Shown: positions 1 to 64,000 of the stretch, piece after piece
How the letters are laid out: each line of letters opens with the position of its first letter
How positions within the stretch are numbered: position 1 is the stretch's first letter
DNA from: Demequina oxidasica
GTDB lineage: Bacteria > Actinomycetota > Actinomycetes > Actinomycetales > Demequinaceae
DNA: 64,000 nt
Direction of reading: 5' to 3'
Assembly: GCF_000975115.1 (NCBI RefSeq)
Contig: NZ_BBRE01000001.1
Span: 1,145,322 to 1,209,321, forward strand
Program-made: the position numbers and the translations under genes
The notes under the pieces: generated by a model
The model's input: only the letters and a program-made list of their open reading frames with translations
Database searches by the model: none
Told to the model about the DNA's origin: nothing

Positions 1-774
1 GGCGACGAGCGTTTTGCCGCGAATCCCTGGTTTGGCGGCAGCCTGCAAGACAACCGCGGTCACTACGACCTGATCACCGCTGGGGGCGTCGACTTCCTGT
101 TCCTCTACATGGGTTGGGGGGCCGGTGACGAGCAGATCGACTGGATGAACGAGGTGTTGGCGCAGTACCCCGAGCGCGTCGCCCTGGTCAACCTGCACGA
201 GTTCATGCTGACCACCGGCGGGCTAGGTCCGCTACCCCAACGCATCTACGACGAAGTCATTGCGACCAACGCTAACGTCAAGTTTGTGCTGAGTGGGCAC
301 TATCACGACGCCTTTACCCGCCTGGATTCATTTGACGACGATGGCGACGGCAAGGACGACCGCACGGTCACGTCGATGTTGTTCGACTATCAGGATCTGC
401 CGCACGGAGGCGAGGGATACATGCGTCTGTTGCACTTTGACTCCGAGGCGGACACCATCACGGTCCGCACGTACTCGGACTACCTGCGCGACTACGACGC
501 GGTCAACCAGGCGCTGGACCAGGCCAACCAGGAGTTCGTCATCCCGTACGATCGGGCCGCAATCACGTCGCCCCGCAAGGTGCTTCTCACTGATGCACTT
601 AGCGTGGACGTGCTGGGAGACGAGGTCATCGCCAGCTTTGAACATGTGAAGGCTGGCAGCCTCGTGGAGACCCAGTGGGAGCCGGAGGCCGGCGCCACGT
701 CCTGGTACTTGCGAGCCGAGGACCCCTACGGCGCGCAGGTGGTCACGGACGTGCGCACCGTGGCCTCTTCGTAG
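1..774 (+). CDS. Metallophosphoesterase, C-terminal part (5' end outside window)
   Basis: The reading frame is open from base 1, so the N-terminus lies outside the window. The visible 257 residues contain VNLHEF and the SGHYHDAF segment, which matches the C-terminal metal-binding GHxH motif of calcineurin-like phosphoesterases. An acidic loop, FDDDGDGKDD, follows and looks like a Ca-binding insertion. The last 100 residues form a beta-rich tail of the kind seen in large secreted, multidomain phosphoesterases, so an extracellular protein is likely. The substrate cannot be told. The stop codon lies 4 bases from the stop of the convergent glycerol kinase gene. Confidence 0.75.
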   Translation, partial: GDERFAANPWFGGSLQDNRGHYDLITAGGVDFLFLYMGWGAGDEQIDWMNEVLAQYPERVALVNLHEFMLTTGGLGPLPQRIYDEVIATNANVKFVLSGHYHDAFTRLDSFDDDGDGKDDRTVTSMLFDYQDLPHGGEGYMRLLHFDSEADTITVRTYSDYLRDYDAVNQALDQANQEFVIPYDRAAITSPRKVLLTDALSVDVLGDEVIASFEHVKAGSLVETQWEPEAGATSWYLRAEDPYGAQVVTDVRTVASS

Positions 775-778
775 CGGT

Positions 779-2284
779 CTAGTCGATCCAGTCGAACGTG
801 CGGGAGACGGCCTTGTGCCACTGAATGAGGCCCTCTGCCCGAGCATCGGCTTCCGTGGTCGGTTCCCAGCGTGCGTCCTCTCGCCACAGCGATCGGATTT
901 CCTCGAGATCCTTCCAGAAGCCCACGGCAAGCCCGGCGGCGTACGCGGCGCCGAGCGCAGTTGTCTCGATCACCACCGGACGGATGACGGGGATGCCTAG
1001 GACGTCCGCCTGAATCTGCAGCAACAGGCTGTTGACGACCATCCCGCCGTCGACCTTGATCTCGGAGAACTCAATACCAGTGTCCGCGGCGACCGCGTCC
1101 AGCACCTCACGAGACTGGTACGCGACGGCCTCGAGAGCCGCACGAGCAATGTGGCGCTTGTCGGCGAACCGAGTGAGACCGAGTATCGCGCCGCGTGCGT
1201 CTGGCCGCCAGTAGGGGGCGAACAGTCCCGAGAATGCCGGAACAATCACCACTCCGCCGTTGTCGTCCACCTCGCTGGCAAGGGTTTCAACCTCTGCCGC
1301 CGTGGCGATGATGCCGAGGTTGTCGCGGAGCCACTGGATCAGCGAGCCAGTGACTGCGATGGAACCCTCGAGAGCGTAGAGCGGGTCCTCGCCGGCGATC
1401 TGATACGCCACCGTACTGATGAGCCCATGGTCCGAGCGCACCAGCTCGTGACCGGTGTTGGCGAGCACAAAATTGCCGGTGCCGTAGGTGTTCTTAGACT
1501 CGCCGCGCGAGAACGCCGCTTGCCCGAACGCCGCGGCCTGCTGGTCGCCGAGGATGCCAGAAATGGGGACCTCGCGCAGCAGGCTGGAGGACTCGACCTT
1601 CCCATAGACATCCGAAGAGCCCCGGATCTCCGGAAGCATTGAGCGCGGGATGTTCAGTTCGGTGAGAATGTGCTCAGACCATTCAAGGGTGGTCAGGTTC
1701 ATCAGCATGGTGCGACTGGCGTTCGTGACGTCCGTGGCATGAACTCCGCCGTCGGTCCCCCCGGTCAAGTTCCACAGCACCCATGTGTCCATGGTGCCGA
1801 ACAGCAGGTCTCCGGCCTCGGCGCGCTCGCGAGCTCCTTCGACGTTGTCCAGCAGCCACATGATCTTGCTGGCGGAGAAGTAGGTCGCGAGAGGAAGTCC
1901 CGTCTCTTCGCGGTACCGGTCGGTTCCGTGCTCGCTGCCCTGAGCAAGCGAGTCCACAATGTTTTGCGTTCTGGTGTCCTGCCACACGATGGCGTGGTGG
2001 ATAGGTTCGCCGGTGTGCCGGTCCCAGATCACCGCGGTCTCGCGCTGGTTGGTGATTCCCACGGCTTCGATGTCGTGGCGCGTGATGTCTGCGTGACCCA
2101 GCGCGATGCCGATGACCTCACGGGTGTTCGTCCAGATCTCCGCGGCATCGTGCTCGACCCAACCAGGCTGGGGGAAGATCTGGCGGTGTTCAATCTGACC
2201 CGTGGAGATCGAGCGACCGCGGTGGTCAAAAATCATGGCCCGGGTGCTCGTCGTTCCTTGGTCAAGTGCAACCACGTAGGTCAT
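779..2284 (-). CDS. glpK: Glycerol kinase
   Basis: GlpK phosphorylates glycerol to sn-glycerol 3-phosphate with ATP in the cytoplasm. The 501-residue product starts [16 protein letters not shown], the phosphate-binding motif of FGGY kinases, and contains GITNQRET, the WQDTRT segment and [10 protein letters not shown], all typical of GlpK. Length matches the family. I chose the ATG at 2284 because it has an AGGAG ribosome site 6 bases upstream; an in-frame extension to 2338 adds residues with no family similarity. It lies 84 bases downstream of the SorC-type regulator gene on the same strand and divergent from glpD, forming a glycerol locus. No glycerol facilitator gene is present. Confidence 0.95.
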
Positions 2285-2368
2285 AGGGAGCTCCTTCGCT
2301 CGAGAGGGGTCTTTGACAATGTAGACGGGAGCGAACAACGGTGCCTAGCCATTGGGAAAACGTGCAGC

Positions 2369-3337
2369 CTAGGCCGGATCGAGCAGACGCGTCGCGAGGG
2401 ATTCGTCAAGGATGAGGTCGGTGACGAGACCCGCCTCGAGTGCCCCTTGGAGGCTGGCGAGCTTCTGTACGCCTGAGACTACGCAGACTCGGCGAGGGAC
2501 GCGCCTAAGGCGCTGGAGGTCTGGGCCGCTGCCCCGCGCGTTCAGGGCGACATCCTTGGATGACCCGTCCCTGCGGTAGAACACAGTGGCGACGTCCCCG
2601 ACAACCCGGTCTTCGCTGAGGCTCTGGTAGTCGGTGGGGTCGAGATAGCCGCCGATGTACACGTGACTGGGGATCTCTGCGAATGGGGAGCCCAGGCCAA
2701 AGACCGCGATGTCCATGCGCGCCTGGACCGCCAGCACGCGGTGGACGCTGCGCTCCTTCCACAGCCCAACCTTGACGGCGGGATCGTCGAAGAACGCGGG
2801 TACCGCAAACTGCTGAATCTGGGCGCTGTATGCGGCGCCGAATCGCTGCATGATCTCCGACGCGTAGTCAATGCCCGTGGTCTGGGTGTTGCCCGCGCCG
2901 TTCATCTGGACGATCACCGAGTTGTGCGTGTCTTTCCTCACGACGTGACGGCTGACCGCGCTGACAGTGGACCCCCACGCTACGCCAAGCGTCATGTTGG
3001 AATCCATCCATGAACTCAGCAGGCGAGCCGCGGTCATGGCGACCCGTTCGAGGCGGTCGATGTCGCTGATGAGTTGGGGCATGGGCACCACGTGCGCTGT
3101 CACCCCAAAGCGCTCCAGGATCTTGCGCTCGAGCGCAGCGCCGTGGTCAAGCGGCGACGAAACCGTGATCTCCACCAAGCCCGTTTCGCGCGCAAATCCG
3201 AGCAGCCGGGACACGGAGGAACGCGACATCGCGAGGTCCCGAGCGATCGCGTCCATGGTGAGGTCCTGCATGTAGTACATCTGCGCGGCACGCAACGCAG
3301 AACGGGTTCGGCGGTCATCCGCAATGCTCTCCGACAT
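2369..3337 (-). CDS. SorC/DeoR-type sugar-binding transcriptional regulator of the glycerol locus
   Basis: The 322-residue protein has an N-terminal helix-turn-helix (about residues 20-60, with MDAIARDLAMSRSSVSRLL) and a long C-terminal domain of the SorC/CggR sugar-phosphate-binding type (for example SVSRHVV and AVFGLGSPF). These regulators bind phosphorylated sugars; here glycerol 3-phosphate or dihydroxyacetone phosphate is the likely effector, inferred only from the glpK/glpD neighbours. I chose the ATG at 3337 because GAGGGG precedes it and the HTH begins soon after. Two palindromic sites of the form TGYAC-N4-GTRYA lie in its own promoter region (3355-3389), consistent with autoregulation and control of divergent glpD. 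Confidence 0.85.
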   Translation of the reverse strand: MSESIADDRRTRSALRAAQMYYMQDLTMDAIARDLAMSRSSVSRLLGFARETGLVEITVSSPLDHGAALERKILERFGVTAHVVPMPQLISDIDRLERVAMTAARLLSSWMDSNMTLGVAWGSTVSAVSRHVVRKDTHNSVIVQMNGAGNTQTTGIDYASEIMQRFGAAYSAQIQQFAVPAFFDDPAVKVGLWKERSVHRVLAVQARMDIAVFGLGSPFAEIPSHVYIGGYLDPTDYQSLSEDRVVGDVATVFYRRDGSSKDVALNARGSGPDLQRLRRVPRRVCVVSGVQKLASLQGALEAGLVTDLILDESLATRLLDPA

Positions 3338-3354
3338 TTCAATCCCCTCAGTTC

Positions 3355-3368
3355 TGCACGTTCGTGCA
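3355..3368. promoter_or_regulatory. Palindromic operator TGCAC-N4-GTGCA (glpD/regulator divergent promoter)
   Basis: The sequence TGCACGTTCGTGCA is a 14-base inverted repeat lying between the divergent regulator and glpD starts. The same TGCAC-N4-GTGCA pattern recurs at 5193-5206 upstream of the hydrolase. A SorC-type regulator encoded next door is the obvious candidate to bind it. Confidence 0.6.
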
Positions 3369-3375
3369 AACGGCT

Positions 3376-3389
3376 TGTACAAATGTGTA
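3376..3389. promoter_or_regulatory. Second, imperfect operator TGTAC-N4-GTGTA
   Basis: TGTACAAATGTGTA differs from the adjacent site by one base in each half (TGTAC for TGCAC, GTGTA for GTGCA). The two site centres are 21 bases apart, about two helical turns, which favours cooperative binding on one DNA face. Confidence 0.5.
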
Positions 3390-3443
3390 CGTGCGGCAAG
3401 TATAGGTCTCATCAGGCATATGCGTCAGTGAAAGGACGGCAGC

Positions 3444-5165
3444 GTGGCACAGCGAAGTGAAGCCCTTCCCCATTCGGAGGAGCGCCAAGAGGTCGCCCAA
3501 ATACGTGAATCAGGGCGAACATCGGTCCTCGTCATCGGCGGCGGCATCAACGGTCTTGCGACCTTCCGCGACCTAGCGTTGCAGGGTATCGATGTGCTGT
3601 TGGTGGAGCGCAACGACTTCGCATCAGGATCCACCGCCGCGTCGAGCCACATGATCCACGGTGGGCTCCGCTACCTAGAGAATGGTGAGCTGCGCCTGGT
3701 TCGCGAGTCGGTTCACGAACGCAACTCGCTGTTACGCATTGCGCCCCACTTTGTGCGCCCCCTTAAGACCACCATCCCGATCTACTCGACGTTCTCCGGG
3801 CTCATCGCCGCCCCCCTACGAGTGCTTCGTCACCAGAAGGGAAAGCGTGCTAGCGAGCGTGGTGCCGCCATCATCAAGATGGGCCTCACCATCTATGACA
3901 CGTTCTCACGCGACAACGGCTCGGTACCTCGCCACCAATTTCACGGGCGCAAGCGGTCGTTGGAACAGCTACCCAAGCTCAATCCAGACGTGAAGTACAC
4001 CGCGACTTACTTTGACGCCTCGGTTCACAGCCCAGAACGCCTGGCGCTAGACGTCATGCTCGACGGAGTTCACGCCGGACAGCGCGCCACTGCGGTCAAC
4101 TATGTGGAAGCAGTCGCCATGACCCAGGATGGCGTGACCTTGCGTGACCGCGAGACCGGCGCTGAGTTCAGCGTCAAGGCTGATGTGGTGGTGAACGCCT
4201 CGGGGCCGTGGACCGACCTCACCAACGGCGCGCTCGGACGCGACACGAGGTTCATGGGGGGGACCAAGGGGTCACACATCGTCCTGGACAACGAAGAGCT
4301 ACTCGCCGCCACTGACGGCCGCGAGATCTTCTTCGAGCACAAGGACGGCCGCATTGTTCTTGTCTACCCGCTACACGGCCGGGTGCTGGTGGGCACGACC
4401 GACCTCGAGGCTGATCCGCGTAACGATGCCGTATGCACTAACGAGGAGATCGACTACTTCTTCAATCTGCTCGGAGAGGTGTTCCCGTCGATTGAGGTGG
4501 AGCGGTCGCAGATTGTCTACACGTACTCGGGGATCCGCCCTCTTCCCCATCACGATGCCATGGCGCCGGGGCTGGTTTCGAGGGACTACTCGATTGAGGT
4601 CGAGGACAACGGCGATGGGCCTGCCGTGGTGAGCCTCGTCGGTGGCAAGTGGACCACCTTTAGGGCACTTGGTGAGACGCTGGCCGATCGCATCTTGGGC
4701 ATTCTGGACCGCAAGCGCGTTACGTCCACCGACGGTGTTGCCATCGGCGGGGCAGTGGACTTCCCGACGGACCCGAGCAGCCGCGCCCAATGGCTCAGTA
4801 CTCACCTTCCGCGCATTGAGTCTGGTCGCCGTGACGTGCTTCTAGGGCGCTACGGGTCACGGGCAAGCGATGTCGCAGACTTCATCGAGGCTGAGGCAGA
4901 TAGCTCGATCGCGGGACGCGAACTCTCGTCCCGCGAGGTGGAGTACATGATTCGTCACGAGTACACGCGCACCGTGGCGGACGTGGTCCTGCGCCGCACC
5001 AATCTGGCCTTCATGGGGCTTGCCTCGTCGAAGGTACTCGCCCAGATCGCCGATGCGATGGCCGCCACACTCTCGTGGGATGCCTCTCGCACGACGCACG
5101 AAATCTCACGGTGTGAGGAGGTACTGCACAGGTTGCACGGCGTTCCTGAACCAGCAGGACGGTGA
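3444..5165 (+). CDS. glpD: Glycerol-3-phosphate dehydrogenase, FAD-dependent
   Basis: GlpD oxidises glycerol 3-phosphate to dihydroxyacetone phosphate and passes electrons to quinone at the membrane. The 573-residue product has the FAD dinucleotide motif VLVIGGGINGLA near residue 30, then ASSHMIHGGLRYLE, characteristic of GlpD, and a C-terminal DAO-C domain from about residue 420. The GTG start at 3444 follows AAAGGA at 8 bases. It is transcribed divergently from the SorC regulator and glpK, and together with GlpK feeds glycerol into glycolysis. The N-terminal 25 residues before the FAD motif are longer than in many homologues. Confidence 0.95.
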   Translation: MAQRSEALPHSEERQEVAQIRESGRTSVLVIGGGINGLATFRDLALQGIDVLLVERNDFASGSTAASSHMIHGGLRYLENGELRLVRESVHERNSLLRIAPHFVRPLKTTIPIYSTFSGLIAAPLRVLRHQKGKRASERGAAIIKMGLTIYDTFSRDNGSVPRHQFHGRKRSLEQLPKLNPDVKYTATYFDASVHSPERLALDVMLDGVHAGQRATAVNYVEAVAMTQDGVTLRDRETGAEFSVKADVVVNASGPWTDLTNGALGRDTRFMGGTKGSHIVLDNEELLAATDGREIFFEHKDGRIVLVYPLHGRVLVGTTDLEADPRNDAVCTNEEIDYFFNLLGEVFPSIEVERSQIVYTYSGIRPLPHHDAMAPGLVSRDYSIEVEDNGDGPAVVSLVGGKWTTFRALGETLADRILGILDRKRVTSTDGVAIGGAVDFPTDPSSRAQWLSTHLPRIESGRRDVLLGRYGSRASDVADFIEAEADSSIAGRELSSREVEYMIRHEYTRTVADVVLRRTNLAFMGLASSKVLAQIADAMAATLSWDASRTTHEISRCEEVLHRLHGVPEPAGR

Positions 5166-5368
5166 CTGTAATCCAGGTCACACCAGGGTGTGTGCACATT
5201 GGTGCAAGTTCAATTCAAAAACGCTCAGCACGACGGAGGCAGCAATAGCCTTCGGTAGTCCCCTCGAGACTGCTGACTCGTAGAAATTACGATCGATCAC
5301 AGCGTCAGGGCCAAGTAGCACTGTCGAAAAGCGTCGCCGGTGTCTCATAACAAAGGAGTTAGAGAGCA
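5166..5368. promoter_or_regulatory. Intergenic region with operator upstream of the hydrolase
   Basis: This 203-base gap holds an inverted repeat at 5193-5206, TGCACATTGGTGCA, with the same TGCAC-N4-GTGCA form as the glpD/regulator site. A ribosome site, AAAGGAG, sits about 12-18 bases before the ATG at 5369. No other gene is visible here. Confidence 0.55.
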
Positions 5369-7225
5369 ATGAAAACCAACATGGTGAAGCGGAACAGCTT
5401 TTGGCTGATCCTCTCGCTTGTCCTCGTTTTGATTTCCGCGGTGGGTGCCTCGTTGGTGCAAACCAACGGCGGCAAGGTCGCGATCAAGGACATGCAGTGG
5501 GAAACCTCGTCAGGGCGCATGCTCAACGCGCTTCTCTTCAAGCCAGAGAACGCGACGGTGGAGAACCCCGCCCCAGCAGTTGTGGTGAGTCACGGATGGT
5601 GGAACAACCGCGAGATGCAGGACGCGAACTACGTTGAGTTGGCTCGACGCGGCTACGTGGTGATCTCCATCGACATGTACGGGCACGGTAACTCCGACCC
5701 ACTTCCCGCGGACGAGATCCCTGTTGGCGGCACCGGAATGTACGACGCCGTGAAGCTCATGGCCGACCTGCCATACGTGGACGCCACCCGAATCGGCGTC
5801 TCCGGCCACTCGAACGGCGCGCGCGCCGCGAACTTCTCCGTGGCGATCGACAACGAGATGCCCACCCCGCTGATCGCATCGGTCTTCCTTGTCGACAACG
5901 AGGCGTTCTATAACGATGCAGCCAACGACAACGCGTACTACAACATGTACGGATCGCGTGACGTAGGCCTCAACGCCGATCAGTACGACGAGTTCTTCTT
6001 CCGCTCCTACAGCGCCGAGGGCGAGGTACTGACGCCGCCACGTGAGTTCGCGACCACGGATAACGCGCAGTCGTTCTTGCACTTTGGTGCCGCGCCTGGA
6101 ACCTACGACGACGTGCGCGAGATTGACACGTACTACACGGAGAACATCGACGGCGTGGACGCGGTGCGCATCCTGCACACTCCCGCCGAGACGCACCCGT
6201 GGGGCACCATCTCAGCTGAGACCGTCAGCAACCAGATCGACTTCTTTGACACCACGCTTGGTGCGCCCAATGAAGAAGTTGGCACTGGACAGGTCTGGCA
6301 GGTGAAGGAATTCTTCACGACGCTCGGCGTGATTGGCTTTGGAATCTTCCTGGTGGCTTTCACCCGCATGATGCTGCAGACCAGGGCATTCTCCTCGCTC
6401 AAGATCAAGGAGAAGATGGCAATCGCCCCCGCGAACCGCATCGGCAAGGTGTGGTTCTGGGGAGGTCTGCTGATTTCAGCAGTGTTCTCGGGATGGAGCT
6501 ACTTGTGGCTCAGTAAGCAGACCAGCCTTTCCGGAGTGGTGTTCAACTCGGAGCCGTCGTTCTTTGTTGAAGGAGCAGTGTTCTTCATCGCACTGTGGGC
6601 CGCGATCAACGGTGTCTTTGCCGCGATCGTGATGACGCTCTCTTACCTCTTCAACGTCCGCAAGCAGGGCAAGACGCTGCGGGACATCGGCGTCCTCCCC
6701 GGTTGGGCGTCGTTTGGCAAGGGTATTGGCCTTGCGGCTATCGTCGTCTCGGCGTCCTTCAGCCTGGTGTTCTTCGTTGACTACTTCTTCAAGACGGACT
6801 TCCGCCTGTGGGTGTTCGCCATCAAGGTGTTCCCGCCGGACAAGATCGGCTACGCACTACTGGTGCTGCCGCTGTTCCTGATCTACTTTGTCGCGAACTC
6901 GGTCATCGTCAACTCGTTCAGCCGCATCTCGATCGGCGGTAAGGAGTGGGTGAACACCGCGCTGCTCGCGTTCTTCAACGCGCTCGGCCCGTTGGTCCTG
7001 GTAATTTGGCAGTACTCGACGTTCTTCAACACGGGGCACCTGGTTGATGGATTCGGTGGAATCTTCAGTATCTGGCTCTTCCCGACGCTGATCATGTTGC
7101 CTGCGGCCGCGGTTATCTCGCGCAAGATCTACCGCGAGACCAACAACCCGTACATCGCGGGCTTTATCAATGCGACGGCGGTGGCGCTCATTGCCGCATC
7201 CAACTCGCTGGTCACTACCTTCTAG
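5369..7225 (+). CDS. Alpha/beta hydrolase fused to a multi-spanning membrane domain
   Basis: The 618-residue protein has one N-terminal membrane segment (about residues 11-30), then an alpha/beta hydrolase domain to about residue 300. The hydrolase part shows VVVSHGWWNN (oxyanion-hole region), the nucleophile elbow SGHSNG near residue 150 and a His in ETHPWG near 275, so a Ser-Asp-His enzyme outside the membrane is likely. The remaining half holds about eight hydrophobic segments. The substrate is unknown; a lipid or a cell-surface ester is plausible. The gene follows glpD and carries the same type of operator upstream, so it may be part of the glycerol regulon. It ends at a strong bidirectional terminator. 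Confidence 0.8.
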   Translation: MKTNMVKRNSFWLILSLVLVLISAVGASLVQTNGGKVAIKDMQWETSSGRMLNALLFKPENATVENPAPAVVVSHGWWNNREMQDANYVELARRGYVVISIDMYGHGNSDPLPADEIPVGGTGMYDAVKLMADLPYVDATRIGVSGHSNGARAANFSVAIDNEMPTPLIASVFLVDNEAFYNDAANDNAYYNMYGSRDVGLNADQYDEFFFRSYSAEGEVLTPPREFATTDNAQSFLHFGAAPGTYDDVREIDTYYTENIDGVDAVRILHTPAETHPWGTISAETVSNQIDFFDTTLGAPNEEVGTGQVWQVKEFFTTLGVIGFGIFLVAFTRMMLQTRAFSSLKIKEKMAIAPANRIGKVWFWGGLLISAVFSGWSYLWLSKQTSLSGVVFNSEPSFFVEGAVFFIALWAAINGVFAAIVMTLSYLFNVRKQGKTLRDIGVLPGWASFGKGIGLAAIVVSASFSLVFFVDYFFKTDFRLWVFAIKVFPPDKIGYALLVLPLFLIYFVANSVIVNSFSRISIGGKEWVNTALLAFFNALGPLVLVIWQYSTFFNTGHLVDGFGGIFSIWLFPTLIMLPAAAVISRKIYRETNNPYIAGFINATAVALIAASNSLVTTF

Positions 7226-7239
7226 ATAGCGGTCGTTTA

Positions 7240-7279
7240 GCACGAGAGCCCCCGGCCAGTAGGTCGGGGGCTCTCGTGC
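7240..7279. terminator. Bidirectional intrinsic terminator
   Basis: An 18-base stem with one G-T wobble and a short loop lies between the convergent hydrolase and alpha-galactosidase genes. It is GC-rich at its core (GAGCCCCCG / CGGGGGCTC) and followed by a modest T-rich stretch on the plus strand. Confidence 0.85.
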
Positions 7280-7299
7280 TTGTCCGTTTCTCCGGCGGA

Positions 7300-9462
7300 T
7301 CAGGCCCGGATCTCAAGGATGATGGCGGCGCCTGGATTGAGTAGCGGCAATGGAATACCGACCTCCGCCAGGAAGCCTCCCGTCACGGTCATAGGACGAT
7401 CGATTGTCATCCATTGTGGGTCGGCCACCTGGTGACGACTCGCCATCCCCAGTTCCTCTCGTACGGCCACGGTGTACACGCGGGACGGATCTAGTCCGGG
7501 TATCCGTGTCCGTGGAGTGAATCCCGCACCCGACGTCGACACCCGCACCCAGGCAAAGATGGCCATGTCGCCACTGTGTGACACGACCCCGTGAAGCAGA
7601 GCGCTTGGGTCTTCGCTGTCGGCTCGCACGGTGCGGCCATGGTGGAGAAGAGGACGAAGTTCCTTATACAGCTCGGCCCAGCGTCCGATCAGGCGGAGAT
7701 CGTCATCGGAACATTCTCCGAGGTTCCACTCGATGCCGGCATGGCCAAAGAGGGCCGTTGCGAGGCGGAACTCAAGAGTGGCGGAGCGATGGGTGGTGTG
7801 GGCCGCGGCGGGGCCGATGTGTGAGCCCATCACCTCGGGAGGAACTAGCACGCCCGTCCAGCGCTGAATCGACTGGCGCTCGAGCGGGTCATTCGTATCG
7901 GACGCCCACACCCGTTGGGTGCGGGAGAGTATGCCGAGATCTACGCGGGCGCCACCGGAGGCACATGACTCAATCTCGAGTCCAGGATGACGCTTGCGGA
8001 GCGCATCGATGAGGGCATAGGTGGCCTTCGTCTGCCGGTGGACGGCGGGGGCGCCGCCCGCTGCGCGGGAGACCGGCCCGTGCAGGTCGCGGTTGTGGTC
8101 CCACTTGATGTAGTCGACGCCCGTGGATGTCACTGCGGAACTGATGCGCTCAAGAAGGTGCTCGCGCACCTCCGAGCGAGTGAGGTCGAGTACCAGTTGA
8201 TGTCGCCACTGAGCGGGATCGTCGCGCGTACCTAAGATCCAGTCTGGGTGGTGTCGCGCGAGGTCGGAGTCGAGGTTGACCATCTCGGGTTCGAACCACA
8301 GCCCAAACTCCATTCCGTGACCGTGAACCATGTCCGCGAGTTGCTTCACGCCGTTGGGCCACTTGGCCTGGTCGACACTCCAGTCACCCAGCCCCGAGCG
8401 GTCGTTGGGCCTGCCCGCGAACCATCCGTCGTCCAGGACAAAGCGCTCCACGCCTACGCGTGCCGCGATGCCCGCAAGATCGAGGAGCCTGGCGGGGTCG
8501 TGGTCGAAGTAAACGGCCTCCCATGTGTTGAGGGTCAGCGGGCGTGGCGTTGAGGGGTGGGCGTCGAGGTCGCGCACATAGCCATGGAAGGCCTCGCTCA
8601 TGTGGTCAATGCCCGCGTGCGCCCAAGCAAAAAGCAGCGCGGGAGAGCGATACGTTTCGCCTGGGCCAAGGCGGACCTCCCCGGGGGCCAGCAACTCGCC
8701 CGCGGTGATGACAGCTGAGTGTGTCCCAGCTCCCTCGGGAAGCCGCTCAATGCTCACGTCCTGATCGCCGGACCACGCCACGTGCGCCCCCCACAATTCG
8801 CCGCTTCTGAATCCAAATCCATGGGTGCCCACCATCAAGAGGAAGGGGGCGTCGTGTCCCGGGCGGCCGCGTCGCGTTGCGCGCCGGTGTGCCCCATCGA
8901 CCACCGGGACGCGTTGCGGCTCGCGCTCACGCGTCCAGCGGCCGGTGAAGTCTAAAATCTCAGTCGCTCGCGGGGGTAAGGGCATGACTGCCCGGACCGC
9001 ACCAAGGTCAAGGTCGGGGCCAGTGGTCGCGGTGCTCGTCACCTCAGTGTGGACCGAGAGCACACCATGATGGTCGAGAAGGAGAGATATACGGACACGA
9101 ACGTCGCCACGCGCGTCGTCGAGGACGAGCGTGGCACCGCGTGCTGTCGAATCCGGCTGCCGTTCTTGTAGTGTCACCTCAGTCATCACGAGCTCGGGGT
9201 CCGCGTTGCCGCCGGCACGATGCCACTCCAGCGCTGGAGTTCCAGACCACCCCTCGCCAGAGACTGGAATCAGACCCAACCGGCGAGGCGCATCGAACGA
9301 GCTGAAGGTGACCGCGGGCTCCGACGTGGCGGCGAGCCATTCCACCTCGGCGGCGGCCAAGAGAGCGCCCCAGTGCAGTACCCGTGGTCCCAGGCTGTCG
9401 AGGGAGAGCACCACGCTCACCTCTCCACCGGTCAGGTGGATAGTGCGAGCTGCTGAGTTCAT
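7300..9462 (-). CDS. Alpha-galactosidase, glycoside hydrolase family 36
   Basis: This 720-residue cytoplasmic enzyme removes alpha-linked galactose from melibiose, raffinose or similar sugars. GH36 signatures are clear: FVLDDGWFAGR at the start of the barrel, GLWFEPEMV, YIKWDHNRD with the catalytic nucleophile Asp, ESCASGGARVD, and WASDTNDP with the probable acid/base Asp. An N-terminal beta-supersandwich domain precedes the barrel, and the length matches the family. I chose the ATG at 9462 because AAGGTGG lies just upstream; a GTG at 9471 is a weaker option. It is the last gene of the galactoside cluster, separated from the binding-protein gene by a hairpin. Confidence 0.93.
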   Translation of the reverse strand: MNSAARTIHLTGGEVSVVLSLDSLGPRVLHWGALLAAAEVEWLAATSEPAVTFSSFDAPRRLGLIPVSGEGWSGTPALEWHRAGGNADPELVMTEVTLQERQPDSTARGATLVLDDARGDVRVRISLLLDHHGVLSVHTEVTSTATTGPDLDLGAVRAVMPLPPRATEILDFTGRWTREREPQRVPVVDGAHRRATRRGRPGHDAPFLLMVGTHGFGFRSGELWGAHVAWSGDQDVSIERLPEGAGTHSAVITAGELLAPGEVRLGPGETYRSPALLFAWAHAGIDHMSEAFHGYVRDLDAHPSTPRPLTLNTWEAVYFDHDPARLLDLAGIAARVGVERFVLDDGWFAGRPNDRSGLGDWSVDQAKWPNGVKQLADMVHGHGMEFGLWFEPEMVNLDSDLARHHPDWILGTRDDPAQWRHQLVLDLTRSEVREHLLERISSAVTSTGVDYIKWDHNRDLHGPVSRAAGGAPAVHRQTKATYALIDALRKRHPGLEIESCASGGARVDLGILSRTQRVWASDTNDPLERQSIQRWTGVLVPPEVMGSHIGPAAAHTTHRSATLEFRLATALFGHAGIEWNLGECSDDDLRLIGRWAELYKELRPLLHHGRTVRADSEDPSALLHGVVSHSGDMAIFAWVRVSTSGAGFTPRTRIPGLDPSRVYTVAVREELGMASRHQVADPQWMTIDRPMTVTGGFLAEVGIPLPLLNPGAAIILEIRA

Positions 9463-9510
9463 AGTGTCCACCTTATGGCTGGCTGCGAGAGGTCACGGTG
9501 CGGGGGGAAG

Positions 9511-9550
9511 ACGACTGTGGGCGCCGGCATTGGCTGGCGCCCACAGTCGT
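9511..9550 (-). terminator. Hairpin between binding-protein and alpha-galactosidase genes
   Basis: A perfect 15-base stem (9511-9525 with 9536-9550) and a 10-base loop lie just after the stop of the binding-protein gene on the minus strand. It probably terminates most transcripts there, or protects the abundant binding-protein mRNA, and lowers alpha-galactosidase expression. Confidence 0.75.
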
Positions 9551-9570
9551 TCTAGTTGAGGAACTGAGAG

Positions 9571-10896
9571 CTACTCGCCTGCCACCGGAATCGACTGCGC
9601 CTCAAGCGCGGCGACGGTCGAGGCGTTTCCGTCGGTGAGGGCGCTCGCGAGCGTGCCCGAACCACTGACGGCGTTCTTGAAACCGTCAGAGACGTCGGCG
9701 TAGACCTGTGTCATGGTCGGACCCCACGTGAAGTCGGGGACAACCTGTGACGAGGCATCCTTGAATACGTCGTAGATGGGCTGGCCGCCGTAGAACTCGA
9801 CGCCCTCCTTCAGGACGGGAAGGTTGAGGCCCTCCTTGGTTGCAGGGTAGATGTTGGCGGCCTCGTTCAGTGCCGTCAGCGACTCGTCGGAGGTGTTGAG
9901 CCACAGGGCGAACTTCGCAGCCTCGTACTTGTGGTCGCTGCCCTTGAGTACCGCGATGGACGAGCCGCCCCAGTTACCGGCGTCGGTTCCGCCTTCGGTC
10001 CACTGTGGCGCGGGCGCGACGGCCCACTTTCCGGCCGTGTCGGGCGCGCCGCTAGCGATGGAGTTGGCGCCCCAGACTGCGGAGACCCAAGTCCATGCGT
10101 CGCCAGAGTTGTAGGCGTTGTTCCATTCGTCGGTCCAGGCCGGAACGGTGGAGACGAGGTCCTTATCGAGCAGGTCCTGCCAGTAGTCGGCTACCTGTAC
10201 GGACTCGGCAGAGTCGAGGGTGACATCCCAGGCGTCGCCTTCGGTGGAGAACCAGCTGCCGCCCGCTTGCCACACAAAGCCAGCGAACTGGTTGATGTCG
10301 GACTGCGAGAAGTTAGTGATGTAGCCGCCCGCGTCCTTGACCTTGGCCGCCGCATCCGCGTATTCAGCCCAGGTGGTGGGAATCGGAATGTTGTTCTCCT
10401 CGAAGAGGTCCTTGCGGTAGAACAACGCCATGGGGCCAGAGTCCTGCGGGACTCCGTACACCGAGGATTCCGTTCCGAGGGTCACCTGGCTCCAGGTCCA
10501 GTCGACAAAGTCATCTTTGGCGGCCATGACCTCTTCGCAGTTGCCGAGGTCTTCGAGGCCGTCCTGCACCAGGAAGTTCGGGAGCGCGTCGTACTCGATC
10601 TGACCGAGATCAGGAGCATTGCCGGCTTCGATCTGGTTGAAGAAGTTCTTGTACGTGCCGCCATTGCCGTTGGGGCCGGTCTGGACCTTGACCTGGATAT
10701 CGGGGTTGTCTGCATTCCACATGTCGACAACACCTTCGATGCCGGGAATCCAGCTGGTGAATTCGAGAGTGACGTTCTCGCCGGCGGGCTCACAGGCTCC
10801 ACCCGCAACCGAGTCATCACTCGACGAGCACGCTGCCAACGTGACGGACGAGAGTAGGGCAACGGCTGCGGCCGCTGCAGTCTTAGTGTGCTTCAT
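9571..10896 (-). CDS. ABC transporter sugar-binding lipoprotein (galactoside)
   Basis: The 441-residue product starts with a lipoprotein signal peptide: MKHTK, a hydrophobic Ala/Val-rich core and the lipobox LAAC near residue 23. The mature part matches family 1 extracellular solute-binding proteins (FTSWIPGIEGVVDMWN at the N-terminus, GVPQDSGPMALFYRKDLF in the middle). It captures oligosaccharide outside the membrane and delivers it to the two permeases encoded upstream. The ATG at 10896 was chosen because it begins the signal peptide and has AGAGGA 5 bases upstream. No ATPase gene is in the cluster, so a shared MsiK-type ATPase elsewhere is expected, as in other actinobacteria. Specificity for galactosides is inferred from the flanking enzymes. 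Confidence 0.92.
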   Translation of the reverse strand: MKHTKTAAAAAVALLSSVTLAACSSSDDSVAGGACEPAGENVTLEFTSWIPGIEGVVDMWNADNPDIQVKVQTGPNGNGGTYKNFFNQIEAGNAPDLGQIEYDALPNFLVQDGLEDLGNCEEVMAAKDDFVDWTWSQVTLGTESSVYGVPQDSGPMALFYRKDLFEENNIPIPTTWAEYADAAAKVKDAGGYITNFSQSDINQFAGFVWQAGGSWFSTEGDAWDVTLDSAESVQVADYWQDLLDKDLVSTVPAWTDEWNNAYNSGDAWTWVSAVWGANSIASGAPDTAGKWAVAPAPQWTEGGTDAGNWGGSSIAVLKGSDHKYEAAKFALWLNTSDESLTALNEAANIYPATKEGLNLPVLKEGVEFYGGQPIYDVFKDASSQVVPDFTWGPTMTQVYADVSDGFKNAVSGSGTLASALTDGNASTVAALEAQSIPVAGE

Positions 10897-10945
10897 TGCA
10901 TCCTCTACTTTCTTGAATTTCCCTGCGCGTTCGCGCGTGGAAGAT

Positions 10946-11851
10946 TTACTTGACGGCACCGGCCGCGAGGCCGCTGCGCCAGAACCGCTGCAGTGACAGG
11001 AACGCCACGATCAACGGAACGATGGAAACTAGCGCACCGATCAACACCAGGCTGCGGAGCTCGGGCAACTGGTTGAGCTGGGTGTTCCAGGCGTACAGGC
11101 CGTACGTCACCGGAAACAGCGACTCGTCCCGCAGCATGATGAGCGGCAGGAAGAAATTGTTCCAAATGGTCACGAACTGGAACAGGAACACCGTGATGAG
11201 TGCGGGTGCCATGAGCCGGATGCTGACGGTGAAGAAGGTGCGCACCTCGCCAGCACCGTCGAGTCGCGCCGCCTCGAGTAGCTCATCCGACACGGATGAC
11301 GCTGCGAAGATGCGCGTCAGGTAGACGCCAAACGGGCTCACGATCGAGGGCAGGAATACGGCCCAGAAAGTGTTAGTCAGCTGCACTTCACTAAAGATGA
11401 GGAACAGGGGTAGCGCGAGGGCCGTGGCGGGCACAAGCACACCACCTAGGACGACGTTGAAGATCATCTCGCGACCGCGGAATCGATACTTGGCGAGCGC
11501 ATAGCCGCACATGCCAGCCAGAAGCGTGGCTACCGCCCCACCTACCCCGGCGTACAGCACGGAGTTGCGTAGCCACTCCAAGTAGACGCCGTCACGGTAC
11601 GTGAACAGGTCGCCGATGTTCTGGAACAGTTGGAAGTCCGCGAACCACAGCGGGTTCGTGGTGAGGATGGAGCCGGTGTCCTTGCTTCCGGCGACCAGCA
11701 GCCACCAGATGGGCACCAGGAAGTACAGGGTGAACGCACCCATGATGACCATGGCCACCGTGCGCGACATGACATGTTCGCGGGGCCCGCGCGCGCCCTG
11801 GGCGGAGTGCGAGGACTCGAGTTCCTTGGTTCGTTGGACGGTGGAGCTCAT
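10946..11851 (-). CDS. ABC sugar transporter permease, MalG type
   Basis: The 301-residue integral membrane protein has six predicted membrane segments and the EAA loop EAARLDGAGEVRTFF, which docks the ATPase subunit. It ends in the short ...AGAVK tail usual for MalG-type permeases. The ATG at 11851 overlaps the upstream permease stop by ATGA, so the two subunits are probably made in equal amounts. It pairs with the MalF-type permease to import galacto-oligosaccharides. Confidence 0.92.
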   Translation of the reverse strand: MSSTVQRTKELESSHSAQGARGPREHVMSRTVAMVIMGAFTLYFLVPIWWLLVAGSKDTGSILTTNPLWFADFQLFQNIGDLFTYRDGVYLEWLRNSVLYAGVGGAVATLLAGMCGYALAKYRFRGREMIFNVVLGGVLVPATALALPLFLIFSEVQLTNTFWAVFLPSIVSPFGVYLTRIFAASSVSDELLEAARLDGAGEVRTFFTVSIRLMAPALITVFLFQFVTIWNNFFLPLIMLRDESLFPVTYGLYAWNTQLNQLPELRSLVLIGALVSIVPLIVAFLSLQRFWRSGLAAGAVK

Positions 11852-12762
11852 GACCGGGCCTCCTTGCGCTGGGTGAACTTGAGGAAGGAGAAGGACAGGA
11901 CGAACGTCACGAGCGCGAGCACCACGGACATGGCGGCTGCCAGGTTTGAGTTGGGGATAGAGGCCGTAGCGTAGACCGCCATATTGGGCGTGAACGTACT
12001 GGTCACCGCGGAACTGAACGACTGAAATACCTGGGGTTCGGCGAGCAACTGGAGGGTGCCGATGATTGAGAACACCGCAGTCAGCGCGATCGCCGGTCGG
12101 ATCAAGGGGATCTTGATCGACCATGCGATGCGGAATTGCCCTGCGCCATCCATCCGCGCGGCTTCATACGTCTCTACGGGGATAGAGAGCAGCGAAGAGT
12201 AGATGATCAGCATGTTGTATCCCACGAACACCCACGTCACGACGTTCGCGATGGACCACAGCACAAGGTCAGCGCCTAGGAAGTCCACGCTGCTGGTGAG
12301 GTCGGAGAAAGGTGACAGGTTGGGCGAGAAGAGGTTGCCCCACATGATGGCCGCGATCACGCCGGGCACCGCGTAGGGAACAAAGAAGGCCAGACGGAAG
12401 AACCGCTTGCCGCGCAGGAGGGGAGAATCCAGCAGGAGCGCGAACAGTAGCGCAAGGCCAAGCATGATCGGCACCTGCACAATTCCGAACAGGAACATGC
12501 GGCCTAGTGAGGAGACAAAGTCATTGTCCTGGAACACCTGGGCGTACTGAGATAGCCCGCCGAACACCTCGGTTGGCGCGCCAAAGGTTCCCTCGCGCTC
12601 AACCACCATCAGCGACTGGCGGATCGCGTAGCCGATTGGCAAGAGATAGAACAGGCTAAAGAGCACGGCAAAGGGCGTGACGAAGAAGGCAATTGCACGC
12701 TTGTGTTGAGCCCGCTTCCGCGCGGGCTTCTTTACCCGTGCCGCGGTTGTTGTGGCAGTCAT
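11848..12762 (-). CDS. ABC sugar transporter permease, MalF type
   Basis: The 304-residue protein has a basic N-terminus followed by six membrane segments and the EAA loop YEAARMDGAGQFRIAW. It is the partner of the MalG-type subunit and sits between it and the GH42 gene, overlapping each by 4 bases (ATGA). This tight coupling puts enzyme and importer in a single transcript. Confidence 0.92.
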   Translation of the reverse strand: MTATTTAARVKKPARKRAQHKRAIAFFVTPFAVLFSLFYLLPIGYAIRQSLMVVEREGTFGAPTEVFGGLSQYAQVFQDNDFVSSLGRMFLFGIVQVPIMLGLALLFALLLDSPLLRGKRFFRLAFFVPYAVPGVIAAIMWGNLFSPNLSPFSDLTSSVDFLGADLVLWSIANVVTWVFVGYNMLIIYSSLLSIPVETYEAARMDGAGQFRIAWSIKIPLIRPAIALTAVFSIIGTLQLLAEPQVFQSFSSAVTSTFTPNMAVYATASIPNSNLAAAMSVVLALVTFVLSFSFLKFTQRKEARS

Positions 12763-14777
12763 GCCGACTCCTCTCGGACTATGCGGGCGGCACCCGCGGG
12801 TACGACGAGCACGCCTTTGGCCTCGACGCCGGTGGTGAGCTCCAAGCCGCTGGCCGTGACAGTGACGTCGCGGCGCGAATGGTTGATGACGAAGAGATAC
12901 GAGGCCTCACCACCCACACGGCGAATCACCTCGACCTCGGAACCGGCACTTGGCATGCGCGTCGCCCGAGCCTCGTCGACTACCTTGGTCATGAGCGAAG
13001 CGAACGAGTCGCTTTCGAGCGCCGTTGCCGTGTACCACGCGGTTCCGGCGCCGTGATTGTGCCGTGTGACAGCGGGGCTCCCCGCGACGGGCCCGTCTGC
13101 GAACGAGTCCACTACCTCGGCTCCCTCGGGTCGCACGTACTCTGACCAGAGCCTCGCCGAACCACCTGAGCAAAGCGACAACTTTACATCGGCCGCGACG
13201 GGCAGGAACTCCTCGACGACAATCCCGAGCATGTCGCGGAAGGCGCCGGGGTATCCACCGAGCCGGACCGCGTCGTTCTGATCGACTATGCCGCTGAAGA
13301 AGGTCACGAACGCAGTGGCCCCGGCGGCCACGGCATCGGCGATCTGGGCGGCGTCCTCGTCCGAAACTGAGTACAACTCAGGTAGGACGATCAACTTGTA
13401 GTCGGAAAGGTCTGAACCCGGCGCCACGACATCGACAGTCACGCCGCTGGCCCGCAAAGCCGAATAGGCCTCATGAACTTGCTCGAGGTACCTGACCTCA
13501 CTACTGGGTCGGTTTTCGGCGTCCGCCGCCCACCAGGAGTCCCAGTCGAAGACCAGCGCCACCTCGGCTTGGACGCGGGTCCACTGGAGTTCGGCGAGCT
13601 CCTTCATGACCTGTCCCAGGGCAACTACCTCGCGCCACGCGCGGGTGTTGGTGCCTGCGTGCGGAACAAGAGCAGAGTGGAACTTCTCGCTGCCTTGGGT
13701 GGAGGCGCGCCACTGGAAGAAGCACACACCATCGGCACCATGCGCGAGGTGACTCAACATCTGTGTTTGCAGTTCCCCGGGCACCCGCGCGACGTTGAGA
13801 GGCTGCCAGTTAACTGCGCCGATCGCTGTCTCCATCAACAGCCACGGCTTCCCGCCGGCGAGGCCTCGTGTGAGGTCAGCGGAGAAACTCATCTCTGCGA
13901 CGGGGTCACTCAGCCGGTGGTCGAGGTAGTGGTCGTTCGCGATCAGATCCATATCCTCGGTCCATGACCAGTAGTCGAGGTTGCGAATGTGTGCGGCCAC
14001 CATAAAGTTGGTGGTCACGGGTGCGGCGCTGCGCGAGCGCAGCACCTCGGCCTCCGCGCGATACTGATTCAGCATGGCGTCCGAGCTAAAGCGGTGAAAA
14101 TCCAGTTCCTGACCGGGGTTGGTGGTCGACAACGTCGCGAGTGGGGGGAGTATCTCCTCCCACGTTCCGTAGCGCTGGCTCCAGAAAGTGGTGCCCCAGG
14201 CAGAGTTGAGCGCGTCCAGGGACCCATACTTCTCGCGCAGCCACTCGCGGAACGCCTGGGCAGAGACGTCGCAGTAGCACAAGGCGTTGTGGCACCCGAG
14301 CTCATTCGACACATGCCACAACGCCACCGCTGGGTGATCGCCGTAGCGATCTGCGATGCGCGTGACGAGATCGAGTGACCGCTCGCGATACACGGGCGAG
14401 CTCGGGCACCACGCCTGACGGCCGCCCGGAAAGCGCCGGGTCCCGTCAGCCACCACCGGTAGCACCTCGGGATGTGCTGTGGTCAACCACGCAGGAGTGG
14501 ACGCGGTTGCCGTGCCGAGGTTGACGGCGATGTGGTTGGTGTGGAGCAGCTCCAGGATCTCGTCAAGGAGCGAAAAGTCCCAGACGCCATCAGCGGGATT
14601 CAGAGTTGCCCAGCCAAAGATGTTGACCGCTACGAGCGTGATGCCAGCCTCGCGCATGAGGGCGACGTCCTCATGCCACACTTCGCGGGGCCACTGCTCG
14701 GGGTTGTAGTCGCATCCGAACACGAGTCCCTCGTGGCTCAGCACGCGCATTTCGCGCTGTGGTGCTGGAGTCGTCAT
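12759..14777 (-). CDS. Beta-galactosidase, glycoside hydrolase family 42
   Basis: The 672-residue enzyme hydrolyses terminal beta-galactosides. GH42 marks are FGCDYNPEQWP near the N-terminus, ALWHVSNELGCHN with the acid/base Glu after Asn, a Cys-rich metal-binding stretch (CHNALCYC), and LLMETAIGAVNWQ with the nucleophile Glu. A C-terminal glutamine-amidotransferase-like trimerisation domain follows. No signal peptide is seen, so it acts on imported sugars. The ATG at 14777 follows a GAAAGGG ribosome site; the frame stays open to 15005 but the extra codons simply translate the operator repeats. It is the first gene of the galactoside operon. Confidence 0.93.
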   Translation of the reverse strand: MTTPAPQREMRVLSHEGLVFGCDYNPEQWPREVWHEDVALMREAGITLVAVNIFGWATLNPADGVWDFSLLDEILELLHTNHIAVNLGTATASTPAWLTTAHPEVLPVVADGTRRFPGGRQAWCPSSPVYRERSLDLVTRIADRYGDHPAVALWHVSNELGCHNALCYCDVSAQAFREWLREKYGSLDALNSAWGTTFWSQRYGTWEEILPPLATLSTTNPGQELDFHRFSSDAMLNQYRAEAEVLRSRSAAPVTTNFMVAAHIRNLDYWSWTEDMDLIANDHYLDHRLSDPVAEMSFSADLTRGLAGGKPWLLMETAIGAVNWQPLNVARVPGELQTQMLSHLAHGADGVCFFQWRASTQGSEKFHSALVPHAGTNTRAWREVVALGQVMKELAELQWTRVQAEVALVFDWDSWWAADAENRPSSEVRYLEQVHEAYSALRASGVTVDVVAPGSDLSDYKLIVLPELYSVSDEDAAQIADAVAAGATAFVTFFSGIVDQNDAVRLGGYPGAFRDMLGIVVEEFLPVAADVKLSLCSGGSARLWSEYVRPEGAEVVDSFADGPVAGSPAVTRHNHGAGTAWYTATALESDSFASLMTKVVDEARATRMPSAGSEVEVIRRVGGEASYLFVINHSRRDVTVTASGLELTTGVEAKGVLVVPAGAARIVREESA

Positions 14778-14801
14778 GGTGGCCCTTTCGCTTCGTTGCG
14801 A

Positions 14802-14820
14802 TTCTGTGAACGTGCACACA
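14802..14820. promoter_or_regulatory. LacI-type operator, copy 1 of 3
   Basis: TTCTGTGAACGTGCACACA is repeated three times in the divergent promoter region. The core TGTG-N8-CACA is a partial palindrome as expected for a LacI-family dimer. Confidence 0.75.
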
Positions 14821-14846
14821 TTGTTGCGACGCACTGTCACTACCGT

Positions 14847-14865
14847 TTCTGTGAACGTGCACACA
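14847..14865. promoter_or_regulatory. LacI-type operator, copy 2 of 3
   Basis: This is an identical 19-base copy, 45 bases from copy 1. Confidence 0.75.
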
Positions 14866-14892
14866 ACTCTTCGTGAGACAGCCACGAAGGTT

Positions 14893-14911
14893 TTCTGTGA
14901 ACGTGCACACA
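14893..14911. promoter_or_regulatory. LacI-type operator, copy 3 of 3
   Basis: This is an identical 19-base copy, 46 bases from copy 2 and about 50 bases from the regulator start. Confidence 0.75.
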
Positions 14912-14951
14912 CTAAGCCCGTCTTAACCACCGTGTCAACCCCTACCTTGGG

Positions 14952-14957
14952 TAGGCT
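14952..14957 (+). promoter_or_regulatory. Candidate -10 element for a leaderless LacI transcript
   Basis: TAGGCT (TANNNT) ends 6 bases before the ATG at 14964, so transcription would begin at or next to the start codon. No good ribosome site is present, which supports a leaderless mRNA. Confidence 0.45.
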
Positions 14958-14963
14958 GTGCCC

Positions 14964-15983
14964 ATGACCTCCTCCGCAGAGCCTGTTCGGCCGGCGACAT
15001 TGCACGATGTAGCACGGGCTTCAGGTGTCTCGCGCGGAACGGTGAGCCGTCACCTCAACGGAGAACGTTATGTATCCGAGACCGCACGGGTGGCGATCGA
15101 GCAGGCGATCGTCGACGTCGGCTACGTGCCGAACACGGCTGCCCGCAATCTCGTGAGGCGGCGCACGCAAGCGGTCGCGTTCATCGTTCACGAGCCTCAT
15201 GCGCTGTTCCTGGAGGACCCGAATATCGCGGGGATTCTGCTGGGTACTAATACCGCGCTCTCTGACGCGGACTATCAGATGGTGTGCCTCATCGTGGATT
15301 CAGATCGCGATACTCAGCGGGTGGCGCGCTACCTCAACAGCGGATTCGTCGATGGCGCGATTGTCGTGTCTGCGCGCGAGAACGACCCCGTCTCACGGAT
15401 CATCGAGAAGCTGAGGATCCCAGCCGTCTTTGTCGGCCATCCCAGAGGTGTGGATGCGGCCTGGGTGGGGATTGATAACCGCGCGGCAGCAGCCTCGGTG
15501 ACGACCAGACTGCGTGATACCGGACGTCAACGGATCGCAATGATAGCCGCGGCATTGGACCGCGACTCGGGAACAGATCGCCTGGCAGGTTTCCGGGATG
15601 CCTTGGGTGAACTCTTCGACGAACGCTTGGTGGAATCGGTTCCGCTCTATTCGTACTCGGACGGTGTCGACGGCATGCGGGCATTGCTTGCCCGTGAGCC
15701 ACTGTTGGATGGAGTCTTTGCGGCGTCCGATGCCGTGGCGGCCGGAGCGCTGAGCGTGCTCCACTCTGCAGGCCGCACAGTTCCCGGAGACGTGGGACTG
15801 GTGGGATTCGATGACAGCAGCTGGGCAACGCGCACCACGCCGCAGCTCACCACGGTGCACCAGCCGGCGGCCCAGCTCGGCGCCGGCGCCGCTGCGGAGT
15901 TGCTGCACCAGATCGGTGGGGCCCCCGCGTCCAGTGACGGCGTGATCTTAGAATGCCCCGTCGTATGGCGCGACTCCGCATAG
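14964..15983 (+). CDS. LacI-family repressor of the galactoside operon
   Basis: The 339-residue protein starts with the LacI helix-turn-helix (LHDVARASGVSRGTVSRHLNG, hinge at VRRRTQAVAF) followed by a periplasmic-binding-protein-like effector domain. The C-terminal part has GVFAASDAVAAGAL and GLVGFDDSSWA, the usual ligand and dimer motifs. It is divergent from the GH42 operon and separated by the three repeated operators, so it very probably represses that operon until a galactoside or its product binds. The ATG at 14964 and a GTG at 14958 are both possible starts. The gene ends at a perfect palindromic terminator. Confidence 0.92.
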   Translation: MTSSAEPVRPATLHDVARASGVSRGTVSRHLNGERYVSETARVAIEQAIVDVGYVPNTAARNLVRRRTQAVAFIVHEPHALFLEDPNIAGILLGTNTALSDADYQMVCLIVDSDRDTQRVARYLNSGFVDGAIVVSARENDPVSRIIEKLRIPAVFVGHPRGVDAAWVGIDNRAAAASVTTRLRDTGRQRIAMIAAALDRDSGTDRLAGFRDALGELFDERLVESVPLYSYSDGVDGMRALLAREPLLDGVFAASDAVAAGALSVLHSAGRTVPGDVGLVGFDDSSWATRTTPQLTTVHQPAAQLGAGAAAELLHQIGGAPASSDGVILECPVVWRDSA

Positions 15984-16016
15984 GAGTTCACGCGCGCGGC
16001 AACAGGGACATACGAA

Positions 16017-16046
16017 AGGAGCCCCGGCCAATTGGCCGGGGCTCCT
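16017..16046. terminator. Bidirectional intrinsic terminator
   Basis: A 30-base perfect palindrome (13-base stem with AATT as the loop, core GCCCCGGCC) lies between the convergent LacI gene and the Ala/Lys-rich protein gene. Confidence 0.85.
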
Positions 16047-16092
16047 GATCGTTGCTCACTCGTCGCGCCATCGCGGGTGCGAGAGTCGGTCA

Positions 16093-17139
16093 CTACTTCA
16101 CCGGGGGCTTCTTAGCTGCCGGCTTCTTGGCGGCGGGCTTGCGCGCGGCCGGCTTTCTGGCGGCGGGCTTGGCGACGGTGGGGGTCTCGCCGGACTCTCC
16201 CTCGTCCTCCCAGACATCCTCCGCGTCATCGAAAGTGCTGACAACCTCTGCCGCGGCTCGCTGACGAGCCTCGTCGACTCCCTCGCGAACCTTCTTGGCC
16301 TCGCCTACGGCGCTGTCCTTCACCTTCGTCGCGCTGGTACCCGCGACATCGGCGACCTTCTTGGCCTCAGTTACCGCGGTGTCCTTGACCTTGGAGATGG
16401 CCGGCCCGGCCTTGTCAGCCACCTTCTTGGCCTCAGTGACGGCGGTGTTGCGGACGCGGTCCGCAGCGGGAAGCGCGGTCTCCTTGAACTTGGAGACGGC
16501 GGGGCTGGCCTTGTCGTTCAGCGCGTCGCCAGCGTTGGAGGCGGCGTCGCCGGCGACTCCTACAGCCTTCTTCGCGGCGATAGTCGCGGAGTCAGCGGCC
16601 TTGTTGATGTTGTGACGCAGCGTGTCCTTGAAGCCGGCGTCCGAGTTGAACTCCCACTCCTCGTCCTCGCCTGCCCACTCGTCGCGTCCACGGTCTCGGC
16701 GAGCCCACACCACGAGTGCGGCGCCCGCAGCGGCGGCCACGGCGACGGGAATGACAACCTTGAGCCAGCCGTTGCTGCGCTCGTCGTCTTCGTGGGCGGC
16801 GTCGTCAACTGCGGCCATGACGGCAGGAATGGCCGCACCGACAATGGCGGCGTGCGCGACGGAAGTCCAGTCGGCAGCCTTGGCGCCGGCCTTCTGCACG
16901 TAAGGCTGTGCCTTCTGCGCACCCAGGTGGTACGCGTGCTTGGCGCGGGGCTTGCCCCACTTGACGGCGGCATCGATCTGCGGTGCGGCCCAGTCTGCGG
17001 CGCGGTTGCTGGCCTGCTTGGCAGCAGCCGAGGCCTGCTTGGCAGCGGCACGTGCCTGCTTCGCGGCCTCCTCGGCCTGAGCTAGGTACTTCTCGGTGTC
17101 GATGTTGCTTGCGAGTTGCTTGGCTGAACGCTTACCCAT
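16093..17139 (-). CDS. Ala/Lys-rich membrane-anchored repeat protein with histone H1-like tail
   Basis: The 348-residue protein has low complexity and three parts. Residues 1-90 are Ala-rich helices with KQA repeats. A membrane segment (VVIPVAVAAAAGAALVVWA) falls near residues 130-150. The rest is a chain of amphipathic helices built on a repeated VTEAKKVADKAGPAISKVKD-like unit, resembling LEA or apolipoprotein repeats. The C-terminus is a run of ARKPAAKKPAAKK units like histone H1. It may bind DNA or polyanions, or act in desiccation or envelope stress; no function is established. The ATG at 17139 has GGAGG upstream. It is divergent from the cyclophilin gene. Confidence 0.7.
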   Translation of the reverse strand: MGKRSAKQLASNIDTEKYLAQAEEAAKQARAAAKQASAAAKQASNRAADWAAPQIDAAVKWGKPRAKHAYHLGAQKAQPYVQKAGAKAADWTSVAHAAIVGAAIPAVMAAVDDAAHEDDERSNGWLKVVIPVAVAAAAGAALVVWARRDRGRDEWAGEDEEWEFNSDAGFKDTLRHNINKAADSATIAAKKAVGVAGDAASNAGDALNDKASPAVSKFKETALPAADRVRNTAVTEAKKVADKAGPAISKVKDTAVTEAKKVADVAGTSATKVKDSAVGEAKKVREGVDEARQRAAAEVVSTFDDAEDVWEDEGESGETPTVAKPAARKPAARKPAAKKPAAKKPPVK

Positions 17140-17228
17140 GTTGGCCTCCAAAGATTGCGGGGGTCTCCCGACTCTCTATCCTGCCACCTTGCGTGCGTAG
17201 ATGCGAGTGGCATGGAACAATAACCAGC

Positions 17229-17768
17229 ATGATTGCAACTATTCAGACGTCAGCCGGTGACATCCGGGTCGAACTTCTCCCCAACCTCGCTCCCAAGACC
17301 GTGGAGAACTTTACGGGGCTTGCGACGGGCAGCAAGGAGTGGAAGGACGCCAAGACGGGTGAGACCCGCAACGACCCCTTCTACGCAGGCACGGTGTTCC
17401 ACCGCGTCATTGGCGGCTTCATGATTCAGGGCGGCTGCCCCCTCGGAACCGGTACCGGTGGGCCGGGTTACAACTTCGACGATGAGATTCACGCGGAGAA
17501 CCAGTTCAACGAGCCCTACATCCTCGCGATGGCGAACGCGGGCAAGCGCCCCAACCCCATCACGGGTCAGCCGGCGGGCACCAACGGCTCGCAGTTCTTT
17601 ATCACCTTGGGCGCCACGCCCCACCTCAACGCGAACCACACCATCTTCGGCAAGGTCGTTGACGACGAGTCCAAGGCTGTCGTCGACGCCATTGGCTCCG
17701 CTGCCACCGATGGTCGTGACCGTCCTCGCGAGGACGTCATGATCAACGGCGTCACCATCGAGGACTAA
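17229..17768 (+). CDS. Cyclophilin-type peptidyl-prolyl cis-trans isomerase
   Basis: The 179-residue protein is a single cyclophilin domain that speeds cis-trans isomerisation at proline. It contains TVFHRVIGGFMIQGG with the catalytic Arg, GTNGSQFFITL and LNANHTIFGKV, all family signatures. There is no signal peptide, so it is cytoplasmic, like actinobacterial PpiA. The ATG at 17229 gives the standard N-terminus MIATIQTSAGDI; longer in-frame extensions run antisense through the neighbouring gene. The rhomboid gene follows 7 bases downstream, an order common near the actinobacterial origin. Confidence 0.95.
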   Translation: MIATIQTSAGDIRVELLPNLAPKTVENFTGLATGSKEWKDAKTGETRNDPFYAGTVFHRVIGGFMIQGGCPLGTGTGGPGYNFDDEIHAENQFNEPYILAMANAGKRPNPITGQPAGTNGSQFFITLGATPHLNANHTIFGKVVDDESKAVVDAIGSAATDGRDRPREDVMINGVTIED

Positions 17769-17775
17769 CAGGCAC

Positions 17776-18636
17776 ATGACGTCCGATGCCGGGGCCGGCG
17801 GTTCCTACACAGGCGGCTCGGGATTCGGCGGCGATGGGCAGACCGGTGGCGCCGCAGGCGCTCCCCCGGTCTGCCCGCGCCACCCCGACCGCGTCTCCTA
17901 CGTGCGTTGTCAGCGTTGCAACCGGCCCACGTGCCCGGAGTGCCAGCGCCCCGCATCGGTCGGTATCCAGTGCGTTGACTGCGTCAATGCCGCGAAGAAC
18001 AACCAGCGGCCACTGCGTTCGCGCCTAGGCTTCACCGCCGCGCAGGGCCCGCCACTCGTCACGTATGTATTGATTGGGCTGAACGCCGCGGTATTCCTCA
18101 TCGGAACCCTGCTCATTGGCGGAAACTGGCAGTACTACTTGGCACTGTGGCCCGGGTATTCTGCCGACTTCGGGCCGCAGTTCATTGACGTTGGCAACGA
18201 GTGGTACCGCTGGGTTACCTCGGGATTTACACACTTTTCGTGGCTACATATTGGCATGAACATGTTCGTGCTGTGGCAGTTCGGTACTCAGCTCGAGCCC
18301 ATCATGGGCCGTGCTCGTTTCCTTACGCTGTACATGGTTGCGCTACTCGGCGGCAGTCTGGCCGTTGAGCTGCTCGCCTCGGGGACCAGCCCACACGCGG
18401 GAGCCTCAGGCGCGATCTTTGGCCTCATCGCCGCGTATGCAATCGTGCTCAAGCGCCTCAACCTACCGTTCCAGTCGCTCGTCGCGACGGCCGGCATCTG
18501 GCTGGTACTCGGCTTTGTAATCCCCGGTGTGTCGTGGCAGGGCCACCTAGGCGGAGCCGTCGCCGGAGCTGTCACCATGCTGCTGATGTTCCGCGGCGTG
18601 GACAAACGGGAGAAGGCTCGGCTCTACGGGGGATAG
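17776..18636 (+). CDS. Rhomboid-family intramembrane serine protease
   Basis: The 286-residue protein begins with a Gly-rich stretch and a Cys/His cluster (CPRHPDRVSYVRC, CNRPTCPEC, CVDC) that looks like a small B-box-type zinc finger. About six membrane segments follow. Catalytic residues are visible: Ser in GASGAIFG and His in WQGHLGGAVAG, both inside membrane helices. Rhomboids cut other membrane proteins within the bilayer; the substrate here is unknown. It is co-directional with and 7 bases after the cyclophilin gene. Confidence 0.93.
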   Translation: MTSDAGAGGSYTGGSGFGGDGQTGGAAGAPPVCPRHPDRVSYVRCQRCNRPTCPECQRPASVGIQCVDCVNAAKNNQRPLRSRLGFTAAQGPPLVTYVLIGLNAAVFLIGTLLIGGNWQYYLALWPGYSADFGPQFIDVGNEWYRWVTSGFTHFSWLHIGMNMFVLWQFGTQLEPIMGRARFLTLYMVALLGGSLAVELLASGTSPHAGASGAIFGLIAAYAIVLKRLNLPFQSLVATAGIWLVLGFVIPGVSWQGHLGGAVAGAVTMLLMFRGVDKREKARLYGG

Positions 18637-18677
18637 TTCTCTCCCCAGCCCTGCTCACCGGTGTGAATAACACGGCT

Positions 18678-18717
18678 GTAGTTATCCCCACCGCTGTCCA
18701 CAGCGGGGGATAACTAC
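18678..18717. terminator. Hairpin between rhomboid and crgA genes
   Basis: A long hairpin has 12-base outer arms, GTAGTTATCCCC and GGGGATAACTAC, and an inner GCTG/CAGC stem with a TCCA loop. It lies between convergent genes and most likely ends both transcripts. Confidence 0.7.
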
Positions 18718-18741
18718 ACGGGTGTAACTAGTGGGACAGAG

Positions 18742-18990
18742 TTACTTCCAGCGGGTGAACAGCACCATCGCCGCGGCGAGGAAGCCGAAGCCGATGACCA
18801 TGTTCCAGTTGCCGATGTCCGGCACGGGGTACTGGCCCTTGGCGATGTAGTAGACAACGATCCACGCGGGGCCGATGATCAGCAGCGTCACGGCGGTGGG
18901 GACTAGCCATGAAGGGTTCGTCGCCTCGGGCTTCAGCACGTCGTGCTCAGCCGCGTGGTTCTTCTTCTGGCGCTTCTTCGAGACGGCCAC
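18742..18990 (-). CDS. crgA: Cell division protein CrgA
   Basis: The 82-residue protein has a very basic N-terminus (VSKKRQKKNH) and two membrane segments (VPTAVTLLIIGPAWIVVYYI and NMVIGFGFLAAAMVLF) with the YPVPDIGNWN loop between them, matching CrgA in length and layout. CrgA is an actinobacterial divisome protein that interacts with FtsZ and penicillin-binding proteins. The GTG at 18990 was chosen because GGAG lies about 8 bases upstream and the residues before it have no family match. Its position near the pknB cluster matches the conserved actinobacterial order. Confidence 0.9.
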   Translation of the reverse strand: MAVSKKRQKKNHAAEHDVLKPEATNPSWLVPTAVTLLIIGPAWIVVYYIAKGQYPVPDIGNWNMVIGFGFLAAAMVLFTRWK

Positions 18991-19144
18991 AATGCACTCC
19001 AGTGAGGTAGATATTCCGCCGACGGCGGGTTCAGGTCTGGCTATAGCGTACCGACCCCGGCGCTCGAGCGCGTTCAGGCACCGCCCAACAGGTCTCGCTA
19101 GGGGGTTCCATGCTGACGGACTAGTCCCGTAATCTGGTCTCACT

Positions 19145-19924
19145 ATGCCAACGCTCGAGCGAACCCTGCCCTCACACGCCGCTCCCAGGCGTCAATCGGG
19201 ATGGGCCGCGGCGGTCGGGCTGCTCGGCGAGCTCCTGATCATCGCCGGAGTGGTGCTCGGTCTCTATGTGGTGTGGCAGTTGTTCTACACGGATATTGCT
19301 GCGAACAACACCCAGCAGGAGGTGGTGGACAGCCTCGATTGGGTCGCTCCGCTAGAGGCAGTGACCGCCGGCGACGCCATCACCGTGATTCCGGACAACC
19401 TGAAGTTCGACCCTGACACCGCTCCCGTGATGGAGGAGCCGGCGTTTATGACCACATTCGCGACCATGTACGTGCCGCGCTGGGGTAGCGACTACGTCAA
19501 GCCAATCTCCGAGGGCGTGACACGCAAGGACGTGTTGGACACACTCGGCATTGGTCACTACCCGGGCACCGGGATGCCGGGCGAGCTCGGCAACTTTGCG
19601 ATCAGCGCGCACCGCACCACCTACGGCAAGCCCTTTAACAGGATCGCCGAACTCAAGGCGGGTGACCCGCTCGTCATCGAGACGGAGGACGCCTGGTATG
19701 TGTACCGCGTCACCGAGTGGGAGATCGTGGAGCCCACTCAGGTTGAGGTCATCGCCCCAGTTCCGGACCAGCCGGGCGCTGAGCCGGACGATCACTACAT
19801 CACCCTGACCACGTGTCACCCGATGTATTCGGCGGCCGAGCGTTGGGTGACTCATGGCACGCTTGAATACTGGGCGCCGCATGACGCGGGCGTTCCGGCG
19901 GAGATCCTGGAGGACGCATCGTGA
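19145..19924 (+). CDS. Class E sortase
   Basis: The 259-residue protein has an N-terminal membrane anchor (about residues 25-48) and an extracellular sortase domain. The catalytic residues are His in ISAHRTTYG, Cys in TLTTCHP and Arg in AERWVTHG. Class E enzymes attach surface proteins with LAXTG-type signals to peptidoglycan. No sorting-signal protein is visible in this window. The ATG at 19145 is preceded by TAATCT 9 bases upstream and no clear ribosome site, so the mRNA may be nearly leaderless. It overlaps the small membrane gene downstream by GTGA. Confidence 0.92.
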   Translation: MPTLERTLPSHAAPRRQSGWAAAVGLLGELLIIAGVVLGLYVVWQLFYTDIAANNTQQEVVDSLDWVAPLEAVTAGDAITVIPDNLKFDPDTAPVMEEPAFMTTFATMYVPRWGSDYVKPISEGVTRKDVLDTLGIGHYPGTGMPGELGNFAISAHRTTYGKPFNRIAELKAGDPLVIETEDAWYVYRVTEWEIVEPTQVEVIAPVPDQPGAEPDDHYITLTTCHPMYSAAERWVTHGTLEYWAPHDAGVPAEILEDAS

Positions 19925-20094
19925 TATTTCCCGCCGTGTGGAGGGTGTTGCCTGGCCCGGCCTGGGTGAAGGCGCTCTTGCTGGTACTGGTGATCCTCGC
20001 GATTGTGTGGGTGCTGTTCGAGTTCGTGTTCCCCTGGGTGTCCGTAGAATTCGGTATCCAGGACCAAAGCATTGAGACAGGGACCGCACCATGA
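19921..20094 (+). CDS. Small single-pass membrane protein between sortase and pabA/trpG genes
   Basis: A 57-residue frame starts at GTG 19921, overlapping the sortase stop by GTGA, and ends with TGA overlapping the pabA/trpG start by ATGA. It encodes a short N-terminus, one strong membrane segment (ALLLVLVILAIVWVLFEFVF) and a polar tail. The double overlap argues that it is translated and coupled to both neighbours. Its function is unknown; it might be a small sortase partner. Confidence 0.7.
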   Translation: MIFPAVWRVLPGPAWVKALLLVLVILAIVWVLFEFVFPWVSVEFGIQDQSIETGTAP

Positions 20095-20717
20095 CCCGCA
20101 TCCTCGTGATCGACAACTACGACTCATTCGTCTACACGATCGTGGGCTACCTGCGTCAGATGGGCGCGGAAACCGTGGTGGTCCGCAACGACGCCGTGGC
20201 AGATGCTGGCCCCATTGCCGACTACGACGGCGTGCTGGTGTCCCCGGGCCCTGGGACGCCGTCCGAGGCTGGCTCATCGAACGACGTGATTCGCGAGTGC
20301 GCCGCGCTAGAGAAGCCGATGCTTGGGATATGCCTTGGGCATCAGGCACTTGCCGAGGTCTATGGCGGGGTCGTCAGCCACGCCCCCGAGCTTATGCACG
20401 GCAAGACCTCGGATGTGATTCATGAGCAGGATTCGGTGTTGGGCGGCTTGCCTTCGCCCTTCACCGCGACGCGGTACCACTCACTCGCGGTCGAGGATGG
20501 CACCGTCTCCGCTGAGCTGATCGTCACGGCCCACACGGAGAACGGCATCATCATGGGGCTGCGTCACGCGACGCTGCCGCTGCACGGCGTTCAGTTCCAC
20601 CCCGAGTCAGTGCTCACCGAAGGGGGCCACCGTCTGTTGGCGAACTGGCTCGAACTGTGCGGCATGCCTGACGCCGAGTCGCGCTCCGCCGGCCTGTCAC
20701 CCCTAGTGCGTAAGTAG
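20091..20717 (+). CDS. Glutamine amidotransferase, anthranilate/para-aminobenzoate synthase component II
   Basis: The 208-residue class I amidotransferase releases ammonia from glutamine for anthranilate or 4-amino-4-deoxychorismate synthesis. It has VIDNYDSF at the N-terminus, SPGPGTP (oxyanion region), the nucleophile Cys in GICLGHQ and the His-Glu pair in GVQFHPES. Sequence alone does not separate PabA from TrpG. At this place in actinobacterial genomes the gene is usually annotated trpG or pabA next to the pknB cluster. No component I gene is nearby. Confidence 0.92.
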   Translation: MTRILVIDNYDSFVYTIVGYLRQMGAETVVVRNDAVADAGPIADYDGVLVSPGPGTPSEAGSSNDVIRECAALEKPMLGICLGHQALAEVYGGVVSHAPELMHGKTSDVIHEQDSVLGGLPSPFTATRYHSLAVEDGTVSAELIVTAHTENGIIMGLRHATLPLHGVQFHPESVLTEGGHRLLANWLELCGMPDAESRSAGLSPLVRK

Positions 20718-20837
20718 TCCCGCTCGCGCGCGGTGCTTTCAGACGGATGAGTGGCTGAGTTGTCCTTCTAGAGGGCACATAAGCGCCTTCAGCAGGCACA
20801 GTGGCCCGGTTGTCCTTTTGGACGTACGACGGAGGCG
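20718..20837. repeat. Short direct repeat in the gap after the pabA/trpG gene
   Basis: A 19-base unit at 20751-20769 (GTGGCTGAGTTGTCCTTCT) recurs with four differences at 20801-20819, 50 bases apart. AGCGCCT at 20782-20788 and AGGCGCT at 20833-20839 could also pair as a weak hairpin. This is the only structure seen between the convergent pabA/trpG and crtEb genes. Confidence 0.4.
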
Positions 20838-21716
20838 CTAGAGCCAGCCGTTGTACACCGCGATCAGCAGGAGGGTGACCAGGAACCCCACGGGCTGGTT
20901 GAGCCACAGGAACGTCTTCCAGCCGCGGTTGGCGTCCTCGCAGGTCTGGTCCGTGACTCGCACAAAGCGTGCGACCGATGCGGCGTAGGCCAGGGGCAGG
21001 ACTGCCGCCAAGACGCCCGGCCAGGGCAGGAACAGCAACAAACCAGCGGCGAGCACGTACATTCCCAGCGCGAACCACACCGTCACCCGCGCGCCCATGA
21101 CGGTCGCGATCGAGCCGATGCCGCCTTCCCGGTCCGCGCGCACGTCCTGGACCGCGCCAAATGCGTGGCTGGCCATGCCCCATGCGACAAAGGCCGCCCA
21201 GATGGGCCACACGTCTCGTTCGGTCAATCCCACGCCCGTCAGCACCAGCGCGTAGATCAGCGGCCCGGCAAAGTGCAGTGCGGACGTCAACGAGTCCAGG
21301 AATGGCCGTTCCTTGAACCGAAGCCGCGGCGCTGAGTACGCGACCACTCCGAACACGACCAGCGCGAGCGTCACGCTTGCGGCGACGCTGCCCTGGAAGA
21401 GGAGCCACAGCATCGGCGGAACGACCAGTACGGCGGAGGCGACAATGATGCCGCGATGAATCCGGCGCGCGCGCTCGCGGTCGCGGATGACGTCGCCCTC
21501 GATGCCACCCTTGCGCGGGTTGGCAAGGTCTGACTCATAGTCGAACACGTCGTTGATGCCGTACATGAGCAGGTTGTACGGGATCAGGAAGAAGAGCGTT
21601 CCGACGACGAACACCGCATCGATGTGGTGCGTCACCATCAGGTACGCGGCGGCAAAGGGATAGGCCGTGTTGATCCAACTGATGGGACGTGACGCCTTGA
21701 GGATTGAGCCGATCAC
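20838..21716 (-). CDS. crtEb: Lycopene elongase, UbiA-family prenyltransferase
   Basis: The 292-residue integral membrane protein has about eight hydrophobic segments and the prenyl-diphosphate motif NDVFDYESD with a second acidic motif (DVRADREGG). CrtEb adds dimethylallyl units to the ends of C40 lycopene to give C50 flavuxanthin. The assignment comes from its place as last gene after the two lycopene cyclase genes, in the order of the Corynebacterium glutamicum decaprenoxanthin operon. The start is GTG at 21716, overlapping the upstream stop by GTGA. Confidence 0.9.
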   Translation of the reverse strand: MIGSILKASRPISWINTAYPFAAAYLMVTHHIDAVFVVGTLFFLIPYNLLMYGINDVFDYESDLANPRKGGIEGDVIRDRERARRIHRGIIVASAVLVVPPMLWLLFQGSVAASVTLALVVFGVVAYSAPRLRFKERPFLDSLTSALHFAGPLIYALVLTGVGLTERDVWPIWAAFVAWGMASHAFGAVQDVRADREGGIGSIATVMGARVTVWFALGMYVLAAGLLLFLPWPGVLAAVLPLAYAASVARFVRVTDQTCEDANRGWKTFLWLNQPVGFLVTLLLIAVYNGWL

Positions 21717-22021
21717 GACGCCTCACCGTGATCCTTGGACGTCTTGCCTAGCCAGAGCCACACCGTCGGGATCACCATGACGGCTCCGATCGCGTACGCG
21801 AAGTCCTCGATGGGCGCGTGCCACAGCCTGATGCCGCTGATGAGTTGGTCGTCGTAGCCGACGATGTCGAGTCCGACGATCACGTTGTCGAAGACCGCGG
21901 TGAGCGCCACCAGTACCAGACCAGTCAGCAGCAATGGCCGCGCCGGGTGGCGCCTAAGGATGGGAATTGTCGCTAGGGAGATGAGCCCGAGGACACTGAT
22001 AGAGAGGATCACGTAGGTCAT
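21713..22021 (-). CDS. crtYf: C50 carotenoid cyclase subunit (CrtYf/CrtYh type)
   Basis: This 102-residue membrane protein has three membrane segments and the lycopene cyclase domain motif IRLWHAPIEDFAYAIG. It pairs with the neighbouring CrtYe-type subunit to make the heterodimeric cyclase that closes the end rings of C50 carotenoids. Whether epsilon rings (decaprenoxanthin) or gamma rings (sarcinaxanthin) are formed cannot be told from sequence by eye. It overlaps crtYe by ATGA. Confidence 0.88.
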   Translation of the reverse strand: MTYVILSISVLGLISLATIPILRRHPARPLLLTGLVLVALTAVFDNVIVGLDIVGYDDQLISGIRLWHAPIEDFAYAIGAVMVIPTVWLWLGKTSKDHGEAS

Positions 22022-22356
22022 GGGGTCGCCTCCTCGCTCGCCGTGACGGCACCGCGCCGGCTGAAGGCGAGCCACAACAGCAAGGCCTGGTAGCACAGCA
22101 ACGTGAGGAACAGCAGTTCCTCAACGGGCACCTCGGGGGCTACTCGTAGGCCGGTGAGGTACGGTGCGTCACCGATAAAGAAAATGCCAATACCCACGCC
22201 AATCATGTCCCATACCAGGAAGAACGCCACCCCGATGCCGATGGTGGCGGCCGCACGCCGCGGCTGATCGAACAGCGCCACCCGGTATCTCCAGTCGAGC
22301 GTGGCCAATCCCATGAGCGCGATCAGGAGACCTACCAGGTACAGCCACGAGATCAT
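22018..22356 (-). CDS. crtYe: C50 carotenoid cyclase subunit (CrtYe/CrtYg type)
   Basis: The 112-residue protein has three membrane segments and the motif LRVAPEVPVEELLFL, the counterpart of the P-E-E cyclase motif. It is the first of two small cyclase subunits. ATGA overlaps link it to crtI upstream and crtYf downstream. The last residues (RRGAVTASEEATP) are a soluble tail. Confidence 0.88.
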   Translation of the reverse strand: MISWLYLVGLLIALMGLATLDWRYRVALFDQPRRAAATIGIGVAFFLVWDMIGVGIGIFFIGDAPYLTGLRVAPEVPVEELLFLTLLCYQALLLWLAFSRRGAVTASEEATP

Positions 22357-24041
22357 GCGCCGCGCCCGGTGCTGGGGGGCGTGGTCGAGGGGCGCCCGCG
22401 CGCTGACCGGGGCGGCTTACCCTGGCGCACGATGGTACCCAACACGTCTGTGCGCACCGAGCGTCGTAGGAAGCCCGCTGGCGCGGGGGTGCGCAGCGGT
22501 TCCGAGCCCGTCGCGCCCAGCAGACGCTTGGCGACCAGTTCTGCACTAATCAGGCACATCGGCATGCCGATGCCCGGTGTAGTTGATGACCCGGCGTACA
22601 GCAGGTTGGGAACGGTGGCGGAGACATTGGCGGGCCGGAACATAGCGGACTGACGCAGCGTGTGCTCGAACCCCAGGGCTGACCCCTTCCACGCATTTAA
22701 CTCTGTGGCGAAGTCCGAGGGCGTGGTGACGGAGTAGATGGTGGCGCGCTCCGAAAGGTCGGGCACTCCCGCCCAATCCCCCACCTGGCGTAGGTAGTTG
22801 GTGGCGGCGTCGAGCATGTCTTCGCGACTGCGCTCGGTGGCCCCCAGCTTGGGGTCGGCCGGGAACGGGATCAGCAGGACCAGGTTCTCGTGTCCCGCTG
22901 GCGCGGCGTCGGGGTTGGTTGCGCTCACACGTGATGCATAGATCGATGCCGGATACGGCGGTGTGAGTACCCCCTTGCCGACTATTGACTCGAAATTGGC
23001 ATCCCAGTCCTTGGAAAAGAACAGGGTGTGGTGGGCGAGCTCGGGCAGTTCGCCCTTGACTCCGGCCATGACCAGCAGCGCGCTAATGCCGGGCTGCCGG
23101 TCCTTCCATTTGCGCTCGGGTTGCCACTGGTGTGCGGGCTCGATCAGCTCGGTCTCCGTGTGGTGCATGTCCGCGCCGCTCACCACCAGGTCGGCCGGGA
23201 GGACCTCGCCGTTGCCTAGTTCCACACCGCTCGCGATTCCGTTGGACTCCACGACGATGCGCCGTGCGGGCGTGGACGTGCGGATCTCAACGCCCTCCTC
23301 AACGGCCATGCGCTCGAGTGCCTCGATGAGCGCATACATCCCGCCACGGGGATAGCGAACGCCGTCGGTAAGGTCAAGGTGGCTCATGAGCGAGAAGAGC
23401 GAGGGTGCCCGGGAAGGTGAAGATCCCAGGAATACCGCGTGGAAACCCAGAATCTGCCGCAGTCGCGGGTCGCGGACCGATGCCGCCACCTTGGAGCCAA
23501 GCGAGCGGGTGAGCAGACTCGCGAGTTTGGGCAGCGACCGCATGACGGCGGGGTTGGCCACCGACATGGGCCGCTCGAAGGTGGTGTAGAGGAATCGTTC
23601 CAGCGCGAGGTCGTAAAGCTGCTTGGACTCTGCCGCGTAGTCACGCATCGCGTCGCCGTCCCCGCTGCTTAGCGCGTTGAAGGTAGCGTAGTTCGCCTCC
23701 GCGTCGGCAAGAACGTCGAGGCGCTGCGCCGCATCGGACGACGAAGAACCCTCAAAGTAGACCCGGTAGCGCGGGTCGAGGTCGATGAGGTCAAGTTCCT
23801 GATTGATGTCACGACCCATGAGTGCGAAAAACTGGGTGAAGGCCTCGGGCATCAGGTACCAACTGGGCCCCGTGTCGAACGTAAAGCCATCCACCTCAAG
23901 TCGCCCGGCTCGTCCACCCACCTGAGTATTGCGCTCGATCAATGTCACTTGGGCGCCACCGCGAGCCAGCAGTGCCGCGGTGGCGATGCCACCGATCCCG
24001 CCACCAATGACGACGACGCGTAGAGCCTCAGCCTTCATCAT
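22353..24041 (-). CDS. crtI: Phytoene desaturase
   Basis: CrtI introduces double bonds into phytoene to give lycopene at the membrane. The 562-residue flavoprotein has the FAD motif VVVIGGGIGGIATAALL with ERNTQVGGRAG at the N-terminus and the C-terminal carotenoid-oxidoreductase motif YAGSSTTPGIGMPM. A basic, Pro-rich extension of about 50 residues follows and is not part of the usual family length. The ATG at 24041 overlaps the crtB stop (ATGA). Confidence 0.94.
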   Translation of the reverse strand: MMKAEALRVVVIGGGIGGIATAALLARGGAQVTLIERNTQVGGRAGRLEVDGFTFDTGPSWYLMPEAFTQFFALMGRDINQELDLIDLDPRYRVYFEGSSSSDAAQRLDVLADAEANYATFNALSSGDGDAMRDYAAESKQLYDLALERFLYTTFERPMSVANPAVMRSLPKLASLLTRSLGSKVAASVRDPRLRQILGFHAVFLGSSPSRAPSLFSLMSHLDLTDGVRYPRGGMYALIEALERMAVEEGVEIRTSTPARRIVVESNGIASGVELGNGEVLPADLVVSGADMHHTETELIEPAHQWQPERKWKDRQPGISALLVMAGVKGELPELAHHTLFFSKDWDANFESIVGKGVLTPPYPASIYASRVSATNPDAAPAGHENLVLLIPFPADPKLGATERSREDMLDAATNYLRQVGDWAGVPDLSERATIYSVTTPSDFATELNAWKGSALGFEHTLRQSAMFRPANVSATVPNLLYAGSSTTPGIGMPMCLISAELVAKRLLGATGSEPLRTPAPAGFLRRSVRTDVLGTIVRQGKPPRSARGRPSTTPPSTGRGA

Positions 24042-24928
24042 GACTCCCCCGCTCGGCGAGACTCCCACGTGTTGCGGACCGCGAACACCATCTTGGTGGT
24101 GTTGGGCACTCGCACGCGGCGACTCACCAAATCCGTCGCGTCGGTATCCGCAATAGTGTCCAACAACCGGGTGTAGATGTCGATGGTGGTCGACACCGCT
24201 ACAGCCGCGCGGCGAGGTAGAACGGGAAGACTCTCCCGCGCCGCCGCGATGTCGGTACGGCAGTCCGCGACCAACTCCTCGACCTGCGCGTTGGTGAGAG
24301 TGTCCGTCGTGACGCCGGGAAAGTACGAGCGGCCCAGCTCGCCGGCGTCCGTCGCGAGGTCCCGCAGGAAGTTCACCTTTTGGTAGGCGGCACCTAGCCG
24401 GCGGGCACCAGCGCTGGCGTCGCTCGGTAGCGGCGCCGGGCCGGAGTCGGTGTTGAGGAAGACGGCCAGGCACATCTCGCCCACCACCTCCGCAGAGCCG
24501 TACACGTAGCGGGCAAACGACTCGTCATCGTGCAGGGTCAACGTCAGGTCGGCCCGCATTGATGCGAAGAACGGCTCGGTCATGTTCGTGGTGATTCCCA
24601 CCGCCCGGGCGGTCACTCCAAAGGCGTGTGCCACGACGTCGGTGGAGAATCGACCTGTCATTGCCTCGGTGACGGTGGTCTCGAATGCGTCCAGGACTCT
24701 TCCCGCGTCGTTGCCACGATAAGTGTCGACCACCTCGTCGGCAATACGAACCATCGCGTAGACGGATTCAATGTGCCGGCGCATCGGTCGCGGAAGCATG
24801 CGCGCGCCCACGCCGAACGACGTGGAGTAGCGCCGGATCACTTGCGCAGCCGCCGCCTGGGCGGCGTCGTCAAACTGAACGAGGGAGGTCTCGTTGTCAC
24901 TGATGACGCGACGTCTGGAACCACTCAT
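24038..24928 (-). CDS. crtB: Phytoene synthase
   Basis: The 296-residue cytoplasmic enzyme condenses two geranylgeranyl diphosphates to phytoene. Both Mg-binding motifs are visible: RIADEVVDTYRG near residue 60 and NFLRDLATDAGELGR near residue 190. It overlaps crtE and crtI by ATGA on either side. Confidence 0.95.
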   Translation of the reverse strand: MSGSRRRVISDNETSLVQFDDAAQAAAAQVIRRYSTSFGVGARMLPRPMRRHIESVYAMVRIADEVVDTYRGNDAGRVLDAFETTVTEAMTGRFSTDVVAHAFGVTARAVGITTNMTEPFFASMRADLTLTLHDDESFARYVYGSAEVVGEMCLAVFLNTDSGPAPLPSDASAGARRLGAAYQKVNFLRDLATDAGELGRSYFPGVTTDTLTNAQVEELVADCRTDIAAARESLPVLPRRAAVAVSTTIDIYTRLLDTIADTDATDLVSRRVRVPNTTKMVFAVRNTWESRRAGES

Positions 24929-26007
24929 GACGTGCGCGCTTCGAGAATGTCGATGAGCTGGCCCAGATAGCCGGACAACGGTGCGGACACTCTCTCTGCG
25001 GCCAGTCGTCGTGCAGAACGCGCGTGCTGACGCGCGACGCGCAGAGCCTTGGTGCGGGCGCCGGATTCTTCGAGGATTTCACGGACGCGGGCGGCGCCCT
25101 CCTCGTCGAGGTCCGGATTGCCGATGCTGTGGGTGAGGACCTCGAGGGAGGCGCGGTCAGCCAACTCGAAGCCGTGACGCAGCAACTCGGTGCGTTTGCC
25201 CGCCCGCAGGTCGGAGAGCACCGACTTGCCGGTCACGGCTGGGTCGCCAAACACTCCCAGGTCGTCGTCGACGAGCTGGAAGCTGAGCCCCAGTCCCGTG
25301 CCAATCTTGTCGAGGTGGCCAACCATGGTGGGGTCGGCCCCGGCGAGCTGGGCGCCCGCGTGCAGAGGGACCACAAACGTGTACGTGGCGGTCTTGAGCT
25401 CGGCAATGAGCAGCGAGTTGGCGTCGCGCGGAGGCGTGACGTTCGCGTACATGTCGAGAAGCTCGCCCGCGATCGTCGCCCGGATGGCACCGGTGATGAG
25501 GTCGAGGCACGCAATGCGGTGGTGAGCCGGGAGCGAAGCTCGGGAGATGAGGTCGTACGCCGATGACAGGGCCAGGTCCCCGCCCAACAATGCCGCGGCC
25601 TGCACGTGGTCATTGACCTGCGCCTGGCTGAGCCCGGCGTTGCTTAGCGCGGCACGGCGCGTGCCCGCGACGTTGGGACGACCGCGGCGCACCTCATCGT
25701 GATCGAGGATGTCGTCGTGCACGAGCATCGCGGTGTGCAGCATTTCCATAGCGGCAGCAACGGGAACAACGGCTGCGGGGTCGTCGCCGCCAAGTCCCGC
25801 GTACGCGGCGAGCGTCAGCGAAGGGCGCAAGTTCTTACCGCCATCGAACTGCGCGCCCAACGTCTGCCACAGAGTCCGGTAGTCGGCGCCCGCGGCGGGA
25901 ATCTCGCAACTCGCGTCCGTGACGTAATCGGCAAGCAGTCGCGAGACATCGTGAAGTTGAGCCTCCACGAAGTCGTTGAGGCTGGCAGCAGTGCGCACCG
26001 GTGTCAT
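24925..26007 (-). CDS. crtE: Geranylgeranyl diphosphate synthase
   Basis: The 360-residue prenyl synthase has the first Asp-rich motif in LVHDDILDHDEVRRGRPN and the second in QLVDDDLGVFGD. It supplies the C20 precursor for the carotenoid operon, of which it is the first gene. Two adjacent start codons, GTG 26010 and ATG 26007, are possible. TAAACT ends exactly 6 bases before the ATG and there is no ribosome site, so a leaderless transcript starting at the ATG is favoured. Confidence 0.93.
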   Translation of the reverse strand: MTPVRTAASLNDFVEAQLHDVSRLLADYVTDASCEIPAAGADYRTLWQTLGAQFDGGKNLRPSLTLAAYAGLGGDDPAAVVPVAAAMEMLHTAMLVHDDILDHDEVRRGRPNVAGTRRAALSNAGLSQAQVNDHVQAAALLGGDLALSSAYDLISRASLPAHHRIACLDLITGAIRATIAGELLDMYANVTPPRDANSLLIAELKTATYTFVVPLHAGAQLAGADPTMVGHLDKIGTGLGLSFQLVDDDLGVFGDPAVTGKSVLSDLRAGKRTELLRHGFELADRASLEVLTHSIGNPDLDEEGAARVREILEESGARTKALRVARQHARSARRLAAERVSAPLSGYLGQLIDILEARTS

Positions 26008-26013
26008 CACGAC

Positions 26014-26019
26014 AGTTTA
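26014..26019 (-). promoter_or_regulatory. Candidate -10 element of the carotenoid operon
   Basis: TAAACT on the minus strand lies 6 bases before the crtE ATG at 26007, matching the TANNNT spacing expected for a leaderless message. Confidence 0.45.
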
Positions 26020-26070
26020 GACAACAAGGCTCGCGGAATGATTCCCCTTGTGAGGGAATGAGACGCTCTG

Positions 26071-26105
26071 GCTTGGGTACCGGCAGTGAGTGTCGGTACC
26101 CAAGC
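26071..26105. terminator. Terminator downstream of pknB
   Basis: A perfect 12-base stem, GCTTGGGTACCG with CGGTACCCAAGC, and an 11-base loop lie just after the pknB stop. A second small stem (ATTCCC/GGGAAT, 26041-26059) lies beyond it. Confidence 0.75.
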
Positions 26106-26111
26106 CCACTG

Positions 26112-28238
26112 CTATGGAGCTGGGGTGACCGACGGCGTCGGCGTCGGCGTGGGCTGCGGCTGAGGTGCCTCGTACTTGCCCACCACGATGGCGACGTTCG
26201 TTCCTGGCTTGACCTCGGTGTTAGCCGATGGGTTCTGCGTCACCACCTTGCCGTCGAGCGCCTGCTGGTCAGTAGTCGCCTCGGTTGCGGTGGACTTCAG
26301 GCCCGCGTCGCCAAGCGCCTTCTCAGCATCCGCGCGGTCCTGTCCCACAACGTTCGGCACGGGGGTCGTCGTGGGAGCGGTTGCCACCACCAGTTCCACC
26401 GTGGAGTTGCGGTCAACTTCACCGGCGCCCGGCTTCTGCTCGAGCACCTCACCCGCGGGCTTGGAGTCGTCTTCCTTGTCCGTCACCGTGGGGATCAGGC
26501 CAAGGTCCGTCAGCTGCTGGCGTGCCTCGTCCTCCTGCAGTCCGATGAGGTTCGGCAATGCGACCTTGCCCGTAGAAACGTGCAGGATCACGGTGCTGCC
26601 GGCCTTCACATCGGTGCCCTCGGCTGGGTCGGTCTCGAACACGCGACCTTCATCGAAGTCCTTGTTGTCCTCCTCGACGGTTTCTCCCACGACGAGATTG
26701 GCCGCCTCAAGTTGCTTGGTCGCCTCAGCCTCAGTGAGGCCCCGCACGCTCGGCACGGTCGCGTCACCGGGTCCACTCGAGATAAAGACAGTGACAGTGT
26801 CTCCCTCGACCAAGTCAGAGTCAGCTGGGGGTTCGGTGCGGATCACCGTGTCGACGGCCACATCCTCGCTTGCCTCCAGCTCATATTCGCCGACGAGACC
26901 CAGCTCGGTGAGCTTCGCAGTCGCATCAGCCTGGCTCAGTCCGACGATGTCCGGCATTTGCACTGTGACGACCTCGGGCTCGGATGGTCCTCTGGTGGCA
27001 AAGACGATCAGCGCGACAATCAACGCGATGGCGAGTAGCGCGGCCCCGCCGAGGAGCAGGTAGCGGTTGCGCTTGGCGCGTCGTTCCTCCTCCGCGTCTA
27101 GGGGGTCGTCGACCATGACGGTGCCACTCATCGGGGTGGGCTCTCCGCCCGAGGGCCCTACGGCGGTCCACGGCGCGGAGGCCGGTCCCGCGGCGAGTCC
27201 CGCGGCAGGCATGACTGCGGTCGCGCCGGTCTCGGGACCCGCAGGGGTAGCCGGCATCTGCTGGGTGGGCAGGTCCGCAATCTCTTCATTGGACATTCCG
27301 GCCACGGCAGCGGCGGCTGCGACTCCGGCAACTCCCGCGCCGGCTGCGGCCGAGCCCAGCGCAATGCCACCCATGGGCATTCCGCCGGCCATCACACCGC
27401 GTAGGTCGGTGAGGAACTCCTGCGCGGATCCATAGCGCTCGTCGCGGTTCTTGGCGAGGGCGTGCAGGACCACCGTGTCGAGCTCGGGAGGGACGTCGGA
27501 CGCGAAGTCGGAGGGCTTGGGCGGGGCCTCGCGCACGTGCTGGTAGGCCACTGACACGGGAGAGTCGCCGATGAACGGCGGGCGTCCCGTGAGGAGCTCG
27601 AAGAGCAGGCAGCCGGTGGAATAGAGGTCGGAGCGGGCGTCGACGTTCTCACCGCGCGCTTGCTCGGGGGAAAGGTACTGAGCCGTGCCCACGACCGCCT
27701 GCGTCTGAGTCATCGTGTTGCCAGCATCGGCGAGTGCGCGGGCGATGCCAAAGTCCATGACCTTGACCGCGCCGGTAGGCGTGAGCATGACGTTGGCGGG
27801 CTTGATATCGCGGTGGACCAGTCCCGCGTGGTGCGAGTACTCGAGTGCCGCGAGCACGCCCGCGACAATGTCGACTGCCTCGTCGATGGGAGCTGCGACG
27901 TCACCCTTGAGGATGTCGCGCACGGTGTGGCCCTCGACGTACTCCATCACGATGAACGGCACGGCCTGCGGGTTGCCACTCTCGCCCACGATCGTGTCCT
28001 CACCAGTGTCGTACACAGCGACGATGGTGGGATGGTTTAGACCAGCCGCGGACTGAGCCTCGCGGCGGAAGCGGGTCTGGAACGAGGGGTCGCGTGCCAG
28101 GTCTGGACGCAGAATCTTGATCGCGACGGTGCGCCCCAGGCGCGTGTCGTACCCGATGTGCACCTCAGCCATGCCACCGCGGCCGATGAGGTCGCCGACC
28201 TCGTAGCGACCGGCGAGGATCTTCGGTTCGTCGTTCAT
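26112..28238 (-). CDS. pknB: Serine/threonine protein kinase PknB with four PASTA domains
   Basis: The 708-residue membrane kinase couples cell-wall state to growth and division. The kinase domain (residues 1-275) has GRGGMAEVHIG, VAIKIL, HRDIKPANVML and DFGIA, with Thr-rich activation loop TQTQAVVGTAQYLSPEQ. A juxtamembrane linker and one membrane segment (LLLGGAALLAIALIVALIVF, near residue 400) lead to four extracellular PASTA repeats, which bind muropeptides or lipid II. The C-terminus is a short Pro/Thr tail. It is the last gene of the fhaA-fhaB-pstP-rodA-pbpA-pknA-pknB transcript, the order conserved in actinobacteria. Confidence 0.96.
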   Translation of the reverse strand: MNDEPKILAGRYEVGDLIGRGGMAEVHIGYDTRLGRTVAIKILRPDLARDPSFQTRFRREAQSAAGLNHPTIVAVYDTGEDTIVGESGNPQAVPFIVMEYVEGHTVRDILKGDVAAPIDEAVDIVAGVLAALEYSHHAGLVHRDIKPANVMLTPTGAVKVMDFGIARALADAGNTMTQTQAVVGTAQYLSPEQARGENVDARSDLYSTGCLLFELLTGRPPFIGDSPVSVAYQHVREAPPKPSDFASDVPPELDTVVLHALAKNRDERYGSAQEFLTDLRGVMAGGMPMGGIALGSAAAGAGVAGVAAAAAVAGMSNEEIADLPTQQMPATPAGPETGATAVMPAAGLAAGPASAPWTAVGPSGGEPTPMSGTVMVDDPLDAEEERRAKRNRYLLLGGAALLAIALIVALIVFATRGPSEPEVVTVQMPDIVGLSQADATAKLTELGLVGEYELEASEDVAVDTVIRTEPPADSDLVEGDTVTVFISSGPGDATVPSVRGLTEAEATKQLEAANLVVGETVEEDNKDFDEGRVFETDPAEGTDVKAGSTVILHVSTGKVALPNLIGLQEDEARQQLTDLGLIPTVTDKEDDSKPAGEVLEQKPGAGEVDRNSTVELVVATAPTTTPVPNVVGQDRADAEKALGDAGLKSTATEATTDQQALDGKVVTQNPSANTEVKPGTNVAIVVGKYEAPQPQPTPTPTPSVTPAP

Positions 28239-28303
28239 GTGTATTCCTTACGTCCCTGGCTTAAGGGTTCGAGTATTCGCGAACATTGTCGCATTGTTGA
28301 GGG

Positions 28304-29314
28304 TCATCGCGGCCCCGACGGCCGTTCCGGGTGCGGACGGTAGCTCTTGGGGGCGATGCTTGGAGGCATGGCGCGGGCCGGTGCTGGGCGTTGTTCGGAA
28401 GGGGCCACAGTCGTTGGTGAGCCATCCGCTGTGCCCGCCGCAGCATCGGGCGTGGATCCCGCTGGATCCAATTCGAGCGGGTCCAGCGACGGCTCCTCAA
28501 ACGTGAAAGTGGCCAGATGGCGCTCCAACTCGGCCGCCGTCTTGATGCGCTTGCGCGGATTCTTCTCGAGGAGATTGTTGATGACCTTGGCCATCGGCGG
28601 GCTTACCGTGGCGGGTAGCCGCGGAACGTCATCGTTGACCTGCGCGATCGCAATGTCGACCGCGCTCGCGGCCGTGAACGGACGTCTCCCCACGACGGAC
28701 TCGTAGGCGATGATGCCGACGGCATAGAGGTCCGATGCCGCGGTCGCTGCCTTGCCTAGTGCTAACTCGGGCGCCAGGTACTGGGCGGTGCCCATCACCA
28801 TGCCAGTGGCAGTGAGCGTGGTCTGGTCCATCCCGCGCGACACGCCGAAGTCCGTGACCTTGACCATGTCGTGCTCCTGGACCAGCAGATTTCCGGGCTT
28901 GATGTCGCGGTGCATGACGCCGGCGTCGTGGGCTGCTTGAAGGCCGTTGCACGTGTGGCGCAGGACGGTGACGAGGCGACGTTCGCTCAGCGTGCGCTCG
29001 CGTTCCAGGATGGTGGACAGCGGCTCACCTTCGACCAGTTCCATGACCAGATAGGGCGTGCCGTCCACCTCGCCGTAGTCGTAGACCTGCGCGATGTTGG
29101 GGTGGCGCAAGCCCGCGGCGTTCTTTGCCTCGTTGCGAAAGCGCTTGAGGAACGTCTCGTTCTTGGCGGCGCCGTCCTTGAGGACTTTGACTGCGACCTC
29201 GCGATCGAGCTCACTGTCGGCTCCTCGCCAGACCTCTCCCATGCCGCCTACAGCGAGGAGCGAACGAAGCACGTAGCGTCCGCCGAGGGTCGTGCCGGGT
29301 TGTAACGCGCCCAT
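28304..29314 (-). CDS. pknA: Serine/threonine protein kinase PknA-like, no membrane segment
   Basis: The 336-residue protein has a complete kinase domain (residues 10-265: VGGMGEVWRG, VAVKVLK, MHRDIKPGNLLV, TDFGVSRG) followed by a Pro/Ala-rich tail. Unlike Mycobacterium PknA, no hydrophobic membrane segment is visible, so it is probably cytoplasmic. Its place between pbpA and pknB supports the name. Its ATG shares one base with the pbpA stop (TGATG). Confidence 0.92.
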   Translation of the reverse strand: MGALQPGTTLGGRYVLRSLLAVGGMGEVWRGADSELDREVAVKVLKDGAAKNETFLKRFRNEAKNAAGLRHPNIAQVYDYGEVDGTPYLVMELVEGEPLSTILERERTLSERRLVTVLRHTCNGLQAAHDAGVMHRDIKPGNLLVQEHDMVKVTDFGVSRGMDQTTLTATGMVMGTAQYLAPELALGKAATAASDLYAVGIIAYESVVGRRPFTAASAVDIAIAQVNDDVPRLPATVSPPMAKVINNLLEKNPRKRIKTAAELERHLATFTFEEPSLDPLELDPAGSTPDAAAGTADGSPTTVAPSEQRPAPARAMPPSIAPKSYRPHPERPSGPR

Positions 29315-30786
29315 CAGAGGTCACCGTCCTCGGCCAGTTTGGCCTCCATGACGGCCTTAGCGATGGGAGCCGCGACCACGCCACCCGTCGGGTCCTTGCC
29401 GGCCGCGCCCAGGTCGCCACCGTTCTCCACCAACACGGCAATCGCGATGGTGGGCTTGTCCGCTGGCGCGAAGCCCACGAACCACGTGTGCGGCGGAGCG
29501 TCGGTGCCGGTCTCCGCAGTTCCGGTCTTGCCCGCGACCTTGACGCCGGGAATCTGGGCTCTGGTGCCGGTGCCGTTGTCGACAACCCCGACCATCATGT
29601 CCCGAAGCTTAGAGGCGTCCGCACGCGTCATCGGCTGACCGTATTCGGTGGGCTCCGTCTTCTGGATCACGCTCAGGTCGGGTGCCCGCACCGTGTCGAC
29701 CAGGTACGGGTTCAACAGGGTGCCCTGATTGGCGATCGCCGACGCGACCATCGCCATCTGCAGCGGCGTGGCACGGTCGTCGTACTGGCCGATCGACGCC
29801 ATGGCGGTCTGAGCTTCGTTAGGGTCCACGGGCAAGTTGGAGGCGGCGGCGCGCAGTGGAATGTCGATCTGATCGGTCCAGCCGAACTCCTTGGCCTTGC
29901 GCTCGATGACTCCCCAGCCCAGTGACATGCCGAGGTTCGCGTAGGCCGTGTTGCACGACACTCGCAGAGCATCTGCCAGGGTCATCGTGTCTCCCGAGGT
30001 GCACTTCTCGCCGCCATAGTTGGTCATGGTTGCCGATGTCCCGGGCAGGTCAAGTTCCTGTGGCGCGTAAACCTCGGTGTCGGGCTTGTAGCCGGACTCG
30101 AGCGCGGCGGCGGACACCACCAGCTTGAAGACTGAACCCGGGGGATAGGTGTCTCCGGCTATTGCGCGGTTGACGAGAGGTCCAGTTGGATCGTTGAGTA
30201 GCTCCTGGTAATTCTCGTTGACCTGTTCAGTGTTGTGTCCCGCAAGTGCCGCCGGGTCATACGTGGGTGAGGTGACCATAGCGAGAATCGCGCCGGTGGT
30301 GGGGTCGAGTGCGACGACGGCACCGCGCTGGTCACCTAGTTGCTCTGTGGCCACTTGCTGCAGTGTTGAATCAAGCGTGATCGATACCGAGGCGCCCTCC
30401 TGCTCGCGCCCGGCAAACAGGTCACCCAGACGGTTCCAGAACAGCGCATCGTCGGAGCCGTTGAGCAGGGTGTTCTCCGTCTGCTCCAGGCCCGAGCGGC
30501 CGTAGACGATCGAGTAGTAACCGGTGGCCGCCGCGTACAGCGGCCCATCCGCGTAGGTGCGCTGGTAGTTGAAGGGGTCGTCGACGGGAACGGACTTCAC
30601 GACCGTCTCGCCGTCCACCACGAACGGACCGCGGAAGGAGCCGAACTCGCGGTACAGCGTACGGACGTTGCGGCCGTCGGCATTGAGATCGTTTGCGGTG
30701 ATCACCTGGATATAAGACGCACCGGCCATGAGCACGAGGAACATGACAAGGATGACGACGCTGAGGCGCCGGACTGGCTCATTCAT
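29314..30786 (-). CDS. pbpA: Penicillin-binding protein PbpA (peptidoglycan transpeptidase)
   Basis: The 490-residue class B penicillin-binding protein has one N-terminal membrane anchor (residues 8-28), a dimerisation module, and a transpeptidase domain with the active Ser in GSVFK, SCN in RVSCNTAY and KTGTAET. It cross-links peptidoglycan outside the membrane and usually works with the SEDS protein encoded next to it (rodA). It is directly followed by pknA. Confidence 0.95.
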   Translation of the reverse strand: MNEPVRRLSVVILVMFLVLMAGASYIQVITANDLNADGRNVRTLYREFGSFRGPFVVDGETVVKSVPVDDPFNYQRTYADGPLYAAATGYYSIVYGRSGLEQTENTLLNGSDDALFWNRLGDLFAGREQEGASVSITLDSTLQQVATEQLGDQRGAVVALDPTTGAILAMVTSPTYDPAALAGHNTEQVNENYQELLNDPTGPLVNRAIAGDTYPPGSVFKLVVSAAALESGYKPDTEVYAPQELDLPGTSATMTNYGGEKCTSGDTMTLADALRVSCNTAYANLGMSLGWGVIERKAKEFGWTDQIDIPLRAAASNLPVDPNEAQTAMASIGQYDDRATPLQMAMVASAIANQGTLLNPYLVDTVRAPDLSVIQKTEPTEYGQPMTRADASKLRDMMVGVVDNGTGTRAQIPGVKVAGKTGTAETGTDAPPHTWFVGFAPADKPTIAIAVLVENGGDLGAAGKDPTGGVVAAPIAKAVMEAKLAEDGDL

Positions 30787-32130
30787 CTACGTCACCACCT
30801 GCGACGGTCGGCGTGCCTGATCGGATATACGTAGCAGCAGGCCTACCACCATCCAGTTCGCGAGCATCGACGAACCTCCGTAGGCGAGGAACGGCGTGGT
30901 GAGTCCGGTGAGCGGAATCACGCGCGTCACGCCACCCACCACGATGAACACCTGGAGGGCGAGCGAGAATCCCAGGCCCACGGCAAGGAGCTTGCCAAAT
31001 CCGTCGCGTACGCCAATCGCGGTGCGCATCGCGCGCTGCACGATGATCACGTACAGCGTCAGGATGGCCATGAGGCCGGTCAACCCCAACTCTTCACCTA
31101 GCGACGAGATGATGAAGTCGGACTCCGCGTAAGGCACCAGGTCGGGGCGCCCCTCGCCCAATCCGGTACCGAGCAGCCCGCCGGAGGCCATGCCGAAGAG
31201 GCCTCGTACTAGTTGTTCGGATGCGCCCGATGCGTACACGGCCGGGTCAAGCGCGTGCAGCCATGCCTCGTACCGCGAGTGGACGTGCGCGAACACCGTG
31301 CCAGCAAAGGCGGCACCCGCGACGAACATTCCGAGCCCCACGATGACCCAACTCAAACGCTCGGTAGCGACGTAAAGCATGGACAGGAAGATTCCAAAGA
31401 ACAGTAGCGAGGTGCCCAGGTCCCGCTCGTAGATCTGCACGAGCATCGACGCGAGCCACACCAGGACCAGTGGTCCCATGTCCCGCGGACGGGGGAAGCG
31501 GATCCCTAGAATCTTGGGACCGGCGAGCGCGAGCGTGTCGCGGTTGGTGACCAGGTACCCCGCGAAGAAGATCACCAGCGCAATCTTGGCGAACTCGGCG
31601 GGCTGGAGCGAACGCCCAAACAGGTGGATCCAGATGCGGGCGCCGTTGATCTCCGTGCCGATCACCGGGAAGAGCGGAAGCAGCAGCCCGATGAGGCCGA
31701 CCAAGCCCGCGGTGTAGGTGTAGCGGCGCAAGACACGGTGGTCGCGGACCAGCAGGATCACGCCGATCATGAGCGCGATCCCAAGGATCGCCCAGCCGAT
31801 CTGTACGTTGCCAAACGTGGTGTCACGCCCACGCTCGGCGTACGCGAAGTCGATGCGTCGGATCATGGCGATGCCGATGCCGTTCAAGGCGAACACTGCG
31901 GGCAGGAGCACGGTATCCGCGGACGGCGCGTAGCGGCGCAGGACCAGGTGGGCGGTGGTGGCAAGCGCGACGGCGGTGAGCGCGTAGAGCCCTAAATCCC
32001 TTAGCTCGAGCACGTCGGCGTGATAGTCGACGAGGCCTCGCGCCAACACGGCGATCATCACCGCGATGGCGAGCAGGGCAACCTCTGACCTACGTCCTTG
32101 GTGGACGCGGATCTCAGCGACAGTAGCCAC
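30787..32130 (-). CDS. rodA: SEDS-family peptidoglycan polymerase RodA/FtsW
   Basis: The 447-residue protein has about 12 membrane segments and SEDS family signatures: GARIWI, QPAEFAKI, ERDLGTSLLFFG, SDFIISSLGEELG and the C-terminal GGSSMLANW. SEDS proteins polymerise glycan strands from lipid II together with a class B penicillin-binding protein, here PbpA. The start is GTG at 32130, sharing one base with the pstP stop. Confidence 0.95.
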   Translation of the reverse strand: MATVAEIRVHQGRRSEVALLAIAVMIAVLARGLVDYHADVLELRDLGLYALTAVALATTAHLVLRRYAPSADTVLLPAVFALNGIGIAMIRRIDFAYAERGRDTTFGNVQIGWAILGIALMIGVILLVRDHRVLRRYTYTAGLVGLIGLLLPLFPVIGTEINGARIWIHLFGRSLQPAEFAKIALVIFFAGYLVTNRDTLALAGPKILGIRFPRPRDMGPLVLVWLASMLVQIYERDLGTSLLFFGIFLSMLYVATERLSWVIVGLGMFVAGAAFAGTVFAHVHSRYEAWLHALDPAVYASGASEQLVRGLFGMASGGLLGTGLGEGRPDLVPYAESDFIISSLGEELGLTGLMAILTLYVIIVQRAMRTAIGVRDGFGKLLAVGLGFSLALQVFIVVGGVTRVIPLTGLTTPFLAYGGSSMLANWMVVGLLLRISDQARRPSQVVT

Positions 32131-33335
32131 TAGTTGGTTTCCTCGAGCGTGCCGACGACCTCGTAGGCGTCCGAGACAGAGTCAACGCGGATGGTCTCGA
32201 TGATGCGGTCGCGCTCGAACGGGGCCAGGCTATCGAGCGAGACGGTGGTCTCGGTCACCAGGTTGTGCAGGTTCATTGGCCCGATCTCGCCAGGGATGCC
32301 CCGGTAGATGGACACCTGACCGTTGTGATCGCCTATGTAGTACTGCGTCTGCGTCCACGCGTAGCCGCCCCACGCGGCGGCAATCACGGCGAGCAGAGCG
32401 ATGACAGGCAACAACCAGGGGCGAATCTTTGGCCATGTGGAGGCCCACCAAGACGGCTCCTCGTCGTCGTCGGGATCCGCGTGAGCGGAGAGCTTGGCGG
32501 CCTTACCCGCCGCGCCGTGCCCACCCTGCGAGGGGCGGTGACGATCCCTTGCGGCGGAGCCAACAATCTGCGACGCAGTGGCAGGACCCACGCCGTCGGG
32601 TGACGCATCGATATCCACGATGTCGCCGATGATGCAGGTGACGTTGTCCGGTGCCCCCGCGGCAATTGCGAGCGAAACCAGTGCATCGGCGCAGTCGGCG
32701 GGGTGCTCGACCTCGAGCATCGTGCGGTGGATCGTGTCGCGGCTGACGACGCCGGACAGCCCGTCGGAGCACAGCATCCAGCGGTCGCCGGGACGCGTCT
32801 CGCGCACTGAGATGTCGACGGGCACGTCGGCGTCGATGTCGCCGAGGACTCGCAGCAGCATCGATCGCTTGGGGTGGTTCTCGGCATCGGCCACGGAGAG
32901 GCGACCGGTGTCTACGAGGTGCTGAACAAAGCTGTGGTCAGTGGTGACCTGGTCGAACTCGCCGTCGCGCAGCAGATACGCACGGGAGTCGCCGATGTGA
33001 GCCATCGCCAGCGAAGATCCCGCGCGAAGGAGCGCGGTGACGGTGGTGCCGAGGCCGGAGAGCTCGGGGTCATTCTTTGCGCGCTGCACGATCTCCGCGT
33101 GTGCGTCGGCGATGGCCTCCTTGAGCTCGTCGAGCGCCTCATCCGGGCCCAAGGACTCCCCATCGAGCTCCGCGAGCCGGCCAATTACGATGGACGATGC
33201 GATGTCTCCGCCGGCCGCGCCACCCATGCCGTCGGCAACCAACAGCAAGTGAGCACCGGCGAATCCGGAGTCCTGGTTGTTGGCGCGCACCAGTCCCACG
33301 TCGGAGCGCGCGGCAAAGTTGATTCCTAGAAACAC
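32130..33335 (-). CDS. pstP: PP2C-family serine/threonine phosphatase PstP
   Basis: The 401-residue enzyme reverses PknA/PknB phosphorylation. The metal-dependent phosphatase domain (residues 1-235) has VRANNQDS, LLVADGMGGAAGGD, HIGDSRAYL and GAPDNVTCII. A linker, one membrane segment (PWLLPVIALLAVIAAAWGGY) and an extracellular C-terminal domain follow. The start is GTG at 33335 with GAGGT upstream. Confidence 0.95.
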   Translation of the reverse strand: MFLGINFAARSDVGLVRANNQDSGFAGAHLLLVADGMGGAAGGDIASSIVIGRLAELDGESLGPDEALDELKEAIADAHAEIVQRAKNDPELSGLGTTVTALLRAGSSLAMAHIGDSRAYLLRDGEFDQVTTDHSFVQHLVDTGRLSVADAENHPKRSMLLRVLGDIDADVPVDISVRETRPGDRWMLCSDGLSGVVSRDTIHRTMLEVEHPADCADALVSLAIAAGAPDNVTCIIGDIVDIDASPDGVGPATASQIVGSAARDRHRPSQGGHGAAGKAAKLSAHADPDDDEEPSWWASTWPKIRPWLLPVIALLAVIAAAWGGYAWTQTQYYIGDHNGQVSIYRGIPGEIGPMNLHNLVTETTVSLDSLAPFERDRIIETIRVDSVSDAYEVVGTLEETN

Positions 33336-33336
33336 G

Positions 33337-33855
33337 TCACGACCTCAGTTCGATCGTGGTGGCACCGAGCGAGAGCTTGTCGCCCAGGTGGAACGGCACC
33401 GGGTCGTCTACGCGCTGGTTGGACAGGAACGTGCCGTTGGTGGAACCGAGGTCCTCGACCATCCACTGACCACCGTCGGGGTAGACGCGGCAGTGACGCG
33501 AGGAGCAGTAGTCGTCCTCGATCACTACGGTGCACGTGGCGGCACGGCCGATCATGACGGGAGCGCTACCGAGCGGAATCGTGGTGCCCTTGAGCGGGCC
33601 GGCCGTCACGGCGAGGTGAGCGGCGGTGGACTCCCGAGGAGACATGCCGCCGGTGCGAATACCGGTTGACGCGCGGGATGGCGTGGCCATCTTGTCCGCA
33701 CGGCCATCGGTCTTGCGGCGGTTCATGCCCTTACCGCGCGAGGTAACACGCGTGCCGTAGAGGTCCGCGCGGAGAACGCCAATTGCGGACAAAACCAAAG
33801 CCCAAAGAAGGATCAGAAACCCCAGTCGCAGGAGCGTGATCGAGATTTGGCTCAT
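33337..33855 (-). CDS. fhaB: FHA-domain protein FhaB
   Basis: The 172-residue protein has an N-terminal membrane segment (about residues 6-28) and a cytoplasmic C-terminal FHA domain with VMIGRAATCTVVI, SSRHCRVY and LGSTNGTFL. FHA domains bind phosphothreonine; FhaB (FipA) links PknA/PknB signalling to the division machinery. It lies 1 base from pstP. Confidence 0.93.
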   Translation of the reverse strand: MSQISITLLRLGFLILLWALVLSAIGVLRADLYGTRVTSRGKGMNRRKTDGRADKMATPSRASTGIRTGGMSPRESTAAHLAVTAGPLKGTTIPLGSAPVMIGRAATCTVVIEDDYCSSRHCRVYPDGGQWMVEDLGSTNGTFLSNQRVDDPVPFHLGDKLSLGATTIELRS

Positions 33856-33858
33856 CGC

Positions 33859-34566
33859 CTAGTCTTCTCCGTCCGCGGCAATCCCATCCCAGTACATGAT
33901 GGTGGTTCGTCCAATAGTGATGGCGTTGCCGTCTAGCAGCGTCACTTCGTTGATTCGTTGGTCTTCCACGAAGGTACCGTTTGTTGAGCCCAGATCCGTG
34001 AGGATGGTGCCATGGGGCGTCACTTCGAACCGAATGTGCTGCCTGGAGACCCCAGAATCGTCCACGACGATGTCCGACTCGGAGCCGCGGCCCACCGTGG
34101 TGTTGTCGCCGGTGAGGTTGTAGCGCATGCCATCCACGTCGAGCAGCGGGAAGCGTGACTGCGAATCGCGGCTCGTCGCCGGGGCCACCGGGCCGCGAGT
34201 GGTGCGGGAAACCACCGCGTAGCGGCCGGTTGCGAGGGAGTCGTCCTTGGTGAACTCGACGCCTACCGATCCCACAAAGCTGTAGCGCTGGCGCTCCGCG
34301 TGGACCTGCAGCGCCTCCTCGAGCTCGTGCTGCATGGCGTCCTCGCCCCAGCCGGTCACGGTCTCGTAGTCCGTGGCCGACAGTGAGATCGAGTATTCGT
34401 TGGGCGTTACCGTCCGGCTACGGTCGACTACAGCCGCGCGGGCATCGGCCTCCCGCTTGAGCGCGGCGGCGAGTTCAACCGGCTTGACACCGGACTTGAA
34501 CGATTTCGCAAACGCCGTTTGAACGGCGTTCTCGACGCCCTTCTCGAACCGGTCTAGTACTCCCAT
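33859..34566 (-). CDS. fhaA: FHA-domain protein FhaA
   Basis: The 235-residue protein has the N-terminal FhaA domain (MGVLDRFEKGVENAV, with KPVELAAALKREAD) and a C-terminal FHA domain (TTVGRGSESDIVV, VSRQHIRF, LGSTNGTFV). In mycobacteria FhaA binds PknB and the flippase MviN and controls cell-wall synthesis. The long linker of mycobacterial FhaA is much shorter here. The ATG at 34566 was chosen because it begins the family sequence; TACGAT ends 6 bases upstream and there is no ribosome site. Confidence 0.93.
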   Translation of the reverse strand: MGVLDRFEKGVENAVQTAFAKSFKSGVKPVELAAALKREADARAAVVDRSRTVTPNEYSISLSATDYETVTGWGEDAMQHELEEALQVHAERQRYSFVGSVGVEFTKDDSLATGRYAVVSRTTRGPVAPATSRDSQSRFPLLDVDGMRYNLTGDNTTVGRGSESDIVVDDSGVSRQHIRFEVTPHGTILTDLGSTNGTFVEDQRINEVTLLDGNAITIGRTTIMYWDGIAADGED

Positions 34567-34572
34567 GGTCAC

Positions 34573-34578
34573 ATCGTA
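34573..34578 (-). promoter_or_regulatory. Candidate -10 element of the fhaA-pknB operon
   Basis: TACGAT on the minus strand lies exactly 6 bases before the fhaA ATG, which would give a leaderless transcript. Confidence 0.45.
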
Positions 34579-34613
34579 TATGCGCAACAATTCGTGTTAG
34601 AGTTTCTCGGCCA

Positions 34614-34697
34614 GCGCGAGTGGCGGAATTGGCAGACGCGCACGGTTCAGGTCCGTGTGTTCGAAAGGACGTGGGGGTTCAAGTCCCCCCTCGCGCA
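34614..34697 (+). tRNA. tRNA-Leu (anticodon CAG)
   Basis: The acceptor arms GCGCGAG (34614-34620) and CTCGCGC (34690-34696) pair fully, with discriminator A. The anticodon stem CACGG/CCGTG encloses loop TTCAGGT, giving anticodon CAG (34648-34650) for CTG codons. A long variable arm, typical of tRNA-Leu, and a T arm GGGGGTTCAAGTCCCCC follow. CCA is not encoded. It stands divergent from fhaA, a conserved arrangement. Confidence 0.95.
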
Positions 34698-34701
34698 CAA
34701 T

Positions 34702-34735
34702 AAGAAAGCCCCAGTCTTCGGACTGGGGCTTTCTT
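34702..34735 (+). terminator. Terminator of tRNA-Leu
   Basis: A perfect 15-base stem with a TTCG tetraloop and a T-rich 3' arm follows the tRNA by 5 bases. Confidence 0.9.
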
Positions 34736-34858
34736 GCGTTTCGAGGCTGGTCCGTGCGTGAGCGCACGCATGTAGCCAGTCGAGCGTGGCCGGCCCGGCC
34801 GCGGCAAACTGTCAGTCATCGGACTGGGGTTGGATCGCCGTGAGGTTAAGGTACGAGG

Positions 34859-35428
34859 GTGAGCGACTACCCCCTGGCAATAGTGATGACTGGTGCCCCT
34901 GCGTCGGGAAAGTCGACAACTGCGATGGCGCTCGGACGCGAGATCGGTGCCGCGGTCCTGGACCAAGACTCGATGACGAACCCGCTGGTCGACGTGATCA
35001 TGAAGTCGATCGGGACGTCGGATTACTCTGATCCGCGCGTCGCCGCCCTCACGAGAGACGCACGCTACGAATGCTTGCTGCAGGTCGCCTCGGACTGCCT
35101 CCGCGGGGGAGCTTCGGTCATCCTGATTGCGCCCTTTACGGCGGAGCGCGCCGATGCCGCGGCTTGGAAGCGGTTGGAATCACGGCTCAGTGACGCGGGT
35201 GGGCAGGTCCACTTGGTGTGGATTCGCCTCGAGCCCGAGCTGCTCATCGAACGATTGATTGCGCGCGGTGCGGCACGCGACGCGGAGAAGGTCGCCAATC
35301 CTGACCGCTACCTGACGTCCGTGAATCTCGGGCCACCTAGCGTGGGACACATTGAGATCGACGGCGCCGATGATCCGCAGGACCAGGTGACCCGCATCGC
35401 CGCGGCACTTCCCCTACCTACCAGGTAG
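34859..35428 (+). CDS. P-loop kinase-like ATP-binding protein
   Basis: The 189-residue protein has the Walker A motif GAPASGKST near residue 12 and a small-kinase fold similar to gluconate-kinase or AAA_33 proteins. LDQDSMTNPL follows strand 2 and RGAARDAEK resembles a lid region. It probably phosphorylates a small molecule, but the substrate is not evident. The start is GTG at 34859; TAAGGT ends 6 bases upstream, suggesting a leaderless message. It stands just before the LacI regulator of the sugar locus but has no operator of its own. Confidence 0.75.
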   Translation: MSDYPLAIVMTGAPASGKSTTAMALGREIGAAVLDQDSMTNPLVDVIMKSIGTSDYSDPRVAALTRDARYECLLQVASDCLRGGASVILIAPFTAERADAAAWKRLESRLSDAGGQVHLVWIRLEPELLIERLIARGAARDAEKVANPDRYLTSVNLGPPSVGHIEIDGADDPQDQVTRIAAALPLPTR

Positions 35429-35637
35429 GTCACTCTCCGCGCAGCGCGGATTGCGCTGACGGCGTGCTGTCGCGATGGCGCACGTGTGAACGCGGCTGTC
35501 CGATTGCCCCCAAATGTCACGTCTTTGCAACAAAGATGACACCGATGTCAAATACCGCTTGACATCGGTGTCATAGCGCCCCATGATGGGAATCGCTGTT
35601 CCAATGACAACGATGACATGCCTCGATGAGGAGGGTG
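35429..35637. promoter_or_regulatory. Promoter/operator region of the sugar-locus LacI gene
   Basis: Two 14-base palindromes, TGACACCGATGTCA (35537-35550) and its reverse complement TGACATCGGTGTCA (35560-35573), are separated by 9 bases. TTGACA of the second overlaps a likely -35 box. A degenerate third copy, TGACAACGATGACA, lies at 35605-35618. The first 100 bases hold nothing recognisable. Confidence 0.75.
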
Positions 35638-35721
35638 ATGAAGATGCTCGCAACTGGCTCACAGTCGGCATGTGCAACCGTCATCCTCGCTGCGGATGCG
35701 AACCCGGGGGCGGCATCGTGA
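35638..35721 (+). CDS. Possible 27-residue leader peptide coupled to the LacI start
   Basis: ATG 35638 follows a strong GAGGAGG ribosome site at 3 bases. The frame runs 27 codons and its TGA overlaps the GTG start of the LacI gene as GTGA. The LacI start itself has no good ribosome site, so the small frame may serve for translational coupling. No sequence family is recognised. Confidence 0.45.
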   Translation: MKMLATGSQSACATVILAADANPGAAS

Positions 35722-36773
35722 AGAGCCACAAGGAACCCATCTTGCGAGACGTCGCCATGATGGCCGAGGTCTCCATCAAGACCGCCTCACGGGTGCTTAA
35801 CAACGACCCGAGCGTCGCCCCGCTTACTCGCGCCAAGGTGCTTGAGGCCATGCGGGAGCTCGACTACCGTCCAGACCCGGCAGCCCGCTCGCTTCGCGCC
35901 GGCCGCGATCGCAGTGTGGGGGTAGTCGTCGAGGGAATCGGCGATGTGTTCGTGGCCTCGTTGGTCGCCAGCATCGAATCCCGCTTGTCGGACGCGGGAT
36001 ATCAAGTGCTCATCACCTCCAGTCACCGCGACGTGAGCCGCGAGCGAGCCATCGTCCAGGACTTCCAGCAGCGTCGTTGCGCTGGGGTCATTGTGATGCC
36101 GTGCACCGAAGACAGCCTCGTGGGCCTGCGCCTGGGAGACCTGCCCGTGGTGTTCGTCGACAGAGTCGGCGAGTTTCCTGGCTCGCAGTCCGTGGTCTCG
36201 GATGACTTTGGCCTTGCCCGTATTGCCGGGAAGCACCTCACGAGCCACGGGCATCGCCGCATCGCAATCGTGAGTGACTCGCAGTCCGTGCCAACCACCC
36301 GAGACCGTCACGCAGGCTTCCGGCAGGCCATGGAGGACGGCGGGATCACTTTTGATCCCGACTTGGTGCGTGATGACTGCCTGGATGAGAGCTACGTACG
36401 CGACGCCATCAACCAACTGTTTGCGCTTGACCAACCCCCTACAGCCCTGATTGCGACCAACACCCGTCTGTCCATCGGTGTAGTACCCGCCCTGCACTTA
36501 GTGGGACGTACGGACACGGCATTCCTCGCATTCGGAGACTTCCCCATGGCGGAGAGTCTCACGCCTGCCATTACGGCAATCGACCACTCGCCCCACCGGC
36601 TGGGTCAGATTGCGGCGGAAACGCTGTTGGCCCGGCTCAAGCCGGGAGCACTCGACGTCTCCACGGAGCCGATCGTGGTTCCGGCGGGCTTGATTGTGCG
36701 CGGTTCCGGCGAATTGCCGCCGCGCCCCACAACTCAGAACTCAAGCGCCGCGATACCCGCGCGCGCTACCTAG
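35718..36773 (+). CDS. LacI-family regulator of the sugar/polyol locus
   Basis: The 351-residue protein has a LacI helix-turn-helix (ILRDVAMMAEVSIKTASRVLNN) and hinge (RSLRAGRDRSVGVV), then a periplasmic-binding-like effector domain. The GTG at 35718 places the HTH at the N-terminus as usual; the upstream 27-codon frame overlaps it. It is the nearest candidate to bind the TGACA(C/T)CG(A/G)TGTCA operators at its own promoter and at 44098-44134, so it would govern the whole locus. The inducer is unknown. Confidence 0.9.
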   Translation: MKSHKEPILRDVAMMAEVSIKTASRVLNNDPSVAPLTRAKVLEAMRELDYRPDPAARSLRAGRDRSVGVVVEGIGDVFVASLVASIESRLSDAGYQVLITSSHRDVSRERAIVQDFQQRRCAGVIVMPCTEDSLVGLRLGDLPVVFVDRVGEFPGSQSVVSDDFGLARIAGKHLTSHGHRRIAIVSDSQSVPTTRDRHAGFRQAMEDGGITFDPDLVRDDCLDESYVRDAINQLFALDQPPTALIATNTRLSIGVVPALHLVGRTDTAFLAFGDFPMAESLTPAITAIDHSPHRLGQIAAETLLARLKPGALDVSTEPIVVPAGLIVRGSGELPPRPTTQNSSAAIPARAT

Positions 36774-36803
36774 AACATCTGGCGAATCGACAAAGGAGTG
36801 GAC

Positions 36804-36845
36804 ATGACCAGTGCGGCAAGAACCTCAGGAAGGGGTCAACGATGA
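36804..36845 (+). CDS. Possible 13-residue leader peptide before the ABC ATPase gene
   Basis: ATG 36804 follows AAAGGAG at 5 bases. The frame encodes MTSAARTSGRGQR and its TGA overlaps the ATPase ATG as ATGA. It is too short for a protein family and may act as a translational leader. Confidence 0.35.
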   Translation: MTSAARTSGRGQR

Positions 36846-37606
36846 CAACACCAATCTACGAAGCGCGAGACATTTCACGCTCATACGGATCGGTACGTGC
36901 GCTAGAGGGCGCCAACTTCGATGTGTATCCGGGCGAGATCTCGGCACTCATCGGTGACAACGGTGCGGGTAAATCTACGCTCGTCCGCATCCTGTCCGGG
37001 GCCGAGCAGCCAAACGGTGGTCAGATTCTGTTCAACGGCGAGCCCATTCAACTCGAGACTCCGACTGATGCTCGAAGCCGTGGCATTGAGACGGTGTTCC
37101 AGGACCTCGCTCTGGCAAACCACCTTGACCCCATTCAGAACATGTATCTGGGACGCGAGCTCATGAAGCCGGGCGTCATGGGTGCGCTCGGATTCATGCA
37201 GCGCTCCGCCATGAAGAACGAGGGCAAGCGCGCGTTCTCCGAACTGGGCGCTACGGTGCGTAACTTCTCCGGGCCAGTCGGCGGAATGTCCGGTGGACAG
37301 CGTCAGGCCATCGCCGTGGCGCGTGCCGCAGCGTGGGCCAGCGAAGTGATCTTCCTCGACGAGCCCACGGCCGCACTAGGTGTGGTTCAGACCAAAGGCG
37401 TCATGGACCTCATCCGCCGCATCCGTGACAAGGGAATCGCCGTCGTGCTCATCAGCCACTCCATGCCGCACGTACTCGACGTCGCGGATCGCGTGCACGT
37501 CTTGCGTCATGGCAAGCGAGTGGCCGTCATGGACGCAAAGAGCACGAACGTCGAGGAGCTCGTGGGAGCCATGACCGGCGCCCTCGATGGAAAGGAAGCA
37601 GCATGA
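36842..37606 (+). CDS. Ribose-type ABC importer ATPase (single ATPase domain)
   Basis: The 254-residue protein has Walker A GDNGAGKST, signature MSGGQRQAIAVARA and Walker B VIFLDEPTAAL. It belongs with RbsA-type sugar importers but has one ATPase domain rather than two, like FrcA-type proteins, so it would work as a homodimer. It powers the permease encoded next, which it overlaps by ATGA. Confidence 0.93.
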   Translation: MTTPIYEARDISRSYGSVRALEGANFDVYPGEISALIGDNGAGKSTLVRILSGAEQPNGGQILFNGEPIQLETPTDARSRGIETVFQDLALANHLDPIQNMYLGRELMKPGVMGALGFMQRSAMKNEGKRAFSELGATVRNFSGPVGGMSGGQRQAIAVARAAAWASEVIFLDEPTAALGVVQTKGVMDLIRRIRDKGIAVVLISHSMPHVLDVADRVHVLRHGKRVAVMDAKSTNVEELVGAMTGALDGKEAA

Positions 37607-38712
37607 GCCTCGAAACCGAAGACACGGTCAAGCTCCGCGAGACCGAAGACAGCGTGATCCGACAGCCGTTCACGTCCCGCCTTGGCGACGCGATCAAGTC
37701 GCAGGCAATGCAGATTGTGTTGGTCTGGTTGGCGATCGTGGTGATCTTCTCGGTGCTGAGCCCCGACGCCTTCCTGTCTGTTTCCAACTTCCGCAACATC
37801 GCGATCAGCGTTTCGATCCTCGCGATTCTGGGTGTGGGCACCACATTCATCATCGTCACCGGCGGCATCGACCTCTCCATGGGCTCAGTACTCGTCTTCA
37901 GCGGCGTGGTCGCGTCCATGGTGATGGAGAACGTGGGGACGGGACAAGGGTGGGGCGTCGCCCTCCTGGGCATCATCGCGGCCCTCGCGTCTGGTCTCGC
38001 TTGGGGGCTACTGAACGGGTTCCTTGTCGCCAAGGCCAAGGTGCCTCCGATGATCGTGACACTTGGTACCTTCGGCGCGGCATTGGGCCTGTCCCAGGTC
38101 CTCACCGGCGGCATCGACCTGAGGGCGTCGCCAGATGTCCTGGTCGACACGGTCGGCTTTGGAAGCCTGTTTGGGGTCCCCAGCCTCGTCATCATCGCCA
38201 CCACCGTGGTGATCATCGGCATCATCTTGCTGAACCACACGCGCTTTGGTCTGCGTACGTCCGCCGTTGGCTCCAACGCCGAGGCTTGCCGACGCGTAGG
38301 CATCAACGTTGACCGACAGCTCATCAAGGTCTATGCCTTCGCGGGACTCCTTGCGGGTCTTGCCGGGGTGCTGAACCTGTCGTTCTTCCGCTCCACCACG
38401 ATCGCCGGCCACAGCCTCACCAACCTGGATGTCATCGCGGGTGTCGTCATCGGTGGAACGAGCCTCTTTGGCGGCATCGGCACCGTATTCGGAACGCTGG
38501 TCGGACTCTTTATCCCCGCCACGCTGCGCAACGGCTTCGTGATTCTAGGCGTCGAGCCCTACTGGCAGCAGGTAGTCGTGGGGGCCTTCCTCGTTGGCGC
38601 CGTCTACGTCGACCAGACACGAAGAGCCGCGAGTTCCCGGGGCACCACTCGAACATCTCTGTATTCAAGAATTTCTCACCGCAATCGCAACACCAACCGA
38701 AGGGAAAGTTAG
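37603..38712 (+). CDS. Ribose-type ABC importer permease (RbsC family)
   Basis: The 369-residue protein has about ten membrane segments and the family motif VTGGIDLSMGSVL. A hydrophilic N-terminus of about 30 residues precedes the first segment. Two copies would form the channel with the ATPase and binding protein. The C-terminus ends in a basic tail. It is followed after 2 bases by the binding-protein gene. Confidence 0.93.
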   Translation: MSLETEDTVKLRETEDSVIRQPFTSRLGDAIKSQAMQIVLVWLAIVVIFSVLSPDAFLSVSNFRNIAISVSILAILGVGTTFIIVTGGIDLSMGSVLVFSGVVASMVMENVGTGQGWGVALLGIIAALASGLAWGLLNGFLVAKAKVPPMIVTLGTFGAALGLSQVLTGGIDLRASPDVLVDTVGFGSLFGVPSLVIIATTVVIIGIILLNHTRFGLRTSAVGSNAEACRRVGINVDRQLIKVYAFAGLLAGLAGVLNLSFFRSTTIAGHSLTNLDVIAGVVIGGTSLFGGIGTVFGTLVGLFIPATLRNGFVILGVEPYWQQVVVGAFLVGAVYVDQTRRAASSRGTTRTSLYSRISHRNRNTNRRES

Positions 38713-38714
38713 AA

Positions 38715-39740
38715 ATGCGTCACAACACCACCATCAAGGTAGCTTCCGTGGCTGCCGCAATGGCGTTCACACTAGCTGCTTGCTCAACGTCGAGCGAGAC
38801 TGAATCGGAGTCCACCGACTCCGCCGCAAGTAGCTCCAGCGCTGAGGCTGGTTCGTCAACCGATGAGCTCAGTGTCGCCTTTATCCAGGGCGTCATTGGC
38901 GACAACTTCTACATCTCGATGGAATGTGGCGTGCGCGCTGCAGCTGAGGACCTTGGCGGCATCGATGTCAGTGTCCAGGGTGGCCAGAAGTGGGACCCCG
39001 CGCTTCAGCAGCCCATCGTCGCCTCCGTCATGGCAACCAGCCCTGACGCAATCCTGATCGCGCCGAACGACATCTCGGCACTGCAGCGCCCGCTTGAAGA
39101 GGCCGCTGAGGGCAGCGAGATCGTCCTCGTCGACACCACAGTCGAGGACCCCTCCTTCGCGGTCTCCGAGATTGCCTCGGACAACGTGGGCGGCGGCGCG
39201 GCAGCGTTCGCAGCCATCAAGGAGATGGTGCCCGACGGCGGTCAGGTGCTCGTCATCGACAATCAGCCCGGAATCTCGACCTCGGACGCTCGCGTCCAGG
39301 GCTTCGAGGAAGCGGTCAACGCTGACGACTCATTCGAGTACGTGGGCGTGCAGTACGCCAAGAACGAGCCGGCAAAGGCTGCTGAGATCGTCACCTCGAC
39401 GCTCCAGCGTTACCCCGACCTCAAGGCCATCTTCGCCACCAACATCTTCAGCGCTGAAGGTGCCGCTACCGGCATCGAGCAGGCTGGCGTTGCCGGTGAA
39501 GTGCAGGTTGTCGGCTTTGACGCCGGCCCCGCACAGGTTGAGGCACTCGAGGACGGCACCGTCCAGGCTCTGATCGCTCAGCAGCCCTACCAGATCGGTT
39601 ACCAGGGCGTCGAGCAGGCAGTCGCGGCCCTTAAGGGCGAGCCTACCGAGGCGAAGATCCAGACCGGATTCTCGATCATCACCAAGGAAACCCTTGGAAC
39701 GGAAGAAGGCCAGGCGGCGCTCTACGCGTCCACCTGCTAG
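38715..39740 (+). CDS. Ribose-type sugar-binding lipoprotein
   Basis: The 341-residue protein has a lipoprotein signal (MRHNTTIKVASVAAA, lipobox LAAC near residue 22), a Ser/Thr/Glu-rich linker and a periplasmic-binding domain of the RbsB class starting at LSVAFIQGVIGDNFYISME. It determines which sugar or polyol enters the pathway. The ligand cannot be read from the sequence. It is followed by a strong hairpin, as often happens behind highly expressed binding proteins. Confidence 0.92.
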   Translation: MRHNTTIKVASVAAAMAFTLAACSTSSETESESTDSAASSSSAEAGSSTDELSVAFIQGVIGDNFYISMECGVRAAAEDLGGIDVSVQGGQKWDPALQQPIVASVMATSPDAILIAPNDISALQRPLEEAAEGSEIVLVDTTVEDPSFAVSEIASDNVGGGAAAFAAIKEMVPDGGQVLVIDNQPGISTSDARVQGFEEAVNADDSFEYVGVQYAKNEPAKAAEIVTSTLQRYPDLKAIFATNIFSAEGAATGIEQAGVAGEVQVVGFDAGPAQVEALEDGTVQALIAQQPYQIGYQGVEQAVAALKGEPTEAKIQTGFSIITKETLGTEEGQAALYASTC

Positions 39741-39756
39741 TTCAACCACGCACCAC

Positions 39757-39792
39757 GGTGGTCCTCCCGGCAACACGCCCGGGAGGACCACC
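39757..39792 (+). terminator. Hairpin after the binding-protein gene
   Basis: A 14-base perfect stem, GGTGGTCCTCCCGG with CCGGGAGGACCACC, is followed by a C-run rather than T-run. It may be a partial terminator or an mRNA-stabilising hairpin inside the operon. Confidence 0.65.
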
Positions 39793-39860
39793 CCCCCCGG
39801 GCGGCGACGACAAGAGCGCGCGCCCAGTAAGACCCCCACCACACCTGAGAAGGGATCGCC

Positions 39861-41225
39861 ATGCCCGCACACTTCGTAGCCGGCCTCGATTTGGGTAGTA
39901 CCGGCGTCAAGATTTTGGTCCTTGATCACGCGGGCGCAGAGGTGCTCGTGGAGCAGCGGCCCACGCCTTGGGTCACCGGCCCGGGTGGCACCACTGAGCT
40001 CGAATCGGCAGCACTAATGGCTGCTGTGAGTTCACTCCTCGAGACGGCGGCCGATGCTGTGGCTCGGCACGCAGGAGACGCGGGGGCTCGTATCTCCTCC
40101 ATTGCGGTCTCGGGCATGGGTGAGACGGGGTACCTGGTCGACGGTAATGCCAAGGCGGTAGCTCCGGCCTTCGCCTGGTTTGACCCTCGCGGCACCGAGC
40201 AAGTCGCCGCAATGCCGCGGGACTTGCGAGCGGACTTTGCTGGCCGGACGGGCCTGCCGCTTGGCGCCCAGGTATCCGTGGCGAAAATACTCTTCTTGCG
40301 CGACCGTGGACTCGACCTTGCCAACTTGCGCTGGCTCAATCTCCCCGAATTCGTCGCTTCCGAACTTGGTGCCCAGCCAGCATCGGAAATGTCCCTCGCG
40401 TCCCGTACGGGGCTGCTCGACCAGGACACTGGCCGCGCATGGCCGGAGATGCTCGCCTACCTGGGGGTCGCCGAGTCGTTCGTGCCGCCTTTGGTGCCGG
40501 CAGGGGCGAGTCTCGGCTTCGCGGAACGGGACTGGATTCCCGCCGTCATTCGTGGCGCGGCCGTGACCGTCGCAGGCCACGATCACTTGGTGGCCGCGGT
40601 GTCTGGCGGAACCATCCCCGGGTCTCAGTACCAGGTGTCGATGGGAACGGCCGAGGTGATTCTGCGGGTGCTGGACGAGCCGCCGTCGCGTGCAGCGCGC
40701 GAACGTCTGGCGGAGTACCTCATCAACTGTGTCCGGCACGTCGTAGACGGCCAGTTCGTGCTCGTGGCCGGGGTCAAGACCGGTCTACTGATGCGACGCA
40801 GCCTCCACCTCTTTGGCATCAGCGACTCGCAGGGTAGGGAAGAGCTTGACCGCCAGGTCTGCGCTTTGCCCCCCGGAGGCTACCTGCCGGCAGGTTCCAT
40901 CGTGGTGAAGGGGGCTCGCAATGACGACGGCGTGCTGTCGCTCACGATTCCCGCGGACGGGGTGACTCCGCCCGAGGTGTTCCGGGCAGTGCTCCTGCAC
41001 GGCAACGACGAGATCGAAGTCTTGCTGGAGGCGATGAACCGCGAGGTTCCCCCCGCAACGTCCACCTTGCTTTCGGGCGGCTGGGGCGCGATGGAAAGCG
41101 TCCGCAAGGCCCGTACCCAGGTCCTGCCCAACCTGCGGGTTTCCGCGCGTTCGCAGGACACCGCCTTTGGCGCAGCGATGGCGGCGAGTGCCCTATTGGA
41201 GACCGCCGCGGCCAACTCGCACTGA
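39861..41225 (+). CDS. FGGY-family carbohydrate kinase
   Basis: The 454-residue kinase has the phosphate-binding start AGLDLGSTGVKILV, ISSIAVSGMGETG, and the C-terminal ATP-binding motif TLLSGGWGAMES. FGGY kinases phosphorylate ketoses, polyols and related sugars. The central GHDHLVAAVSGG element aligns with the GxxD catalytic Asp region of the family. The substrate is probably the ketose made by the dehydrogenases or isomerase of this locus, but that is inference. GAGAAGGGA precedes the start. Confidence 0.88.
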   Translation: MPAHFVAGLDLGSTGVKILVLDHAGAEVLVEQRPTPWVTGPGGTTELESAALMAAVSSLLETAADAVARHAGDAGARISSIAVSGMGETGYLVDGNAKAVAPAFAWFDPRGTEQVAAMPRDLRADFAGRTGLPLGAQVSVAKILFLRDRGLDLANLRWLNLPEFVASELGAQPASEMSLASRTGLLDQDTGRAWPEMLAYLGVAESFVPPLVPAGASLGFAERDWIPAVIRGAAVTVAGHDHLVAAVSGGTIPGSQYQVSMGTAEVILRVLDEPPSRAARERLAEYLINCVRHVVDGQFVLVAGVKTGLLMRRSLHLFGISDSQGREELDRQVCALPPGGYLPAGSIVVKGARNDDGVLSLTIPADGVTPPEVFRAVLLHGNDEIEVLLEAMNREVPPATSTLLSGGWGAMESVRKARTQVLPNLRVSARSQDTAFGAAMAASALLETAAANSH

Positions 41226-41277
41226 GTGCAGTTGGCATGACACCAAGACCTGACCCCACTACTAAATGGAGATAACC

Positions 41278-42165
41278 ATGGCTAGGAATGAACTAAACAC
41301 TCGGGAGAAGCGCGCAATGGCCGCCATCTCGACGGCATCCGGCAACATGCTCATCGTCGCGGCGGACCAGCGCAACGGAATGAAGGCTGTCATGACGGAT
41401 GGCCCCAACGGCGCAGTCACGCAAGAGGAACTCGCTGACGCCAAGGCCGACTTGGTCCGCTACCTCGGCAACGAAGCATCGGCGATCCTGCTCGACCCCG
41501 AGGTCGCGTTGCCCGCCATCCCCGACAACGGCGTGCTGACGCGCGACACTGCGTTAGTGGTCGGCATGGACGCGTCTGGCTTCGAGGAGATCGATGGTCT
41601 TCGCTTCACTCGTTTTGTTGACGGGGTCACTCCGCAGACGGTGCTGGACCTCGGCGGCGACGTCGCGAAGATGCTCTGGTACATGCGTCCAGACCGCCAG
41701 GACGCGAGTTCGCGCGTGGGTCAGGAGATTAAAGATCTCGTTTCCGCGTGCGAGGCGGCCGGCCTGCTGCTGATCGTTGAGATCCTGACGTATCGGCTTG
41801 AGGACGAGAGTGAAGAAGAGTACGCCGCCAAGCTGCCGGGCCTGATTGCCGACGCGACGCGCGTCTCAGTCGAGTGCGGCGCCAAGGTACTGAAGCTTCA
41901 GTACCCCGGATCTGCCGAGGCCTGCATCGCGGTCAACGAAGCAGCCGACGGAGTGCCGTGGGCCGTGCTGTCGGCCGGCGTTGACCACACCACGTTCATC
42001 GGGCAGGTGCGTACCGCGGTGGCGAATGGCGCCAGCGGAGCCATGGCCGGCCGTTCGTTGTGGAAGGACAGCCTGTCCGTGAGCCACGACGTCCGTGCGG
42101 AGCTGCTGACGTCTCGCGCCGTCCCGCGTCTGCGGGAATTGCAGGCTGCGGTAGACCGCGCCTAG
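41278..42165 (+). CDS. LacD/YihT-like class I aldolase
   Basis: The 295-residue protein matches the family of tagatose-1,6-bisphosphate aldolase LacD and sulfofructose-1-phosphate aldolase YihT. Shared features are NMLIVAADQRNGMK, ASAILLDPE, the Schiff-base Lys in AKVLKLQYPG, and PWAVLSAGVDHTTF followed by GASGAMAGRSLW. It should cleave a phosphorylated ketose to dihydroxyacetone phosphate and an aldehyde. The start ATG 41278 follows GGAGA at 6 bases; an upstream in-frame ATG at 41266 is part of that ribosome site. Which aldehyde is released is the key open question. Confidence 0.85.
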   Translation: MARNELNTREKRAMAAISTASGNMLIVAADQRNGMKAVMTDGPNGAVTQEELADAKADLVRYLGNEASAILLDPEVALPAIPDNGVLTRDTALVVGMDASGFEEIDGLRFTRFVDGVTPQTVLDLGGDVAKMLWYMRPDRQDASSRVGQEIKDLVSACEAAGLLLIVEILTYRLEDESEEEYAAKLPGLIADATRVSVECGAKVLKLQYPGSAEACIAVNEAADGVPWAVLSAGVDHTTFIGQVRTAVANGASGAMAGRSLWKDSLSVSHDVRAELLTSRAVPRLRELQAAVDRA

Positions 42166-42182
42166 CGCGCCGGAGATAGACC

Positions 42183-42224
42183 GTCCGCTGTCGTCGAGTT
42201 TCCCCCTACTTGGCGGCAGCGGAC
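42183..42224. terminator. Possible weak terminator between aldolase and second LacI genes
   Basis: GTCCGCTG (42183-42190) can pair with CAGCGGAC (42217-42224) across a 26-base loop between two convergent genes. The loop is long, so the call is weak. Confidence 0.35.
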
Positions 42225-43210
42225 TACTTCGTTGCTGGAGCGCTACTCGACTCGCGGATGATCAACTCAGTGGCGACTTCAACCCGGCGCGGGTACTCGC
42301 CGTCGGGGTTGTCGATGCGGTCTAGCAAACGTTGTGCGGCCAGCTCGCCAATCCGGCGTGGGTTCTGCGCCATGGCAGAAATTGCCGGGTGCAGGGCATC
42401 GGCAAGGGGGAAGTCGCCGAACGACACGATCGCCAACGGCAGGTCACGGAGAGCGGGAGCCAGGGCCATGGTGGTGCGGGGGTTGGAGGAGAAGATGGCC
42501 GTCGGAGGCTCTGGCCTCGACAGCAGCGCTGCCAGCGCCTCGCTCGTCGCCGCTGGATTTGATGCGGCGACAACTTCAAGCGCGGGGTCGTACTCCAAGC
42601 CCGCGTCCTGTATCGCCCCCCGGTAGCCCGCTTGACGGGCGCGCGTGGTGGAGACGATGGTGGTGTCACCTAAGAACGCCACGCGCCGATGCCCGAGCCC
42701 AATCAGGTGACTCACGGCCCGGTGCGCGCCACGCTCGTCATCGGACTCGATCCAGTCGACGCTCAAGTGCACTGGCTGTCGATCTACAAAAACTATGGGC
42801 AATTGCGCTGTCCACGGGGCCAAGTACGCCTGGTCATCGCTACTAGGAGCAAGCACAAAGCCCTGAAGGCGCCTGCTCAGGAGCGCCTCGACGCGTTCCT
42901 GCTCGAGTTCCTGGTCTGCAATGGACGCGACCACCGTAATCAAGTGATTGTTGGCGGCGACCGCGTCAATGCCCTGGACCAGAGCCGCGAAGAACGGATC
43001 GCTGATGTCCGGCACGGCGATTCCGATGACGGGTGAGCGGCCCTGGCGGAACGTGGAGGCCAATCCGTTGGCGACGTAGCCAAGGTCTGCGATGGCGCGT
43101 TCGACTCGTTCTCGGGTCTCGGGAGCTACCTGGGGGTCTCCTGTATGGACGCGCGACACTGTCTTAATAGACACGCCCGCCTCGCGGGCAACGTCGCGCA
43201 TGCTCACCAT
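42224..43210 (-). CDS. Second LacI-family regulator in the sugar/polyol locus
   Basis: The 328-residue protein has a LacI HTH (SMRDVAREAGVSIKTVSRVHTG) and hinge, with a full effector domain containing FGDFPLADALHPAI. ATG 43210 has GGAGG about 9 bases upstream. Its HTH is similar to that of the first regulator (both VSIKT-SRV), so either could recognise the TGACA...TGTCA operators. It is convergent to the aldolase gene and follows the SDR gene on the same strand, so it may answer to a second inducer. Confidence 0.9.
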   Translation of the reverse strand: MVSMRDVAREAGVSIKTVSRVHTGDPQVAPETRERVERAIADLGYVANGLASTFRQGRSPVIGIAVPDISDPFFAALVQGIDAVAANNHLITVVASIADQELEQERVEALLSRRLQGFVLAPSSDDQAYLAPWTAQLPIVFVDRQPVHLSVDWIESDDERGAHRAVSHLIGLGHRRVAFLGDTTIVSTTRARQAGYRGAIQDAGLEYDPALEVVAASNPAATSEALAALLSRPEPPTAIFSSNPRTTMALAPALRDLPLAIVSFGDFPLADALHPAISAMAQNPRRIGELAAQRLLDRIDNPDGEYPRRVEVATELIIRESSSAPATK

Positions 43211-43286
43211 CGGGTGCCGCCTCCTCGGATCGCTCGGCAATTGAACATTCGCGCCGGTCGCTCCCAGTGCCACTGCTGATCTTCTC

Positions 43287-44015
43287 CTAGACGGCAGTGA
43301 AGCCGCCATCGATCGGCAGGTGCGCCCCGGAAATCATTGATGCTCCGTCGCTCAGGAGAAACACTACCGGTGCGGCGATCTCATCCTGCGTCGCCCAGCG
43401 GCCTAGCGGCATTTGGGCGAGGAACGGCTCGCCGATTTCGGGACGTCCCCAGTAGAACTCCGACATCTCGGTCATCACCACGGTGGGGTGGACACTGTTG
43501 ACGCGGATGGCGTACTTGCCGAGCTCGAGTGCGCTGACGCGCGTGATGTTGTCGACCGCGGCCTTGGAGGATCCGTACGAGATGTGGTTCGCCAGGGCGA
43601 CCAGTGACGCTTGGCTCGAGATGTTGACGATCGCTCCACCGCGGCCCAATCGGATCATGGAACGCGATGTGTACTTGGTGACGAGGAGTGTGCCGCGCGC
43701 GTTGACGGACATCACCTTGTCGAATATATCGATGTCAGTCTCCATTGGGGTGGCGATCTCGCCGCCAAAACCGCCACAGTTCACCACGCCCCACACGTCC
43801 AGGTCGCCGAGCGCGTCGGCAATCTCCTCCTCTGACGTGAGGTCGAACGCCAACGTGCGGCAACCTGTGCTTGAGGCGATGGGCTCGAGACTCGCGGAGG
43901 TGCGGCCGGTGGCAATCACGTCCGCATTCGCCGCGACGAGGTGGCGCACGATTGCGCCCCCGATGCCCCCCGTGGCTCCGGTGACCAGGATGGGGCGCTG
44001 TTCAAAATCAGTCAT
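43287..44015 (-). CDS. Short-chain dehydrogenase, L-xylulose-reductase-like
   Basis: The 242-residue SDR has the cofactor motif TGATGGIGGAIV, active-site Ser in NISSQAS, and YGSSKAA with the catalytic Tyr and Lys. The segment ALELGKYAIRVNSVHPTVVMTEM and the ending SGAHLPIDGGF closely resemble dicarbonyl/L-xylulose reductases, which interconvert ketoses and polyols. It would oxidise an imported polyol or reduce a ketose. It is transcribed divergently from the P-loop kinase, across the paired operators. ATG 44015 was chosen because it starts the family sequence. Confidence 0.88.
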   Translation of the reverse strand: MTDFEQRPILVTGATGGIGGAIVRHLVAANADVIATGRTSASLEPIASSTGCRTLAFDLTSEEEIADALGDLDVWGVVNCGGFGGEIATPMETDIDIFDKVMSVNARGTLLVTKYTSRSMIRLGRGGAIVNISSQASLVALANHISYGSSKAAVDNITRVSALELGKYAIRVNSVHPTVVMTEMSEFYWGRPEIGEPFLAQMPLGRWATQDEIAAPVVFLLSDGASMISGAHLPIDGGFTAV

Positions 44016-44097
44016 GGTGATTCCCGTTCTCAAGGATGGCGGACTGGCCAACCGAATCGCTGGACAGCGCTGTCTCAATCAGTAGATTAGCCAATTA

Positions 44098-44134
44098 TGA
44101 CATCGGTGTCATATGGTGGGTGACACCGATGTCA
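44098..44134. promoter_or_regulatory. Paired LacI operators at the divergent SDR/kinase promoter
   Basis: TGACATCGGTGTCA (44098-44111) and its reverse complement TGACACCGATGTCA (44121-44134) are separated by 9 bases. They are base-for-base the same 14-mers, with the same spacing, as those in front of the LacI gene at 35718, 8.5 kb away. Confidence 0.85.
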
Positions 44135-44193
44135 TCACAGCGTAACCTTGCAATCAGTGACACCAGATAATGGGCGTATTCGAGGAGGCAAAG

Positions 44194-44895
44194 ATGCCAA
44201 GTTTCAACGACGACAACGTTGTTACTCTGACGTGCGACGAGTTCGTGGAGCGCGCTCGGACGCTTCTCGAGAATCCTGGACGCACGATGCTTGGTGTGGT
44301 GGGACCGCCGGGGTCCGGAAAGTCGACGTTGACGACGGCGCTCGGTTCCGCACTAGGAGACCAAGTGGTCGTCGTTCCTATGGACGGATTCCACCTCGCG
44401 AACGAGCGCCTCGTAGAACTGGGACGCCGAGACCGCAAGGGCGCCCCCGACACCTTTGACGTGGCCGGCTACGTCGCCTTGCTCCGCCGTATTAGGGACC
44501 GCGAAGAATTGGTGTACGCCCCCCGATTCGACCGCGAGATCGAGCAGTCTATTGGCAGTGCGCAAGCCGTGGTCGCCGCGACTCCGCTTGTCGTCACTGA
44601 GGGAAATTACCTCCTGTCCGACACGGACGGCTGGCCCGCGGTGCGTGAGCTTCTCGACGAGGTTTGGTACATCGATGTGGAACTTGACGAAGTCCGCCGC
44701 CGACTCGAGGGGCGCCGTGTGGGGCATGGCCATGAGCGCGAGGCGGCCCGGAACTGGGTGGCGACTGTGGATGTGCCCAATGCGCAGACGGTGATCGCCA
44801 CACGAGACGGTGCCGACTTGATCATCCGCGTCACAGGCGCGCCACCCACTGCCACCCAAAGGTCATTGCCCCAACCCGAGGACCTGGACTCATGA
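44194..44895 (+). CDS. P-loop sugar kinase, FrcK/uridine-kinase-like
   Basis: The 233-residue protein has Walker A GPPGSGKST near residue 40 and the motif VPMDGFHLANERL with a later KGAPDTFDV, shared with the fructose-transport-linked kinase FrcK/YggC and pantothenate/uridine kinases. A cytoplasmic sugar kinase is likely. With the FGGY kinase in the same regulon it would give two phosphorylations, consistent with a bisphosphate substrate for the aldolase, though they could serve different sugars. ATG 44194 has GGAGG 5 bases upstream; ATG 44170 lacks one. Confidence 0.82.
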   Translation: MPSFNDDNVVTLTCDEFVERARTLLENPGRTMLGVVGPPGSGKSTLTTALGSALGDQVVVVPMDGFHLANERLVELGRRDRKGAPDTFDVAGYVALLRRIRDREELVYAPRFDREIEQSIGSAQAVVAATPLVVTEGNYLLSDTDGWPAVRELLDEVWYIDVELDEVRRRLEGRRVGHGHEREAARNWVATVDVPNAQTVIATRDGADLIIRVTGAPPTATQRSLPQPEDLDS

Positions 44896-46358
44896 CGATG
44901 CTTAGCGAAAGCACTCTCTCTAGGCTCGCGCCACACGTCAAGGTGCCGGATTACAACCGCGCTGACGTTCGCGTCGGAATCGTACACATCGGCGTCGGGG
45001 CGTTTCATCGTTCGCACGAGGCACTCTATGTTGACATGCTGCTGGCGGACGATCCTCAGTGGGGCATCTGCGGTGTGGGCGTCCGTGGCGCCGACGCGCC
45101 AACTCGCGACGCGCTCGTGCCTCAGGGAGGGCTCTACACGTTGACTACCGTGGACCCGCAGGGCGGCGAGGAGGTGAGGGCGGTGGGGAGCATCGTCCGC
45201 TACCTGCATGCGCCGGATGACACCGAGGCCGTGTTGAAACAGATGTCGGATCCGGCTGTTCGCATTGTGTCGCTCACCATCACCGAAGGTGGGTACGGGA
45301 TTGACGACGCCACAGGCGAGTTCACCCCCGTCGACGACGCCACGCGTGCCGACATGGCCGGTGCGGAGGTGCCTACGAGCGCGTTTGGTCTCATCGCTGA
45401 GGCGCTGCGGAGGCGTCGGCGTAGCGGTCACGCCCCATTCACAGTGTTGTCCTGTGACAACGTGCAGCACAACGGACGCGTGGCGCGGACGGCATTGCTG
45501 GCGGTGGCAGAGGCGATGGACCCCGAACTTGCCATGTGGATCGCAGAGAACGTGGCGTTCCCCAGCTCCATGGTGGACCGGATCACGCCGGGCACCACAG
45601 ATGACGTGCGGCGGGCAGTTGCCCTAGACACCGGCGTCGAGGATCGCTGGCCGGTGCGCGCGGAGTCATTCCTGCAGTGGGTGCTTGAGGACGACTTCCC
45701 CGCAGGGCGGCCGGAGTGGGAGTCGGCAGGTGCGCAACTGGTCAAGGATGTCCAGCCCTACGAGTTGATGAAGCTCCGTCTGCTTAACGCCTCCCACCAG
45801 GTGATGAGTTATCCGGCGCTGCTCGCGGGACTGACGTGGGTCGACGACGCGTGTCACGACGAGCAGATCGTGGCGCTGGTGGAGGGGTGGATGCGAGAGG
45901 CGCGGAACACCCTTGAGCCCGTGCCGGGTGTGGATCTTGATGAGTACTGCACGGACCTGATCGCCCGCTTTGGGTCCGCCGCCGTGCGCGACACGCTCGC
46001 GCGACAAGTGGTGAGCTCGTCGGATCGGATTCCCAAGTTCATCGTGCCAGTGCTCATAGACGGCATTGATCGACCCCCGAACCGGTATGGACTGTTCGCC
46101 CTGGCCTCGTGGGGCGTTTGGATTGCCGATGCGCTGGTCACCGAAGGCGCGTACGTCACCGACGCACGGTTGCCCGAACTGCTCGCGGCAGCAAGACGCG
46201 AGGAGGCTGGCGCCGAATCCGCCATGTTGGACATCGAGGCGATCTTTGGTCAGCTAGGACGGGTGCCTGAGGTGCGCGAGGAGTACTGGCAGTACCGCAC
46301 GGCGATCCGTGAGCAGGGCGTGCGTCCGGCGTTGGCCGCCCTGCTGGCGGTCAGCTGA
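44892..46358 (+). CDS. Mannitol-dehydrogenase-family polyol/hexuronate oxidoreductase
   Basis: The 488-residue enzyme has the N-terminal NAD-binding stretch VGIVHIGVGAFHRSH and the catalytic Lys-Asn-His motif in LMKLRLLNASHQVMS. The family covers mannitol 2-dehydrogenase, D-arabinitol dehydrogenase and fructuronate or tagaturonate reductases. Here oxidation of a hexitol to a ketohexose fits the neighbours. It overlaps the kinase gene by ATGA. Confidence 0.9.
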   Translation: MTMLSESTLSRLAPHVKVPDYNRADVRVGIVHIGVGAFHRSHEALYVDMLLADDPQWGICGVGVRGADAPTRDALVPQGGLYTLTTVDPQGGEEVRAVGSIVRYLHAPDDTEAVLKQMSDPAVRIVSLTITEGGYGIDDATGEFTPVDDATRADMAGAEVPTSAFGLIAEALRRRRRSGHAPFTVLSCDNVQHNGRVARTALLAVAEAMDPELAMWIAENVAFPSSMVDRITPGTTDDVRRAVALDTGVEDRWPVRAESFLQWVLEDDFPAGRPEWESAGAQLVKDVQPYELMKLRLLNASHQVMSYPALLAGLTWVDDACHDEQIVALVEGWMREARNTLEPVPGVDLDEYCTDLIARFGSAAVRDTLARQVVSSSDRIPKFIVPVLIDGIDRPPNRYGLFALASWGVWIADALVTEGAYVTDARLPELLAAARREEAGAESAMLDIEAIFGQLGRVPEVREEYWQYRTAIREQGVRPALAALLAVS

Positions 46359-46414
46359 TGGCACAGCAAGCAAAGAAACTTTCTGAATCAGAGACACAAA
46401 TCAAGGAGTCGACA

Positions 46415-47674
46415 ATGCCCGACAACGAACCGCCCGTCTGGATTGGCGATAAGGCGCACGCTCGCTGGCTCGAGGGTCACGCAGATGGGCTACTGCGGTT
46501 CGGGTCCGCCAGCGCAATCGACGTCGGATTCGGAAACCTGAACGCTGACGGTCGCGTGTCAGATACCCAGACGCTCGGTTACTCGGATCTCTATGTGACG
46601 TGCCGCATGATTCACTCGTTCAGCCTTGGTGCACTCCAGGGAAGGCCAGGTTGCGCGACGCTGGTCGACCACGGGCTGATGGCCCTGCGTCACGGCTTCG
46701 CGGACCCGATCAACGGCGGCTGGTTCTCAAGCATCGACGCTCAAGGACCGGTGGACCGCTCCAAACAGGCCTATAGCCACGCATTCGTCCTACTGGCAAC
46801 GTCGTCGGCGTTCGTTTCCGGCCGCCCAGGTGCGGCAGAGTTGATGCGCGAGGCCATGAGTGTGCACCTGGAACGATTCTGGCGTGAGGACGAGGGCATG
46901 GCACTAGAGGGCTGGGATGAAGCCTGGACTCAGTCGGAGGATTACCGAGGAGTCAACGCCAACATGCATACCGTGGAGGCGTACCTCGCGGTCGCGGACG
47001 CTGTTGATGACCCCGCGTGGCGTTCGCGCGCGCTGACGATCCTCCAGCGCGTGTTTGGGTACGCGGCCGACCAGCACTGGCGCATTCCGGAGCATTTCAC
47101 CGCCACATGGGACGTGTTGCCGCAGTACAACGAGGACCACAAGTCCCACCCCTTCCGCCCGTTCGGGGCGACGGGTGGACATGCGTTCGAGTGGGCGCGG
47201 TTGGCGTTGCATGCTCGCGCCGCCGAGCTCGCCACAGGGGCGGACGAGGATGGCGTCGCCTGGTTGCTCGATGGGGCCCGAGAACTGTTTGATACTGCTG
47301 TCGCCGACAGTTGGTCAGTGGACGGCGCCGAAGGCTTCGTCTACACCGTGGACTTCGACGGAGTGCCAGTGGTTCGCGAACGCATGCACTGGGTGGTCAC
47401 CGAGGCCCTTGGCGCGGCTGCGGCGTTGTGGCTGGCGACGGGTGAGGTTCGCTACGCCCACGTCTACGCGCAGTGGTGGGACCACGCAGAGACTTACTTC
47501 CTCGACGGCTCGGGATCGTGGATCCACGAATTGGGTCCAGATAACTTGCCTTCGAGCACAGTGTGGGATGGCAAGTCAGACATCTATCACGCGTACCAAG
47601 CCGCTCTCATCCCGAGGCTCCCACTAGCGCCTACGTTGGCGAGCGCTGTTCGCAAGGGGCTTCTGGACGCCTGA
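46415..47674 (+). CDS. YihS-like aldose-ketose isomerase (AGE superfamily)
   Basis: The 419-residue protein is an alpha/alpha-barrel enzyme that closely resembles E. coli YihS (sulfoquinovose/mannose isomerase) from end to end: GRPGCATLVDHGL, LEGWDEAW, YRGVNANMHTVEAYL, EHFTATWD, TGGHAFEWARL, VDFDGVPVVRERMHW and WDGKSDIYH. The catalytic His positions are kept. From memory of YihS, Arg55 is kept (TCRMIH), but Trp51 is Tyr, Gln362 is His (WIHEL) and Gln379 is Ser (DGKSD). I recall those Gln residues as contacting the sulfonate, so mannose or another hexose is a likelier substrate than sulfoquinovose. ATG 46415 has AAGGAG 6 bases upstream. Confidence 0.87.
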   Translation: MPDNEPPVWIGDKAHARWLEGHADGLLRFGSASAIDVGFGNLNADGRVSDTQTLGYSDLYVTCRMIHSFSLGALQGRPGCATLVDHGLMALRHGFADPINGGWFSSIDAQGPVDRSKQAYSHAFVLLATSSAFVSGRPGAAELMREAMSVHLERFWREDEGMALEGWDEAWTQSEDYRGVNANMHTVEAYLAVADAVDDPAWRSRALTILQRVFGYAADQHWRIPEHFTATWDVLPQYNEDHKSHPFRPFGATGGHAFEWARLALHARAAELATGADEDGVAWLLDGARELFDTAVADSWSVDGAEGFVYTVDFDGVPVVRERMHWVVTEALGAAAALWLATGEVRYAHVYAQWWDHAETYFLDGSGSWIHELGPDNLPSSTVWDGKSDIYHAYQAALIPRLPLAPTLASAVRKGLLDA

Positions 47675-47742
47675 GCATTTGGCGCCGGTTCCAGCTCACC
47701 CTGAAGTGTCAGATGCCACTGCGGCCTCCCCCTCGCGAAGCG

Positions 47743-48276
47743 CTACCGTGCGGCCATGACGACGGCGCTACTGAACGCGTCGAGATCCTTGGGAGAGCGT
47801 GAGGTCAACAACGTCCATCCCTCGGCGCCGCACTCCTGAAGTTCTACGTCCGCCCAGTGGGCACCCGCGTTCTTGAGGTCGGTGGACAAGGAGGGATACG
47901 AGGTTAAGGTTTTGCCATCAATGATTCCCGCCTCCGCCAAAACCCAAGGAGCGTGGCAGATCGCCGCAATGGTCTTGCCGGCATCGGCGAACGCCTTGAC
48001 CAACGCGACGGCGGCCTTCTCCGTACGGAGGGTGTCCGCGTTGATGGTTCCCCCGGGAATCACCAGCACGTCGAATTCTGCGGGATCGACTCCCTCAAGA
48101 GTCGTATTCGGCTCGATTGATTTGCCAGGATCCTTGTCGCCGACCAGTGTCTCGATGGGGTCAAGGATGGGGGCAGCGATGGTGACCACCACGCCCGCGT
48201 TCTTGAGTGCCTCAAGCGGCTGGGTGAGTTCGTCCTGCTCGACGCCGTAGTTGGTGGAAATAATGAGCGCTGACAT
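47743..48276 (-). CDS. DJ-1/PfpI-family protein
   Basis: The 177-residue protein has the nucleophile elbow AAICHAPW with the conserved Cys, the conserved Glu near the N-terminus (GVEQDE) and ALVIPGG-like VLVIPGGTINAD. Members act as stress-induced deglycases, glyoxalases or chaperones. The ribosome site GGGAG lies inside a hairpin stem (48282-48326), so its translation may be regulated. Confidence 0.88.
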   Translation of the reverse strand: MSALIISTNYGVEQDELTQPLEALKNAGVVVTIAAPILDPIETLVGDKDPGKSIEPNTTLEGVDPAEFDVLVIPGGTINADTLRTEKAAVALVKAFADAGKTIAAICHAPWVLAEAGIIDGKTLTSYPSLSTDLKNAGAHWADVELQECGAEGWTLLTSRSPKDLDAFSSAVVMAAR

Positions 48277-48281
48277 ATTGT

Positions 48282-48326
48282 GCTCCCGTCGTTGGTTCAG
48301 GTGCGTACCTGAACGTCAACGGGAGC
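48282..48326 (-). promoter_or_regulatory. Hairpin covering the DJ-1/PfpI ribosome site
   Basis: GCTCCCGT (48282-48289) pairs with ACGGGAGC (48319-48326), and TTCAGGT with ACCTGAA inside, with a GCGT loop. On the transcript the GGGAG ribosome site of the DJ-1 gene lies in the outer stem, 6 bases from its ATG. Confidence 0.5.
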
Positions 48327-48347
48327 GCGGCGCGACGTATTCCGGTG

Positions 48348-48584
48348 CTAGTGGCCGCCCGCGGCGATATAGATGATCGCCCCCACAATGGCCAACACGA
48401 TGACTGAGAAGCATGCGTAGGCCGCGATGCGGCGGGTCAAGGACACGGTGCCGTCCTCGCGAAATGCGGCCGGGCTGGCGATGGTGCGGACGCCAAGCGC
48501 GAAGAGCGCAGGCACGCCCGCGCCAAACAACAAGCCGACCACGATGATGTTGGCGATTGCGCCCCACTCGATGTACTCCGACAT
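48348..48584 (-). CDS. Small two-pass membrane protein downstream of the phosphate transporter
   Basis: The 78-residue protein has two membrane segments (IIVVGLLFGAGVPALFALGV and AAYACFSVIVLAIVGAIIYIA) joined by a short polar loop. It starts 8 bases after the stop of the Pit gene on the same strand, so the two are probably co-transcribed. No known family is recognised; a modulatory role for the transporter is possible. Confidence 0.75.
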   Translation of the reverse strand: MSEYIEWGAIANIIVVGLLFGAGVPALFALGVRTIASPAAFREDGTVSLTRRIAAYACFSVIVLAIVGAIIYIAAGGH

Positions 48585-48592
48585 GGCCCGCC

Positions 48593-49873
48593 CTAGCCCT
48601 TCTCGCTCTTCTTGTGCTTCCTGTGTTTCTTTTTCTTGTGGTTCTCTCTGCCCTTTTTCTTGCCCTTTTTCCTACGCGGCTTGCTCTTGATGCGCATTAG
48701 TTGGGGGTTGTGTGAGGCGACGGACTGAGCAACAACCGACTCATTGTCGGCCTCAGACTCCCACTCGTCGTTGACGTTTTTGGAGTCCACCTTGGTCCGG
48801 CGTGACCGGAGGTAGATGAACGCCGAGGCGAGGACCAGGAGGCCGAAGATGACGTAGGCGCCGGCGGTGCCGCCGATTCCCTGCTCGATGAGGACGGCGA
48901 ACGCGCCGACAGCGGCGGCGCAGGGGACGGTGATGACCCAGGCGCCGAACATGCGGCCGGCGACGGACCAGCGGACCTTCGCGCCCTTCATGCCCACGCC
49001 AGATCCCATAATCGACCCGGTCGCTACGTGAGTGGTAGACAGCGAGTAGCCGAAGTGGCTGGAGACCAGGATGATTGCGGCGGACGACGTCTCCGCGGCC
49101 ATTCCCTGGCGCGAGGAGAGCTCCACGAGGCCCTTGCCGAGTGTGCGGATGACGCGCCAGCCACCGATGTACGTTCCGAGCGCCATGGCGAGGGCACAGC
49201 TGAGGACCACCCAGAAAGGCACGCCAGAGTCGCTCGGGGCAACACCCGAGGCGATGAGGGCCAGCAGGATGATTCCCATGGACTTTTGCGCGTCGTTGGT
49301 TCCGTGCGCGAGGGACACCAAGGAGGCGGAGCCAATCTGACCCCAGCGGAACATCCGGTCGTTGGTCTTGTCCTTGACGTCGCGGGTGATGCGCACCACG
49401 AGCCACGTTCCGATAGACGCCACTGCGATGGCCACGATGGGGGCAATGAGGGCGGGGATGAGGACCTTGCCGACCAGGCCCGTCCACTGCACGCCTGAGG
49501 TGCCAACGGCCGCGATCACCGCTCCGACGATTCCACCCACAAGGGCGTGCGAGGAGGAGGAGGGAATTCCGAAGAACCAGGTAATCAGGTTCCACAGGAT
49601 TCCGCCGACGAGTCCCGCCAGCACCACTTCTAGTGTGACCACCCCCGAGTCGACGATGCCGGTGGCGATCGTCGCAGCGACGGAGAGGGAGAGGAAGGCG
49701 CCGACAAGGTTCAGGGAAGCAGAAAGCCCCACTGCCGTCTTAGGCTTGAGCGCGCGCGTGGCAATAGAAGTAGCCATGGCGTTGCCGGTGTCATGAAACC
49801 CATTAGTGAAGTCGAAGGCGAGCGCAGTCGCGACGACGAGCACGAGGAGAATCGATACGTTCGCGTAGTCCAT
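48593..49873 (-). CDS. Inorganic phosphate transporter, PiT family
   Basis: The 426-residue protein is a low-affinity phosphate permease with about ten membrane segments. The two PiT signatures are FTNGFHDTGNAMAT near the N-terminus and LAHGTNDAQKSMG in the second half. The last 30 residues are an unusual, strongly basic tail (KPRRKKGKKKG, then HKKKKHRKHKKSEKG) after the last membrane segment. Its 5' side is a 160-base gap with no evident regulatory site. Confidence 0.93.
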   Translation of the reverse strand: MDYANVSILLVLVVATALAFDFTNGFHDTGNAMATSIATRALKPKTAVGLSASLNLVGAFLSLSVAATIATGIVDSGVVTLEVVLAGLVGGILWNLITWFFGIPSSSSHALVGGIVGAVIAAVGTSGVQWTGLVGKVLIPALIAPIVAIAVASIGTWLVVRITRDVKDKTNDRMFRWGQIGSASLVSLAHGTNDAQKSMGIILLALIASGVAPSDSGVPFWVVLSCALAMALGTYIGGWRVIRTLGKGLVELSSRQGMAAETSSAAIILVSSHFGYSLSTTHVATGSIMGSGVGMKGAKVRWSVAGRMFGAWVITVPCAAAVGAFAVLIEQGIGGTAGAYVIFGLLVLASAFIYLRSRRTKVDSKNVNDEWESEADNESVVAQSVASHNPQLMRIKSKPRRKKGKKKGRENHKKKKHRKHKKSEKG

Positions 49874-50033
49874 CGTGCCTTAATCGTAGGGGCATCATCG
49901 GAGCGATTTTGTCCCTCTGACGCGTTCTTTTTGACAAGCTCGGACAGCCACGCACGGGTATGTGCGATTTCTCAGGCAATTCGTGGGTATTGTGCAGGCT
50001 ACCGCCACCGTGGAACCCGCGCGAGGCGAGCGC

Positions 50034-50426
50034 TCAGTCAGAACGGTACCCATCCAAGTCGCCGTCAACGTAGAGCCACTCGTCTCCAAGCTTCTCAAAG
50101 CGACTGTGCTCACGCATCGTCCCGTGGTCCCCGGCGTCGCCCACAAAGTGGGCGGCAAACGTCACGGTGCCCGAGGCATCGGCCGCCTGGCCTTTGGTCG
50201 TGGCCACAATCTCCAGCCCCTGCCAAGTGCCGCCGTCGACGTCGAGGGTGGCGGGGCGGGTGGCAGGGTGCCACGTGCGCAATAGATAGGACTCGTCGCG
50301 GCGCACGTAGGCCGTGTAGCGCGAGCGCATGAGCGCCTCGGCGGTCGGGGCATGTGCCTTGCCTGTCAGAAACGGGCGGCAGCACTCTGGGAACGGCGTG
50401 CCGGAACCACACGGACATTGCGCCAT
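50034..50426 (-). CDS. YchJ/UPF0225-family protein with SEC-C zinc motif
   Basis: The 130-residue protein begins with the metal-binding SEC-C motif CPCGSGTPFPECC and continues with the YchJ middle domain (EALMRSRYTAYVRRDESYLLRTW). The fold is NTF2-like. Function is unknown; homologues are widespread single-copy genes. Confidence 0.9.
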   Translation of the reverse strand: MAQCPCGSGTPFPECCRPFLTGKAHAPTAEALMRSRYTAYVRRDESYLLRTWHPATRPATLDVDGGTWQGLEIVATTKGQAADASGTVTFAAHFVGDAGDHGTMREHSRFEKLGDEWLYVDGDLDGYRSD

Positions 50427-50436
50427 GAGCAGTCAG

Positions 50437-51105
50437 TCACTCCGCCGACGGGGTTGAGGGGGCTGGCGGCTGCGCCGCCTCGTCCCGCACCCAGCGAGAG
50501 CCCTCCTCGCGGAAACCCACCTTCGTCACGTATGCCTCGTCAAGGGCGGGATGGCTCTCGATCTCGAGCCTGGTGAATCCGGCATCGCTTAGTGCGCTGG
50601 AGGAGCGATAGACAAACTCGCCGGGCGCGAAGTCGCGGAAGCGCTCCTTGACCCAGTCCAGTTCGACCAATCCCACGCCGGCGCCCTGATCCGCCACGAC
50701 AACAACTCCCACGGCCTCGTCACCGCGCGTCACGAGGAACGTGGAGCGCTTGGCGGCGCCAACGGGGGCGTGCGCGGAGAAGGCCGGCTGGTGCTTCGCG
50801 ATATCGTCGCCGTGGACAGCGAGCACGTGCTGGAGGAATGCGTCTTCAGGCTCGACGGAGAGGACCTCGTAGACCTCGGCGTCGTCACGTTCGCGGTACA
50901 GGCGTACCAGCCAGTACGCGTCGATGATGGTGATCGCGGCATTCATGAACGCGAAGGGCCAGATGCCGATCACTCCGTTGTAGATGGTGGCGACGAATGC
51001 GCCGGTGAAGTTCATCCACCGAAAGCGCAACACGCGTGCCTGCATGAGCGACCACACGATCAGAATTGATCCGATCCAGCCGATTGCTTCGAGAAGTACG
51101 TCCAT
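50437..51105 (-). CDS. YgjV-like membrane domain fused to a GNAT-like domain
   Basis: The 222-residue protein has three or four membrane segments in its first 80 residues (LLEAIGWIGSILIVWSLM; FNFTGA-like region; FAFMNAAITIIDAYWL), as in YgjV-type membrane proteins. The last 130 residues resemble an acetyltransferase-like domain (FLVTRGDEAVGVVVVAD, LVELDWV). The ATG at 51105 is preferred because earlier in-frame codons have no family character. Function is unknown. Confidence 0.7.
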   Translation of the reverse strand: MDVLLEAIGWIGSILIVWSLMQARVLRFRWMNFTGAFVATIYNGVIGIWPFAFMNAAITIIDAYWLVRLYRERDDAEVYEVLSVEPEDAFLQHVLAVHGDDIAKHQPAFSAHAPVGAAKRSTFLVTRGDEAVGVVVVADQGAGVGLVELDWVKERFRDFAPGEFVYRSSSALSDAGFTRLEIESHPALDEAYVTKVGFREEGSRWVRDEAAQPPAPSTPSAE

Positions 51106-51142
51106 GCTGATCACCCTACGGTGCGCGCCGTAGGCTCGGGGG

Positions 51143-51514
51143 ATGGAACGGACGAGCGTGCGCATCGACGCGTGGGTGTGGGCGGTGCGATTGGCCAAGA
51201 CCCGATCACAGGCGACTACGGCTTGCCGCGCGGGTCACATCCGCCTCAACGGTGAGCGCGCCAAGGCCTCGGCGACCGTGGTGCCCGGCGACCGCATCGA
51301 GGTGCGCGGTGGCGAGTGGCCTCGCGTTGTCGAGGTAACGAGGTTGCTGGCCAAACGTGTGGGCGCGCCTGTTGCGGCCACGGCCTACATCGATCACAGC
51401 CCCAAGCCCCCTCCGCGCGAGCATGTGGCGCTCGCGGGCAAGCGAGATCGCGGGGCTGGCCGGCCTACCAAACGTGAGCGCCGGCAGATCGACAAGCTCA
51501 GGGGTCGCTCCTAG
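51143..51514 (+). CDS. S4-domain RNA-binding protein, Hsp15-like
   Basis: The 123-residue protein is a small S4-domain protein: RIDAWVWAVRLAKTRSQATTACRAG is followed by VRLNGERAK-like IRLNGERAK and a Lys/Arg-rich C-terminus. Hsp15 proteins bind stalled 50S subunits carrying nascent tRNA. The ATG at 51143 starts the family sequence. It stands divergent from the YgjV-like gene. Confidence 0.85.
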   Translation: MERTSVRIDAWVWAVRLAKTRSQATTACRAGHIRLNGERAKASATVVPGDRIEVRGGEWPRVVEVTRLLAKRVGAPVAATAYIDHSPKPPPREHVALAGKRDRGAGRPTKRERRQIDKLRGRS

Positions 51515-51774
51515 TCGCCGCTCGCTCTGCCGATTGCCCTCCGCCCCTATTGGTCCGAATTCGCACGCCTTGGGCGCTCTCAGACTCCTATTGGTCCGAT
51601 AGTGACCAGTCGGCTGGCGAGGCGGACGCTTTGACTCGCGACCTGTCGAAGCCCTCAGCACATTGGGCGAAGCCCCAGGCGTGACAAAAACAACCAACAG
51701 GATGCCGAGCCGCTCCAGAACGTGCGAAATCGGACCAATACAGACCGGGTGGAGATCTGGTACTCGGAGAGTGG
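51515..51774. repeat. Intergenic region with three TATTGGTCCGA elements
   Basis: CCTATTGGTCCGA occurs at 51546-51558 and 51587-51599, and TCGGACCAATA, the inverted core, at 51730-51740. No gene is visible in this 260-base gap between two convergent genes. Confidence 0.6.
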
Positions 51775-53025
51775 TTAGGAGGCCGTGGAGGAGGATGTGC
51801 TGATTGGCTTCTGGCCGGCTACGGCATCAATCACGTCGAGCTGCTCCATGGCCTTGGCGCGCACTGCGGGGAAGTGCTCGGCCAGTTGCGCGCGCACCGC
51901 ATCCTTCTGAGCATCCAGCTCCGCGAAGCGAAGCACAAAGGTCGCCAGGTCCACGTCGTCCGCGGGCAGCGCCCACTCTGCGAGGTCGAACATGTCCAGT
52001 ACCTCGCGGTACTTGTGCGACCAGCCCAGCACCAGCGTCGGAACGCCGGTCGCCAGTGTGCTCACCATCGCGTGAAAGCGCGATGCGACAAATACGTCAC
52101 AGCGGCCAATGAGTGAGCGAAGCTCCTGCGAGGACAGCTCGCCGTCGGGGAACAGCACCCGGTCCGGCGACGCCACCCGCTTGTGAATCAGGCGGCACAC
52201 GGGCAGGTCGTTGTTGTGAGTCTTCTCGTTTGGTCGCGTGGAGTGAGCCACCAGGTAGACGGGCCGGCCCAACTCCTCCGTGATGTGGTCGATCTGGTCG
52301 ACAATCTGCTGCACATAGTCCTCGCCGCGACCCTCGGCGGCGGCGCGCAGCACCTGCGAGGGGGAGATGCCCACCACGTCCTGGTTCTTGAAAAAACTGG
52401 CCTCGACCTTGGCGTCTGCTGCCGCAATATCGGCATCGGTGACGTCAAGAGTGAACGCGAGGTCCGCGCCGGGCGTGGTGTTGGGGAGACCGAGCCCATC
52501 AAGGTGTTCCTGCGTGACGGCACCGCGAGACACGATCGCGGCCATACGTGGCAGGATCTGCTTCGCAAGAGCACGGTTGGCGAACGACTTGAACGGACCG
52601 AGCGCCTGCGCGCACTTCACGACGGGCGTGCCGACAAACAGCGCCGGAAGCACCGAGGCGACGTTGTAGATCAGAAACTTGGTGCGGCCGTCCACGAACG
52701 TGATGCCGCCCTGGTCGAGCAGGACGTCGGCGTCGGCGATGGCACCAACCTCGGGCACGCCGGACGCGATGGACTCGCGCGCAAACGGCAGCACTCGCCA
52801 CGCCAGCGCGCCACCATTGATGAGCACGCCCAGGCGCAGCGGGGAGGCGTCCAAAACGGTCACGTTCGGGTGAGTGTTCAGTTCCGCGTCCGAGCGCGGG
52901 TACATGCTGAGGTGCGAGATCTTGACGTCGGGGTGGCGCGCGCTCAGGTGGTGCACGGCGCTCTCCAGCATTGCCGCCGCGCCCTTGTTGCCCGACAGCG
53001 CCGAGCCGATGATTGCTACCTTCAT
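51775..53025 (-). CDS. Polysaccharide pyruvyl transferase family protein
   Basis: The 416-residue protein matches the pyruvyl transferase family, with GSALSGNKGAAAMLESAV at the N-terminus, DVLLDQGG in the middle and CDVFVASRFHAMVSTLATGVPTLVLGWSHKY, the family signature. It would add ketal-linked pyruvate to a surface glycan, or act as a related glycosyltransferase. It overlaps the flippase-like gene by ATGA and is the last gene of the polysaccharide operon. Confidence 0.88.
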   Translation of the reverse strand: MKVAIIGSALSGNKGAAAMLESAVHHLSARHPDVKISHLSMYPRSDAELNTHPNVTVLDASPLRLGVLINGGALAWRVLPFARESIASGVPEVGAIADADVLLDQGGITFVDGRTKFLIYNVASVLPALFVGTPVVKCAQALGPFKSFANRALAKQILPRMAAIVSRGAVTQEHLDGLGLPNTTPGADLAFTLDVTDADIAAADAKVEASFFKNQDVVGISPSQVLRAAAEGRGEDYVQQIVDQIDHITEELGRPVYLVAHSTRPNEKTHNNDLPVCRLIHKRVASPDRVLFPDGELSSQELRSLIGRCDVFVASRFHAMVSTLATGVPTLVLGWSHKYREVLDMFDLAEWALPADDVDLATFVLRFAELDAQKDAVRAQLAEHFPAVRAKAMEQLDVIDAVAGQKPISTSSSTAS

Positions 53026-54047
53026 GCGTCCCGCACGTCCTTTTCGTCTTCGGTAAGTTCGCTTCCATTGTCCGGCACAGCGTCCGCCCCAGCGGCCGAT
53101 GCTGCGGGCAGCTCTCCGCGCCGCTTGGCGCTCGCGGTCAACAGCCCGTAGGCCCCAGCGATCAGCAAGTCCGCGACGGTAGCGAGCACGCGCGCCGCGA
53201 GGGACACGATGATGGCCTGCTCTAGTCCCAGGTAAGGAGTGGCGAACAGCACGAATACCGACTCACGCACCCCCAGGCCGCTGGGAACGAACACCGCGAG
53301 GATGCCCACCGCCCCGGCCAGCGCGTAGGCGGCGACCAACGGTAGCCACGAGGAGGGCGCCGCGTCCGCCACGGCGATGGCAATCGCCACGACGCCGATA
53401 CCGTTGATGACCCTGGGCAGCAGGAAGGCCAGCTGGTACTTCCACACCGAGCCGGTGCGCAGGAAGTACTCGGGCGGCACCTCGCGCTTGAGAGTGCGCC
53501 TAGCAAGCAGGTTGACGATGCGGTGGAAGACCGCGGGGTGTAGCAGCACGATGAGAGGCACCACGGCGGCGACCGCGAACCACACCGCGTGGGTAATCTC
53601 GCCGTCGCCGGCGCGAGCCACCAGCAGGATAGCGAGCATCGGAACGGTAGAGCCGAGCAGCAGGAATGCGTTCTCGTAGACCACCGAGATCAGCACCAGC
53701 AGGCGCGACAGCCCGCGTCGCTTGCCCCAGGCCACCTTGTTGACCACGAAGCCGGCCTGGCCCGGGATGTACTTGAGCAGCCACGAGGAGAAGTGCACTC
53801 GGATGGACTCGCGGACCGGCAGGTGCTTGCCCGACAGCACGGCGACGATGCGGCCCCACAGCCAGCCGGAGATGGCAACTGCAGCCACGAAGAGGACGAG
53901 CGCGGCAGGCGCCCACCAGCCCCACGACAGGTCGGCATCCTGAATAGCGTCCCAGTTGTCGGCTAGCGCCTTGGCAAAGAAGTACGCGACCACGCCGATG
54001 ACGAGGACGCCCAGGCCGGTCCGCAGGAGTCGCTTGCGGTTTGCCAT
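53022..54047 (-). CDS. Flippase-like integral membrane protein (YbhN/AglD, LPG-synthase TM family)
   Basis: The 341-residue protein has about eight membrane segments and the family motif SSWLLKYIPGQAGFVVNK, with a late PSGLGVRESVFVLF. Members take part in lipid-linked glycan transfer or export. Here it lies between nitroreductase-like and pyruvyl transferase genes in a surface-glycan operon. The last 40 residues are acidic and soluble. Confidence 0.85.
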   Translation of the reverse strand: MANRKRLLRTGLGVLVIGVVAYFFAKALADNWDAIQDADLSWGWWAPAALVLFVAAVAISGWLWGRIVAVLSGKHLPVRESIRVHFSSWLLKYIPGQAGFVVNKVAWGKRRGLSRLLVLISVVYENAFLLLGSTVPMLAILLVARAGDGEITHAVWFAVAAVVPLIVLLHPAVFHRIVNLLARRTLKREVPPEYFLRTGSVWKYQLAFLLPRVINGIGVVAIAIAVADAAPSSWLPLVAAYALAGAVGILAVFVPSGLGVRESVFVLFATPYLGLEQAIIVSLAARVLATVADLLIAGAYGLLTASAKRRGELPAASAAGADAVPDNGSELTEDEKDVRDA

Positions 54048-54050
54048 CGG

Positions 54051-55202
54051 CTAGTCGAAGCTGCCTTCGCCGGCTGCGGCCGGCTTGCCGTCCTTGCTCG
54101 ACTTTGGCGTGCGAGCGACCGTGTCCCGGTCAAAGGTCCGCAGGTTGTCCAGCGACTTCTTCTTGGAGAAGGCGACCAGGGCATCGGGCTGGGCGTAGCC
54201 CACAGCGAGCAGCATGATCACGCGCTCATGCGGCTTGAGGCGCAGTGTCTTGGCCATGCGACCCTCGAGCGGCTCGAAGTCCGGCCAGTTAATGCACGAC
54301 GAGCTCAGCCCAAGAGTCTCGAGCGCGTAGATGAAGCCCATGGTCGCGAGCGACGCGTCGATGTACGGCACGTGGCGGTCGCGTGGGGAGAAGTAGTTGG
54401 ACAGGTCGCCCTTGATCACAATGACCGTGGGAATCTGGTGCGCGTAGCCGGTCGCGCCGAACGGGATGCCGGCCACCTGCTGGACCGTCTCGGGGTCGTC
54501 GAACACCAGGTACTCGTATGGAAGGCGATTGCATGCGGACGGCGATTGGCGAGCGACCAGCAGCGCCTTGTCGATCAGCTCGCGCTCCACGGGGCGGTCC
54601 TGGAACCAGCGCACGGAGCGGCGCGACTCGGCGAGCTGCAGGATCTGCTCGTAGGTGATGTCCGTCTTGGGCAGGTCGCCCTGCGGGTACGGGTGGACGG
54701 AGGCGGGGGTGCCGTAGCGCGGCAGCGACTCGAAGACTTCTCGGGATCGCGCAACCGAGGCATCATCGCCCGTCACGATCTCGAAGTACTCGGCCAGAAC
54801 GTCGTGCGCCCACTGCATCTCGCCGGCGTCCAAGTTGGACACGGACGCGGGACGCTTGAGCGCCTTCGCGTAGAACTCGACGGTCTCCTCGATGTAGTCA
54901 CGGGCGAACACGTCGCGCCGCGGCTGCATCAGGATGCCCTTCTCCAGCCGGTGCACGTTGCGGCGCAACTCGACGTGAGTGGACCGGTCCTTGCCGAGGT
55001 TCTTGTAATAGGCGCGGCGTCCCGACAGCACGGCCCACTGCTCGCGGTTCTGCGTGAAGAAGCCGGGGATGGAGTAGATCGTGGCGCCGAGGCGGGAGGA
55101 CCCGCCCAGTTCCAGCACCGCGCGGTTGGCGCCGTTGTAGGTCTTGCGGATGACGGGCACCGCGAGGGCGTTCTTGGCGACCTTCTTGAGCTTGCCGAGC
55201 AT
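54051..55202 (-). CDS. Nitroreductase-family protein in the polysaccharide operon
   Basis: The 383-residue protein has about 170 extra N-terminal residues before a nitroreductase-type FMN domain (AESRRSVRWFQDRPV, ARQSPSACNRLPYE, and SLATMGFIYALETLGLSSSCINW). The N-terminal part (RNVHRLEKGILMQPRR) is typical of nitroreductase-like proteins found in glycan gene clusters. The reaction is unknown; a redox modification of a sugar or lipid carrier is possible. Its ATG shares one base with the GT2 stop. Confidence 0.82.
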   Translation of the reverse strand: MLGKLKKVAKNALAVPVIRKTYNGANRAVLELGGSSRLGATIYSIPGFFTQNREQWAVLSGRRAYYKNLGKDRSTHVELRRNVHRLEKGILMQPRRDVFARDYIEETVEFYAKALKRPASVSNLDAGEMQWAHDVLAEYFEIVTGDDASVARSREVFESLPRYGTPASVHPYPQGDLPKTDITYEQILQLAESRRSVRWFQDRPVERELIDKALLVARQSPSACNRLPYEYLVFDDPETVQQVAGIPFGATGYAHQIPTVIVIKGDLSNYFSPRDRHVPYIDASLATMGFIYALETLGLSSSCINWPDFEPLEGRMAKTLRLKPHERVIMLLAVGYAQPDALVAFSKKKSLDNLRTFDRDTVARTPKSSKDGKPAAAGEGSFD

Positions 55203-56260
55203 CAGGCGTCGCCTTCCGTGGCGGGTGAGGTGGTCGTGGCGGCCGATGCCTCGGCAGGCTTCGCAGGAACAGAGGGCTTGGCGGCGCGGAATCCCGGCAA
55301 AGTGTGCTCGGCGATGCGCGACGGCCCGTACTGCTGCTCACGCAGCCTCTCGAGTGTCTCCTCGTGCAGGATGCGGTTGTTGCGCATCAGGTCCGACAGC
55401 ACTCCGAGGGCTAACGCGAGGACAGCGACCACGATCATCGCGGAGCCAAAGATGAGCGACTGAATGTGGTTGCCGTCGTTGCCTGCGATCCGCAGCACCA
55501 GGAAGCGCACGAACGGGAACAGGCCGATCAGCCCAAAGACCGCCGCGATGGTCGCGAACAGCGTCCACGGGCGGTACATCGTGTACGAGCGCAGGATCGC
55601 TTGGCCGGACTTCAGCATGTGCTCAAAGTTGTTGGAGAACAGGCGGGACTCGCGAGTCTTGGCGTTGGTGTCGATCGGCACGGAGATGATCGCGAGGCGC
55701 TTGTTGCCCGCCTGGATGATGGTCTCCATGCAGTAGCTGAACTGCGTCACGATGTTGAGGCGATACAGCGAGTAGCGAGAGTAGGCGCGGAAGCCGGACG
55801 CGGCATCGGGCAACTTGGTACCCGCCGCCTTGTTGACGACCCACGAACCGAACCGCTGCATCGTCTTCTTGAAGGGTGAGAAGTGTTCGATGGTGTGCGT
55901 TTGGCGGTCGCCGATCACGATGTCGGCTTGACCGGTGACGATGGGGGCGACCAGGTCGCCGATGCGGTCGCCGGGGTACTGGTTGTCGCCGTCGGTGTTG
56001 ACGACGATGTCGGCGCCGATGCTCAGGGCGTACTCGACGCCATCGCGGAAAGAACGTGCTAGCCCCATGTTGCGGGCGTGGCGGACGATGTGGGTGACGC
56101 CGTGCTCGCGGGCGACCTCGACGGTGCGGTCCGTGGAGCCGTCATCGATGATCACAATCTCGATCTGGTCCACGCCGTCAATGCGGGTCGGCAGGGACTC
56201 GAGCACGCTCGCGAGCGTGGACTCCTCGTTGAGGCAGGGGACCTGGATGACGACCTTCAC
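55202..56260 (-). CDS. Family 2 glycosyltransferase (intact copy)
   Basis: The 352-residue protein has a GT-A domain (VPCLNEESTLASVLESL, VIIDDGSTDRTVEVA, VNTDGDNQYPGD) of the dolichyl-phosphate-mannose-synthase type, then two membrane segments near the C-terminus and a soluble tail. It would add a sugar to a lipid carrier on the cytoplasmic face. It is the first gene of the operon. The stretch 55718-56228 has a near-identical partner at 63490-64000. Confidence 0.92.
   Translation of the reverse strand: MKVVIQVPCLNEESTLASVLESLPTRIDGVDQIEIVIIDDGSTDRTVEVAREHGVTHIVRHARNMGLARSFRDGVEYALSIGADIVVNTDGDNQYPGDRIGDLVAPIVTGQADIVIGDRQTHTIEHFSPFKKTMQRFGSWVVNKAAGTKLPDAASGFRAYSRYSLYRLNIVTQFSYCMETIIQAGNKRLAIISVPIDTNAKTRESRLFSNNFEHMLKSGQAILRSYTMYRPWTLFATIAAVFGLIGLFPFVRFLVLRIAGNDGNHIQSLIFGSAMIVVAVLALALGVLSDLMRNNRILHEETLERLREQQYGPSRIAEHTLPGFRAAKPSVPAKPAEASAATTTSPATEGDA
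55718..56228. repeat. Duplicated segment, copy A (within the GT2 gene)
   Basis: Bases 55718-56228 align collinearly with 63490-64000 at an offset of 7772, with long identical runs (for example the roughly 100 bases from 55799). The alignment reaches the window edge, so the repeat may extend further. Confidence 0.9.
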
Positions 56261-56312
56261 GGGTCAAGAGTATCTGGGGAGGTGGTTCGATCCACTACTG
56301 CGCGGATCTCCG

Positions 56313-56984
56313 TTAGTCGCTGCCTTGGATAGTGGTGGCGGCGTTGCTGGCCTTCTGCCACGCATCGGACACTTCAATGTTTCCAGCTTGTACCTCTCGG
56401 AGAACTGAGACCACTGCCGCGGTGATCTCGGCGTCTTCGGGTGTTCCGGGGCGAACTTCGGGCATTTCGGTCACGGCCTGAGAGAATATTTCGCCGGTGG
56501 GAGCGTCACTGAATGCTGGGTTAGTCATCTCTTTGATGTTGGCATCGTCGTAGAGGGCCGGCCGGGAGGGGATTTGGCCCGTGTCGTGGAGGACGCGTAG
56601 TTGCTGTTCGGGCTGGATTAGCCACTCAACAAAGTCGTAAGCGGCCGTCGTAGTTGCGTCGTCGAACTGGTCGGGGATAGCGAGGAATGATCCACCTGCA
56701 TTTCCGCCAGGTCCGGGTAGGTCGGCGATGTCCCACACCACCTCTTCATCGCTTCCGGCAGACACACCTTCGATGTAATCAAGCATCCATATTGGGCACA
56801 ACATCACAGCGAAAGTGCCGTCAGCGATGCCAGTGTTCCATTCGTCGGACCACTGCTGGGCACCTGCGGACTGGTCGGCTTCGATAGTGCCGAGTGCCAG
56901 GTCGAATGCTGCCTTGCTGGAGTCGATGTCGAGAGCGCCTCGGGGGTCATGCCAGGAGTGGCCTGCTCCAAGTTCCACAGACAC
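56313..56984 (-). pseudogene. 5'-truncated ABC sugar-binding protein
   Basis: The reading frame corresponds to the C-terminal half of a family 1 solute-binding protein (ALDIDSSKAAFDLALG, GPGGNAGGSFLAIPDQ, YDFVEWLIQPEQQL, and a C-terminal SDAWQKASNAATTIQ). There is no signal peptide or N-terminal lobe: similarity stops at about 56963, where the sequence changes to the RHS gene on the other strand. It probably lost its 5' half and promoter in a rearrangement. Confidence 0.78.
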
Positions 56985-59900
56985 GGATTACCAAGTCGCG
57001 CAAATTGCAGCCGGGGTGACTTCACCGGAGGTTCTCAGTAGTGCAACGGAGGTGCGGGCTACATCGTCGAAGACGACCGAGCGTGAGCCGGACACTTCTT
57101 GGCTGCGGACCACTACGTCAGCGACGACCTATACACCAGAAGGCCTGCCAGATCGCACGACAATGGTTACCAGCGTGGGAGGGGATGTTCACACTCAATG
57201 TGACGACAGTGACTACGTGTGGAACGTGTCCGATGCAACCGGGGCGGCCAAGGGATACTTCACCACAGCCGGATGGAATGGAAAGTACTTTATCGTCGCA
57301 ACATCCGCGAGCCGTTCCTACGAGGGCAGTTGTACGACAGGGATTTTGACTGGGCGCTCAGAAACGCTCTTTGACGGTGCCACGAACCAGTCCTCCAACA
57401 GGCCGACAGCCGCCTTGGCGACTACCGAGTCATCCTGGGCAAACGGATCCACGATGGTCGACTCGAAGGCGACTTATGACTCTCGAGGACGAGTCCTGAC
57501 GGCGCAAGGGCCCAACGAGGTAGGAACAAATAAGAAGACGACCTGGGCCTACACGCGTGGGGCGAACGGCATCGTTAAAACCTCCGTCACGGACATCATG
57601 GGTCACGTCTCTTATACATGGCTCGAACCGTCACACGGCAACGTCACCAAATCCGAATCGGTCAACGGGGACTACACCCACTACAAATACGACCAACTTG
57701 GTTTGCTCACCGCGAGCTGGGCTCCTGCCGAATGGAACAACGCCACTGCCCCCACAGCAGATATCGTGCCCACCACATCTGCGGAGTACGAAATCTACGC
57801 GCCAGGCGGTGCCATCCGCACCACCCCCGTCGCCGTGATGACTGCCCAATACTCAGGCAAGGATGCCAACGGTGATCATCAGTGCGTCGCGGAGGCTTGC
57901 TTCGTGCGACGTTCTTACACTTACCTCGACGGATTCGGTCGCGAACGCGAGAGTCAAGCGGTAGCCCCCGATGGTTCAGGCGGTCGCACAGTAACAGCGA
58001 CTCAATACGACGACCGAGGTCTCGTGGCACGCACAAGTGCACCGTTCTTCAACGCGGCTGCCGCGCAGTTTGACTCCGGCTTGGTGAACCCAGACTTCAC
58101 GGCACTCGATTCATACACGGAGAATACGTACGACTGGGCAGGACGCACGATCGAGTCCAGTCTCATGAGTGTGGGCACCTCCGTGCGTGGGACCTCGACA
58201 CAGTATCTGGGTGACACGACGCAGACCACGGCGCCTACGGGTGCGATCACGGAAGTCGCCACCGACGCGCTTGAGCGGATGACTGACCTATATGTCCACC
58301 CCGACAGTGGTTACGACCGCACAGAGGCGCTGCATACGCACTATACGTATGACACTGTTGAGAACGGTTCAACGGTAGCCGTGACCGACCCGGACTCCCA
58401 CGACACCGTGATCGATGCAGATCTGCTTGGCCGGCGCACAGCGATGTCGGACCCAGATGCCGGTGATTCCACCTATACCTATGACGTTGCGGGACAGTTG
58501 CTTGGTGTGAACACCGAGGCTGGCACCACAGCGATGACTTATGACGATCTGGGCCGTATGCTGACCCGCACGTCCGCGGCGCCCGCCGGTACCGCGTCAT
58601 CGTCGGCAGAGTGGACATATGATCAGGCTGGCCATGTTGGTCAGACTGCCACGGAAACGTCGACAACGTCTGTGGCTGGCGCTAACTTCGTTACGACGAA
58701 GTCCTTTGACTATGACGCGTTGCATCGCTCGGAGTCGTCGACGGTGACGTTGCCGACGTCGGCTTCTTTGGGTGAGTTATCGGGACATTCGTATACTCGC
58801 TCTGTGGGGTATGACTCGGTGGGTCAGGTGGATGACGTGAGTTTGCCTGCCGCGGGTGGGATTGGCGCGGAGACGGTGAGCACGGGCTACAACCTTTTTG
58901 GTGCCCCGGTGTCATTGGAAGCGGGCTCGACGTCTTTGGTGACGGGGATGACGGTGTCGGGGGTTGGTCGTTTGCTCACCCGTGACTATGGCAACGGGGT
59001 GACTCGTCGGTTGGCGTGGAACGGCTCCGACGGGGCGTTGGACTCTGCCGAGGCGTTCTACACCAATGCCGGTGTCGATACCCACGTGCAGTACGACGTG
59101 TATGGCCGTGATGGTGCCGGCAGGGTGACGTCTATTGATGATCTGGTCACTAAAGATGCGGGTACGGCGGCGGAGCATGAGATTTCTCAGTGCTTCACGT
59201 ATGACGGGTTTGATCGGTTGAGTTCGGCGTGGACGGTTGATCCGTCTTCAGATCCTTGTGCCAGTGGTGCGCCGGACACGTCAGAGGATTATTGGGCGGT
59301 TGACTCCACTGGCTATGCGGCTTCGTGGAACTATTCGCCTTCCGGAACCGTGGCCGATCACACGCTGTGGTCTGCTGTGGAAGGCGTTGTCACTGCTGCG
59401 ACTCGTGACTACACCTTTGGGGATTCCGATCACGCGCACGCAGTGACAGATGTGAGTGATGGGGAAACCTCAGCGAGCTACACGTATGACGAGGCTGGGC
59501 GCATGACGGACCGGGACATCGCCGGGGTGGACATGGACCTCGTGTGGGATGTGCTGTCGAACCTCACACAGACAACCACAGGTGGGGTCAGCGAAAGCTA
59601 CCTGTACGACGCTTCCGGTCAACGAGTCGCCGCCATTCGAGACAGCTCAGCGATCGCCTACTTCGGAGACACGGAAATAACCGACCCGAACACCAGCGCT
59701 TCGGTGACTGGAGATGTGACGGCGACACGGTTCTACTCGTACGGTGGTGTCACGGTCGCGATGCGGGACGCATCAGGGTTGACTTACCTGTTGGGTGACG
59801 TGCAAGGCTCAGCAACCATCAGCATCGCTGACGGTGACCCGTCGACCGCGACGCTGAACCGCAACGCCTACACCCCTTACGGGGAAGCGCGCGGCGACGA

Positions 59901-60900
59901 CAACCTCGCCACCGACCACGGTTGGTTGGGTCAGGTTGAGGACGGCTCCACAGGTCTCACATACTTGAACGCCCGCTACTATGACCCCCAGCTCGGACGG
60001 TTCCTCAGTCCTGACCCCCTCATGAGCCTCACCGACCCACGCACCCTGGACGCGTACCGGTATGCGGATAACAACCCCGTGTCCTATAGCGACCCGTCGG
60101 GTTTGCGTCCCGATTGCTCGGGACTGTCAGGGAGTTCGTTGAGTCAATGTAGGGGCGGCGGCTCATCCGCGCCGTACTGGACAAAAACGGGCCAGAAAGC
60201 GAACACCTACAAGAAGACGCCTGCCTACGACACCACTAACGGCAGGACCGCGCGTAGTTACACAAAACCAAAGCCCAAAACAACAAGTGCGCCGTCAACC
60301 ACAGGTACACCTGTCCGAAAAGTAGGCTCTATTCCAAAGGCGCCCGGCGTGGGGACTGTAATAGTGGGCGCCTTTATAGACACTGAGATGGCAGGATTGG
60401 TAGGAAATATTAGATCAGCGGGTGATAATCGCGGCTTTGACTCCTCCAGAACAGTTGAGGATTCCAGGTTTAGCGTTTCAGCGAATTTTGATAGCGGAGA
60501 AGTAGCTTTGAAGGTGTCGCAATCCTGCAAGTTGGCAAATCACACGGACTGTTCGGATGCTACTCAAGGTGGAATCGTCTTGTACAGAGTACAAGCACGG
60601 AACTCAGGTCCTATGCTGGATGGTCAATATGGTTTCCAGGTGGACTTCTCGAAGTCCAATCCAGCTGTGGACTTTTCTCCGCCGTTAGATCTCACGATCC
60701 GTGTCATCCCCACTACCGATGGCCGAGTTCAAGTCACGGTAATGGGTGACGCCTATCCATCAATTGAAGCTTATCGAGTTGATTCATCGGGCAAGGTTCA
60801 CACACTGATTCAATCGCACGCTGTATTTGAAAAGACGGAGCAAGGTTCACTAGTTCTCTTTGCGCCGGGGGGCGCATTGCGCGGAAGAACCACGGGTTAA
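56975..60900 (+). pseudogene. 5'-truncated RHS/YD-repeat protein with variable C-terminal domain
   Basis: An open frame of more than 1300 codons contains many YD repeats (TYDSRGRVLTAQG, YDQLGLLT, YTYDVAGQLLG, YDDLGRML) and ends the core with the RHS motif YLNARYYDPQLGRFLSPDPL (near 59,960-60,020). After NPVSYSDPSGL a unique C-terminal region of about 260 residues follows, with a Thr/Lys/Pro linker and a beta-rich domain. In intact RHS proteins this region is a toxin. The frame continues upstream to 56815, but that part is only the antisense of the binding-protein fragment, so the native N-terminus, secretion signal and promoter are missing. Base use becomes more AT-rich from about 60,350. Confidence 0.75.
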
Positions 60901-60901
60901 A

Positions 60902-61336
60902 ATGAATTATAGTATTCGAAAGCGCGGGTTGCCTGTCGCCTTCATTCTGTACCTACTTGGATCCTGGGCCATGCTCGTAAGCATGCTTACCATCACCTTT
61001 TACTTTGTGGGATTCATCTTGATACCCATTTGGATCTTTATGATGGTGTACATGGGGATTGCTGTTCGAGAGAATCATCCCAGCGCATTTCTATTCGCGC
61101 AGATATGTGCCGCAATAGTCGTTTCGGTTCTCGCCTCCTCGGCGGTAGTATTTATGATTAATATATCCGAATTCTCTCCCTCGTTATCGTTTGCGGAGGT
61201 GATTTTCGAGGACGGGGACTCGGCGAGCGTCGCTGCGGGCATAGCTTACTTGGCTTCTGTAAGCAGTTTATTGTTGGGCGCAGCGGTTTCTATAGTTTCT
61301 GGCGTAAGAGCGAGGAAAGAGTCGGCGGTGCCATAG
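60902..61336 (+). CDS. Four-pass membrane protein, possible immunity protein
   Basis: The 144-residue protein has about four hydrophobic segments (VAFILYLLGSWAMLVSMLTI; FVGFILIPIWIFMMVYMGI; IVVSVLASSAVVFMI; LASVSSLLLGAAVSIVSGV). It begins 1 base after the RHS stop and is similarly AT-rich, so the two were acquired together. Genes directly behind RHS C-termini often encode immunity proteins; a membrane immunity protein would suit a toxin that acts on membranes or the envelope. No family is recognised. Confidence 0.7.
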   Translation: MNYSIRKRGLPVAFILYLLGSWAMLVSMLTITFYFVGFILIPIWIFMMVYMGIAVRENHPSAFLFAQICAAIVVSVLASSAVVFMINISEFSPSLSFAEVIFEDGDSASVAAGIAYLASVSSLLLGAAVSIVSGVRARKESAVP

Positions 61337-61774
61337 CCTCGTAGCGACGGATGGAAATTCTGTGCGGCGAATGTTGACGCTCCAAAGTCGGGCGCATAAC
61401 CCGGACAGCGTCATGTAGAGATAGTCGGATAGCCAGATCTATGCCTTGTTAGAGCGCGACAACACGATCAACTGGCGCGAACACGAACGTAACTAATTGA
61501 TTTTGATGCCTATAAGACCGGCAATGCATACCCCAACGCAGCCTGTGCGCGCCGCAGTTCGCATGAGCGAAGCAGCCTCAGCATCGGACGGCAGGGCGTT
61601 GGGGCACTCCCTGGTGATTGGCAGCACATCGTACGGTGTCGTCGGCATTGACGTTGCCGACACCGGTTTATTTTGGTGAATAGCAGTTTCGTAGGCCGTC
61701 AGAATTCATTTCGTCGAGGCGGTCCGCAGCGTTGAGTATCAGAGGTCGGGACTGCTGAACGATTTGGTGACAGT
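61337..61774. other. Gene-free stretch between the membrane protein and the IS element
   Basis: No convincing gene is seen in these 438 bases. A short coding-like fragment at about 61437-61496 ends in ALLERDNTINWREHERN and a stop, and may be a gene remnant. The composition is mixed, as expected at an insertion hot spot. Confidence 0.5.
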
Positions 61775-61795
61775 TTGACCTGCCCCCAGGTTTGG

Positions 61796-62695
61796 TTACC
61801 TCGTGAGGTGTGTCGTTCTGGCGTGGGTGGTGTTCATTTCGGACTGTGTTTCAAAGTCGACTGGGGTGAGGTAGTTGATGCTGGAGTGGCGTCGTGCTCG
61901 GTTGTGCCAGATCTCGATGTACTCGAAGATTGCGTTGGAGAGCTCGAGTCGTGTATTCCACCGTTGACGGTTCAGCAGCTCGATCTGCATTGACGACCAG
62001 AACGATTCCATCATTGCATTGTCGAGTCCGTCGCCCACGGTGCCGAACGAAGGCATGAGACCTGCACTCCGGATTCGGTTGCCGAAGGCCCAAGAAGTGA
62101 ATTGGGCTCCATGATCTGCGTGAACAATACCGCCGGGTGCGGGATTGCGGGTCTTGATCGCCATGTCCAAGGCGCTGAGAACGAGCCGGGTGTCTTGGCT
62201 GGAGTCGATGGACCATCCGACGATTTTGCGGCTGAAGGCATCGAGCACGCAGCAACAGTAAAGCCAACCTTCACGAGTGCGATGTTGCGTGATATCGGTG
62301 ACCCACAGCTCGTTTGGCCGTGACCGGTGGAACTTTCGATTGACGAGGTCATCAGCGGTGACGACGCCACGCAACCGTTTGATCCGCGAGGGTCCTGGCA
62401 GACCACGCAGCCCCTCAATGGTCATCAGAGTGCCCACCAGGTGGTCGCTGACGCTGACGCCCATCCCAAGCGTGAGTTCGGCATGGACCCGCCGGTATCC
62501 GTAAGTCCCCTTGGACGACAGATGGACCTCACGGATGAGGCCGGTCAACCACTCCCGCCGCATCGCAGTGGGCGAGGTTGAGCGATTGCGGTAGCGGTAG
62601 TAACCGGGCTTCGACACACCCAGGATGCGACAGCATGTCAGGACTGGATGTCCGGCGGCGACAAGGACGTCGTGTCCCCTAAGTGAATCCTTTTG
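61796..62695 (-). CDS. IS3-family transposase OrfB (DDE integrase domain)
   Basis: This is the catalytic part of the transposase, reached by a -1 frameshift from orfA. It has the HTH_21 region (RREWLTGLIREVH, GTYGYRRVHAEL) and an rve-type integrase core with WVTDITQH (first Asp), GIVHADHGAQFTS (second Asp) and DNAMMESFWSSM (catalytic Glu), followed by the usual YNRRRxH-like HNRARRHSSI. All three catalytic residues are present, so the enzyme may be active. The frame also continues upstream in the orfA region without meaning. Confidence 0.9.
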   Translation of the reverse strand, partial: QKDSLRGHDVLVAAGHPVLTCCRILGVSKPGYYRYRNRSTSPTAMRREWLTGLIREVHLSSKGTYGYRRVHAELTLGMGVSVSDHLVGTLMTIEGLRGLPGPSRIKRLRGVVTADDLVNRKFHRSRPNELWVTDITQHRTREGWLYCCCVLDAFSRKIVGWSIDSSQDTRLVLSALDMAIKTRNPAPGGIVHADHGAQFTSWAFGNRIRSAGLMPSFGTVGDGLDNAMMESFWSSMQIELLNRQRWNTRLELSNAIFEYIEIWHNRARRHSSINYLTPVDFETQSEMNTTHARTTHLTR

Positions 62696-62972
62696 GGTGG
62701 GGCTTGTCCTCCCCAACAAGACTCGCCGCGACCTGCAAAATCTCGACCTCACGCTCGAGCTCTCGAATCCGTTTTCGTGCTGCCTTAAGTTCTGCGTTTT
62801 CTCCGGTGGTGATGCCCGAGATCTCGCCATGGTCGACGCGGTCTTGGCGCACCCAATTACGCAAGCAGCCCTCGCTAACGCCCAGGCTAGGGGCAACAGC
62901 GGTGATGGGTTTGCCGGCACGCACCAACGCGACCGCTCGGTAACGAAACTGGGCAGGATAGGCCTTCGGCAT
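62679..62972 (-). CDS. IS3-family transposase OrfA
   Basis: The 97-residue protein has an N-terminal helix-turn-helix (YPAQFRYRAVALVRAGKP, SLGVSEGCLRNWVRQ) and a C-terminal leucine-zipper-like helix (ENAELKAARKRIRELEREVEIL). The start is ATG 62972. Near its end lies the heptamer C CCA AAA (plus-strand TTTTGGG, 62691-62697), where ribosomes can slip -1 into orfB before the stop at 62679. Confidence 0.9.
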   Translation of the reverse strand: MPKAYPAQFRYRAVALVRAGKPITAVAPSLGVSEGCLRNWVRQDRVDHGEISGITTGENAELKAARKRIRELEREVEILQVAASLVGEDKPHPKGFT

Positions 62973-63041
62973 GTTCAGACTCCTTGTACTCGAGCCAAAA
63001 CAACACTCTGCCACTGGTAACCAAACTATGGGGCAGGTCAA

Positions 63042-63070
63042 CGGGTCAACGAAACCCGGGGCAGTCCCAC
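63042..63070. other. Possible end of a second, lost insertion sequence
   Basis: Next to the IS end is GGGTCAACGAAACCCGGGGC; its reverse complement has the GCCCCGGGTTTCGTTGACC form common at IS3-family ends in actinobacteria. No transposase belongs to it here. Confidence 0.3.
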
Positions 63071-63079
63071 GTGCGAGGA

Positions 63080-63385
63080 GTGGAGGTTCTGAGCCCGATA
63101 ATCACGTTGTTCGGTGATCGATGGAGCTTGAGCATCAAGTGTCCCTGGACGGGGACTATAGGTGGTCGAAGTCGGTCTTGGGACGACGACGACATCGAGG
63201 GACGCATGCAAATCCAGGACTACGTTGGAGAGCTAGTTGGCGAAAGTTTGGTCGAGGTGATCCAGTCGGGAAGGTCGGTCTGGTTCAAATTTTCTACATC
63301 GACATTGGTCGTGACCCCGGACACAGATCTTGACCCATGGGTTCTTACTTTGCCCGGAGGGTTCATGGTCGGCGGGCTTCAGTGA
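63080..63385 (+). CDS. Hypothetical small protein, possibly 5'-truncated
   Basis: From GTG 63080 (or GTG 63071) the frame encodes about 101 residues that look like a real beta-rich protein: VEVLSPIITLFGDRWSLSIK at the N-terminus and a C-terminus with TLVVTPDTDLDPWVLTLPGG. The upstream part of the frame lies in the IS, so the natural start may have been cut. The acidic, Trp-rich character is like small single-domain proteins found beside polymorphic toxin genes. No function is assigned. Confidence 0.4.
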   Translation: MEVLSPIITLFGDRWSLSIKCPWTGTIGGRSRSWDDDDIEGRMQIQDYVGELVGESLVEVIQSGRSVWFKFSTSTLVVTPDTDLDPWVLTLPGGFMVGGLQ

Positions 63386-63453
63386 TGTGTTGGCACAGCA
63401 AGTTGCCCGGGATTTCGGAACGATCGGGGGAGCAGACTGAACTTCCCCCCGGT

Positions 63454-64000
63454 TTAGTTTTGGGCCGCGCGTCTGATTTGCGTTGTATTGATGGTCTCCA
63501 TGCAGTAGCTGAACTGCGTCACGATGTTCAGGCGGTACAGCGAATACCGGGAGTAGGCGCGAAAGCCGGACGCGGCATCGGGCAACTTGGTACCCGCCGC
63601 CTTGTTGACGACCCACGAACCGAACCGCTGCATCGTCTTCTTGAAGGGTGAGAAGTGTTCGATGGTGTGTGTCTGGCGGTCGCCCATGACGATGTCCGCG
63701 TCACCGGCGATGATGGGGGCCACCAGGTCGCCGATGCGGTCGCCGGGGTATTGGTTGTCGCCGTCGGTGTTGACGACGATGTCGGCGCCGATGCTCAGGG
63801 CGTACTCGACGCCATCGCGGAAAGAACGTGCTAGCCCCATGTTGCGGGCGTGGCGGACGATGTGGGTGACGCCGTGCGCGCGGGCGACCTCGACAGTGCG
63901 GTCCGAAGAACCGTCGTCGATGATCACGATCTCAATTTCATCCACGCCGTCGAGGTGCGTGGGTAGGCCTTCGAGCACGCTCGCGAGCGTGGACTCCTCG
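63454..64000 (-). pseudogene. Truncated second copy of the GT2 glycosyltransferase
   Basis: The frame enters from beyond base 64000 (reading EESTLASVLEGL) and matches the intact GT2 protein closely through VIIDDGSSDRTVEVA, VNTDGDNQYPGD and QFSYCMETI, then diverges at 63490 into 11 unrelated residues (NTTQIRRAAQN) and a stop. The C-terminal 145 or so residues, including both membrane segments, are missing. It is unlikely to be functional. Its 5' end lies outside the window. Confidence 0.88.
63490..64000. repeat. Duplicated segment, copy B
   Basis: This is the partner of 55718-56228 in the same orientation. The left boundary is abrupt at 63490, immediately after unrelated AT-richer sequence. 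Confidence 0.9.

What the first reader, a model, noticed from the sequence alone, without database searches (positions are those of the whole stretch)
60106..61336. Unrecognised RHS C-terminal domain with an adjacent membrane protein: possible toxin-immunity pair
After the conserved core ending near 60,105, a roughly 260-residue unique domain of lower GC follows, and a four-pass membrane protein starts 1 base after its stop. This is the standard place for toxin and immunity genes. I recognise no known toxin motif; the domain has a single Cys pair and a GDAYPSIEAYRVD segment.
Basis: partly seen in the sequence, partly recalled or inferred. Interest (0 to 1): 0.55.

Follow-up and report, generated by a model that had tools for sequence, protein, structure and literature searches.

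The report
New secreted toxin with membrane immunity partner
The tail of this RHS protein belongs to a widespread but unstudied family of exported proteins that almost always sit beside a small membrane protein, which points to a new kind of antibacterial toxin paired with a membrane-embedded antidote.

Summary
After the RHS core (ends 60105) comes a 264-residue tail of lower GC, and a 144-residue protein with four hydrophobic segments starts one base after its stop. The last ~190 residues are not unique. They form an all-beta domain of the DUF3238 superfamily (AlphaFold model against 3c5p: Z 14.3; Pfam just over cut-off). Relatives are the C-termini of ESX-type "polymorphic toxins" in Mycobacteriales, of Sec-secreted proteins in other Actinomycetota, and of secreted proteins on Bacillota plasmids. 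Their leaders differ, but their neighbour is nearly always a small polytopic membrane protein: 74 of 85 mycobacterial-type loci against 9 of 270 control ORFs, 13 of 17 proteins in a second set, and 6 of 6 plasmid regions. In Bacillus the neighbour is UPF0715. RHS siblings in the same genus carry RNase/barstar and EndoU at the same slot. I conclude that this is an exported antibacterial toxin acting at the target's membrane, with a membrane immunity protein. Toxicity and mechanism are untested. The window copy is a 5'-truncated orphan RHS cassette without its secretion half. The kind is known (polymorphic toxin and immunity); the toxin family and its partner rule appear unreported.

The parts
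56980..60105 (+). 3' part of an RHS/YD-repeat gene (core and repeats); the N-terminal half with the secretion signal is missing
   Evidence: TIGR03696 4.7e-22, RHS_repeat 1.7e-7; relatives in frames of 2290-2873 aa in the genus; the frame 56815-56979 upstream is antisense to a gene fragment
60106..60318 (+). Variable linker between the RHS core and the C-terminal domain (two Cys, rich in T/K/P)
   Evidence: homology to relatives starts near tail residue 72
60319..60900 (+). DUF3238-like C-terminal domain, proposed toxin; no predicted transmembrane segment
   Evidence: PF11579 21.2-22.0 bits against cut-off 21.1; hmmsearch to 3c5p 3.8e-7; AlphaFold model pLDDT 76.4, Z 14.3 to 3c5p
60421..60438 (+). 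GDNRGF motif; G and R invariant in 74 of 74 aligned members, second position D or N in all
   Evidence: G, R and near-invariant D also in the 10-row cross-lineage alignment
60754..60774 (+). YPSIEAY motif; P and E invariant in 74 of 74 aligned members
60902..61336 (+). 144-aa protein with four hydrophobic segments, proposed immunity protein
   Evidence: no convincing family match; no convincing homologue in 149 genomes searched

Best explanation
The domain at 60319-60900 is an exported antibacterial toxin of the DUF3238 superfamily, and the product of 60902-61336 is its membrane-embedded immunity protein. The toxin works from outside the target cell, at or in the cytoplasmic membrane: it binds a membrane target or inserts, and compromises the membrane or an essential membrane process. 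The producer is protected by a polytopic membrane protein that meets the toxin there. The domain is a cassette carried by different delivery parts: RHS shell (here), ESX/WXG-type leaders (Mycobacteriales), plain Sec signal with Ig/FN3-like modules, and a B-lectin. The window copy is a 5'-truncated orphan RHS-tip cassette, a reservoir that could be recombined behind a complete RHS gene. Shown by computation: the domain family and fold, the leader diversity, the membrane-partner association, the toxin slot, the truncation. Inferred: toxicity, immunity, site of action, reservoir role.
For: Slot: siblings of this RHS core in the genus carry Ribonuclease+Barstar (2.5e-12/7.1e-18; 1.5e-6/4.7e-7) and EndoU (5.2e-13) at the same position. 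Homology: tblastn of the tail to M. abscessus prophage gene 63 'polymorphic toxin protein', 27.5% id, E 6e-5. Partner: 74 of 85 non-redundant loci have a downstream small ORF with 2 or more TM segments, against 9 of 270 control ORFs; 13 of 17 in the set scanned; 6 of 6 Bacillota/Arthrobacter plasmid regions read, one of them (Arthrobacter) only as an unannotated frame. Partner sequence diverges fast: at 65-75% domain identity the median partner identity is 31%, random 22%. Export context: a hydrophobic N-terminal stretch in 12 of 17 proteins; ESX-type modules EspA_EspE 9.5e-22 and DUF4226 1.6e-36. Fold: window and mycobacterial models both match 3c5p at Z 14.3 and 15.8, next best 5.3 and 4.8.
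Against: No toxicity data for this domain were found; the phage systems reported toxic in PMC10654092 (prophiGD43A-6, prophiGD17-1) were not among the three phage records holding the domain. No hydrophobic helix or known pore fold in the domain, so insertion is a guess. The window's partner has no sequence relative among 122 other partner ORFs (best blastp E 0.16) or UPF0715. The mycobacterial profile A4 did not find 3c5p by sequence, and Foldseek did not show it among its 50 best rows for the mycobacterial model. A phage protein (L048) carries the domain without a membrane partner. The window RHS lacks its N-terminal half.
Confidence: 0.66

Rival explanations
1. The pair is a toxin and immunity, but the toxin is an enzyme acting in the extracytoplasmic space on a lipid-linked or membrane-bound substrate (for example a cell-wall precursor), not a membrane-disrupting protein. 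The invariant R and E would be catalytic or substrate-binding.
For: Invariant G-D/N-x-R and P-x-x-E across 74 members and in the cross-lineage alignment; no hydrophobic segment; a mainly beta soluble domain.
Against: No enzyme fold matches: the best non-DUF3238 match is Taspase1 at Z 4.8-5.3, below the level that means anything. Conserved polar residues may be structural.
Confidence: 0.22
2. The membrane protein is not immunity but a receptor, anchor or export partner for a secreted DUF3238 protein that is not a toxin (surface display or signalling).
For: The association with a membrane protein is the main fact, and it alone does not say 'immunity'. DUF3238 proteins stand alone with fn3 modules in secreted proteins.
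Against: The partner changes sequence group while the domain is conserved, which does not suit an export or anchor machine. RHS siblings carry known toxins at the slot. The phage genes are annotated as toxin and immunity, though annotation is not proof.
Confidence: 0.1
3. The family reading is right but the window copy is an inert remnant: a 5'-truncated RHS fragment between duplicated glycosyltransferase pieces and an IS3-like element, neither secreted nor expressed.
For: The RHS ORF lacks about 1000 N-terminal residues; a partial glycosyltransferase duplicate (92.8% over 512 nt) and an IS3-like transposase lie around it; no promoter-like site found in 60000-61900.
Against: Domain and partner frames are intact, with all invariant residues kept. 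RHS-tip frames of 580 aa or less occur in G001, G033, G034, G041 and G044, some near contig ends, and orphan rhs-CT cassettes are known recombination donors (recalled).
Confidence: 0.35

Closest known systems
M. abscessus prophage polymorphic toxin cassettes (PEST systems), prophi62-3 gp63/gp62 and prophiGD91-2 gp116/gp115
   Same: Homologous C-terminal domain; toxin gene followed within 4-8 nt by a gene annotated as immunity protein, a small membrane protein in prophi62-3.
   Different: Delivered by a WXG100-type leader and ESX, not by RHS. The published text (PMC8092301 section 11; PMC10654092 section 8, both read) names no toxin domain of this type, and the word 'membrane' does not occur in the main text of PMC8092301.
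DUF3238 (PF11579), structure 3c5p
   Same: Same fold (Z 14.3 and 15.8), shared GDxRxF and FPxxExY motifs.
   Different: Family of unknown function; 0 papers in the library hold the word DUF3238. Only 1 of 74 members of alignment A4 matches the Pfam model at E 1.
TspA/TsaI of Staphylococcus aureus (PMC7456083, passages read)
   Same: Exported Gram-positive polymorphic toxin whose C-terminal domain acts on the membrane, with a polytopic membrane immunity protein that occurs in several copies.
   Different: Type VIIb substrate with DUF443 five-TM immunity proteins (the LXG label is recalled); no sequence relation seen here to either part.
CDI ionophore toxins with small membrane CdiI (PMC11630599, passages read)
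   Same: Toxin tips paired with small, very variable, hydrophobic immunity proteins.
   Different: Five-helix membrane-spanning toxin fold; here a mainly beta domain without hydrophobic helices.
RHS/YD polymorphic toxins of Actinomycetota (siblings in the same genus)
   Same: Same core, same slot, adjacent downstream gene.
   Different: Siblings checked carry RNase, EndoU or unassigned tips, with barstar as immunity protein in two.

Membership tests
RHS/YD-repeat polymorphic toxin | RHS-associated core directly before a variable tip | tested here: met
   TIGR03696 ends at residue 1097 = 60105; sibling cores carry different tips
RHS/YD-repeat polymorphic toxin | N-terminal secretion signal and complete RHS shell | tested here: not met
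   ORF of 1361 aa starts antisense to another gene; relatives are 2290-2873 aa. The window copy is an orphan tip, not a complete RHS toxin
RHS/YD-repeat polymorphic toxin | Tip is toxic and the neighbour protects | not testable with these tools
   needs expression; position and family evidence only
DUF3238 superfamily | Pfam PF11579 gathering score 21.1 bits | tested here: met
   21.2 bits for the tail and 22.0 for 60286-60897, marginal; 18.2 for the whole ORF, below
DUF3238 superfamily | Fold of the solved member 3c5p | tested here: met
   VIA-align Z 14.3, rmsd 3.2, 176 aligned; Foldseek E 3.7e-7
ESX-secreted polymorphic toxins (PEST) | WXG100/PE-PPE-like N-terminal leader | tested here: not met
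   no such leader matched in the window ORF; only the C-terminal domain is shared
Type VII LXG membrane-depolarising toxins (TspA type) | LXG leader | tested here: not met
   no LXG match in Pfam or NCBIfam scans of the ORF
Type VII LXG membrane-depolarising toxins (TspA type) | Depolarises membranes | not testable with these tools
   needs an assay
Type VII LXG membrane-depolarising toxins (TspA type) | Polytopic membrane immunity protein next to the toxin gene | tested here: met
   four segments in the 144-aa partner; immunity function itself untested
CDI ionophore toxins | Five-helix membrane-spanning bundle | tested here: not met
   model is mainly beta; maximum 19-residue hydropathy 1.47
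UPF0715 (partner in Bacillus) | Sequence match of the window partner to PF17094 | tested here: inconclusive
   no UPF0715 match in Pfam at E 10, no blastp match worth naming; membrane proteins diverge fast

The most novel reading that the evidence does not exclude
DUF3238 defines a superfamily of secreted antibacterial toxins with a mainly beta fold for which no other toxin of known structure was matched here. It is shared by Actinomycetota and Bacillota and moves between ESX, RHS, Sec/FN3 and lectin leaders, small mobilizable plasmids and prophages. It acts from outside on the membrane without hydrophobic helices. Its immunity proteins are rapidly diverging 3-6 TM proteins, and the Bacillus family UPF0715 would be one of these immunity families.
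Probability: 0.42. Interest if true: 0.76.

Novelty: new member of a known kind. Interest (0 to 1): 0.6.

Why it matters
It would give a function to two families of unknown function, DUF3238 and UPF0715, and would unify scattered "polymorphic toxin" and "hypothetical" genes in two phyla under one toxin-immunity rule that can be tested with one expression experiment. A soluble, mainly beta domain that needs a polytopic membrane antidote would be a mode of attack on Gram-positive cells with no described mechanism. It also names a likely role for cargo on small, mobilizable Bacillus plasmids such as pBSG3.

Tried and rejected
Known toxin families: Pfam, NCBIfam, PHROGs and PADLOC gave nothing for the tail beyond DUF3238 and chance hits (CcdA 0.056, FapE 0.086). 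Taspase1 similarity (Z 4.8-5.3) was set aside as too weak. Colicin- or CDI-type helical pores were set aside because the models are mainly beta and no segment is hydrophobic enough. A shared ancestry of all partner proteins could not be shown: blastp groups 123 partner ORFs (the window's included) into eight groups and eleven singletons, the window's a singleton. Homologues of the window partner among 149 related genomes: best other hit E 1.2e-3 over 62 residues inside a 785-aa frame, not convincing. Viral fold library with the mycobacterial model: nothing at E 0.001. tblastn of the lectin-type member against plasmids: no match. A first scan of genome contigs with the window domain alone found nothing. 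A close copy of this RHS in its own genome: none; the other RHS gene is about 30% identical. A literature search for the secreted class with six terms returned 0 papers; UPF0715 returned 0.

Limits of the counts: the 80 genome loci are the best 80 of 119 relatives and almost all Mycobacteriales. One search found a partner in 83 of 98 loci before removing near-duplicates; of 89 non-redundant ones, four with under 700 nt of 3' flank were dropped. Of the 11 misses, four (L033, L035, L047, L096) show frames with 2-3 TM segments by a looser look and were left as misses in the count; L086 is broken, L048 is a phage protein with a tape-measure-like end, the others are plain misses. Controls include spurious antisense ORFs, which may lower their rate. 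TM segments come from a plain hydropathy window, not a trained predictor. In one search the 17 proteins scanned include L172 and L177, which are the same genes as L024 and L003, and leave out L166-L171 and L175, which repeat earlier loci or the window; the four without partner are L176, L182, L021, L022. Of 12 plasmid records six were read; the six others are Bacillus velezensis records with the same identity and score. Of the sibling tips printed, eight and two partners were given to Pfam: three tips over cut-off, two below cut-off (Ntox44, DUF4258), three without match; both partners Barstar.

Full report
What is there. The RHS ORF spans 56815-60900. The RHS-associated core model ends at residue 1097, window 60105. 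A 264-residue tail follows, then an ATG one base after the stop that opens a 144-residue protein with four hydrophobic segments. GC falls from 59.6% (core) to 50.2% (domain) and 48.7% (partner), against 63.0% for the window.

The RHS gene is incomplete. Its first ~55 codons run antisense to a gene fragment (56313-56984, minus strand) that reads like the end of a solute-binding protein (recalled, not searched). A protein search found relatives of its core in 14 of 47 genomes of the family, own genome included. Five genomes (G018, G024, G028, G032, G034) have them in open frames of 2290-2873 aa, so about 1000 N-terminal residues are missing here. RHS-tip frames of 580 aa or less, some near contig ends, occur in G001, G033, G034, G041 and G044 in the same search. 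The window copy therefore looks like an orphan tip cassette, which in other RHS systems serves as a recombination donor (recalled).

The slot is a toxin slot. I read the tips that follow the same core in the sibling genomes and gave eight of them, with two partners, to Pfam. Two tips are Ribonuclease (PF00545), each followed by Barstar (PF01337); one is EndoU (PF14436). Ntox44 (one tip) and DUF4258 (one tip) scored below cut-off, and three tips had no match. The next genes commonly start within a few bases of the stop. So the position alone predicts toxin and immunity.

What the domain is. Pfam gives DUF3238 at 21.2 bits against a cut-off of 21.1, and 22.0 bits for 60286-60897. tblastn of the tail finds M. 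abscessus prophages prophi62-3 and prophi108-1 (27.5% identity, E 6e-5) and two Mycolicibacterium plasmids (E 0.01-0.02). In prophi62-3 the hit is the C-terminus of gene 63, annotated "polymorphic toxin protein with WXG motif", followed by "polymorphic toxin immunity protein" and "membrane protein". A profile from four members finds the domain in 17 of 394 genomes of the class and the solved structure 3c5p at 3.8e-7, with GDxRxF and FPxxExY shared. A wider profile finds it in 10 of 396 genomes of the phylum and 12 of 396 of the order; for genomes whose sequences are in the profile this is partly by construction. AlphaFold models of the window domain (pLDDT 76.4, pTM 0.75) and of a mycobacterial member (pLDDT 92.5, pTM 0.89) are mainly beta and match 3c5p at Z 14.3 and 15.8, far above the next match (5.3 and 4.8). 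Against this, the mycobacterial profile alone does not reach 3c5p by sequence, and Foldseek did not show it among its 50 best rows for the mycobacterial model. Across 74 aligned members G46, R49, G71, P158 and E161 (numbering from 60286) never vary and position 47 is D or N; G46, R49, G71, P158 and E161 also hold in a ten-row alignment across lineages. Only 1 of the 74 members, the window's, matches Pfam DUF3238, so the mycobacterial branch has no model in Pfam or NCBIfam that it reaches.

Leaders differ. Mycobacterial members carry ESX-type modules: DUF4226 1.6e-36, EspA_EspE 9.5e-22, Hydro_N_hd 9.8e-68 and a weak WXG100 match. In a second set of 17 proteins, mostly 360-475 aa and from Micrococcales and other Actinomycetota, 12 have an N-terminal signal-like stretch, and many have an Ig/FN3-like middle (the FN3 label is mine for these; Pfam fn3 is met in the Exiguobacterium and Priestia proteins). 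Two carry a B-lectin-like module (2e-7 for L021, just under cut-off). One IMG/VR phage protein (L048) carries the domain before a tail that reads like a tape-measure end (recalled), without a membrane partner.

The partner rule. In 98 loci from the search for related loci, 83 have a small ORF with two or more hydrophobic segments just downstream. After removing near-duplicates and loci with short 3' flanks, 74 of 85 have one, against 9 of 270 other long ORFs in the same loci; a stricter definition gives 52 of 85 against 2 of 270. Often there are two such genes in a row, sometimes one double-length gene of 5-6 segments (L085, L090, L123). In the set scanned, 13 of 17 have a 130-198 aa partner with 2-5 segments. 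In Bacillota and Arthrobacter, found by tblastn with a member from the window's genus (12 plasmid records), six regions were read. Bacillus amyloliquefaciens pBSG3, B. subtilis and B. licheniformis have a divergent UPF0715 gene with four segments (PF17094 1.3e-15 and 1.2e-17 for pBSG3 and B. licheniformis; the B. subtilis partner is the same protein record as in pBSG3). Exiguobacterium and Priestia have a four-segment gene downstream. Arthrobacter has an unannotated 98-codon frame with three segments.

The partners are not one visible sequence family: 123 partner ORFs, the window's included, fall into eight blastp groups and eleven singletons, and the window's partner is a singleton. Where two domains are 65-75% identical, their partners are at a median of 31%, with 22% expected by chance, and their leaders at 21% (86 pairs, 53 loci). 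A conserved cassette with swapped leaders and a fast-changing membrane neighbour fits toxin and immunity better than an export or anchoring pair.

How it most likely works. The Sec-type members have no visible entry module, and in the window and in lectin-type members a Cys pair lies in the domain; both fit action outside the cytoplasm. The repeated choice of a polytopic membrane protein as partner places the meeting point in the membrane. I therefore propose that the toxin acts on the target membrane from outside, by binding a membrane component or by inserting, and that immunity happens in the membrane. Known analogues are TspA/TsaI (PMC7456083, passages) and CDI ionophores with membrane CdiI (PMC11630599, passages). 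Unlike the CDI ionophores, which are helical bundles, this domain is mainly beta and has no hydrophobic helix. Whether the conserved R and E make it an enzyme is open, and that is the main rival.

Prior knowledge. The mycobacterial prophage members were already annotated as polymorphic toxins by their depositors. PMC8092301 (section 11 read, other passages) and PMC10654092 (section 8 read whole, passages) describe such cassettes; the second shows toxicity, relieved by immunity genes, for two systems (prophiGD43A-6, prophiGD17-1). The three phage records that hold this domain are others. PMC9934374 (passages) describes exchange of such cassettes. Searches for DUF3238 and UPF0715 returned no paper; BAS0735/3C5P/PF11579 returned only papers whose titles are off-topic (listing). 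PMC3448714 (passages) mentions pBSG3 only as a plasmid without resistance or virulence genes. Novelty is therefore at the level of a toxin family and its partner rule within a known kind of system.

Noticed in passing
window 55202-56260 and 63454-63999 (minus strand): A glycosyltransferase gene and a 3'-truncated partial copy of it flank the RHS cassette; 55717-56228 and 63489-64000 are 92.8% identical.
   Followed up: partly
window 61796-63041 (minus strand): IS3-like transposase pair (label recalled) downstream of the cassette; a 90% identical copy of part of it lies on contig C7 of the same genome.
   Followed up: partly
window 56313-56984 (minus strand): Fragment that reads like the C-terminal part of an ABC solute-binding protein (recalled), ending at the point where RHS homology begins; a likely recombination junction.
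   Followed up: no
L048 3240-4532: IMG/VR phage protein with the DUF3238-like domain joined to a tail that reads like a tape-measure end and no membrane partner. Its role in a virion would be worth a look.
   Followed up: no
L145 (G044) tip: Another RHS tip in the same family, weakly like Ntox44 (below cut-off), also followed by a small four-segment membrane protein.
   Followed up: no
L195, L199, L200 (Bacillus plasmids): UPF0715 membrane genes lie divergently beside secreted DUF3238 genes on Bacillus plasmids; UPF0715 may be an immunity family.
   Followed up: partly
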